Shown one piece after another: positions 1 through 37,104 of a stretch of DNA of 37,104 nt (within the stretch, counting starts at the first letter, position 1; every line of letters starts with the position of its first letter). The stretch lies in IMG/VR virus record IMGVR_UViG_3300005289_000070, positions 1-37,104 of that record. One strand, written 5' to 3'. The notes beneath the pieces were generated by a model. It saw only the letters and a list, made by a program, of their open reading frames with translations, did not search any database and was not told the DNA's origin. This stretch comes from a virus. A program made the translations under genes and the position numbers.

Positions 1-234
1 ACCTCTGGTGCTGGTTCAGGTGCCACCTCTGGTGTCGGTTCAGGTGCCACCTCTGGTGTCGGTTCAAGTGCCACCTCTGGTGCCGGTTCAGGTGCCACCT
101 CTGGTGCCGGTTCAGGTGCCACCTCTGGTTCCGGTTCAGGTGCCACCTCTGGTTCCGGTTCAGGTGCCACGTCTGGTGCTGGTTCCGGTGCCACCTCTGG
201 TGCCGGTTCAGGTGCCACCTCTGGTTCCGGTTCA
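1..234 (-). repeat. 24-bp tandem repeat coding for a Pro/Glu/Val/Ala linker
   Basis: About ten head-to-tail copies of a 24-bp unit (nine full and one of 18 bp), continuing past the window edge. Read on the minus strand each unit gives eight residues of the pattern PEVAPEPx, where x is A, E or T. Variation is almost all in one codon (GCA, GAA or ACA), and the unit length keeps the frame. This is a rigid acidic Pro-rich spacer inside the DarA-like gene, and copy number probably varies by slippage. Confidence 0.95.
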
Positions 235-1349
235 CTTTTTGAAGTAGCTAAATTGTCTAATTCAGATTGCAAACTTTCTATTTCTTGCTTTAAAGATGCC
301 AATAAGGTCTGCTTTTCTAAAACTCGATTTTCCGCTTCAGCCAAAGCTTTAGCTTTTTCGGCTTTTTTAGCTTGCAAACGTTTAAAGCGATTACTATTTT
401 GATTAATTAACTTCATGATTCGACCAGCGAGAATTGGAATTGAAATTCCTTCTCCCTGATTAGGCTGAATTGCAGCTGTAATATCGCGATTGTTCATTAA
501 GATCTTCCATGAAATTAATGAATCTGCAGAACTAATTTTTTTTGATAATCGATCAGGTTTATGGAAAAGTATTGTGAAGTTTTGGCCGTCATCAAAGTCA
601 TAAGTAAGCGCAATTTGAAGTACTTTTTTATGCTTAAAAGGCTTACTTTCAGTAACGTTAACGACTTTGACACCAGTTTTAGAAAACTGGTCCATAGCTT
701 TATGTAAGATAGCTGACAGGTGCTCTAAATGTTGGTAATCAACAATAATAGAGTCATAATGTGCTTCTTCGACTCCTAGCATACATAGTAGTGTAGACAA
801 CCCATCGAATTTACTTAGCAGCTCACTATGGTCATCATTTCGCTGCATGTCTAATAAAAGTTTTGCTGTATCGCCGTCATGTGAAACTAAACTGATACCA
901 TCCCATTGAGGTGTTTCTGCAGCAATCACGTTTTGTAATTGCTCTAATTGCCATCTCTGAATAGGTTTTGATCCAGACAAATTAAATTGTTTAGATGATA
1001 GGTGGCGTGTAAGTCCAAATTGATTTGTTTCAATTACATCTGTAACACAAGCATCAAACATACGCCCGAACTGTAAGATTGCTAATTCACCTGCATGCTG
1101 ATCATCAATTGCACCTAGTATTGCTACAGAATCATAAGCTTCGATTCCATTCTTCTGCCCTTTTAAGTTAATCACTCGCCAGAGGTCATTTTCCGTGTAG
1201 TCTTCAGTGACTAAGGCATTAATTTGACGGTAATCACCTTTAATAAATCCAATTGAACAAGCGCCACTATTAACCATAGAATCAAAACCAACAACAAAAC
1301 GACTCTGATGTGGTGAATGAGTTTGTATAAAAATTGACTTAATACTCAC
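1..1349 (-). CDS. DarA-N-like (defence against restriction) protein, C-terminus outside window
   Basis: An open frame runs from a GTG at 1349 off the window edge, giving about 449 codons. An AGG lies about 8 nt before the GTG; the nearby ATG (about 1361) hits a stop after five codons, so GTG is the likely start. Residues 1 to about 340 form a globular domain that resembles, from memory, the DarA N-terminal family (P1 phage antirestriction, 'polyvalent' proteins carried in with DNA): its late part has an FTILFHKPD strand, an ISWK segment and [11 protein letters not shown]. An Ala/Lys/Glu-rich coiled coil follows, then a Pro-Glu-Val-Ala repeat linker reaching the edge. The linker suggests further domains beyond position 1. 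It forms its own unit behind a TGGAAC box at 1413-1418. The family call is moderate; antirestriction activity is inferred. Confidence 0.6.
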
Positions 1350-1412
1350 GGCGTTAACCTCATTTTAATTTGAGATTATTTTCTCAATCTCCCAAATTTA
1401 AAAAGCCAACGA

Positions 1413-1418
1413 GTTCCA
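1413..1418 (-). promoter_or_regulatory. TGGAAC box, candidate late promoter (DarA-like gene)
   Basis: TTATGGAACTC is read on the minus strand just after the stop of the preceding gene, 63 nt before the GTG at 1349. TTTTTAAATTT follows about 12 nt downstream. An imperfect hairpin at 1367-1398 lies between box and start. It is one of nine such boxes in the window. Confidence 0.5.
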
Positions 1419-1422
1419 TAAG

Positions 1423-2076
1423 TTATTTTAAGTTTGGGAACATTTTTATGAAATTTAAGGTGACTATTGAATGTGCTTTATTTGCAGCGTCAAGAGGTAA
1501 ATTGCCAGCTTGTAATGCGACTAAATGCTCAATTTCAAAATGGTGCTGAGTTCTTACCGCTTTATCAAAAGCATATATTTTCAAACGCATTAAATATTCT
1601 ATAGGTGGAGGTTGTGTACCATCTTTATTAAACATTATCTGCTTAATGGATAATGCACTATTCGCTATAGCTGCAGCTTTAGTCTCAATAAAAGAAATGC
1701 TTAACTCATTTGAAGCATTACCGGTTATATGGTTGAGTTGATAGTGTCCTACATGCACTGAATCTGTTTGTGCATCCAGAAGTGAAACATCAACATTATT
1801 GGCTAACCACGCAATTTTATTCGAAGGATCAAAAATTGGAATATTCGCTTGGGCAATCTTACTAGTTGCGCGATAAGGTCGAATTTCTATTCCAAAATGC
1901 GCGGCTGAGAGAGTTCCTAAAGCATAGAGCTCTTGATAATGGGAAACAGCTTTATCAACTGTCAATCCTGACCATAAGACAGGATTTCTTGCAAAACGTT
2001 CCTTGAATGGACTTATAACATTACCAAAACTGTTATTAGACGTATTATTCTGTGTTTCATATTCAAAAAAAGCCAT
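1423..2076 (-). CDS. Tail tube-like structural protein (217 aa)
   Basis: The start ATG overlaps the stop of the portal gene (TAATG), and GAGGA upstream serves as ribosome site, so the two are translationally coupled. The C-terminal half, about residues 105-217, is a beta-rich domain of alternating hydrophobic strands ending LNFIKMFPNL. It recalls the gp19/gp54 tube and tube-initiator fold of contractile tails (an ELSISFIET strand, a YLMRLKIYAFD helix-strand, an FEIEHLVAL strand). There is no signal peptide or membrane segment. The role in tail tube or tube initiation is inferred from pattern and neighbourhood; a neck protein is the main alternative. Confidence 0.4.
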   Translation of the reverse strand: MAFFEYETQNNTSNNSFGNVISPFKERFARNPVLWSGLTVDKAVSHYQELYALGTLSAAHFGIEIRPYRATSKIAQANIPIFDPSNKIAWLANNVDVSLLDAQTDSVHVGHYQLNHITGNASNELSISFIETKAAAIANSALSIKQIMFNKDGTQPPPIEYLMRLKIYAFDKAVRTQHHFEIEHLVALQAGNLPLDAANKAHSIVTLNFIKMFPNLK

Positions 2077-3611
2077 TATTCGTCATCCTCGGGAAATTTA
2101 CGGCTTTTAAAAATACTTTCAGCTAATAATTGAGCTTCATCATATTTCATACCTGCATCGCGCTCTAGAATATAGGCCATAGTTTCTACATCTAAGTTTG
2201 TTTCCTTTAAAGCAGCAATAACTTGGGTTTTAAGTAGTGTTGTATTCATTCTAGATTGGGCATTACTGATTTCTTCAGTAGCTGCTGCAGTTTGGTTTGT
2301 ATAATATTCAACTTGCCAAGGATAATCTTTAGGCTCAAATTGTTCATTAAATGCAAATCCCCAATCCAAATGAAGAATCTGATTAATCCCTTCAGTTACT
2401 GCTGTACGAATGTCTTGTGACCTACGCATGATTTGCGCTGAGGTATGAAACGCTCCACCTTCACCAATACCACCAGTTAACATGTCAGCCCACCCCACCA
2501 TACTCGGGTCTAGACCTATCCCGCCCATTAACAAACGGACATTAATCATAAATTGTTCAATATTAATTGGTGAGCTTCTTTGAAGTTTGATATCACCAAC
2601 AGGATTTAGAACTTGCTTCTCATCAAATACTGGCAGCATGTGAAAAGCAGTATTCCAAACCGCTTCGCCACCTGATAAAGCGTCACGAACATATGTCTCA
2701 TGATTTTTAAGTAAACCTTCTAAACCACGAACATAGGCTTGACGTTGTGCTGGCGGCATTCCAGACATATTTACTGTCAAGAACATCTGATTTACAGTAT
2801 CTGCAATCTGCTGGCTGTTCATAGATGCCAAAGCAAGAATCACATCATCATAAACTTCTTCAATTTCGTAAAGGAAAGATCCACCTAAATGTGCTGGTAA
2901 AATTGGTAATTCATCTGGGTCATCTCCTTCTAACATTTTAGTTACAAGGCCAGTTTCAACTAGTTCATATTGGGCAATATTACTCATACGGGGCATTTTG
3001 AAACGTACCATTTGAATAGTATTTAGTTTGGTAATAGTTTTCTGCCAATTTCGTGGATCTAAGCAAAAAAATGCGACTGTTTTACTGCCCTGTTCGAATG
3101 GCTGTATTAATGGTGGATATGTATACTCATTACAAAGGAGGTCAATTACTCCATTCTCTTTTTTGCCATAAATTCGGGCATAAGAATCGCCAAATGAAAT
3201 CGCATCTCGGGCAAGCTTACTTAAATACTTATTGATCAGCTTTTCCATGACATCACGGCGTTCATCTAGCCGTTTTTTTATTTTTTCAGCTGCTGGGCCA
3301 TTTGCCTTTTTCAAACGTTGTGCTGGTGTAATAAACACTTGTTGGCCGCTATAAGAATCTCCGCCTAAAGCTGCAGAAACATGAATCCCCATACCTTCTG
3401 CAATTGGGGCAAAGCGTAACATTCTCTCCCATTTGGTGAAAATTTCTTTTCGAGTACGCTTCTTATTGGCTTTAGTTTGATTGGTCCCCAATGAAAACGG
3501 TGCCATGGATTCATAAAGCTGCGCCGTGGAATCCTGATTAGCCGTATCGAATTGCTGATCATATGAATTTACATTTTCACCGAGTAACAACGATAAGAAC
3601 CGAGAAGACAT
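2076..3611 (-). CDS. Portal protein
   Basis: A 511-residue protein with portal features. After a disordered start come a clip/stem-like helical region (about residues 50-130), a beta segment with DSYARIYGKKENGVIDLL, and a DPRNW motif. A long helical region rich in Asn/Gln follows (MNSQQIADTVNQ, then PINIEQFMINVRLLMGGIGLDP), and the C-terminal helices are acidic (EDDE end). Length fits a portal of the T4 gp20/jumbo-phage kind. The dodecameric portal forms the DNA gate of the capsid and docks the terminase. It lies about 25 kb downstream of the terminase, an unusual separation. It opens an operon with the tube-like gene and is preceded by the palindromic TTGGAACC site at 3676-3697, with a weak ribosome site. 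The call is good though made without alignment. Confidence 0.72.
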   Translation of the reverse strand: MSSRFLSLLLGENVNSYDQQFDTANQDSTAQLYESMAPFSLGTNQTKANKKRTRKEIFTKWERMLRFAPIAEGMGIHVSAALGGDSYSGQQVFITPAQRLKKANGPAAEKIKKRLDERRDVMEKLINKYLSKLARDAISFGDSYARIYGKKENGVIDLLCNEYTYPPLIQPFEQGSKTVAFFCLDPRNWQKTITKLNTIQMVRFKMPRMSNIAQYELVETGLVTKMLEGDDPDELPILPAHLGGSFLYEIEEVYDDVILALASMNSQQIADTVNQMFLTVNMSGMPPAQRQAYVRGLEGLLKNHETYVRDALSGGEAVWNTAFHMLPVFDEKQVLNPVGDIKLQRSSPINIEQFMINVRLLMGGIGLDPSMVGWADMLTGGIGEGGAFHTSAQIMRRSQDIRTAVTEGINQILHLDWGFAFNEQFEPKDYPWQVEYYTNQTAAATEEISNAQSRMNTTLLKTQVIAALKETNLDVETMAYILERDAGMKYDEAQLLAESIFKSRKFPEDDE

Positions 3612-3620
3612 AACTAAGCC

Positions 3621-3646
3621 AAAATACCTAAATAATTAAGTATTTT
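3621..3646 (-). promoter_or_regulatory. Leader hairpin before portal gene
   Basis: AAAATAC and GTATTTT arms enclose an AT-rich loop, placed just before the portal start at 3611 and downstream of the TTGGAACC box. The AGG that could act as ribosome site lies in the 3' arm region, so the hairpin may limit translation. Confidence 0.35.
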
Positions 3647-3675
3647 GATAGCTACCAATTTTTAACTATTAGATA

Positions 3676-3697
3676 GGTTCCAAAGCTAATTGGAACC
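3676..3697. promoter_or_regulatory. Palindromic TTGGAACC site, candidate divergent promoter
   Basis: GGTTCCAA and TTGGAACC are perfect 8-bp inverted arms around a 6-bp centre (AGCTAA). The minus-strand copy lies 65 nt before the portal start (3611), with GTTAAAAATT following. The plus-strand copy lies 74 nt before the start of the only plus-strand gene (3771), with TTTAATAAATATAC following. TTGGAA-18 bp-TATACA also makes a fair sigma-70-like pair for the plus direction. It is the only place where the box is doubled, matching divergent transcription. Confidence 0.55.
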
Positions 3698-3770
3698 ATA
3701 CAGATTTAATAAATATACAGCATGCAATTCTATCTGAACCTATTTTCAATCTGTTTTAGAGGAAAAGCTC

Positions 3771-3965
3771 ATGGCTGAAGTTAAAGTACTTAACGCTTTG
3801 GATATCGAATTAGCACAAAAGACTCAAGACATCGTCAATGCCCAGCGATTTAACAGCCGCCCCGCTTTCAAAACATTAAACCTAGGCTGGGATCTTGAGA
3901 GTGGTTCTTTTGCTGTTAATTACAGTTTTGTAGAAGAAGAACCTGCTTCTGACCAGCCTGCCTAA
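3771..3965 (+). CDS. Small acidic protein of unknown function, only plus-strand gene
   Basis: A 64-residue protein preceded by AGAGGAAAAGCTC before ATG, a strong ribosome site, and closed by a GC-rich terminator 15 bp after its stop. Those two signals show it is a real gene and not a shadow. The sequence has an N-terminal amphipathic helix (LNALDIELAQKTQDIVNAQR), an aromatic strand pair (FKTLNLGWD, SFAVNYSFV) and an acidic Pro-rich tail. No family is recognised and there are no cysteines, signal peptide or membrane segment. It is divergent from the portal operon and shares the palindromic TTGGAACC site, so it may be late-expressed; it could be a moron or a regulator. Confidence 0.75.
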   Translation: MAEVKVLNALDIELAQKTQDIVNAQRFNSRPAFKTLNLGWDLESGSFAVNYSFVEEEPASDQPA

Positions 3966-3979
3966 AATACTTTTATAAA

Positions 3980-4007
3980 GAAAGCCCCCGAAAGGGGCTT
4001 TCTTTTT
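3980..4007 (+). terminator. Rho-independent terminator, probably bidirectional
   Basis: GAAAGCCCC and GGGGCTTTC form a 9-bp stem with a short loop, followed on the plus strand by TTTTT. It ends the small plus-strand gene. On the minus strand the same stem lies just after the stop of the tail-tip gene (4006) and is followed by a T-rich stretch, so it can separate convergent transcripts. Confidence 0.85.
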
Positions 4008-4707
4008 ATCCTGCAAATCTAAAAACAAATAAATTAAAACCGTATAACTTTAATGCCTTTACCATCCCTGGTTCAGGTGAACCGTCATGTCGCCATTTAA
4101 AAGCAAGCTTTAATTTACCTTGGTTATATCCCCAATACATAGCAAACCATCTTGCTGTAGTACCAGTAGGTCCTGGGTTAATATCCAAAGAACCAATAAT
4201 ATTGTCTACAAGAAAACCAGAACCTATACCAATATCCACCTCAATACCTTCACCACCGTTAGAAGCTAACTCATCATGGGTAAAATGTAATACTTGAGTT
4301 ACACGTGGTACTTTACCAGCAGATGCTGCTGACCAAATTAAATCACCTGTTTCATTAAATACGTCAAGATAACCTGATGATACTGGATAGTCTTGACGTA
4401 ATTGATACAAGGTGCCTGAATTAACTCCAAAAGTACCAGCCCCTGCACCAAAACCCCCATCATTAGGCATCATAATGGTCATAGGGGTTAAACCATCATC
4501 TAATTTATCAATACCTATTGTACGAGTATCACGCATTGTAGTTGGGTACCAAGATGGACCACCACCACCAAAAGTAATAATCATAGGTAAAGCCCCTCCA
4601 GGATCTGGTAATGTGGTAATAACTGTAGTTCCTACTGTACCAATATTTTTAGTCTCATCATCGACTACTACATTACCTTTATCATTCAGTACAATAAAAT
4701 TACCCAT
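4006..4707 (-). CDS. Tail-tip / fibre-associated protein (233 aa)
   Basis: The N-terminus (NFIVLNDKGNVVVDD) parallels that of the next upstream gene (LQCFDENGKIIVDL). That 'word-D-x-x-G-x-x-x-V-D' opening is typical of small proteins encoded after lambda J-like fibres. The rest is Gly-rich with beta-strand character and aromatic C-terminal strands (RWFAMYWGYN, LFVFRFAG). The stop of the preceding gene (4713) is 5 bp from its start and lies in the AGGTAG ribosome site, so the pair is coupled. A role at the fibre tip or as an adhesion partner is inferred from position; no enzyme motif is seen. Confidence 0.5.
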   Translation of the reverse strand: MGNFIVLNDKGNVVVDDETKNIGTVGTTVITTLPDPGGALPMIITFGGGGPSWYPTTMRDTRTIGIDKLDDGLTPMTIMMPNDGGFGAGAGTFGVNSGTLYQLRQDYPVSSGYLDVFNETGDLIWSAASAGKVPRVTQVLHFTHDELASNGGEGIEVDIGIGSGFLVDNIIGSLDINPGPTGTTARWFAMYWGYNQGKLKLAFKWRHDGSPEPGMVKALKLYGFNLFVFRFAG

Positions 4708-4712
4708 TACAA

Positions 4713-5060
4713 CTACCTAAATTTATAAAAGAGTAATGTGTCTGTAGCTAAAGGAGCTTGCTCAAAACACGACAAAACGTAAGTATCTGCTGCAGTAATA
4801 GATACAAAACATCTTTGCATACCTACTACATTCTTTTGAGTACCTACTTGCCTTCCTGTAACAAAAGCTACAGTAGTTTCTGGATGTATACCTGGCATAG
4901 TAAGTGGCAAGCCTATACGGTCAGCTCCAAAGTAGTCTTGAACACTTTTAGGAGCAACAGCTTCACCAATAGTAATGCTTTTAAATGCAGTAAGTTGCTT
5001 ATCTGTAAGATCAACAATAATTTTTCCATTTTCATCAAAACATTGTAAACCTTGTGGCAT
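4713..5060 (-). CDS. Small tail-tip protein downstream of giant fibre (115 aa)
   Basis: ATG at 5060 has a near-ideal GGAGGA six bases upstream. A longer frame would need a TTG lying in that ribosome site, so the shorter start is used. It begins MPQGLQCFDENGKIIVDL, the opening typical of small proteins following J-like central fibres, and ends in beta strands (TYVLSCFEQA, TLLFYKF). It shares the N-terminal pattern with the next gene, which suggests an old duplication. A terminator-like hairpin separates it from the fibre gene, probably lowering its expression relative to the fibre. The likely role is tail-tip decoration; function unproven. Confidence 0.6.
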   Translation of the reverse strand: MPQGLQCFDENGKIIVDLTDKQLTAFKSITIGEAVAPKSVQDYFGADRIGLPLTMPGIHPETTVAFVTGRQVGTQKNVVGMQRCFVSITAADTYVLSCFEQAPLATDTLLFYKFR

Positions 5061-5070
5061 TTTGTCCTCC

Positions 5071-5097
5071 AAAAATAAAGGGCTAGATAACTAGCCC
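5071..5097 (-). terminator. Hairpin with T-rich tail between fibre and tip genes
   Basis: GGGCTAG and CTAGCCC form a perfect 7-bp stem with a 4-nt loop, followed on the minus strand by TTTATTTTT. The downstream gene's ribosome site begins right after. It probably acts as a partial terminator. Confidence 0.65.
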
Positions 5098-5104
5098 CTC
5101 ATCA

Positions 5105-8100
5105 CTACCACAGCCCTAATTTCACCCTGACAACGTTATTATCGTCATATACTGTAATTAAACTTCCACTTAATACCATTCGAGCACCAGTTGGTTTTGC
5201 AGGATCTTTATAAGTTGTTAAGGTTCCCAACTCACCAGCAATTGCACTCAATTTATCGACATTAAATAAATCAGCAGTCAATGACTTTACTTTGAAGTTT
5301 GCAGCGGTCAAATTCTTAATAAATACATCACTATTCATAATCACTTGATTATCTTGAATAATGAAAGGCATGTACTTTGTTGAAGAAGAACCAGTTGTGA
5401 AAAAGATTCTATCTGCTTGAAAACCTATAGAGCTGAATACAGTTCCATTAGTTTGTTCAGTTGCCATAGACATACCACTGAACACACCGTTATTGTCCAT
5501 TCCAAAAACATATTTACCTTTGATACCATCAATCAAATCGGCTTGAGATTTAAGCTTTACTGCATTATTTCCGTATACTGATACTAATGTTTGAAGTGCT
5601 CCTGCATAGGATCCAACTTCAGTGGTATATGTAGTTTTAAAGCTTTCAAAATCAGCGATATTGTCTGCATCTTCAATATCAATGAAATCAAGATCTACCT
5701 CACCTGCTTTACCTGAATAATTGCCGATAAAAACAGGAGTAAAGAAAGCTGCTTTGTTTGCAAATGTTTTTGGACTTAGAAGAGTTCCTGCACCAGCGCT
5801 TGCACCCGCAGATCTTCCTTTAAAATAAGCGGTACCTGTAATCCACGTACCCAACGCAGGTGCGGTACCAGCAACCAGGTAATGACTTGATCCAACATCA
5901 TTAATTTCAGTGTTGTCTTGAGCTACATATTTAGTTTTCGTTGCATTTTGACAACTTGCACCTACATACACAACGCCAGTACCGCTTACACGGCGAAATC
6001 TATACTTCACTCGATAGTATTTGTTGTCATCAATAGGTAAAGAAGCAAACCAATTTATCCAAGCTTCATCATTTCCACTATTGTTGCCAATACGGAGAGC
6101 ATATCCCCCACGACATGTAGCATCTGCAACAATTGTCATTTCAGCTTTATTACCAGAAGGTGTTTTATTCAGCCAATCTTTAAACCAAGTATCAAGTACC
6201 GAAGCCATGATTTTTTGACTGTTCGCTGAATATAACGCTGTCATACGTTCAGTTGATGAGGCAATAGCTTCATTAGTTTTTGATGAAGTTAGGTAATCAC
6301 GTTCTAAAGTAGCTTTAGTTGTTGCGGCTAGATCTTTTGCATCAGCTGCAGCTTTATTTAAGTATTCATTTACTGCCTTATCTAAATTTGCAACTTCAGT
6401 GTAGAAGATGTTAATCCTTCCCTTTAATGAGTCACGTTGAGCAGAGGTTAATGTAGTTTTAGTGGTAGTTGTGGAAATAATATCTGTGAAAAATTTAGGA
6501 GATACATTATTCAAACTATCCCAAGCTGTCTGAGCTGCCGTAACGGAAATACCCCACGGATTAGCTAAGTTCTGCAACCGGTTAAAGTTAGACTCCATAT
6601 CTTTATAGCTATTATACAAAGCAGATTTTTCAGTTGGTGTAATCACTAAATCTGACATCACATCATCAGCTATTTGCTTACCTGCAGCAGCATTTGCGGT
6701 TACGGTAGCAGACAATACGCCGTTAACTTTAACAGTATCAGCGGAAGTATTTTCAGATGTAATATCCCCTACTTTTGTCCAATCTGATGCGGTAAATGCA
6801 CCAGACGTACGCCCAACAGTTGCAACTGAAACAGTAGTTCCATTTTTCCAGATATCCCCTTGTGCGTATGGAATAGTAGGCTGTGCTGTAAATGTTTTTG
6901 ATTTACTGTTAGCACTATTTTGAGCGCTATCTGCAAGACTTTTTGCTTTTTCAGAGATTAATCGCACAAGCTCTTGTCGTGCATTATGAACATTCGCAAA
7001 ATTAGTAATAAATTGATTACGATCAATAGTACTGGTCACATTCATGTTGGCAAATAAAGCGGCCAAATAGGTATTTAACGTACTAAAAGCTGTTGCATAA
7101 GTAGTCGAAGATATCCCATAAGTAACTGCTTCAGCTCTTAAGCTAGTATCAGTTTGATAAAGCGTATCCCACACCAACTTCGCCTGTTTTTTCTCAACTG
7201 GTGTGAGTTTATTATCAGCTGCAATATCACTTAATTGAGCCATTGGAATATCAACTTTGGCTTGCGAACCTGCAGTCGTTTCCATCGCGGAAGTGACTGT
7301 AAATGGAGTTACGGATTTATAGACAGATAAATCCGTTTCAATTGCTGCTGACCAGCCATCTTTGAAGTAATCTGGTGGATTAGTATGAGTAATTGTTGCT
7401 GATTCAACTGTAATTGCTGGATAAGACCAAGCATCTTTTTTTGTTATCAAAATACATACTTTATTGTTGCTATCTAAAGCTAAAGCCAAACCTTTCGTGA
7501 TCGCATTAGTTTCATCCATTGTTATCCCAAATGAACGAGCTGTCATGTTCTGATAAAAAGGTGTGGTGGACGTATAAGCATAAAATGCTAGATCCATATC
7601 AAAAGTATTATCTTCTTTATTATTATAGTTATAACCAGAGATTTTAATCTTCGTCATGTACGCGTTAATAGTGATTGGCGTTTTAATGACTAATGTGCCT
7701 GAGGTTGTAACTGGCTGCCGCCAAGTTAAAGGTTTATCGAATATCTTTCCAGCACCTGAACTAAGAGGTTGAACGCTCATAGCAGTTGTATATTCAGATG
7801 TTAATTTCTGAGATGACGCTGCAATTGCTCTATCAATAGTTGTATTAGTAATATCAGCATTCAAAATATAAGCACTGTTTTTACTATCTAACTTTGAAGA
7901 CATCTCAACTAACTTGGCTGCCCATGATTCTTTAAAGTTTGTTAGGGTCGAAATTGAATCCGTGGCCGTAGAAACAAAATCTTGTAATGTTGGGTCGGCT
8001 GAAGCGTAATCTGTTACATCATATTGCTCAATTTGCGCTAATGTCCAAACCAAAGGTGTCGTAGCAGTAGGTGTTGCACCGCCAGCTACATAAACATGTC

Positions 8101-11100
8101 CTGAGTTTGAGAAAGAACCTGCAGCGCCACATTTAATCAATCTGATATAGGTTTCAAATTTACCAGTGCCTTCAGCACTACCTACAAATCGTTCTATAGC
8201 GCCTGTACCCATTGAGTTGCCAGCGATTACTAACTTATATCCAATAGGTAATTTGATTAAATACTTAATAATAAATACAGCATTTGCACGACCATACACG
8301 AGTTGAAAGAAACCACCCCATGTTGGATTTGCAGCTCCAATGGTTTTGATTTCCAGCTCATGTGTTGAGGTAGTCGGGTTATCAGAACTTTTAGCTATAC
8401 GTGTAACAGTAACATTCCCATTGGCAGCATTGTTATATACACCTACTCCATTATTACCCTTCTTAAAGTTCACATCTCCTTGCAATAACTTTCCATTAGT
8501 AATCATCATTGCCAGCATTGTTGTGTTTTCTAATGCCGAGCCAAGATTGTTAGTACTTGTTTGTAACTGCGAAATTTCAGTATTTTTAAGAGTTGCAAGA
8601 TCTTGTGAGGTTTGGTCAGCTGTAGCTTTTGTTGTTTTTACAACTGTAGATAATCCACCTGGTACAGCAGCATCATATTGGTTTATCTGTTGAACAATGA
8701 CACCCTTGTTAGCATCTGCTTTGATAAAGGTATCTTCTACAAACTGAGCATTTTGCTTAAGAGAAGATCTAAAACCACCTTTAAAATTTGGTGCAGAATT
8801 ACCCCGGCTGACAAACATATTTGTTATCGTAAAAGTTCCCCCTGACGGCGCATTATCAAAGCGCAACCCTAATGGAATTGCTTCAAATGCTGTTGCTTTT
8901 ACATCAGATGGGAAAATACCAGTCAATTCTATTTCACCGCTTGCAGCTACTGTAAACGTTGGCAATCCAATGCTGTAAGTTGCGCCATGAAATTGAATAC
9001 TACAAGTTGCGCCAACTAATCCAGCAGCAGCTGTATATTTGATACGAGCAACAATTGGATCACCTTTATCGATAGGAATTTCTTTATGTTTATATTGAAG
9101 TTCCCAAACGGCAACTGTTCTGTTTGTTCCTGTTGAGATACTTAAATTTTTCGTATCGTCACCAAGTAAAATCCAGTTTTCTTCTGAATACCTTAAAATA
9201 TCTAGTTGTGCTTTAAAGACCTTAATTTCTTCTGCAAATACTTCTTTCGCATCAGAACGAGTAATCTTTTCTTGAAGAATTTGAGCGTGGTTTTCTAAGA
9301 CTTTTTGTAGGTTACCACTGTTGTTTGCCAAACCAATCGGAATACCACTAACGACCTGCACGCCAAGCATGATTTGTTTGGCTCCATTCGGGCCCGTATC
9401 TGGTGTTGAATGTAATTCGATACCTCGACCTGACCCAATTCCTTTTTGACCCACCAGAATGTAAGCATCACGGCCAGTGATTTGATCAATTGTAAATGGA
9501 TTTGCACCTAGTGAAATTAATGCATTTTTTACGGTAGCAATATTTACTCCGATACTGTCGTAGTTTGTGACAATAACAAAGGTATCATTTGGAATTGCTG
9601 CGATAGCATTACTCATCGCCGTAGCATTTGCGATAGCTGCATATGTATCGTATCGAGTGGAAGTAGCTATTGACCCGTCTGCAGCAAGAACATGAACTGA
9701 AAAACCACGAGCTGAAGCAACAGATTTAATTTCACCTTTTAGGTTTTTGATACCTGTGAAAAATCCATTCCAACCACATGAATAAACACGATAGTTAAAA
9801 ACCTGTCCTAAATCTTGGTTTAATTGCTTATAACCTGATTCTAGATTTGTGATTGATTGTGTGGTGTTTTGCTGGTTATCACTGATGGTAGAGTTAATTT
9901 CTTGAAACTTGCCATCAGCAGATAATTTATTATTATCCACCGCAGATTTTAAAGTTACATAATTCTCTGAAATGGATGCAATTTGTTCACCATTCTTTTT
10001 AACATCTGCCTTGGTACCTTCAATTGCAGTCGCGTTAGCCTCTAACCCTTTTTCAAGTTCACGAGGATTTTTTCTAAAACCAGTTGCTAGCTCACCTTTT
10101 TCAATTTGAACTTCACGAATTAAAAAATCAGGTGCAAATCCAATTTGAGCATACAGAATCACATTAATATATTGTAAATCAACAAGATTAGTGTCAAATG
10201 TATAAGTACATAATACTTCTTTATCTGTCGAAATATTATTCCATGTCGTGCCAATTTGGTTGTTGCTACCTGCAGCATCACGTCGATGAATGATTAAGAA
10301 AATTTGAGTTTGTGCAGCCGTTAATGATTTAGCTTTGAACGACAACGTATACTTCTGATTCGTTTCTAAACCTTCAGCTAAAGTAATAGTCTCAATAAAG
10401 CCCTTGAAATTAGTAGTCGTATTGGTTGATTTAAAATGCCCCCAAGTAATCCCATTTGAATCCTTATAAGCTTCAAATAAGCTACCTGCTACTACTGCAT
10501 TTTGACGCCAATTTGATATTTCAAGTGGCTTAGAGAAATCACCATTTTTAATAATATTATCGCCACCACTAGTTGAAATAGCAGCTTTTATGATTTTACT
10601 TTCCTCTGCAATAGCTTGATTAGTCTCTGTTTTTGTATAACGTGTGCTATCTAGAGTCGCTGAACTATTGGTCCATAAGTCACCAAACTTTTGTCGGAAT
10701 TTGGCTTCAAGAGACTCAGTAGCGGCTGAAATTGCTTTCGTAGTATCTGACTTACTCGAATAATCAATAAGAATAGATGATTTAACGATAGTGCTATCAA
10801 TATCAGATTCATTCAAAACTGGTGAAACTTTATAGCCTTGAACTTCCCACCAACCACTTGTACCAGTATGGCCCAACGCAATACCAAAGCGTAGTTGCTG
10901 AATAGTAGTGTTAGAAGTAAAGTTCGCAACAGTTGAAACGAAATACCAATTTCCATCTTTAACTGGTAATTGAGCAGCTGGAATACTTACGGCACTATAT
11001 CGAGCAATTGTCCATAAACCGTCAGAATAACCATACATAACAGGAATGCTTAACGAACCGTTTGAGTCAGAAGAACAACGAACCCAGAAGCTAATACGGT

Positions 11101-14100
11101 AAGCTCGATCATTAGGGACTGCACTTAAGCTGTAGTTAAAGCAGTTTACAGGAACAGTTGTATCCTTTCTGAAAACTGTATTTGAAATTTTGCCTGTTGT
11201 GGTCGTTTTGAAGTACTGCTTCATGTCATAGCTATAATGGCTAATCCACTTATCAGGGTTCGCTAAGTTGTAATCAGGAATTAACGAATCACTATCATTT
11301 TCAGCTTTAATTGATTCATTCAACTTTGTAAGAGATGTATTAAATGCCTTAGTTTGTGAGGCAGTAACTTCATCTAATTTTGCATTTGTAGCGTAGTTAT
11401 TTAGAGCTTGAGCAGTGTTAAAGATATTCTTCTCTACATCTGTCATACCAACTTCAAGCTTAGATGTGCGCTGTGCTAATGCATCCCTTTCAGTAACATA
11501 TGTTTGCTTAAACTCAGTGAGATTAGCAGATACTTGATCAAAAGCTGCATTAAAGTCATATGGACTCGCAATCCAGCTGTCAGTAGTTATAAATTCCCCT
11601 TTAACCAAAACGGCCCAGTAAACAGTACCCACACTTTGCTTGTCTGCAGTAGGCTTGTTTAACATATAGAAATTGATGTACTTACCTAAGCCACTATTAC
11701 TTTTGGTAAATGTAATTTTACTAATTACTTTACCTGCTGTGCTTATTACTTGTTGTAAGAATTGGGTGCCCCCACCAGCATAAACTGCTAAATTTGAATT
11801 CGTATCGCCAGTACCCCTTACATGTTCAGCACACCATAATAATGTGTATTTGGCTCCTACCTCCCAATCTTCCCCCATTTTATAAAGTACATGAGGATAG
11901 GAAACGCCATTGTATGTTCCTACCAAATTAGAGTTAATCAATAGATTCGTACCAGCTGGGGCAGATTTGCTAAGATTAGCTGATAAGGTATTTGACTGTT
12001 CAGTAACTGCTTTAATTTGTCCAGCTTGTTCTATAACTTTTGAATCTGTTGTTTGAAGGGCTTCACTTGAGGCTTTTTTGCCAACTTCAGCATTAGTCAA
12101 AATTAAATCATTTCTTAGCTTTGAGATGTCTATACTTTGAGAAGACAAGGAATCACCTTGCTTCTTAACATCTGCTTGAGTAATTTTAATTGCCTCAGCA
12201 TTTGCGCTTAATGAGCTTTGAACATCACGTGGGCTAGGGCTCCATGCTGTAGCCTTATTTCCGGCTTCAATCTGTAGTCTTCGAATTGTAGGGATTCGTC
12301 CAGTTGTATAAGTTCCATAGAATTCAATTGTGGACTCTGTTGTACTGCCAGTATGTATTTTCGGAAAAACAGTTACTTCATACTTTTGAAATTCATTTGC
12401 CTTTGTTACAGAAACTGATGAAGAGAAGATATGTGCAGATCCATTAGATGAGTAAACCTGTACTGAACCAGCTACGGGTACACTTATTTCAAAAGAAATG
12501 GTAACCGGCTTATCTAGATTTTCATCATAAAAAGCTTTGAGCTCTTTACTTCGTTCATACATTAAGTATTCACGACTCGTTGCAGCTGTTGAGGTTCTTG
12601 GAGCTTCAGAATTGGCAACGACATTGACACCACCAACCTTAATATTTTGAACGGCTGCTGTTATGTCCGTTGAAACACGGCTCATTGCACTATCAAGATC
12701 ACTCTTAGTTACTGTTTTCAATAACGCTTCGGCGTTATTTTTAACACCAGTTTCTGTATTCTCTACCCTAGCTTCTAGTTTACTAGTCCGTTCTGCTTCA
12801 GCATCTGTGCGATTAGTTGCGGTCTTGAACAAATCATTAGCAGTTGCAGTTGAATCATTTGCAGAGGCTAAAGAATTGTTATCTTCAATGATAATGAAGT
12901 TAAGCTGACTAATACCTGGTTGAGCTGAATAGTTACCAATAAACATTGGCGCATAAAATTCGGCTTGAGCGGGAAATGTACGAGGATTATCTATTGTTCC
13001 AAGCCCCGTAGCAGCACCTGTAGACTTTCCTTTCAGATAAAGTACAACTTCTTGCCACTCACCTAAAATAGGCTTAACTGCGGACAACAAGTAGTTTGAT
13101 GACCCCATGTCTGCAGCTAGATTATTTGTAGTTGTCACATACTTTGTTTGATCTGCGGTTTTACATGCAACACCTAGATAAATACTTCCTGTTTCGCCAG
13201 AAACACGGCGGAATCGTGCGCGAACTCTATAAAGAGTATCTGGATTAATTTTTACGAATTCTTTCCAATGAACCCAAGCTTCATCATTGCCGGCATTATT
13301 CCCAAGCTCAAGAATATAACCACCCAATGCATTTGCATCTTGAATTACTTTAGCTTCACCAGTCGCACGCCAAGTAGTCCAATCTTCAATTCCTTTTGAA
13401 GTTACGACAGCACGAACACCAGAAGTCACTTGAGTTTGAGACTTTAAACTTAATAAATTTTGAGCCAGTGCTTCAGTAGCTTTTACCGCTGTTGTTCCAG
13501 TTTGCTGAGCTTCTGCTGCATTATTAAAAGCTAGCTTTGCCACATCATCAGTGGACTTAATTGAAGACGTAAGGCCAGATATTTTAGTATTTGTATTATC
13601 TTCTAATGTAGATACGCTCTTTTCTACATCGATGATTTGACCTTGAACTTTTAGATTTTCTTTAGAGATACTAGTATCTAAACTAGAAAATTTTGTAGTT
13701 GTTGCCTCTTCAAATTCTGCTAAAGATTCAGTTACTTCTTGAATATTTGCATTTGATTGTCTGTCAGCTTCTTCTAAATCTGCTTTTGTTTGATCAATAC
13801 GTAAAGATAAAGCCTTATCACCGTCAGATACGGATTTTGTGATTGTTACAAAACTTGATTCTGTTTTTGTCTTATTTGAATTGTAGTCAGTCTTAAGTTC
13901 TTCAAGCTTTTGAGCTTCAGAAACCACTTTATCATCGACAAGTTTTACCGAAGCTTCTACTTTTTCAATATATGAAGCATTACCTGTTACCTGATCACGC
14001 CAAGTTTTCGGAATAGTGTCATTTACAGCGGTAACATCCCAAACCTCATAAGAAGCAACAATTACATCAACTGGTTTTTCAACAGAAGCGACTGGCGGAT

Positions 14101-16192
14101 TAATACTATTAATCGGTCTGAAATGACCTTGAATTGTCGAACCAATATCCGGCCCACATTTGATTACAGAATAGTAAATTTCAAATTTTCCTGTTCCTTC
14201 TGCACTCCCCAAAACTTTAAGCAATCCACCAGTTCCCAAAGCATTGCCATAGGGTTGAAGTTTTAACCCTACTGGTATTTTAAGGATTTGCTTTACTAAA
14301 AAAACTTTATTGGCAGCAGCAGATAGCAAAGGCGTATTCGGGAACCAGCCCGAACCTAATAAACCTGTAGATCGAATTAGGATTTCATGTGTAGAGGTAG
14401 TTGGATTGTCAGCCGACTTCGCTTGGCGTGTATATGTAGAACCAGTTTGATTAACATATGCAGTTAAATTATTGGTATCTTTGAATGTAGGGTCATCACG
14501 GAGAGGTTTACCAAGTGACTGCATTCGAGCTAAATCATTAGCATTTAAAATATTTGAATTTGCTGTATCAAGACTTGCTTGCAATTGACCTGTTTTTTCA
14601 ACTACAGATTTATTTAGATCAACAACAGTTCGTTCAACACTATCAATAGCAGCTTTGTTATCCCCAATTTTGGATTGAGCTGCACTAATTTGTTCAGTTA
14701 TAGCTTTATCTTGAGCTGCAAGAGTTTTAATCTCATCTGTAATTAGGGCGCTTGATTTACCCAATTCATTTTGCATTTCAGCAAACTTAAGCTCAAAACT
14801 TTGAGTTAAAGCCTCTTTATCATTAGCACGTGCTTCAGCTTCGGCTAGAAAACCAGAATCGACTTTCTTATCAAGCTCAACATACTGGGCTGCAAATTCA
14901 TCTACTTTTTTAACTGCAGCTTCAGTTTGGTTTACAATTGGTTCAATCTTTTGATTAATGAGTGTATTAGTTTCCTCTCCCAAAGCTACTTTAGCTTCAT
15001 CAATCATTTGACCAGCTTTAACTAAGTTTTGATCAATATCTTGTTTTAGTGCAGCCTTTGCTTGATCTACTACAACTAGTGCTTCACCAACCTGTTTTTT
15101 ACGATCAATAATTTCTTGATCTGCAACCTTTTTCGCATTCTCTGCGACTAAACGAATTTCATCGGAATCACTACGAACATCAGCAATAATAGAATCTGTT
15201 TCTCTCTTGATTAATCCAATTTTGTCATCAAGATCTTTCTCAGCACGTATAGCTCGTTGTTGAGCATCTGCCACCAACTCCTCATTTATCTGAATTGATT
15301 GATCAATACGTTGATTTGCTTCGTCTAAACGTATATTTGCATCATTTGCATGTTGTTCAACAATCAGTTTGGTATCAATAATTTCTTGTTCAATATAAGC
15401 CCGAACTTCATCTACTTTATTTTGTGCAATCTGACCGACTTCTTTTACTTGGTCATGGATTTTTTGAACTTCTTCATCGATGTAATTGATACCTTCTTCA
15501 AGCAATTTAAAAGCTTCAGAGTCTTTGATATTTTCAATTAACTCTTCTACTTCTTTTATTTTTTCATCAATTTCTTGGCTTACTTGATCTTTATTTTCAT
15601 CAATTTTTTCACCTTGCTCTTTTAATTCTTCTTTTAGTTCCTCCAATTTATCAATTGCATCTTGAAGCGCACCTTGAAATGCTTTGGGATCAATAGGAAT
15701 TCCAGCAACCGTAAGTGTTGTACCAACAGCCATACTACCCGCTACAGCACTATTTCCAGCTACTGAAGTATCCCCTACAACAGTACTATTGCCTGTTAAT
15801 GTACTATTACCAGTTTGTTCAGTATTGGCTTGTACATTCATCAATGGCGTTTTGATCGATACGGTTGTGCCAGAATCTACTTTTAAATTTTCTTTAGAGA
15901 TAAACTCAATATTATCTTGTCGAATACGGCGCACCCCAACAATCGCGCCGTCACCGTGACTAACATAGCTATGAATAACTGGTCGCTCTTCATTGCCATT
16001 TTCAAAGAAGACATACACATCTTCTCCGTCAATAATTTGAATTTCTGTGTCTAAGTCACTATCACCTACCGGATAAGCGAAAGTTGCAGTAATACCTTCG
16101 CTTGCTCCATCAGTTAAACCATGAATGTGTACTTGTGCAGTACGACCTTTTGCGTTGTAACTTAAAATCTTTGCACGTGTGAAACCATTCAT
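5105..16192 (-). CDS. Giant central spike-fibre fusion protein (3695 aa)
   Basis: An uninterrupted 11-kb frame with TAGGTT before the ATG. Residues 1 to about 80 resemble the OB-fold of gpV/gp5-type baseplate spikes (ARAKILSYNAKG-like start, GEDVYVFFENGNEERPVI). Residues about 120-160 are a short-repeat beta helix (TGNSTLTGNSTVVG). A 400-residue coiled coil follows (about 165-560). Then come lectin-like beta modules separated by helices. Two modules are duplicated: type A at about 565-720 and 2565-2728 (shared DNPTTSTHE, GSAEGTGKFE), and type B at about 930-1104 and 3330-3510 (shared GNDEAW, FRRVSG, FIGNYS). An ILEI/PANDER-like domain lies at about 2135-2290. The last 150 residues match the end of lambda J-like fibres (DUF1983 type). 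It follows the hub gene directly. A receptor-binding axial fibre anchored by its own spike is inferred. Confidence 0.8.
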   Translation of the reverse strand: MNGFTRAKILSYNAKGRTAQVHIHGLTDGASEGITATFAYPVGDSDLDTEIQIIDGEDVYVFFENGNEERPVIHSYVSHGDGAIVGVRRIRQDNIEFISKENLKVDSGTTVSIKTPLMNVQANTEQTGNSTLTGNSTVVGDTSVAGNSAVAGSMAVGTTLTVAGIPIDPKAFQGALQDAIDKLEELKEELKEQGEKIDENKDQVSQEIDEKIKEVEELIENIKDSEAFKLLEEGINYIDEEVQKIHDQVKEVGQIAQNKVDEVRAYIEQEIIDTKLIVEQHANDANIRLDEANQRIDQSIQINEELVADAQQRAIRAEKDLDDKIGLIKRETDSIIADVRSDSDEIRLVAENAKKVADQEIIDRKKQVGEALVVVDQAKAALKQDIDQNLVKAGQMIDEAKVALGEETNTLINQKIEPIVNQTEAAVKKVDEFAAQYVELDKKVDSGFLAEAEARANDKEALTQSFELKFAEMQNELGKSSALITDEIKTLAAQDKAITEQISAAQSKIGDNKAAIDSVERTVVDLNKSVVEKTGQLQASLDTANSNILNANDLARMQSLGKPLRDDPTFKDTNNLTAYVNQTGSTYTRQAKSADNPTTSTHEILIRSTGLLGSGWFPNTPLLSAAANKVFLVKQILKIPVGLKLQPYGNALGTGGLLKVLGSAEGTGKFEIYYSVIKCGPDIGSTIQGHFRPINSINPPVASVEKPVDVIVASYEVWDVTAVNDTIPKTWRDQVTGNASYIEKVEASVKLVDDKVVSEAQKLEELKTDYNSNKTKTESSFVTITKSVSDGDKALSLRIDQTKADLEEADRQSNANIQEVTESLAEFEEATTTKFSSLDTSISKENLKVQGQIIDVEKSVSTLEDNTNTKISGLTSSIKSTDDVAKLAFNNAAEAQQTGTTAVKATEALAQNLLSLKSQTQVTSGVRAVVTSKGIEDWTTWRATGEAKVIQDANALGGYILELGNNAGNDEAWVHWKEFVKINPDTLYRVRARFRRVSGETGSIYLGVACKTADQTKYVTTTNNLAADMGSSNYLLSAVKPILGEWQEVVLYLKGKSTGAATGLGTIDNPRTFPAQAEFYAPMFIGNYSAQPGISQLNFIIIEDNNSLASANDSTATANDLFKTATNRTDAEAERTSKLEARVENTETGVKNNAEALLKTVTKSDLDSAMSRVSTDITAAVQNIKVGGVNVVANSEAPRTSTAATSREYLMYERSKELKAFYDENLDKPVTISFEISVPVAGSVQVYSSNGSAHIFSSSVSVTKANEFQKYEVTVFPKIHTGSTTESTIEFYGTYTTGRIPTIRRLQIEAGNKATAWSPSPRDVQSSLSANAEAIKITQADVKKQGDSLSSQSIDISKLRNDLILTNAEVGKKASSEALQTTDSKVIEQAGQIKAVTEQSNTLSANLSKSAPAGTNLLINSNLVGTYNGVSYPHVLYKMGEDWEVGAKYTLLWCAEHVRGTGDTNSNLAVYAGGGTQFLQQVISTAGKVISKITFTKSNSGLGKYINFYMLNKPTADKQSVGTVYWAVLVKGEFITTDSWIASPYDFNAAFDQVSANLTEFKQTYVTERDALAQRTSKLEVGMTDVEKNIFNTAQALNNYATNAKLDEVTASQTKAFNTSLTKLNESIKAENDSDSLIPDYNLANPDKWISHYSYDMKQYFKTTTTGKISNTVFRKDTTVPVNCFNYSLSAVPNDRAYRISFWVRCSSDSNGSLSIPVMYGYSDGLWTIARYSAVSIPAAQLPVKDGNWYFVSTVANFTSNTTIQQLRFGIALGHTGTSGWWEVQGYKVSPVLNESDIDSTIVKSSILIDYSSKSDTTKAISAATESLEAKFRQKFGDLWTNSSATLDSTRYTKTETNQAIAEESKIIKAAISTSGGDNIIKNGDFSKPLEISNWRQNAVVAGSLFEAYKDSNGITWGHFKSTNTTTNFKGFIETITLAEGLETNQKYTLSFKAKSLTAAQTQIFLIIHRRDAAGSNNQIGTTWNNISTDKEVLCTYTFDTNLVDLQYINVILYAQIGFAPDFLIREVQIEKGELATGFRKNPRELEKGLEANATAIEGTKADVKKNGEQIASISENYVTLKSAVDNNKLSADGKFQEINSTISDNQQNTTQSITNLESGYKQLNQDLGQVFNYRVYSCGWNGFFTGIKNLKGEIKSVASARGFSVHVLAADGSIATSTRYDTYAAIANATAMSNAIAAIPNDTFVIVTNYDSIGVNIATVKNALISLGANPFTIDQITGRDAYILVGQKGIGSGRGIELHSTPDTGPNGAKQIMLGVQVVSGIPIGLANNSGNLQKVLENHAQILQEKITRSDAKEVFAEEIKVFKAQLDILRYSEENWILLGDDTKNLSISTGTNRTVAVWELQYKHKEIPIDKGDPIVARIKYTAAAGLVGATCSIQFHGATYSIGLPTFTVAASGEIELTGIFPSDVKATAFEAIPLGLRFDNAPSGGTFTITNMFVSRGNSAPNFKGGFRSSLKQNAQFVEDTFIKADANKGVIVQQINQYDAAVPGGLSTVVKTTKATADQTSQDLATLKNTEISQLQTSTNNLGSALENTTMLAMMITNGKLLQGDVNFKKGNNGVGVYNNAANGNVTVTRIAKSSDNPTTSTHELEIKTIGAANPTWGGFFQLVYGRANAVFIIKYLIKLPIGYKLVIAGNSMGTGAIERFVGSAEGTGKFETYIRLIKCGAAGSFSNSGHVYVAGGATPTATTPLVWTLAQIEQYDVTDYASADPTLQDFVSTATDSISTLTNFKESWAAKLVEMSSKLDSKNSAYILNADITNTTIDRAIAASSQKLTSEYTTAMSVQPLSSGAGKIFDKPLTWRQPVTTSGTLVIKTPITINAYMTKIKISGYNYNNKEDNTFDMDLAFYAYTSTTPFYQNMTARSFGITMDETNAITKGLALALDSNNKVCILITKKDAWSYPAITVESATITHTNPPDYFKDGWSAAIETDLSVYKSVTPFTVTSAMETTAGSQAKVDIPMAQLSDIAADNKLTPVEKKQAKLVWDTLYQTDTSLRAEAVTYGISSTTYATAFSTLNTYLAALFANMNVTSTIDRNQFITNFANVHNARQELVRLISEKAKSLADSAQNSANSKSKTFTAQPTIPYAQGDIWKNGTTVSVATVGRTSGAFTASDWTKVGDITSENTSADTVKVNGVLSATVTANAAAGKQIADDVMSDLVITPTEKSALYNSYKDMESNFNRLQNLANPWGISVTAAQTAWDSLNNVSPKFFTDIISTTTTKTTLTSAQRDSLKGRINIFYTEVANLDKAVNEYLNKAAADAKDLAATTKATLERDYLTSSKTNEAIASSTERMTALYSANSQKIMASVLDTWFKDWLNKTPSGNKAEMTIVADATCRGGYALRIGNNSGNDEAWINWFASLPIDDNKYYRVKYRFRRVSGTGVVYVGASCQNATKTKYVAQDNTEINDVGSSHYLVAGTAPALGTWITGTAYFKGRSAGASAGAGTLLSPKTFANKAAFFTPVFIGNYSGKAGEVDLDFIDIEDADNIADFESFKTTYTTEVGSYAGALQTLVSVYGNNAVKLKSQADLIDGIKGKYVFGMDNNGVFSGMSMATEQTNGTVFSSIGFQADRIFFTTGSSSTKYMPFIIQDNQVIMNSDVFIKNLTAANFKVKSLTADLFNVDKLSAIAGELGTLTTYKDPAKPTGARMVLSGSLITVYDDNNVVRVKLGLW

Positions 16193-16201
16193 ATATTTAA
16201 C

Positions 16202-17095
16202 CTACAAATTTGCAATCCAGAACTTTGATGAAGTCCCCATTGATCCCCCGATTGCACCTGTATCTATATGATGAGCTGCTGTTAGAACGACATACTTTTT
16301 ACTATCAATTTCAAATATATCGCCTGCATTCCAGTTCAAATTTAAAGGTCTAATTACAGTCCCTCTCAATATCAAAACTTTTTCCAAGTTTTTGACTTGA
16401 CGGGCATCTAAACCTGCTCTTTGAGTAACAGTATGTCCAGGGGTTATTGAGTCATCACCAACAACCGTTGAACCATTATTTTCTACTGTCACGAATGATG
16501 ACTTTTGCATCAGTTCCAAAGGCTTACTGGAAATCCAAACAACACTACTTGGATCGAGCTTGGTGATAGCCTCCTGTTTGAATAAAGAATCAATTTTTTG
16601 TGCTGCTACCTTATTTTTATGAAAACAAATAACCGCAGCTTCTTGTTGCAGATAATGAGCCAAACGTTGGGTTGGCATTCTTCCTTTGAGACAAACAAAT
16701 TTTGGTAGTGGTAAATCACTGCCTAAACTTATGGTTGCACCACAAGCCCGTATTACAGAATTAAAAGACGTTTCATTACTGATAACAGCTTGCTTTGAAT
16801 ATTCGATTAGTCTTTTACAGCCAGCCAAAATACCAATACATGAGATGCCACCTGCACGGCGATCTTGTTTAATAGTTTGAGTTTTTAGGGGAGTAACTTT
16901 GATAAGTTCGAAAGGATGAGAAATATCATTTACAGTTAATTGCTCCCCTTCTTTCAAAAGGGAGTCTAATTCTGCTGTTGATTGGACTGTGAACTCTATT
17001 GATGCTGGTATAGGTACGAGATCTGTACGTAAAGTTGCACTGATAAGCTCAGATGCTGGAATTATCTTACCCGCAGATACAATGGTGATTTGCAT
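16202..17095 (-). CDS. Baseplate hub protein, gp27/gpD-like
   Basis: A 297-residue protein whose start overlaps the previous stop (TAATG) with GGGGAG upstream. The N-terminal half is beta-rich and typical of hub/late-control proteins (SATLRTDLVPIPASIEFTVQ). A later segment has WNAGDIFEIDSKKYVVLTAAHHID, a barrel strand and return. It lies directly before the spike-fibre gene (9-bp gap), the usual hub-then-spike order, in which the hub trimer holds the spike at the end of the tube. No lysozyme or peptidase motif is seen. Confidence rests on position and beta pattern rather than on a diagnostic motif. Confidence 0.6.
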   Translation of the reverse strand: MQITIVSAGKIIPASELISATLRTDLVPIPASIEFTVQSTAELDSLLKEGEQLTVNDISHPFELIKVTPLKTQTIKQDRRAGGISCIGILAGCKRLIEYSKQAVISNETSFNSVIRACGATISLGSDLPLPKFVCLKGRMPTQRLAHYLQQEAAVICFHKNKVAAQKIDSLFKQEAITKLDPSSVVWISSKPLELMQKSSFVTVENNGSTVVGDDSITPGHTVTQRAGLDARQVKNLEKVLILRGTVIRPLNLNWNAGDIFEIDSKKYVVLTAAHHIDTGAIGGSMGTSSKFWIANL

Positions 17096-17538
17096 TAGCG
17101 TCTCCCCATGTTAAAACTCATCGGGGCCATTAAAAAGGCAAGTTTTGGTAAAGCTTCTTTCTTCTCATTATAGATTTGCTGTGCTTCTGAGACAGAAAGT
17201 CCATAACTTTCGACTCCGAGCCCACGAGTTGCTTCAACCAAACGAGCTTGCAAAAGGTCACAGTGAGCTTTCACTAAGGGCAGAATAATTACATACTCAT
17301 CTCCGTTAAGCTCAATACTTTCGTCCAGTTCAATACTTGAAATTGCTTTAGTTTGACAATTTAATGTAGCCCATCCAGCATAAAACTTTGCTTCCTCTAA
17401 AAAAGCTTTAACGATATCCTCAAGCAAAATTGAATAGCCTGACAATTGATATTCTTTGTAGAGTTCTTCTGAAAGTTGCTGGATAGTCCCAGCAACTACA
17501 GCATACCCTTCTGATTCAGGTAATAACTTCATAGCCAT
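17095..17538 (-). CDS. Tail protein of unknown function (147 aa)
   Basis: Starts at an ATG overlapping the stop of the tube-like gene (GGGTAATG) and overlaps the hub gene by the same kind of junction, so it belongs to a tightly coupled tail operon. The N-terminal half is helical (YAVVAGTIQQLSEELYKEYQ, ILLEDIVKAFLEEAKFYAGW) and a central acidic strand pair (ELNGDEYVIILP) is followed by a long helix. No family is recognised. Position between tube and hub suggests a tail assembly chaperone or a tube-baseplate adaptor, a guess from gene order only. Confidence 0.6.
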   Translation of the reverse strand: MAMKLLPESEGYAVVAGTIQQLSEELYKEYQLSGYSILLEDIVKAFLEEAKFYAGWATLNCQTKAISSIELDESIELNGDEYVIILPLVKAHCDLLQARLVEATRGLGVESYGLSVSEAQQIYNEKKEALPKLAFLMAPMSFNMGRR

Positions 17539-18185
17539 TACCCGAATAGATTGCCCAGTTGGCGACCAACGCCTGAAATAGCGTTTCCTAGGTTGGTAGC
17601 TTGTTGAGCAGTATTGATTACTTGCTGAACTCGATTTACCAGATCAGCTGTACCATCAATTTCTTTTTTACCTGGTTGGATACTTCCATTGGTACCAATA
17701 TTGGCGAAGCTACCAAAGTAGTTGTAATCAATTGGGCAAGAAACTGTCATAACTTGTGATCGGCTATCAGAATCATATTCAGCTGATTCAAAACGAATAG
17801 CACAGTTTTCTAGTGCATAAGAGCGTGTAAAACTACCTAATCGGCCATCGTAATAATCGCCATGGATGATCCCACCACTTGCAACAATGTATTCAGCAAG
17901 AATTTGATCATGACCAGCTTCTGTAACGATAATCTGTAGATTACCTGTGTATTTAGTTTTTGGTGGTCCTGCAACAATTCCTGTAAAACCACCAGGATAT
18001 TGCACTTCAGCAGGATCTTCATTGCTTACAATTGGTCGTGGACAACTTTTGAATAAGAATCGAAAGTCTTCCATACCACGCGGCACAAACATGCCTTGGC
18101 AGGCTAATAACGGCGAACCAAGTTGCTGTAAAGCAATGTAATCTTGTTTGAGCTGATTTAGTAAAATTGGGTTAGCTTGTTGCAT
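17538..18185 (-). CDS. Tail tube-like protein (215 aa)
   Basis: I place the start at the ATG at 18185, with GAGAA just upstream. This gives a 67-nt leader from the TTGGAACC box, in line with the other operons. An in-frame ATG at 18215 would add ten residues but has no ribosome site. The core is beta-rich, with FRFLFKSCPRP, TGNLQIIVTEAGHD, a GRLGSFTRSYALENCAIRFES stretch and QVMTVSCPIDYNYFG. This layout fits tube proteins, whose strands stack into hexameric rings. The last 50 residues are Gln/Asn-rich helix. It opens the operon leading to hub and spike. A tube initiator is possible; the gene at 1423-2076 is a second tube-like protein. Confidence 0.45.
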   Translation of the reverse strand: MQQANPILLNQLKQDYIALQQLGSPLLACQGMFVPRGMEDFRFLFKSCPRPIVSNEDPAEVQYPGGFTGIVAGPPKTKYTGNLQIIVTEAGHDQILAEYIVASGGIIHGDYYDGRLGSFTRSYALENCAIRFESAEYDSDSRSQVMTVSCPIDYNYFGSFANIGTNGSIQPGKKEIDGTADLVNRVQQVINTAQQATNLGNAISGVGRQLGNLFG

Positions 18186-18238
18186 GATTCTTCTCGAATA
18201 TTCGATTTCATGCATCTAGCGTAAATGTGTGTCACCTT

Positions 18239-18275
18239 AAAAAAAGTGGATGGTTCCAATTAGAACCATCCAACT
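18239..18275 (-). terminator. Terminator overlapping a TTGGAACC box
   Basis: GGATGGTTC and GAACCATCC form a 9-bp stem, extended by one bulge to AAGT/AACTT, and are followed on the minus strand by seven T. It ends the lipoprotein gene. The 3' arm contains TTGGAACC (18252-18259), so the stop of one unit and the candidate start signal of the next are the same sequence. Confidence 0.75.
18252..18259 (-). promoter_or_regulatory. TTGGAACC box, candidate late promoter (tube-hub-spike operon)
   Basis: Lies inside the terminator stem, 67 nt before the chosen start at 18185. TTTTTTTAAGG follows 8-18 nt downstream. It would restart transcription after the lipoprotein cassette and drive the tail genes down to 4006. 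Confidence 0.5.
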
Positions 18276-18278
18276 TAA

Positions 18279-19562
18279 TTATTTGGGCTCAGATATCAAT
18301 AATGAATTATTAATATCAAATCTCGGTAATCCATTTATCATTTTAGATGTTTGATCCAAATTAAAATTTAGTATTGCATATACTGGTATATCTTCAGCTG
18401 GATCATTATGACTAGTAACTCCCTTATCATTTTTGATTGAAGGTCCAGCAGGGATACAATTTGAAGCATCATCGCAATCCCAAACTAAATCATGGATAAA
18501 TGCCTTTCTATTATTTAGCTGCATTGAAGATGCTAATAAGCTCCCTTTTTTCTTTGTGTAAGTTACTTTTACTGTTTTTCCATTTTTATTTTTCCAAAGA
18601 ATATCATTAATAGCCTCTAAGCTGTTATCAGGTATATCTACTCCAGTAGATAGTTCATCAATAATTGAATATTTATTCAAATATTTAACTGCTTTTGCAG
18701 TGATTAGGTAATTAACCATCCAGAATTTAACTGTTGGGCAATTACTTTGATAGGATGGTTCAGATTTATGAAAATTTAAATTTTTTGGATCCCTAACAAA
18801 GTCTTTACAATCAGAAGCATCATTTAATTTTGTATCAACTATTTTTTTATTTAATTGATCATAATACGTGGCTAAATCTTTTCCTGGCATTACCATATAA
18901 ATAGAGGGGTAAGCTGCCAAAAAGAACTCAATATTGTTAAGATTTTTGTTCTTTTTAAAATCTATTAAGTTAGATGGTGAAACAATTTGGAACTGCGAAG
19001 TATCATTTTTGTTATAAGCAAAAATTAAATATGGAATAGGTGAATTATCCGTTGCAAAGAATTTTTTATTTTGAGTAGATCCTTTACTTACTGCTTGATC
19101 AGCTTGCCCGCCGTTTTCTCCAGCTTGATTATTATCTTTTACTTCAATATCCAATACATAATCATCTTCAATTAAACTTTGTAAAAATGCACTATATGCT
19201 TCAGGATCAAAATCACCATAAGATATTTTTTTAATTTTTGTTCTATTTATAGGGTTTTTAATAATTTTTCTTTCACCTGTTTCAAAATAAACCATAGTAG
19301 AAGTATCCCTGCCATAAGGTTCATCGCCTGGGTTTTTATACAGCCAGTAAAAAGGCATTGATCCAGCCCTTACATCCAAAATTCCTCCATAAGGAAAAAA
19401 TACTGATACTGTAGGTAAGAAAAATTCCCCTTGTTGAGAGAACTTTTTATCATTCAAGGTCTGGTTTAAGTTCAACGATGTCGATTGTGATTCCAAAGGT
19501 TGTGTCATGCATCCATTTAAAATGGATATAAAAATTAATGACGGAAAGAGTATTTTTTTCAT
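18279..19562 (-). CDS. Outer-membrane lipoprotein, candidate moron (lysogenic conversion)
   Basis: A 427-residue protein with a classic lipoprotein signal: MKK, a hydrophobic stretch, and the lipobox LNGC with Cys at 18. The residue after Cys is Met, so outer-membrane sorting is expected. The mature part is polar, with Asn/Lys-rich segments, a Gly/Gln-rich low-complexity stretch near residue 150 and paired cysteines further on (DCDDASNC). No family is recognised. The gene is visibly more AT-rich than its tail-gene neighbours, has a strong AAAGGA ribosome site, and is bounded by a palindromic terminator upstream and a T-tailed terminator downstream. It interrupts an otherwise virion-only region, so it was probably acquired as a cassette. 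Surface exclusion of other phages is a testable guess. Confidence 0.8.
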   Translation of the reverse strand: MKKILFPSLIFISILNGCMTQPLESQSTSLNLNQTLNDKKFSQQGEFFLPTVSVFFPYGGILDVRAGSMPFYWLYKNPGDEPYGRDTSTMVYFETGERKIIKNPINRTKIKKISYGDFDPEAYSAFLQSLIEDDYVLDIEVKDNNQAGENGGQADQAVSKGSTQNKKFFATDNSPIPYLIFAYNKNDTSQFQIVSPSNLIDFKKNKNLNNIEFFLAAYPSIYMVMPGKDLATYYDQLNKKIVDTKLNDASDCKDFVRDPKNLNFHKSEPSYQSNCPTVKFWMVNYLITAKAVKYLNKYSIIDELSTGVDIPDNSLEAINDILWKNKNGKTVKVTYTKKKGSLLASSMQLNNRKAFIHDLVWDCDDASNCIPAGPSIKNDKGVTSHNDPAEDIPVYAILNFNLDQTSKMINGLPRFDINNSLLISEPK

Positions 19563-19673
19563 AGCAGTCTTCCTTTACTTGGTTATTGTTATTGCAATGT
19601 AATTAATTTAATAATCAACCCAAATATTGCTCTTATCAATCTATAAAAAACAATAAGTTGTACTGTTACAATT

Positions 19674-19709
19674 AAAAATACAGATTATTAAGTAATAATC
19701 TGTATTTTT
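19674..19709. terminator. Long AT-rich perfect palindrome, probable bidirectional terminator
   Basis: Two 17-nt arms (AAAAATACAGATTATTA and its complement) are separated by only two bases, with T-runs at the 3' end on either strand. It lies after the stop at 19734 and 110 bp before the lipoprotein start. It may also be a cruciform or protein-binding site, because the stem is AT-only apart from CAG/CTG. Confidence 0.6.
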
Positions 19710-19733
19710 AAAATATTGTTAAATAAAACTAAT

Positions 19734-20012
19734 CTATCCAACATTTGGTGGAACCCGCAGTACTTGAACTGAAGGCACTCCACGCTCAAGAGCATCTTGG
19801 ACACAACGATAATCAGGGTTATTTGGTTCATAACCTAGTTCGCCACGAATATTTCCCTTATGGATCGTCATAGGAGCATCAAAACGGCCACGCATAAAGC
19901 GTCCAATAATAATCGTGTCAGTTAATGATTGATTGGTTTTTGTTTCGGTTTTATCAGTTTTTTTCTGATATTGAATACCTGGTGCTTCACCTAGGATTTG
20001 AGTTGTATTCAT
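19734..20012 (-). CDS. Small protein resembling a tail-sheath N-terminal domain (92 aa)
   Basis: AAGGAA before the ATG. After a polar, Lys/Thr-rich start, residues about 30-88 follow the pattern of the first globular domain of contractile sheaths: TIIIGRFMRGRFDAPMTI, an N-x-x-x-x-LGYEPNN segment, and a closing GVPSVQVLRV. In sheaths this is a part of a protein of several hundred residues; here it stands alone and ends naturally with PPNVG. It sits two genes after the sheath-like gene 20860-22155. It could be a separate sheath, tube or terminator component. The resemblance is read by eye and needs a profile search. Confidence 0.5.
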   Translation of the reverse strand: MNTTQILGEAPGIQYQKKTDKTETKTNQSLTDTIIIGRFMRGRFDAPMTIHKGNIRGELGYEPNNPDYRCVQDALERGVPSVQVLRVPPNVG

Positions 20013-20035
20013 GCTTATTTCCTTAATTAATTGGT

Positions 20036-20067
20036 ATAGGTAAAGCCAAAAGAATGACTTTACCTAT
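20036..20067 (-). promoter_or_regulatory. 10-bp stem hairpin between two tail genes
   Basis: ATAGGTAAAG and CTTTACCTAT are perfect inverted arms around a 12-nt loop, with no T-run after them. It lies between the stop at 20074 and the ribosome site of the 92-residue gene. It may stabilise the mRNA end or tune translation. Confidence 0.4.
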
Positions 20068-20073
20068 CAGCTA

Positions 20074-20841
20074 TTAGTAAATACCTAAGCGTTTACCTTT
20101 ATTAAATGAACGTAAGCGCTTGCGAATTGCGTTCGCGCTGAAAGCATGAAGGCGGGCTTTTTTCATACCAGCTTTTTGAGCTGACGTTAAACGTACCTTT
20201 TGACCTGGTAATCGTTTATTCACAACCGTTTTAATACCTTGTCGAATCGCAAGTACTCCACGGTAATGAACTTTTCGCCCATTAACTTTACGCTGGCTGA
20301 ACGCCCCATTACGAGCTTTAATTTTCTTAGCCATTGAGTCGAAACCTTCTTCAGTTTCATCGGCTTCACCAAAAATAAACTCACGAACTAGCTCTTCAAG
20401 TTCTGGGCCTTCGTCTGGTGTATTTGCAAGTACCGTATTTGCAGCTGCTTCTAATGCAGCATCTGCAACATTCGTATCATCACTGAAAATTTCTTCAATA
20501 TCAGTTGTATCAACACCAAATGTAAGGAAAGCATCCGATAATGACGCCATTAAAGCGTTTTCATATGTGCCTTCATCATTATCTGCAGCATCTAACGCAT
20601 CAACAATTAAGGCATCCAAATAATCAACGGCGAGCTCACCTTCTTCTAGTTTGCCTTCGCTAATTGTATCTACAGTATCTGCAAGGATATCTAAAGCAAT
20701 CTGTCGAATTTGCTCAATCACTGACTGCTGCTCACGGTCAGTACTTGAAACGTTGCTTACAACTGCAGAGATGTTTTCAGCTGCTGAATCGAAAGCGCGT
20801 AACATTAATGGTTTTTTAGTGGTTGGGCCAAATGGATTCAT
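20074..20841 (-). CDS. Virion protein with acidic N-half and basic C-tail (255 aa)
   Basis: AAGGA precedes the ATG. Residues 1 to about 165 are helical and strongly acidic (ADNDEGTYENA, DTTDIEEIFSDDT, EADETEEGF). The last 90 residues are strongly basic with many Arg/Lys (KARNGAFSQRKVNGRKVHYRG, KKARLHAF, IRKRLRSFNKGKR). Such a split charge pattern fits a scaffold-like protein, an internal capsid protein, or one whose basic tail contacts DNA or RNA. There is no cysteine and no membrane segment. No family is recognised. It is co-transcribed with the sheath-like gene, so a tail role is equally possible. Confidence 0.6.
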   Translation of the reverse strand: MNPFGPTTKKPLMLRAFDSAAENISAVVSNVSSTDREQQSVIEQIRQIALDILADTVDTISEGKLEEGELAVDYLDALIVDALDAADNDEGTYENALMASLSDAFLTFGVDTTDIEEIFSDDTNVADAALEAAANTVLANTPDEGPELEELVREFIFGEADETEEGFDSMAKKIKARNGAFSQRKVNGRKVHYRGVLAIRQGIKTVVNKRLPGQKVRLTSAQKAGMKKARLHAFSANAIRKRLRSFNKGKRLGIY

Positions 20842-20859
20842 CTTGAAAGATCCTTAAAA

Positions 20860-22155
20860 TTATTTAACTAAAACGTCTTCATCAAAAATTGCGGCACGAG
20901 TCGTACCAACAACACCATGGGCTAAGTAGAGGCGTACTCGCTCATAAGGAAAATCATTGTCAGGTACTAAACTGAACTCAAATGGTTTATTCCCCAACTC
21001 TTCAGCTGGCTGTAACCAACCAGTTGTTTCGCTCGATGCCCCTTCTAAAAATTCTTGGATATCATCACCAGCTTTTTTGATGTAGTCAGGTGTTGCTTGG
21101 AACATATAAGTTCTAAGGATTTCGATACACTTATTAGTAACACGAGCTGAAATTTCAGCTGCAGGAACTAAACGCAAAGCACTATTTTTACTTTGGTATT
21201 GGGTTAACACATCACTTAATACAAATAATGTAGTTTCGAACTTTACTGGGCGAACGACATTTACTTTAGCCTTAGCCAACATTTCCTGAATTTGCTCATC
21301 TTCAAGATCATTACCTGGAATCTGGCTTAAGTTTTTTGCTGTAAATGGATAATCTTTCCACGCCACTGCATTTTTTAACGGCGCAAAACCTTGCTTATTC
21401 AATTTCGCATTACGTAATAATTTATCGCCAATGTAATGGCCCAAATAGTAAGCTGGTACCTTACGTCCTCTAAGCGTCACTGCATCTGAAGGACGGCAAA
21501 GGTTTGGACTCCAAATGAATTGAACAAACTGTGATTGAGCATCTACGCTTGTTGCAAATTGGGCTGCTTGTTCAGCTGTAAAGGTTGGGTTAATTTCAGC
21601 ATCCAAAGGAATACGTAATTTTGTAGATGCACGTTGTGCCGCAACATAAATTGGTAAATCATGTGGATTAGGTAAGGTCAGATATGCGGGTGTTGTTAAC
21701 TGACTTGTTAAAATCTTAAAGAGTTTATCCGCATTAAATGAAGGTAATTCTTCATCCTCTAATGCCAATGTTTTTGAGGCACGTCCTAAACTATTAGATT
21801 CGTTATATGCACTTGATTTGAGAATGGCTTGTAGCGCATCAATGCCCAGTGTTAGATCAAATTTCTCGAAATATTCTTTCGCATCTGCTACTGCCACAAT
21901 TGAAGCTGAATTTTCAATGTCACCATCTACTAATCCTTGTACAGTAACAATTTGATCACCAGTTACCGCATCACGTATTTCCAAGCGCATAGAAATATCT
22001 GCAGGTCCGCGTGGACTGGTTACTTTTGCAAAAAAGGCCACATTGATTTCTGCATTTGCAAGATAACTGTGAGTATCAAATTCTAATTTGAGTGATGGGC
22101 TGGCCCCTGCTACAAGGGATAGCTCACCTGAACTCGAAAGAGCAAGTATATTCAT
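20860..22155 (-). CDS. Tail sheath-like protein (431 aa), tentative
   Basis: First gene after the TTGGAACT box at 22224. The N-terminal 130 residues are beta-rich. The middle has RGRKVPAYYLGHYIGDK and a KNLSQIPGNDLED turn. The C-terminal third has the order seen at the end of sheath proteins: a strand with NVVRPVKF, then ETTLFVLSDVL, then LRLVPAAEISARVTNKCIEIL as the long helix, then a final domain. It lacks the usual N-terminal PGVY-like start and is short for a sheath. The 92-residue gene at 19734-20012 looks like the missing N-terminal sheath domain. Only moderate confidence; another major tail or head protein is possible. Confidence 0.4.
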   Translation of the reverse strand: MNILALSSSGELSLVAGASPSLKLEFDTHSYLANAEINVAFFAKVTSPRGPADISMRLEIRDAVTGDQIVTVQGLVDGDIENSASIVAVADAKEYFEKFDLTLGIDALQAILKSSAYNESNSLGRASKTLALEDEELPSFNADKLFKILTSQLTTPAYLTLPNPHDLPIYVAAQRASTKLRIPLDAEINPTFTAEQAAQFATSVDAQSQFVQFIWSPNLCRPSDAVTLRGRKVPAYYLGHYIGDKLLRNAKLNKQGFAPLKNAVAWKDYPFTAKNLSQIPGNDLEDEQIQEMLAKAKVNVVRPVKFETTLFVLSDVLTQYQSKNSALRLVPAAEISARVTNKCIEILRTYMFQATPDYIKKAGDDIQEFLEGASSETTGWLQPAEELGNKPFEFSLVPDNDFPYERVRLYLAHGVVGTTRAAIFDEDVLVK

Positions 22156-22223
22156 TACATTACACGCCCAAGGCTATTTGTTTTACGTATTTTGAGCTGC
22201 GGGCTGATTTAATTTTCTGGCAA

Positions 22224-22230
22224 GTTCCAA
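22224..22230 (-). promoter_or_regulatory. TTGGAAC box, candidate late promoter (sheath-like operon)
   Basis: TTGGAACTTG follows the T-run of the upstream terminator after three bases and lies 68 nt before the start at 22155. ATTAAATCA follows 11 nt downstream of GGAAC. Terminator followed at once by the box is also seen at 25104. Confidence 0.5.
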
Positions 22231-22233
22231 TGT

Positions 22234-22260
22234 AAAAAAACCACTCGTAAGTGGTTTTTT
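22234..22260 (-). terminator. Rho-independent terminator
   Basis: AAAACCAC and GTGGTTTT arms with a 6-nt loop, followed on the minus strand by seven T. It ends the capsid operon after 22275. Confidence 0.85.
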
Positions 22261-22274
22261 AAATAATCAAATTC

Positions 22275-22562
22275 TTATACCGTTCCATCTGGTTCAGGGG
22301 GTTCTTGCTGATCAGTAGGTACAATTTGAAGTACATTACCTTTCAAGCCATTAATTTGATCTAGGTTATCTAGCAATTGTTTATGAGCTTCATCACCGAT
22401 CAAAGTGAATGTGATCTTTTGACCAGCTTGTACCAAAACTTGTGTAAAAGGTTCTGTAATGTCACTCAAACCGTTATTTTGCAGTGTAATTGTTCGCTCT
22501 GTTGGTTGATCACCTACAGCATCCATAATTGGATTCGTACCATCAATAATAAAAATAGTCAT
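22275..22562 (-). CDS. Small capsid-accessory protein, paralogue of upstream gene's C-domain (95 aa)
   Basis: I use the ATG at 22562; the longer frame would start at a TTG 12 nt upstream overlapping the previous stop. The protein is a single small beta domain plus helix: TLQNNGLSD, EPFTQVLVQAGQKITFTL, then LLDNLDQINGLKGNVLQIV and an acidic Pro-rich tail. The same order (NNGFS, EPLSRVAIEAGQ, VLENLRQLKGLGKNL) closes the upstream 207-residue protein, so the pair arose by duplication. Position right after the major capsid protein suggests a capsid decoration or head-stabilising role, inferred. No known family recognised. Confidence 0.65.
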   Translation of the reverse strand: MTIFIIDGTNPIMDAVGDQPTERTITLQNNGLSDITEPFTQVLVQAGQKITFTLIGDEAHKQLLDNLDQINGLKGNVLQIVPTDQQEPPEPDGTV

Positions 22563-22566
22563 CTTT

Positions 22567-23190
22567 TTACTCAACAGTTAGGTTCTTACCAAGGCCCTTC
22601 AACTGGCGTAAGTTTTCAAGAACTTGATGTTTAAATGTTTGGTTATGGCACGTAATACTTGTTGTCTGCCCCGCCTCAATAGCAACACGTGATAACGGTT
22701 CTAAAACAGTTGAAAATCCGTTATTAGTTACATTAATAACCAAAGGATGCCCGATTCTAGTTGTAGAGGTTGTTAGATTTTCGACAATTTGATGTTCGGC
22801 TTTAGAACTATCAGTTTCTTGAGTTTTATTTGCTACATTCCCTAACTCATCAACATTCCAACTAATTTTAGAATCTAGATCATTTGAAGGTTTGACAGAC
22901 TCATTTGATGATTCAGGTGAATTTCCATCCTCTTTTGTTTTGGAAACTTCATTATCTGAATCACCATTTTTCAAATCAGCAGGTTTCGAATCTTCATCTT
23001 GAGATGCGCCGTTTTCAGAACCTTGGCTATTTAACAAATCACCTTGATCTGAATTTTTTTCATCACCAGCTTGGGTATTTTGTGTATCAGTAGTTTTATT
23101 AGTTTTACTACGGGTAGATTTTTGTTTGATAGTAGTTTGATCGTCAGTTGAAGCTAAAGTTTCGTCAGTGTTTTCAGTTGCTGCAGCCAT
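22567..23190 (-). CDS. Capsid-accessory protein with disordered acidic N-half (207 aa)
   Basis: AAAGGA precedes the ATG. Residues 1 to about 135 are low complexity, rich in Ser, Asp, Asn, Glu, Thr and Lys, and surely disordered. Residues about 145-207 form a compact domain shared with the next gene (NNGFS, EPLSRVAIEAGQ, LENLRQLKGLG). It is the first gene after the major capsid gene, separated by a UUCG-capped hairpin. The layout resembles head fibres or decoration proteins in which a folded anchor carries a long flexible arm. No signal peptide or catalytic motif is seen. Function is inferred from position. Confidence 0.65.
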   Translation of the reverse strand: MAAATENTDETLASTDDQTTIKQKSTRSKTNKTTDTQNTQAGDEKNSDQGDLLNSQGSENGASQDEDSKPADLKNGDSDNEVSKTKEDGNSPESSNESVKPSNDLDSKISWNVDELGNVANKTQETDSSKAEHQIVENLTTSTTRIGHPLVINVTNNGFSTVLEPLSRVAIEAGQTTSITCHNQTFKHQVLENLRQLKGLGKNLTVE

Positions 23191-23214
23191 GAGATTATCC
23201 TTTCAATAAATAAG

Positions 23215-23240
23215 GGAAAAGGCGCATCGAAATGCGCCTT
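23215..23240 (-). terminator. GC-rich hairpin with TTCG loop after major capsid gene
   Basis: AAGGCGCAT and ATGCGCCTT form a perfect 9-bp stem; on the minus strand the loop is TTCG, a very stable tetraloop. Only TTTT CC follows, so it is probably a partial terminator or an mRNA-stabilising element. It would give high capsid expression and lower expression of the two genes after it. Confidence 0.65.
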
Positions 23241-23252
23241 ACTTTGAATTAC

Positions 23253-25031
23253 TTAAGATTTCTTGAGGGAAGGCATATTGATACAGTGGATGACATAGCT
23301 TTGGTCTGCGTATCGATCCAATGGGTTCATTTCAGCAGCTTGAGAACCAATTAAAGTAAGTACTGCTTCACGTGCATCTGGACGTGTTTCAATAACTGAG
23401 AGTGGTGTTTGAATAAACCCAACAAACGGCGCACGAATTGGCTCATTTCCACGCCCCACCAAAAGCATATCAAATGCAGTATCTGCTTCTGCTACAAGCT
23501 CTTGAGCAGATGGCGCATGATAAACGTTAGTACCATCTGCAAGTGTGCCGATGCGGACAATTTGACCATATCCAGCAGAGTACCCAGTTTTTGTTGGCAT
23601 CTTATCGCTAGACAGTTGGTTAAAGAATACTGCCCCACTATCACCAACATATAGATCATAGGCGACGGTAGAGCCACCAGTGCGCTGATTAATATCCATT
23701 TTTGCAGCAGAAATAAACTTCATTACTTCGCCAAACAGATCGCCAGTGGTATTAAACGCAGCAGCTAATTTACCAGTCACACCACGAGAAGCATCAAAAG
23801 TAATTTCATGGCCTGAGTATTCAGCTAAATCTTTTGCTTCGCCTAATAGTCGGACAGTTTGCTCCAAGAAAACTTTACCTTGAATAATTGCCAGAGCTTG
23901 ACCTAAGAAACCAAGTTTTAATTCATTATTCAATTGAGTTTGTAATAAAGTTGCCGCTGTAACCTGCGCCATGATTGGTGATGCCACCAAGTTTTCATAT
24001 TCAGGTTCAAAATCAACACCTACTGGTGTTATCAAGTAATTACCGTTGCCATCACGAGAATCAAAGTCAGCAACTAAATAGACTTCTACTTTAGCTCCCG
24101 CTGGTAATACTTGATTTAACGTAACGCTAATTTTGCTAGCAGAAATGTCAATTTCACTACCGGAAACACGATATTCAACACCGTTAATGACTACGTCTTT
24201 TTCAGCGATAGCTGAAATTTTGCCTGTAACTTTTGATTTAGTACGGTTACGAGTATGTGCTACTTCTTTACCGTTGATTTTGATTGATACATTACCAGCG
24301 ATAAACGGCAACAACTTAGCATTTGCATCTGGTGTTTTAGCTTTGAAATCTTCATAGCCGGTACGAGCAATTACTGAGTATGTCGCCCCTGCACCACCAT
24401 TAGATAATGCAAAGCGGAATCGGCCCTCTACATAAGGCTTAGATGCATTCGCTCCATCTAAGTATTCAGATTTCTTCATTGCACCAAAATCTCGATTGGT
24501 GACAAATCGGATAGATACTAGTGGTACTTCATTTGAACCATTAGAGTTAGGAATCATTGCAACAATAGGTGTTGCATATGCAATTACGTTTGCAATAGTT
24601 GCCACAGTAATTGCTGGAACAATACTGACAGATTCATGATGCTGGTGATTTACATCATCAAAACCAGATTCATTAATACTGTCATAATGGCTAATGGTAT
24701 CAGGAGTCAAAGAAGAAACTTGTTTTGCACCATTTAAGCCTGAAGTTAAAGCCGCTGCAATTACTGAAGGATGAGGTAATTCACCACCATGACGAGCTTG
24801 ATATTGCGTAACACCAAACATTACAGCTTTATCAATATCAGGGGCATATTCTGCACCAATTGAATCAAAAATTGCTTTTAAAACTTCAGGGTATTCTTCT
24901 ACTGCTGTTTGTGCACTATCAAATCCATTTTCAAACTCATCATTATTTTTGAAATAGTAATTTTGGCACTGAGCTGTTGCAGTTTGTTGAGCGTCATACT
25001 TTTTACGAATTTCGTCTGATAAAACAGTCAT
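23253..25031 (-). CDS. Major capsid protein
   Basis: I place the start at the ATG at 25031 (592 aa), because AAAGG lies 10 nt upstream and the leader from the TTGGAACC box becomes 73 nt like the other operons. An ATG at 25079 would add 16 residues but has no ribosome site. Residues about 145-190 have a long hydrophobic segment (VPAITVATIANVIAYATPIVAM) like the start of the HK97 core, residues about 205-360 look like an inserted beta domain, and the C-terminus has strands ending DQSYVIHCINMP. Size, its own operon, a strong leader and two accessory genes behind it fit the shell protein. The N-terminal 130 residues may be a scaffold-like part removed by the protease. Confidence 0.7.
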   Translation of the reverse strand: MTVLSDEIRKKYDAQQTATAQCQNYYFKNNDEFENGFDSAQTAVEEYPEVLKAIFDSIGAEYAPDIDKAVMFGVTQYQARHGGELPHPSVIAAALTSGLNGAKQVSSLTPDTISHYDSINESGFDDVNHQHHESVSIVPAITVATIANVIAYATPIVAMIPNSNGSNEVPLVSIRFVTNRDFGAMKKSEYLDGANASKPYVEGRFRFALSNGGAGATYSVIARTGYEDFKAKTPDANAKLLPFIAGNVSIKINGKEVAHTRNRTKSKVTGKISAIAEKDVVINGVEYRVSGSEIDISASKISVTLNQVLPAGAKVEVYLVADFDSRDGNGNYLITPVGVDFEPEYENLVASPIMAQVTAATLLQTQLNNELKLGFLGQALAIIQGKVFLEQTVRLLGEAKDLAEYSGHEITFDASRGVTGKLAAAFNTTGDLFGEVMKFISAAKMDINQRTGGSTVAYDLYVGDSGAVFFNQLSSDKMPTKTGYSAGYGQIVRIGTLADGTNVYHAPSAQELVAEADTAFDMLLVGRGNEPIRAPFVGFIQTPLSVIETRPDAREAVLTLIGSQAAEMNPLDRYADQSYVIHCINMPSLKKS

Positions 25032-25036
25032 TTTAA

Positions 25037-25046
25037 ACCAGCCTTT
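25037..25046 (-). promoter_or_regulatory. Ribosome-site region of major capsid gene, possibly masked by leader
   Basis: AAAGGCTGGT contains the only ribosome site before the ATG at 25031. It can pair with ACCAGCTTT at 25094-25102 in the same leader, allowing one bulged base. Translation of the capsid gene may therefore depend on leader folding. Confidence 0.4.
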
Positions 25047-25103
25047 GGCTTGCGATGTAAGTTGAAGAAAGTCTGACATGGCGTATTTTTACTAAAGCTG
25101 GTC

Positions 25104-25111
25104 GGTTCCAA
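25104..25111 (-). promoter_or_regulatory. TTGGAACC box, candidate late promoter (capsid operon)
   Basis: TTTGGAACCGACC lies right after the T-run of the upstream terminator and 73 nt before the chosen capsid start (25031). AGTAAAAATAC follows 11 nt downstream of GGAAC. Confidence 0.5.
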
Positions 25112-25115
25112 ACAT

Positions 25116-25139
25116 AAAAAAGTCCCCAAAATTGAGGAC
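25116..25139 (-). terminator. Rho-independent terminator before capsid operon
   Basis: On the minus strand GTCCTCAA pairs with TTGGGGAC (one G-U wobble), loop of two, then six T. It ends the fibre operon after the gene at 25186. Confidence 0.8.
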
Positions 25140-25185
25140 AAAGAAAATGTAGCTAAAGGACCATCTCAACCCTTTATTTATATAG

Positions 25186-25488
25186 CTATCCGCTTACACC
25201 ACTTGAAACATAAATTTCCACACTATCACCTGCTTTCACTTTATAACGAAGCTTATCCCAGCAATGTTGTCGAAATGGTTCAGTATCAGGTGCAGCAGCT
25301 GTTAAAGAAAGAATAGGCACCCAGTGAGAATCATTTTGCGGATCTGCATTAGGAACATTACTTCCGAAAAATTCTACTTCTGCCCCGTTCCCGATTACCT
25401 GGTAATTGAAAATTGCAGAAGTACATTGTTCAGCTATTTCAATATCCCCTGTCTTTTTCCCTCTTTCATTAAAAACTAAATAACTCAT
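25186..25488 (-). CDS. Small beta-rich virion protein (100 aa)
   Basis: Starts at an ATG overlapping the previous stop, with GGAGAG upstream. The protein is a short beta sandwich by pattern: MSYLVFNERGK, CTSAIFNYQVIG, AEVEFFGSNVP, a W-x-P turn, and a closing KVKAGDSVEIYVSSG. Cysteines are at two separate sites. It is the last gene before the capsid operon, which would suit a decoration, head-completion or fibre-base protein. It has no recognised family. Size and fold style recall phage Ig-like or jelly-roll decoration proteins, but that is weak evidence. Confidence 0.6.
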   Translation of the reverse strand: MSYLVFNERGKKTGDIEIAEQCTSAIFNYQVIGNGAEVEFFGSNVPNADPQNDSHWVPILSLTAAAPDTEPFRQHCWDKLRYKVKAGDSVEIYVSSGVSG

Positions 25489-26033
25489 TAACTCTCTCCA
25501 TCACCGCTAGGTGAAATAAACAAATCATCTCTACGGTTTAAAACATACTTACTACCAAAATCAGCCATAAGGCTAAAACCAGTAATATTCACAATCTCAA
25601 ACCACAACATAAGATTTTCATAAATCATTAAACCTAAAAGATCACCTTCTTTAAGAATCATTTCTGGAATGTTGATTATTCTTTCCAAAACATCGTCCAA
25701 CTCTTCATTGAATGGCTCTACTTGAGCGGTTAACACCAAATCAGAGGGGTTATTCATAGAGAAGTTCTTTTGAATATAACCACCATTAAATTTATCTAAA
25801 TGGACATATGCAGCCCCTTTATATTCATACTGGTAGTTAGGTTCGTCTTGAATTGATAAAGTGTTTGCTTCAAAAGAAAGTGGATCTAGAGGTTTTGAAT
25901 CTTCAGCTGGATTATTGAAAATCACTTCTTTACGCCAAACTTGAGCTGGAATACTAGCAAGTGCATTCATAACAACACGTCTCGCTGCTAAACGGCGTCC
26001 ATTGGCAACTTGATTTACTGATCTATTTAGCAT
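25488..26033 (-). CDS. Virion protein of unknown function (181 aa)
   Basis: AGGT lies before the ATG, and it overlaps the preceding gene by 11 bp and the next by the start/stop junction. The N-terminus is basic and helical (NQVANGRRLAARRVVMNAL), followed by a beta domain with QYEYKGAAYVHLDKF, MILKEGDLLGLMIYENLMLWFEIVNITGF and a final YVLNRRDDLFISPSG. The basic head with a beta body is common in head-completion or connector proteins that touch DNA and the portal. No family is recognised; the neighbours are virion genes and it is certainly translated with them. Confidence 0.6.
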   Translation of the reverse strand: MLNRSVNQVANGRRLAARRVVMNALASIPAQVWRKEVIFNNPAEDSKPLDPLSFEANTLSIQDEPNYQYEYKGAAYVHLDKFNGGYIQKNFSMNNPSDLVLTAQVEPFNEELDDVLERIINIPEMILKEGDLLGLMIYENLMLWFEIVNITGFSLMADFGSKYVLNRRDDLFISPSGDGES

Positions 26034-27153
26034 TTTTACCTAAACCTTTCATAAAGACATTTAACATGCTCTGATCAATAGCACCCGACTTATGCAATGC
26101 CTGAATTCTTTCAATTTGACTAGCTCTAACAGTTTCTGATTCAAAACGTTTGAGGGTTTTCAATTCGCGTTCTAAGAGCTTTTTCGCAACTTTATCTGCT
26201 CTACGCATCATTTCTTTTTCGGCTTTTTGAATATTTGCTTTGATCGGTTTCGTAGAACCACTCATCACATCTTTTACTTGTTCGTTAATCGAATTCTGTA
26301 TCTGCTTATCGGTTTGCTTATATCGAGCACCAACTTGTTTCTGACGATCTTTCTCAACTTCCTTTTTAAGATATGCAATGCCTGATGGAGAACTTATCCA
26401 CTTAACAACACGCAAGACATGCTTACAAGCTACACCAGACAAGTGTGGGTTACGTATTTTCGGGAACCCACCTTCATCTCGACCTAGATTATAACCACCA
26501 ATTGTTGCCATATAGCGGTACCAGAAGGTATGGCGTTCGCAATCACACTGAAATTTGATTTTGCCTTTAGCCAAGCGGTTTTTAATAGTGGTTAATGCTT
26601 GTTTATCGATATCAAAAACGACTGATTTAAAGTTTGAGAACTCTATTTCAACATGATGATTTAAAACTTTACTTTTAGGACCAGCATTAGTGAGTAAGTG
26701 CACTAAACCAGCTTTTCTACTGACTGGTACCGCCAAATAGATTTGCTCATTTGCCCGATCAATATCATCTTGCCTGCTTAAATTAATAATGTTTTGAGGT
26801 GTAATACCTTTACTATACTGATCTTTTAAAAGTTGAATGTTTTCTTGAAATGCCAATATATCGTCACGTGTGATACGCCGTGGCACCTCTCCGTTTTGCT
26901 GACCTAACGTAGTAAAAAGTACTCGTTCAACATCATACTTTTCACCTTGGGCAATATCATGTGGCCGCAAGAACATAGGTTTAGGGATCTTTCGTCCCCA
27001 ATCATCATATTCAATTTCTTTTTCGGCAAATGCCCGTTGTTCTCGATCTGCACGTTGGCGACTCTGTTGATCTCTACGTACGCCACCACTCTGCAATGAT
27101 TGATTTAATTGCAGCTGAGCACGGCGTAATTCATCTGGCTTAAATGCTGACAT
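26023..27153 (-). CDS. Virion protein with SWIM-like zinc motif (376 aa)
   Basis: AGGA before the ATG. The N-terminal 60 residues are Arg/Gln-rich and disordered. A globular part follows, with strands AVPVSRKAG and HHVEIEFSNFKSVVF. Residues 203-245 contain a C-x-C...C-x-H set (Cys203, Cys205, Cys243, His245) framed by FQCDCERHTFWYRYM and SGVACKHVL, the pattern of SWIM-type zinc ligands. The remaining 110 residues are basic coiled coil (KAEKEMMRRADKVAKK). Similar C-x-C...C-K-H proteins are known from several myovirus structural regions, as I recall, with no assigned role. It probably binds zinc and nucleic acid or protein partners in the virion; this is inference. Confidence 0.6.
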   Translation of the reverse strand: MSAFKPDELRRAQLQLNQSLQSGGVRRDQQSRQRADREQRAFAEKEIEYDDWGRKIPKPMFLRPHDIAQGEKYDVERVLFTTLGQQNGEVPRRITRDDILAFQENIQLLKDQYSKGITPQNIINLSRQDDIDRANEQIYLAVPVSRKAGLVHLLTNAGPKSKVLNHHVEIEFSNFKSVVFDIDKQALTTIKNRLAKGKIKFQCDCERHTFWYRYMATIGGYNLGRDEGGFPKIRNPHLSGVACKHVLRVVKWISSPSGIAYLKKEVEKDRQKQVGARYKQTDKQIQNSINEQVKDVMSGSTKPIKANIQKAEKEMMRRADKVAKKLLERELKTLKRFESETVRASQIERIQALHKSGAIDQSMLNVFMKGLGKNAK

Positions 27154-27154
27154 A

Positions 27155-27433
27155 TTAATTATCCTGCAAATATTCTTTTTGAAGTCTCAAAAGATCGACC
27201 AGCTTAGGGAAGGCTACCTTTTGAAGTGGCAACTTTTCCCATATTCCATTAGCACCACATGCCACCAGCACAGCATCAATTTGATTTCTAGAACCATAAA
27301 GCTTGAAGCTTAAGAGTGAAGGATCTTGAGCTTCATCATCCTTAATTTCCCAAACGATTAGATTCTGAATATTATTCTGTTGAAGATTTCGGTGAATTAA
27401 GTCTCTAATAGCATTTCGATAGTCATTTCTCAT
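27155..27433 (-). CDS. Small protein downstream of tail fibre (92 aa)
   Basis: AGGTGA six bases before the ATG gives a good start, and the gene begins 14 bp after the fibre stop. It is followed by the zinc-motif gene with one base between. The fold looks alpha/beta: a basic amphipathic N-terminal helix (RNDYRNAIRDLIHRNL), strand LIVWEIKDD, strand SLLSFKLYGS, and a C-terminal helix (FPKLVDLLRLQKEYL). Size and place fit a fibre assembly chaperone, but no Tfa-type motif is visible. A neck or ejection protein is possible. Function unknown. Confidence 0.55.
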   Translation of the reverse strand: MRNDYRNAIRDLIHRNLQQNNIQNLIVWEIKDDEAQDPSLLSFKLYGSRNQIDAVLVACGANGIWEKLPLQKVAFPKLVDLLRLQKEYLQDN

Positions 27434-27447
27434 ACTGTTTCACCTAT

Positions 27448-28986
27448 TTAAGCTTTCACAGTACTTACACGCGCAAAGCCACCAATTCCCGCTTTTCCGC
27501 TGTTACCGTTACTTTCAGTAATGTGACCTGCTTCGCCGACAACTAATGTCATGTACTGAGTTTTTTCGGTTGAATTAGCATATCGGCAAATGAGTAAACC
27601 ACCACTTGCACCACCACCACCAAGTGCCCAGCCATCATCTCCTACACCATTCGCACCATCACCACCTGCACCCCAGTTTGATACTGGACTTACTGTTGCC
27701 CCGCCTTTGTGGTTCTGTTGGTTTGCAGCTGTACCAGCAATACCAAGTTTTCTTGAAAGTTCACTAATACTGGATGTGATGGTGATTATTCCAGCTAAAC
27801 CGCCTGCACCATTCGAGAAAGAACTACCATTCGACCACTGCCCGCTTGTACCGCCCTTACCGCCACCAACAACCGCCAAATCGAGCTCATTTAAACGTAA
27901 GCGTGTATCTGTACCATTGGTACCATGAGCCAATGCTCCTAACTCCCATACACTGCCACCACCCGCACCGCCAGCACCTACTAAAATGAATTCTTTTTGT
28001 TCTTTTGGTTGAATTGGAATGATATAAACACCTGGTACTGTGTAATCGCCGTTACCATCGTTTAATGTTTCTGCAGCAACTTGGATAACAGACCAATTCA
28101 CTGTGCCTGAATATCCAATACGGTTTTGACCTGAGCGTTCCCACACTTCATATGAGAACCCTTTTTCCGCACGTGTAAGCTTCCATGCTTCATGTGAGCT
28201 TTCGGGTGTAAGATGGATTGCATACTTTGAATCACGTAAATCTGTAACTTTGCCACCTAATTCAATCGATGCAGTGCTACCAATATTTACACCTGCTCCG
28301 ATTAATTTTGGATATTGAGCATCTAAGGTTTTCTTGAAATCAATTAACTGCTGTATAAAGTTCTTTGAACTAAGATCTAGACCATCAATCTGATGTTGTA
28401 AATCATCGTCTTTGGCTTTTACATCCTTCTCAAATGCATATTGTGGGTGTGGATCTTCATGTGCATTATGATCAGTGATAAGTTTACGAATTAACGCGCC
28501 GTATTGCGGGTGTGGGTCTTCATCAGCACTATGCTGGTTCATCAACATCACAGCAATTGGTGTGTTTGGATCAATCTTGATATTTACGTTTTTTAAATTA
28601 ACGTCAGTTAAAACAAATCCAAATGTAACAATGGCAACTACGTTTGCATGTAAAGACATGATGGATTGAGCTTCTGTAGTAGAGGCAACCGCAAGTAAAG
28701 TGCCATCTGATAGATATATACCCAACTCAAACACTTCCATTGTTAAAGTTGGCTCAATACTCATCACAAAACGCAAAGTACCAGTTTCTGTATCTACACC
28801 ACCACCGTTTAGAGAAAATCTTGCTAATTCATTTTTAAGAGAAGTTAGGTTTTTCGCTTCCACTGATGCATCAAATTTGCTAGTACCAACAGCAAGATGT
28901 GTCAACTCACCACCAAAACTAGCGACATCACCTACTTTATTTAATGCATTCCGACCTGCGTCAGTTAAAAAGAAGTTAATAGCCAT
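27448..28986 (-). CDS. Tail fibre protein with collar-type N-domain and glycine-rich tip (512 aa)
   Basis: Residues 1 to about 145 look like the N-terminal attachment domain of P2 H-like tail-collar fibres (FLTDAGRNALN, LTHLAVGTS, MEVFELGIYLSDGTLLAVAS). Two HxxxEDPHPQY repeats follow (around residues 150-185), a motif linked with metal-bound histidines along fibre shafts. Residues about 185-330 are a short coiled coil and beta domain with a VNWSVIQVA strand. The last 170 residues are glycine-rich (GAGGAGGGS, VVGGGKGGTSG, GGGGASGG). This resembles polyglycine-sandwich adhesin tips such as phage S16 gp38, so this end probably meets the receptor. The start codon lies inside a long hairpin. Confidence 0.8.
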   Translation of the reverse strand: MAINFFLTDAGRNALNKVGDVASFGGELTHLAVGTSKFDASVEAKNLTSLKNELARFSLNGGGVDTETGTLRFVMSIEPTLTMEVFELGIYLSDGTLLAVASTTEAQSIMSLHANVVAIVTFGFVLTDVNLKNVNIKIDPNTPIAVMLMNQHSADEDPHPQYGALIRKLITDHNAHEDPHPQYAFEKDVKAKDDDLQHQIDGLDLSSKNFIQQLIDFKKTLDAQYPKLIGAGVNIGSTASIELGGKVTDLRDSKYAIHLTPESSHEAWKLTRAEKGFSYEVWERSGQNRIGYSGTVNWSVIQVAAETLNDGNGDYTVPGVYIIPIQPKEQKEFILVGAGGAGGGSVWELGALAHGTNGTDTRLRLNELDLAVVGGGKGGTSGQWSNGSSFSNGAGGLAGIITITSSISELSRKLGIAGTAANQQNHKGGATVSPVSNWGAGGDGANGVGDDGWALGGGGASGGLLICRYANSTEKTQYMTLVVGEAGHITESNGNSGKAGIGGFARVSTVKA

Positions 28987-29026
28987 AACTCACCCATATG
29001 ATTTATTGATCTATGGTAGTTATGGC
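28982..29026 (-). promoter_or_regulatory. Leader hairpin covering ribosome site and start codon of tail fibre gene
   Basis: GCCATAACT in the leader is exactly complementary to AGTTATGGC, which contains the fibre ATG. An inner stem (ACCATA with TATGGGT) takes in the GGGTGAG ribosome site. Both signals would be paired in the mRNA, suggesting control of fibre translation. Confidence 0.55.
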
Positions 29027-29045
29027 AAATAAGTTACTTAGGGGT

Positions 29046-29053
29046 CAGTTCCA
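29046..29053 (-). promoter_or_regulatory. TGGAACTG box, candidate late promoter (tail fibre operon)
   Basis: TAGTGGAACTGACC is read on the minus strand between terminase stop and fibre start, 61 nt from the start at 28986. A TAACTTATTT stretch follows 12 nt downstream of GGAAC. Confidence 0.5.
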
Positions 29054-29058
29054 CTAAA

Positions 29059-31050
29059 TTAATCATTTTGATTTTCAGCCGCTTCTCTTAAAGCACTGAA
29101 TCTTGACTTGCGTTCTGCCTGTTCACGGCCTTCTGGCGTATCATCTGTAACATTTGCTGTTTCATAAGCCTCTGTGTAGTGAACGTTCTCAAGGAATAAG
29201 AAAGCAAATGCATCACCTAAATCGGGCGACTTAATTCCCATCCGTTTCATTTCATCTTTACTCAAAATTTTGTAACGAGCAAAGTCATCAAAGCGATAAG
29301 GAATGTGAATCAACTGATCTTTAATTTTTACATGATGCTTTTTAGTTTTCACCTTGAAACGGCCACTTACTACTGCTCGAGCAAATCCAACATATGCCAA
29401 AGAACGCTTATTAGTAAATTCTTTACGGTTATCATTACTAAAACATTGAGATCCCCAATAAACAGGAACATAGAAAATACCTTGCTTTTTAAGGTACTGT
29501 CCAAGACCTTTACCAGCGCCGTTATCATCAACAACTAAGTTTGCATTTGGATATTGTAAAAGTAGCTCATTAATTTTTGCGAACAGCTCAAGAATATCGT
29601 CTCTATTTTTACATAGCGGTATATCGATAACTTCAACACGGCGGGCCCTTTCACCCCATTGTGCCTCACCCCATACTTTACTCACGGCAATAACTGAGTC
29701 ATCTCGGCCAACACCACCACCAACGTCAACAGTAATGACATATCCGAATTGGTGTTCATCAAAAATACTCGCGCCTACATACATTTCTTCTGTCTGACGC
29801 TTAGTAATTAAGAACTCATCTGATAAATCAGGAAATTCACCAAGTACACGGATCTTGTACTGAGCATCTTCACGGCTACCATATTTTTGCCGTTGTTCTT
29901 CTAGTGATTGCTTACTTACAAGGGGTGATTCCTCCCCGTTGAAAGTTAAAGCAATCCATACCCCTCCTGCTCGATGACTTAACTTGTGATGTGTCTCATA
30001 GAACATACCCGCGTTACGGGTAGGCTGAGAGGTCATTACTGCACGGTTATCTTCGTGCGTTAAGGCACCAAACGCCACATCAAGTACGGCATCATCTACA
30101 CCGCTGGCCTCATCGACCCAGACCATGTAGTTATCGCCGTGGTTACCAGCTAAGTTTGTAGGTTGATGTTTCGGTGCTGTCTTAGCAAAGACATACCATT
30201 TTTCTTTGTAGCCTTTGATGTATACGAGTTCTGACTGGTACCCAACATAATCAGCAAGCCAAGCCAAAGGCCCTTGCTTCAATCGTGCTAGATTGATACT
30301 GATTTCTTTCCATACTTGTTTTTTTAACTGCCCAATCTGTGGAGCAGTAAACATCATGATGGATTCATCAAAAAACAAGAGATGCCATAAGGCAACAATA
30401 CCGGCACTGGCCGTTTTACCAGTGTTATGTAGTACTAAGTCATCCTCCCCTAGGAAGAAAGGATCTGGATCGAGTACAAAACCGTAATATTTACCTTCAC
30501 CCAGCTCGGCAACCGATGTGATTTTTAAAGGCTCATGTTCCCCATCAACAAGCCTATATGATGCAAACTGTTCTCTATTTTCTGGCTTTAGGTTCATGTA
30601 TTGAGAAACAAGCAATTCAATCTTGTCGCCCTTTGACCAGCCGTTACCATCGTATAAAGATATTAAACAAAGGATGTGTGATTTATTGAATGTATGAGCC
30701 TTACCGTTCTCATATTCAAACCGGTACATTTCCTGATAACCGGTTACTGTTTTAATTACATCTAGTTCTGTCTTACCATCTGCAGCAAGGATCTTATGAT
30801 TTAAATTAATACGCTCAACTGGGATAAATTCCCCATTGGCTAATTTGATTAATGTCCCTTTGCCAAAACAACCGTGACCAGATGCTACTGATGTACGGCT
30901 ACCATCAAATGCAATAGATTCAAAAAGTAATTCTTGTTGCCACGTGGGTTCGACACCTAATGCTTCTACGGCGAAAGCATAGATGTCGTATCGATAACGC
31001 TCACAAAGTTCCCACCATTCGGGAATTTCTTTTAATGGTGCTAAAGCCAT
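29059..31050 (-). CDS. terL: Terminase large subunit interrupted by an in-frame intein
   Basis: A 663-residue precursor; removing residues 61-209 gives a 514-residue terminase, the normal size. The ATPase part has the Walker A loop rebuilt as SGHG plus TGKT across the splice site, and Walker B VWVDEA (Asp313, Glu314). The nuclease part has an RNase H-like arrangement of acidic residues: Asp442 in TVDVGGG, Asp508-Asp509 in LVVDDNGAGKG, and Asp610/Asp613 in SPDLGDAF. The motor translocates DNA into the prohead through the portal and the nuclease cuts it. It lies in an operon behind the TraR-like gene and an unknown gene that may be the small subunit. Without splicing the ATP site is split, so the intein must leave for packaging. 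Confidence 0.93.
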   Translation of the reverse strand: MALAPLKEIPEWWELCERYRYDIYAFAVEALGVEPTWQQELLFESIAFDGSRTSVASGHGCFGKGTLIKLANGEFIPVERINLNHKILAADGKTELDVIKTVTGYQEMYRFEYENGKAHTFNKSHILCLISLYDGNGWSKGDKIELLVSQYMNLKPENREQFASYRLVDGEHEPLKITSVAELGEGKYYGFVLDPDPFFLGEDDLVLHNTGKTASAGIVALWHLLFFDESIMMFTAPQIGQLKKQVWKEISINLARLKQGPLAWLADYVGYQSELVYIKGYKEKWYVFAKTAPKHQPTNLAGNHGDNYMVWVDEASGVDDAVLDVAFGALTHEDNRAVMTSQPTRNAGMFYETHHKLSHRAGGVWIALTFNGEESPLVSKQSLEEQRQKYGSREDAQYKIRVLGEFPDLSDEFLITKRQTEEMYVGASIFDEHQFGYVITVDVGGGVGRDDSVIAVSKVWGEAQWGERARRVEVIDIPLCKNRDDILELFAKINELLLQYPNANLVVDDNGAGKGLGQYLKKQGIFYVPVYWGSQCFSNDNRKEFTNKRSLAYVGFARAVVSGRFKVKTKKHHVKIKDQLIHIPYRFDDFARYKILSKDEMKRMGIKSPDLGDAFAFLFLENVHYTEAYETANVTDDTPEGREQAERKSRFSALREAAENQND
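30424..30870 (-). other. Mini-intein (149 aa) inserted in terminase Walker A
   Basis: Starts with Cys61 in CFGKGTLIKLANGEFIPVE, a textbook N-terminal splicing block, with a His-containing second block near NKSHILC. It ends YYGFVLDPDPFFLGEDDLVLHN before Thr210, a textbook C-terminal block with the His-Asn pair. The first C-extein residue is Thr. There is no room for a homing endonuclease. The inserted point is between Gly60 and Thr210, inside the G-x-x-x-x-G-K-T loop. Both junctions were checked in the base sequence: TGT at 30868-30870 and AAC at 30424-30426. Confidence 0.93.
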
Positions 31051-31072
31051 ACCGTAAAAACACCATTAATTA

Positions 31073-31585
31073 TTAAAAGAATGAGAAAGGAAGCATTGTT
31101 GGATCTACAGCATCTTCTTCAAATTGATTCCCTTGAGTAATTGAATGGCCCTTAGCAATTTTGGTACTTGCCCAAACAGCTAACAGAATTGCGATATGAC
31201 CGTTGTTTAAACTGCTGCTATCAAACTCCTGCTGAAGTCCGTTTTTATCAACCTTACGGATTTCAAGTACGTTCTTAGGGTTGTACTGATTAAGCTTCGG
31301 CTCAATTTCAATTAACTTTGCTCTGTAACGTGCTTGGTAAATTGAAATCACTTCCTCTAAGTGGTCTTTAGCATTGAAACTTAATTGCCAGTTCTGTACT
31401 TGGTCAGGTGAATCGGTAACAACAACCGTTTGATCTCTCAAATCACTTGGTACGGGTAAATTTGAATAAACTGCTGTTTTTTGAATAACAAGCTCACCAG
31501 TATCCGCAAATGCGGCTCCAATGAGACGAATCGGTTGATCAGAAAACCCAGCAACACGGCTGTCAATACGAATAATTCCAGACAT
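31073..31585 (-). CDS. Unknown protein before terminase, candidate small terminase subunit by position
   Basis: ATG at 31585 has AAGGA nine bases upstream and begins 11 bp after the TraR-like stop. A longer frame from 31630 would overlap that gene and lacks a ribosome site. The 170-residue product has an N-terminal beta part (GIIRIDSRVAGFSD, PIRLIGAAFADTGELVI) and a helical middle (EEVISIYQARYRAKLIEIEP), and ends in LPFSFF. No helix-turn-helix is obvious. The place directly before the large terminase is where small subunits usually lie, but the beta-rich start is not typical. It might instead be a tail or neck component. Confidence 0.55.
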   Translation of the reverse strand: MSGIIRIDSRVAGFSDQPIRLIGAAFADTGELVIQKTAVYSNLPVPSDLRDQTVVVTDSPDQVQNWQLSFNAKDHLEEVISIYQARYRAKLIEIEPKLNQYNPKNVLEIRKVDKNGLQQEFDSSSLNNGHIAILLAVWASTKIAKGHSITQGNQFEEDAVDPTMLPFSFF

Positions 31586-31596
31586 TGCATGTATCC

Positions 31597-31797
31597 TTAG
31601 CGCCGTTTGCGTTCTAACTTGGTTTGGCATTCAATGCAGAATTTCACGCCACCGAGTGCACGGCGGCGGTCTGGTATTTCCTCACCACATTCAACACATT
31701 CTTTTTCAGATTCGCCCTCAAAACGGCAACGATTAGCAATCTCTTGCTGTAGTAAATATTCGGAACTTTCTTGTGCCTTATCGATTAAGTCAGTCAT
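31597..31797 (-). CDS. TraR/DksA-family zinc finger protein
   Basis: A 66-residue protein with an N-terminal helix (MTDLIDKAQESSEYLLQQEIANR) and a four-cysteine zinc finger, Cys34-x-x-Cys37 and Cys54-x-x-Cys57, with the EEIPDRRRALGGVKFCIEC segment characteristic of DksA/TraR. Members reach into the secondary channel of RNA polymerase and alter promoter choice without needing ppGpp when short like TraR. The start ATG overlaps the previous stop. Placement in the late operon with the terminase suggests it adjusts host or phage transcription late in infection. It is a possible partner of the TTGGAAC promoters described here; that link is speculation. Confidence 0.88.
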   Translation of the reverse strand: MTDLIDKAQESSEYLLQQEIANRCRFEGESEKECVECGEEIPDRRRALGGVKFCIECQTKLERKRR

Positions 31798-32593
31798 CTA
31801 TTCGCTCAACTATAATTTCACCTGTTTCTCTGTCACCCTTCACACGTTGATGGTCGAGTGGCGTGTATTGATCAGCTTGCACTACAACTTTGTCGTTGAT
31901 TGCGGGCTGTTCCACAGCTGAGCCGTCAGGTTCATAGCCATTACCAGTGTTCTGGTCGAAAGGACCACCGAAACCGATGACGTTAGGTGTGTAACCTACA
32001 AGCTGAATATCTACAGTTGAGATAGAAAGATTGATTGCTTCACTTGGAACAGGTGAGGGAAATAGTTCATTCTCAAAAACAGTGAATGTTGAATTAACGA
32101 CATGATCATTCCATTGCTGAAATGGCACCTTAAAACGACGGTTATCACTGCTAGACATGTACGCGCAAAATTGCCCAATGACTGAACGCAGATCGTTAGG
32201 ATTGGTTGCAAAGAATGCGATTTGAGCTCTAACAGTTGTAGGTACCAGACGAACCTTTATCCGCTTCTCATCAATTACCGTTTCAATGAAATCAGGCACT
32301 GGTAGTAATTGATTAATATCTGGGGGTTGATCTGTTAGCGCTGTTGCAGTGAGCATTACTGGTAAAAGTACTTTCGACTCTTCATCATGCTTTTGGCTTT
32401 TTCTGTATTCAGAAAGCATTGCTTCTGAATCGTCCATCATCCGTGACGGACATGCTTTTATAGCTGCGCCAATAGCTCTCAATTTCCAGTCAGCCGTTAA
32501 TTGGGTCTCTGGCTGATACCAAGCACGAAAATTGACAAGTTGCTTATACCAAGCGTTTTGAATGCATTTAAGCGAATCGTTGGGGTAATTCAT
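31790..32593 (-). CDS. Tail completion / sheath-stabiliser-like protein (267 aa), tentative
   Basis: The ATG at 32593 has GGGGG five bases upstream; a GTG 12 nt earlier in the longer frame is less likely. After a helical N-terminus (WYKQLVNFRAWYQPETQ) a central domain has the pattern of myovirus tail-completion proteins of the gp3/gp15 kind: a proline-led strand VPTTVRAQIAFFATN, then NDLRSVIGQFCAYM, then FTVFENELFPSPVP and a final LSISTVDIQLVGYTP. Those proteins cap the tail tube or lock the sheath. The C-terminal 60 residues are polar and acidic. The resemblance is by eye and modest; it is followed at once by the TraR-like gene. Confidence 0.45.
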   Translation of the reverse strand: MNYPNDSLKCIQNAWYKQLVNFRAWYQPETQLTADWKLRAIGAAIKACPSRMMDDSEAMLSEYRKSQKHDEESKVLLPVMLTATALTDQPPDINQLLPVPDFIETVIDEKRIKVRLVPTTVRAQIAFFATNPNDLRSVIGQFCAYMSSSDNRRFKVPFQQWNDHVVNSTFTVFENELFPSPVPSEAINLSISTVDIQLVGYTPNVIGFGGPFDQNTGNGYEPDGSAVEQPAINDKVVVQADQYTPLDHQRVKGDRETGEIIVERIDD

Positions 32594-32595
32594 TA

Positions 32596-33501
32596 TTACC
32601 CCCACACACTAAAGATATTGCCAAAAGATTTTTTCGGCTTTTTAGCTTTCTCTTTTACATTTGGGTTGTCCAAACCTTGAATAATTAGTTCTGCTTCTTG
32701 TTGTACTGAATCAAAACTCCTCACAGGATGTACCATACCCGTATAGAGTTCATTTTTTCGTTCTTCTCTAAGTTGTTGTACTCGTTTTTGCTTTTCAACT
32801 ACTTCTGATAGTTCACCTACGAGGCCCTGAGCATTTCCCAACTCATTTAAAAGGTGAATTTGACTATTGATATTGTCGTAAGTCTGTAAGATTTGATCAT
32901 CGAGCAATTGGGCAATAACAATTTCAGAAGGTGACAACTGTGAAATGTCTGTTGCGCTATCAAAACAAGAAATTGTGCCTTCTGGTTCTTCAGGAACAAA
33001 CAAATCATCAAATAACTGACCATCTCCGACATTACTTGCATAGTTAGGTTGTGCAACATAGTCAAAGCCAAAAAAGCCCGTTGGAATGAGACGACCACCA
33101 ATCCTTTTGTAATTTACTGATGTACTAAAGCCACCTGCTTGAGCCTGATATTGTTGTAAAGCAAATTCACCAGCTTCATTTTCATAAAACTCTTCCTGAT
33201 GCTCTACTGTTCCGTCTTTCGAGGCATGTAATTTAATAGTTTTAAATGCTCGTGCAAGATATACCAACTTTCCTTTTATAATTACTGTTTCAGGCGGTAC
33301 CATGCCATAACGTTGTCGGATGTGATGGCCGTTAAAACCTTGCAATGAGTTAGTAGCAACCATTTCTTGAACATAGTCGCTATTAATCAAGTTGATCATC
33401 GCATCAACATCGACATTACTTCGATCAACACCGGTATATTTACGGCATCGATCATGTAGGTTGTAAGAGAGAACTTTAGTCTTTCTATTTTTGCTAGCCA
33501 T
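32596..33501 (-). CDS. Candidate prohead (head maturation) protease
   Basis: A 301-residue protein with a His pair in GFNGHHIRQRYG (His59-His60) and a Ser-rich stretch GGFSTSV (Ser126, Ser128) followed by GFFGFDYV. That spacing of catalytic His and Ser fits herpes-type prohead proteases such as T4 gp21 and HK97 gp4. The C-terminal 100 residues are a charged coiled coil (VEKQKRVQQLREERKNEL) and a basic tail, often a scaffold part. The protease would process capsid and core before packaging. It opens the operon that leads to terminase, behind the TGGAACTG box at 33564-33571. Its ribosome site is a GGGG within a terminator-like hairpin touching the ATG. The catalytic reading is inference. Confidence 0.5.
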   Translation of the reverse strand: MASKNRKTKVLSYNLHDRCRKYTGVDRSNVDVDAMINLINSDYVQEMVATNSLQGFNGHHIRQRYGMVPPETVIIKGKLVYLARAFKTIKLHASKDGTVEHQEEFYENEAGEFALQQYQAQAGGFSTSVNYKRIGGRLIPTGFFGFDYVAQPNYASNVGDGQLFDDLFVPEEPEGTISCFDSATDISQLSPSEIVIAQLLDDQILQTYDNINSQIHLLNELGNAQGLVGELSEVVEKQKRVQQLREERKNELYTGMVHPVRSFDSVQQEAELIIQGLDNPNVKEKAKKPKKSFGNIFSVWG

Positions 33502-33530
33502 AAAAAAGCCCCAATGCTGTGATTGAGGCT
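33502..33530 (-). terminator. Terminator-like hairpin directly before start codon of protease-like gene
   Basis: On the minus strand AGCCTCAAT pairs with ATTGGGGCT (one G-U), followed by TTTTTT and then ATG: the T-run's last base lies at the start codon. It lies downstream of the TGGAACTG box. It could end the upstream operon, attenuate this one, or hide the only ribosome site (GGGG in the 3' arm). Confidence 0.65.
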
Positions 33531-33563
33531 ATTGTTTCAGTTGTTCTATAGTCGAAATTTAAT

Positions 33564-33571
33564 CAGTTCCA
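33564..33571 (-). promoter_or_regulatory. TGGAACTG box, candidate late promoter (protease-terminase operon)
   Basis: AACTGGAACTGATT is located just after the stop at 33574, 64 nt before the start at 33501. A TATAGA hexamer follows, 15 nt after TGGAAC, the clearest -10-like element among the minus-strand sites. Confidence 0.55.
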
Positions 33572-33573
33572 GT

Positions 33574-33801
33574 TCAAATCTTGTGATCAAACTCAATTAA
33601 TTCCAATAGTTTGTCATGTTGTTTATCTTCAATAGTCGCGTCAAAGATGTATCCACTTTTAAGGGAGATAAAAACATCATAAAAACGATCATGAACCATG
33701 CTGCCTGTATGATCACTTTTAGAGACTTGCATACAATCCAGTTGAGAGATGTCAATAAATTGAGAACAACCACGCTTTCGACAAAAAATACTTAATCGCA
33801 T
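33574..33801 (-). CDS. Small protein after the Acb2/Tad1-like gene (75 aa)
   Basis: GGGG five bases before the ATG; starts 11 bp after the sponge-like gene and ends that operon, so both are made together. The sequence opens MRLSIFCRKRGCSQFIDI, with two Cys five apart and a third Cys soon after (SQLDC), then an aspartate-rich beta part (RFYDVFISLKSGYIFDATIED). Three cysteines in the first 23 residues might bind metal. No family is recognised. Partnership with a candidate anti-defence gene makes it worth testing for a related role. Confidence 0.6.
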   Translation of the reverse strand: MRLSIFCRKRGCSQFIDISQLDCMQVSKSDHTGSMVHDRFYDVFISLKSGYIFDATIEDKQHDKLLELIEFDHKI

Positions 33802-33812
33802 ACTAACCCCAA

Positions 33813-34271
33813 TTATTTAACAAGTGTGCCTTCAACACCACGAGCACGGCGCTCTACTGTACGCTTATTGAATTCTTCTAGTGCACTTTCCATGTAGATA
33901 ATGGCTTGTTTGTTGAACTCGCTTGGGAATTTTTCATCTAAGGTCTTAGTGCGATGAATTAGCAGCATTAATAATGCTTCACTGGTAATCCCATTCACGC
34001 CATGTTCAGGAATTGGGCCATCCTGAAAATGAAGACTAATTTCAAATTCTTTTGCATTTTGATTTTCTGGATTTGCTGAAATCTTATAGTAATGGCCCTG
34101 AGCATAAGCTGTGATGCCTTCGACAATTTCCCCATTAACAACTTTATCAATTTCTTGTGGTTCTAATTCTCGATTTGCATATCCTAAGAAATGATCAATT
34201 AATAGGTTTTCACCTTGATCATTGATTGGTTCTGCGATTCCTACTAAAACATTGTCTTGAGCTTGTTGCAT
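33813..34271 (-). CDS. Acb2/Tad1-like cyclic-nucleotide sponge with N-terminal extension
   Basis: Residues 77-152 match, from memory, the hairpin-helical Acb2/Tad1 family: a HFQDGPIPEHGVNG lead-in (81-94), ITSEALLMLLIHRTKTL, a long helix MESALEEFNKRTVERRA, and the closing RGVEGT (144-149), which in Acb2 lines a cyclic-nucleotide pocket. These phage proteins form hexamers that bind signalling nucleotides made by CBASS or Thoeris defence and keep effectors off. Typical members are about 90-130 residues; here a 75-residue N-terminal part with no recognised family is added. It heads its own operon in the middle of baseplate and head genes, behind a TTGGAACTG box and a terminator-like hairpin that holds AGGA as ribosome site. 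The fold call is fairly good, the ligand unknown. Confidence 0.68.
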   Translation of the reverse strand: MQQAQDNVLVGIAEPINDQGENLLIDHFLGYANRELEPQEIDKVVNGEIVEGITAYAQGHYYKISANPENQNAKEFEISLHFQDGPIPEHGVNGITSEALLMLLIHRTKTLDEKFPSEFNKQAIIYMESALEEFNKRTVERRARGVEGTLVK

Positions 34272-34272
34272 A

Positions 34273-34302
34273 TAAAAAAGTCCTGAACTAATGAACAGGA
34301 CT
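34273..34302 (-). terminator. Terminator-like hairpin directly before the sponge-like gene
   Basis: AGTCCTG and CAGGACT form a 7-bp stem with a 10-nt loop, followed on the minus strand by a run of T and then ATATG. The AGGA ribosome site is in the 3' arm. It lies between the TTGGAACTG box and the start codon, as at 33502-33530. Confidence 0.7.
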
Positions 34303-34335
34303 ATGAAATCATTTTGTATTTGAGCGCTAACTCAA

Positions 34336-34344
34336 CAGTTCCAA
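34336..34344 (-). promoter_or_regulatory. TTGGAACTG box, candidate late promoter (sponge-like operon)
   Basis: GATTGGAACTGTTG follows within six bases of the stop at 34350 and is 66 nt before the start at 34271. CTCAAATAC follows 14 nt downstream of GGAAC. Confidence 0.5.
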
Positions 34345-34349
34345 TCCAG

Positions 34350-34964
34350 TTAAAGGAAGTTATAAACTGCATAAGGCTTAGCAGCTATCGCCGCTGCAAA
34401 GCTTGTCGAGCCTAAATCTCTATCAAAGGCCATCGAATGAACTTTAACGACAATATTTGCTGGTACTAAACGCCGTAATATCGGTGACAGCTCTACCACT
34501 TCATTTGCATCTACTGTTTTATCTAAAACAATTCTAATCCGACTTGTTAAGAAGTAATTTGGCTTTTCAATATCAGACAAGTAGGCTGGATATTCTTTTA
34601 GCTTTTCCAAGCTATGCCATAGTCGGATAATCTGATAATGGTCTTTTCCCCATATCATCCGCAAAACAAACTCTAAAAAGGCTAATCCCCTTTTATTACC
34701 CATTCCACTCCAATTGGCATAGATAATTCTCATTAAGGTGTCTGAAGTGTTGTTTCGCCGTAATACAACTAGTCCGTTCTGTTTAGAGAACCGTTCGACA
34801 ACTGTTTTACTACCGATATGAGGACATCCATAATCAAGTAAATCTTGCAAAGATTGTTCAAAGTTTTGTGCAAAAACTTGTTTAAATGCTTTAGCAAGTG
34901 CTGTTTGTAGGCCCGCACTTACATATTGTTCATCAAGAGGCCGTGTATAGCTTATAGGGTCCAT
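34350..34964 (-). CDS. Baseplate tail protein, P2 gpI-like
   Basis: A 204-residue protein following directly on the J-like gene (overlap 13 bp, GGGGG before ATG). The order wedge, gpJ, gpI matches P2 and Mu baseplates, where gpI lies between gpJ and the fibres. The N-terminal half is helical (QTALAKAFKQVFAQNFEQSLQDLL), then MRIIYANWSGMGNKRG. The C-terminal part has SPILRRLVPANIVVKVHS, very like the hallmark end of gpI-type proteins (a leucine-rich helix followed by LVPA). The last residues are Ala-rich. It closes the first baseplate operon seen in the window. Confidence 0.62.
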   Translation of the reverse strand: MDPISYTRPLDEQYVSAGLQTALAKAFKQVFAQNFEQSLQDLLDYGCPHIGSKTVVERFSKQNGLVVLRRNNTSDTLMRIIYANWSGMGNKRGLAFLEFVLRMIWGKDHYQIIRLWHSLEKLKEYPAYLSDIEKPNYFLTSRIRIVLDKTVDANEVVELSPILRRLVPANIVVKVHSMAFDRDLGSTSFAAAIAAKPYAVYNFL

Positions 34965-36397
34965 GTAGCCCCCGAAAGATCAGCTGTACGTTCCAATTCA
35001 ACGTTAATGCTATCTTTGGTCATATAAACCCATTCATTAGGCTTATTCAACTCATTTGAAAGTGTAATAGTGAAATCACTCATCCGGTCTTGGAAAGCCG
35101 AAATATTGTCATTGATAAGCTTTGACATTTCTTGAGTATTAAAGCCATTAACCAGCCACCGACTTGAGCTCAATGATTCACGCCCGTATCGTTCTACAAG
35201 TAATTCTTTGATCTGTGTTTTAACCATATCCGTATTATGAACAGAAGCCAATGAACCTTTAATTTTTACTTCAATAGGCTTTTCTACAACTTCATGTACA
35301 TTCACTTTACCCTCATACAAGTTATCGCAAAAACCTATATATCGGCAGATATCTTGTTCTAAGGTAGCTTGTTCAGCGGGATTCTTCGCAACTACCACAA
35401 GATTTAAATGATTAATGTCACGGTAAGTAATAGCAAAGTGCTGTTCTTGAAGCGTTTCATTCCACACAGATGTAAACTGTGCCCGCTTCATGAACTTTTT
35501 ACGGACCGCGTAATCAAAGTTACCAAGAAATACTGCATCTTCATCATAAAGTGATGGATAGCTTGTTAATAACCGTAATTCAGATACAGCTAATGGATCT
35601 ACACCTTGTCTCACTAATCCACCAACTTTAAAACGTACAGATACACGTTGTTCATCGTTGGTAAGAACATCAAGTAAAGCCGCATCTTTTAAGCGTGTTG
35701 CATCAACTTCTCCGTAGGTTTCAAGAATACCTATTGTTAAGGTTTCATTAGCTTGCAGAGTCCGACCTGCTCTCTCAGAATCACCAAATTCTATAAATAA
35801 TCTTCTGAGATTATCGGTAGTGACTGTTACAGCATATTCACCTGGTTCAACATTCATCCAGCGCGGCTTAATTACAAAGTTATTATTGCCCTGCTTAATA
35901 GAGATATTTGCAAGTGAAAGATCCTCTAAAAGATCTATTCGAAATTTATGAAACCCTTCAGTTACTGGTACAACATACTTAATTTCGCGATATTCACTTT
36001 GTTCTGCACTAACTTCCGCCGTTTCACCAGCTTGAACTGTAATAGATTGAAGTAGCCGCCATACCCTACCGCCGCTATGATCTTCAATCATTCGCCCTTG
36101 GCTTAAGCTCACAGCATTTGCTGACCGGTTAATGATTTCCACTAAGTGCTGGCACGGCGTACCTGTTGGTAGAATGCCCTTGTTAGTAGCATCAGCAATA
36201 ATTGAGCGGTCACGTGTTTTTGTGAAGGGCTCAATTGATGAAATATCAATTTCAGGACCAAGTGCCGACAAAAAACTAGCCATCGAACGCAGCTGGTGTA
36301 CGACTAGTGGGTCTTGAGCTTTATAACGTTCCTGAATCTCATAATCATCTATTGCTGCTTGTAGCTGAGCTTCAAAATCAGCTTGCATTAATGTCAT
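34952..36397 (-). CDS. Baseplate assembly protein, gpJ/gp6-like
   Basis: I use ATG at 36397, with AGGTGA a few bases upstream; a GTG nine bases earlier in the longer frame overlaps that site. The 481-residue protein has the wedge plan: a helical N-terminus, a DATNKGILPTGTP stretch like the J-family 'ADATxxGxLPxGTP' motif, an Ig-like beta middle (EYREIKYVVPVTEGFHKFRI, VKPRWMNVEPGEYAVTV), and a helix-turn C-terminus with VKTQIKELLVERYGRESL and MSKLINDNISAFQDR. gpJ-like proteins dimerise to build the ring of baseplate wedges around the hub. It sits between a small candidate wedge gene and gpI. Confidence 0.75.
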   Translation of the reverse strand: MTLMQADFEAQLQAAIDDYEIQERYKAQDPLVVHQLRSMASFLSALGPEIDISSIEPFTKTRDRSIIADATNKGILPTGTPCQHLVEIINRSANAVSLSQGRMIEDHSGGRVWRLLQSITVQAGETAEVSAEQSEYREIKYVVPVTEGFHKFRIDLLEDLSLANISIKQGNNNFVIKPRWMNVEPGEYAVTVTTDNLRRLFIEFGDSERAGRTLQANETLTIGILETYGEVDATRLKDAALLDVLTNDEQRVSVRFKVGGLVRQGVDPLAVSELRLLTSYPSLYDEDAVFLGNFDYAVRKKFMKRAQFTSVWNETLQEQHFAITYRDINHLNLVVVAKNPAEQATLEQDICRYIGFCDNLYEGKVNVHEVVEKPIEVKIKGSLASVHNTDMVKTQIKELLVERYGRESLSSSRWLVNGFNTQEMSKLINDNISAFQDRMSDFTITLSNELNKPNEWVYMTKDSINVELERTADLSGATWTL

Positions 36398-36716
36398 ATG
36401 TCTCACCTGTTACTGAAGTGCCCAATTTGTCTGCTACTTGGTTTAGATCAATTTGCACATTCATGATGCTTAAATAAATATGAACGGTCTCAAATCCTTC
36501 TGTTTGAGAATAAAGTGCCAATTGGTCAGAGTTAAGCTCAGATAAAATAGGTAGATCCTTTTTCATCTTAATTAGAAAGCTATCTGCCACCCTTGCATCG
36601 AGTGGTGCCATTAGCAAATCATAAAGAGGTGCACCGAAATTAGACCCATACTTCCCATTGACTGGATGATTAAGCCAATAATCAACCATGTTTAAAATTG
36701 TCTGAGCTGTGATCAT
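36378..36716 (-). CDS. Candidate baseplate wedge protein, gp25/gpW-like (112 aa)
   Basis: The ATG overlaps the previous stop (TAATG), and its own end overlaps the J-like start. Small size and the place directly before a gpJ homologue match P2 W and T4 gp25, which join sheath and wedge. The sequence has YGSNFGAPLYDLLMAPLDAR, then a helical KKDLPILSELN segment and a strand-rich end (VHIYLSIMNVQIDLNQV). The EPR core motif usual in gp25 is not seen, so the call rests mainly on gene order. Confidence 0.5.
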   Translation of the reverse strand: MITAQTILNMVDYWLNHPVNGKYGSNFGAPLYDLLMAPLDARVADSFLIKMKKDLPILSELNSDQLALYSQTEGFETVHIYLSIMNVQIDLNQVADKLGTSVTGETYDINAS

Positions 36717-37072
36717 TAGGTAGGTGCCCTATTGGAAAAAATCACCAAAAGCTTCAAAAGTATTGCCGAGCCAATCTGATACATTGAAAAAAAAGAGAAA
36801 TAGATAATAAATATCCAAAGTGAAACGCTTAAAGCATCAAAGTAATCAGCAACGTTATAGATTCGCCAATTAACCAAAATAATTGTGACCAATACACAAG
36901 CCATGCAAATGAAATACATCAATCTGATTTCTTTAAATAAGTGGCTAATTGGCAAATGACGTAACTGTTTCATTGATGAAATTTTATTTTTACTATTCCA
37001 TCTATATAAAACCGAAAGATAAGAAAAAAACGCAAGAATTAAGACAATATCTATACCGATCTGAATTTGCAT
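36716..37072 (-). CDS. Small membrane protein with 3-4 transmembrane segments (118 aa)
   Basis: AAGGG seven bases before the ATG. Hydrophobic segments at about residues 6-23, 49-69 and 77-113 (the last long enough for two) are joined by a basic loop with RWNSKNKISSMKQLRH. No lipobox and no cleavable signal are apparent. Size, helices and position at the head of a late operon fit a holin-like or accessory membrane protein; no endolysin is seen in the window to support that. The gene ends inside the start of the next, so it is co-translated with the wedge gene. Identity uncertain. Confidence 0.55.
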   Translation of the reverse strand: MQIQIGIDIVLILAFFSYLSVLYRWNSKNKISSMKQLRHLPISHLFKEIRLMYFICMACVLVTIILVNWRIYNVADYFDALSVSLWIFIIYFSFFSMYQIGSAILLKLLVIFSNRAPT

Positions 37073-37104
37073 TGCACAACCCTTAATTTGAATTTTTATT
37101 AGAG

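Follow-up and report, generated by a model that had tools for sequence, protein, structure and literature searches.

An endonuclease-free VMA1/Prp8-like intein in the terminase P-loop of an Acinetobacter phage lineage

The large terminase gene in a 37-kb virus record (the whole stretch of 37,104 nucleotides analysed here, hereafter 'the window') is interrupted within its ATP-binding loop by a mini-intein of 149 residues. We consider it highly probable that this is a class 1 intein of the VMA1/Prp8 (Hom_end_hint) type, which derives from a LAGLIDADG-bearing phage intein homing to P-loops, has lost its endonuclease, has become fixed and vertically inherited, and must splice itself out before DNA can be packaged. 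The terminase gene and the genes following it match those of Acinetobacter phage vB_AbaM_ABMM1, with the gene order kept, and the same intein occurs widely among the prophages of a hospital pathogen.

The interrupted terminase gene

The features of the locus, all on the minus strand, are the following:

29059..31050, minus strand: 663-aa precursor, intein included, of a P1 PacB-like large terminase (PHROG 2, terminase large subunit, 4.8e-39; Pfam Terminase_6N, 1.4e-4)
30871..31050, minus strand: N-extein, residues 1-60, with the P-loop ASGHG at its end (from alignment with the intein-free L090 and L091)
30424..30870, minus strand: mini-intein, 149 aa, residues 61-209, without endonuclease domain (Hom_end_hint match above cut-off, confident AlphaFold model, Foldseek match to the Prp8 intein)
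30868..30870, minus strand: C1 of block A, the first nucleophile (no variant among the 47 alleles of 149 aa)
30676..30687, minus strand: block B, reading N62-K-S-H65, NxxH rather than TxxH (N62 and H65 invariant; Asn likewise in yeast VMA1, PMC6805012)
30667..30669, minus strand: Cys68, the sole cysteine besides C1 (kept in 31 of 31 family members examined)
30424..30429, minus strand: block G, with His148 next to last and Asn149 at the end (both unchanged in all 47 alleles)
30412..30423, minus strand: T+1-G-K-T, the remainder of Walker A, with Thr as putative second nucleophile (invariant)
29062..30423, minus strand: C-extein with Walker B (WVDEAS), the TSQPT motif and nuclease residues (VDVGGGVGRDD, VVDDNGAGKG, SPDLGDAFAF), motifs located in both the window and ABMM1

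Residues 1-60 and 210-663 of the ORF align with large terminases of the P1 PacB type, with 30% identity to P1 PacB across both exteins. Judged by its motifs, the terminase is intact apart from the intein, retaining WVDEAS, TSQPT and the nuclease motifs; with the Walker A motif that splicing would complete and the homology to PacB, it has every mark of a PacB-like enzyme. PHROG 34449, a phage family of 241 positions listed with function unknown, matches residues 1-241 of the ORF, a stretch made up of N-extein, intein and P-loop, and so represents an intein-interrupted terminase fragment. Elsewhere in the window, a 3695-aa tail/baseplate spike protein (5105-16192, minus strand) takes up nearly one third of the length.

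The insert is 447 nt long and in frame (ASGHG/C...HN/TGKT, the slash marking the splice points here and below), and intein-free relatives read continuously ASGHGTGKT. On the DNA level, the window carries GGTCACGGT, then TGT...AAC, then ACTGGTAAAAC, whereas in the empty allele L090 GGTCACGGT is joined directly to ACTGGTAAAAC; the site is empty at exactly the intein point in L090, L091, L168, L174 and L177. A preliminary description of this DNA had proposed that an endonuclease-free intein at 30424-30870 splits the ATP-binding loop of the terminase and that the joined product is SGHGTGKT. The coordinates proved exact: in L090 and L091 the P-loop runs uninterrupted through this very point, and the intein-free homologues possess the same joined loop.

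The intein starts with CFGKGT and ends with LVLHN/T. Across 47 distinct alleles of 149 aa, no variation was observed in C1, N62, H65, C68, H148 and N149 or in the flanking SGHG and TGKT. An exact in-frame insertion, Cys at position 1, His-Asn at the C-terminus, Thr at +1 and a predicted HINT fold place it in class 1; the +1 nucleophile and the terminal Asn, both retained, set it apart from bacterial intein-like (BIL) domains, and a Pfam scan of the 149 residues gave no match to LAGLIDADG or HNH families, so that the embedded endonuclease of a full-length homing intein is lacking. The catalytic Cys, His-Asn and Thr had been described as intact, and C1, His148-Asn149 and Thr+1 are indeed present. 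Two further details are that block B (NKSH) keeps the His of TxxH but has Asn for its Thr, a replacement shared with yeast VMA1, and that the consensus His of block F is replaced by Pro (DPDPFFLGEDDLVLHN). In the sister clade the latter position is occupied by Ala or Ser, and His is retained in some plasmid and phage relatives. Inteins of the Prp8/VMA1 type also deviate from the consensus at blocks B and F (PMC6805012); the two replacements could make splicing slower.

The same replacements would suit another explanation, namely that the insert is an inactive or cleavage-only, BIL-like HINT domain in the broken terminase of a defective prophage. Some prophage copies are indeed broken: one, L071/L162, has a one-base frameshift just 3' of the P-loop, and L293, a relic in another genome, has the P-loop and the intein ends deleted. 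The nucleophiles, His148-Asn149 and Thr+1 are nevertheless invariant in the 47 alleles, pN/pS is 0.07, and the infectious ABMM1 encodes this precursor too, all of which make this explanation very improbable.

ABMM1 was isolated from wastewater, forms plaques, lysogenises A. baumannii and was predicted to package DNA by the headful mechanism (ABMM1 paper); the word intein is absent from the main text of that paper. Its precursor differs from that of the window in 19 of 663 residues, with the intein the same, and tblastn detected one terminase locus in its record, so the intein lies inside the only large terminase detected. In vivo splicing in this plaque-forming phage is thus very likely to be efficient. 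Likewise, the position of the intein in the P-loop of an infectious phage strongly suggests that splicing is a precondition of packaging, and the earlier proposal that it is obligatory was sound.

Splicing would begin with an N-S acyl shift at Cys1, followed by transesterification to Thr+1; cyclisation of Asn149 and ligation of the exteins would then restore the Walker A motif SGHGTGKT, and only afterwards could the terminase bind ATP and package DNA. From the sequence, the peptide across the ligated junction would be TSVASGHGTGK and that of the precursor TSVASGHGCFGK. The Thr of TGKT offers a ready-made +1 nucleophile, which helps to explain why inteins settle at P-loops. The persistence of the intein may be ascribed to the facts that its removal must be exact and that failure of splicing kills packaging. 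It should be noted for annotation that exteins ought to be joined before use, as trees and predictions of packaging type made from the unspliced precursor can mislead.

Affinity to fungal nuclear inteins and to other P-loop inteins

With the intein alone as query, Pfam Hom_end_hint (PF05203) scored 37.1 bits against a curated cut-off of 32.1, and this family also matches 9/9 members of our set A2. In hmmsearch against solved structures, Prp8 inteins came first (2.5e-21), then VMA1 (1e-17 to 1e-14), the next being gp41-1 at 0.004. AlphaFold prediction from the single sequence was unusable (pLDDT 45), whereas an alignment of 25 sequences gave a HINT fold with pLDDT 93.4. Foldseek returned 66 PDB matches to this model at E <= 0.001, the best 50 of the 66 consisting almost entirely of inteins and related HINT domains, headed by Prp8 inteins (1.8e-11), PI-SceI domain I (2.6e-9) and gp41-1 (6e-7), with other inteins after them. 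The Hom_end_hint score and the best hmmsearch and Foldseek matches put the identification as an intein far above chance. Among 398 Pseudomonadota genomes, Pfam Intein_splicing was found in 21 and the window-intein profile in 6, with only 2 genomes common to both; besides the Acinetobacter prophage itself, the strong matches to this profile were three SF2 helicase inteins at the P-loop PTG/SGK. The rankings by profile and by fold, and the small overlap with Intein_splicing, therefore indicate a distinct, VMA1/Prp8-like type. Sequence and predicted structure agree that, among solved structures, the window intein is closest to those of fungal Prp8 and yeast VMA1; fungal versus bacterial affinity was judged here by profile scores, since a tree built on roughly 145 columns, with 3.3 changes per column on the Prp8 branch, could hardly decide the question of descent.

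The mini-intein of Cryptococcus Prp8 (6mwy, 6mx6) is the top solved structure by both sequence and fold (TM 0.82/0.91). Like that of the window, it has C1 and the terminal HN and is without the block-F His; unlike it, it resides in a spliceosome protein, has THNH in block B and possesses a longer linker. Yeast VMA1 PI-SceI starts with CFAKGT, compared with CFGKGT in the window, shares the block-B Asn and interrupts the same Walker A register (G/CG versus G/TG), but is 454 aa long, with an active endonuclease and a DNA-binding region, a V-ATPase host and Cys at +1. In the yeast precursor structure 9cop, G283 precedes the intein and C738-G739 follow it, which is the register of G/TG in the window. 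We take the glycine G283 to be part of the V-ATPase P-loop.

Inteins in terminase P-loops are already known from mycobacteriophages, and the window intein is a further one of this kind. TerL1-a and TerL1-b (Kelley et al. 2016, PMC5050341) likewise interrupt the ATPase loop of phage large terminases, and some contain LAGLIDADG; splicing and endonuclease activity have been shown for these P-loop inteins, and five mycobacteriophage TerL inteins splice readily in an E. coli reporter (PMC5050341). The TerL1-a site is the P-loop Lys/Thr and that of TerL1-b is one residue off (PMC5050341), whereas the window intein, at G/TGKT, lies three residues N-terminal to the a site and thus outside both allele groups; it is also without an endonuclease and belongs to another, P1 PacB-like, terminase lineage. 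TerL1-b of phage Baka matches the full-length intein L259 with 32% identity. Phage and bacterial SF2 helicases (e.g. Salmonella phage Ent1 gp34) contain LAGLIDADG inteins of the same family as the full-length TerL inteins (36-42% across 346 aa), again in the P-loop, although in a different host protein, at GxGK/T in the phage copies and PTG/SGK in those of bacterial genomes; the copies in Salmonella phages are already annotated as inteins. One helicase ORF (L294, genome G299) combines a LAGLIDADG intein at PTG/SGKS with a second intein-like start at Walker B (VDECFMTGTPV), and Ruegeria phages (L418) carry an unannotated mini-intein of the same type in a tail tape measure protein (AGKG/CHAPGH...HHN/TLQ).

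More interesting than a further terminase intein is the link with fungal nuclear inteins. That VMA1 and Prp8 inteins may be more closely related to one another than either is to most inteins outside nuclear genes has been noted before (PMC1635734). We tentatively raise the possibility, doubtful as it still is, that phage and bacterial P-loop inteins of terminases and SF2 helicases were the source lineage of the fungal nuclear inteins, first of VMA1, which would have retained the G/xGK register, and then of Prp8, the window intein being an endonuclease-free side branch. If the affinity to VMA1 and Prp8 reflects descent, phages would be implicated as a source of fungal nuclear inteins. In the titles and abstracts of the non-subscription papers covered by our literature search, the fungal VMA1/Prp8 inteins were not linked with phage terminase inteins.

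Selection and inheritance in the window's clade

In 37 distinct alleles of the window's clade, pS was practically the same in intein and extein (0.260 vs 0.261) and pN/pS was 0.072 in the intein vs 0.028 in the extein, the pN of the intein being 2.5 times that of the extein. Distances between inteins correlated with those of the two flanks (r = 0.76 and 0.72; 0.70 flank vs flank), and the Mantel correlation between intein and flanks was 0.67, with 0/2000 permutations as high. Equal synonymous divergence and distances that track those of the flanks indicate vertical inheritance; in this clade, the intein is under strong purifying selection. Pattern scans of viral contigs of the clade revealed 81 filled sites and 1 empty, a count of contigs, many from close hospital strains, rather than of 82 independent events. 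The intein thus looks fixed in the window's clade, as the preliminary description had allowed.

The alternative offered there, mobility with the help of another enzyme, would mean that a LAGLIDADG enzyme of another intein or of a free-standing gene cuts empty alleles so that the intein is copied in. Potential helpers exist, as this site is filled by endonuclease-bearing inteins in some relatives (L092 in A. boissieri, L259) and the L092 intein, whose extein stands beside the intein-free L090/L091 and which itself groups with L259, was probably acquired laterally. Against this, the equal synonymous divergence of intein and extein and their common distance pattern give no sign of recent copying in the window's clade, and no homing endonuclease was found among the window ORFs scanned with Pfam; for this clade, we regard assisted mobility as quite unlikely.

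It had also been suggested that splicing acts as a timing, redox or temperature switch for packaging, and one may conceive of a domesticated intein, retained by selection because such a cue, or a metal, gates splicing and thus packaging. Strong purifying selection and near-fixation in the absence of an endonuclease are in line with this, and splicing of the related Cne Prp8 intein was reported to be inhibited by copper and zinc (PMC6805012). Purifying selection cannot discriminate between a switch and plain splicing, because an intein that fails to splice would in either case destroy the terminase and with it packaging. Moreover, the intein has two cysteines only, C1 and C68, of which C68 is also invariant in endonuclease-bearing, mobile relatives and therefore points to no special adaptation in the window intein; two relatives, L090 and L091, have nearly the same exteins and no intein, and the raised pN of the intein also speaks against a switch. 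Beyond the analogy with Prp8 the idea found no support, and it is unlikely. The simplest reading is that of a fixed, vertical intein whose splicing is maintained by selection on the terminase, and which would have no present function beyond its own removal.

A homing cycle at one site

The relatives form a dense series covering a whole homing cycle at one site, from the empty state through mobile and eroded inteins to the fixed mini-intein and a probable re-invasion. Besides the five empty alleles, it comprises LAGLIDADG-containing full-length inteins, about 340 aa long (L092 from A. boissieri, L259-L265 and L267-L269), inteins with an eroded endonuclease in which LAGLIDTDG has decayed (L095 from a Pseudomonas plasmid, and L270), and mini-inteins (that of the window, those of many Acinetobacter prophages and plasmids, L271 and L274). 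Full-length inteins are 55-79% alike while their host terminases are mostly 30-38% alike; in mini-inteins this is reversed (35-54%, with host exteins 52-84% alike), a contrast that suggests lateral spread with the endonuclease and slow vertical drift without it. The ancestor may accordingly be pictured as a LAGLIDADG-bearing phage intein homing to the terminase P-loop G/(T or S)GK, with loss of the endonuclease, fixation and vertical inheritance following in the Acinetobacter phage clade.

The window's clade of five was recovered in both the extein and the intein tree (support 95 and 96). L092 is found with the empty alleles L090/L091 and with L166 by its extein (98), but with L259 by its intein (92), a conflict pointing to invasion by an active copy. 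No fewer than three lines (the window's clade, L271/L274 and L095/L270) have most likely lost the endonuclease or seen it decay; the trees are quick ones with SH-aLRT support and, the inteins being short, the intein tree has weakly supported deep branches and open forks. Two related terminase mini-inteins, L276 and L277, end with Ser-Asn (VFSN/TGKS) instead of His-Asn, and L263 ends with Arg-Asn. A match from Salmonella phage 66FD starting within the intein was set aside as an intein-containing terminase of another lineage, with the junction GHGIGK.

Long spans in L052, L058, L061 and L088 suggested an additional insertion or an intron within the terminase, which was rejected because they proved to be due to a separate downstream ORF, a terminase paralogue. 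In L052 (7068-8435), L080 and L088 (7067-7831), this intein-free paralogue (25% identity) directly follows the intein-bearing terminase and is a pseudo-terminase, with Walker A destroyed (SVKYGWGCNDSM, SVKYGWGCDEAM) and the DE of Walker B lost; it is absent from the window. At the place of the paralogue, L058 (7095-7874), L061 (7056-7889) and L085 possess an ORF of 259-277 aa resembling the terminase nuclease domain only.
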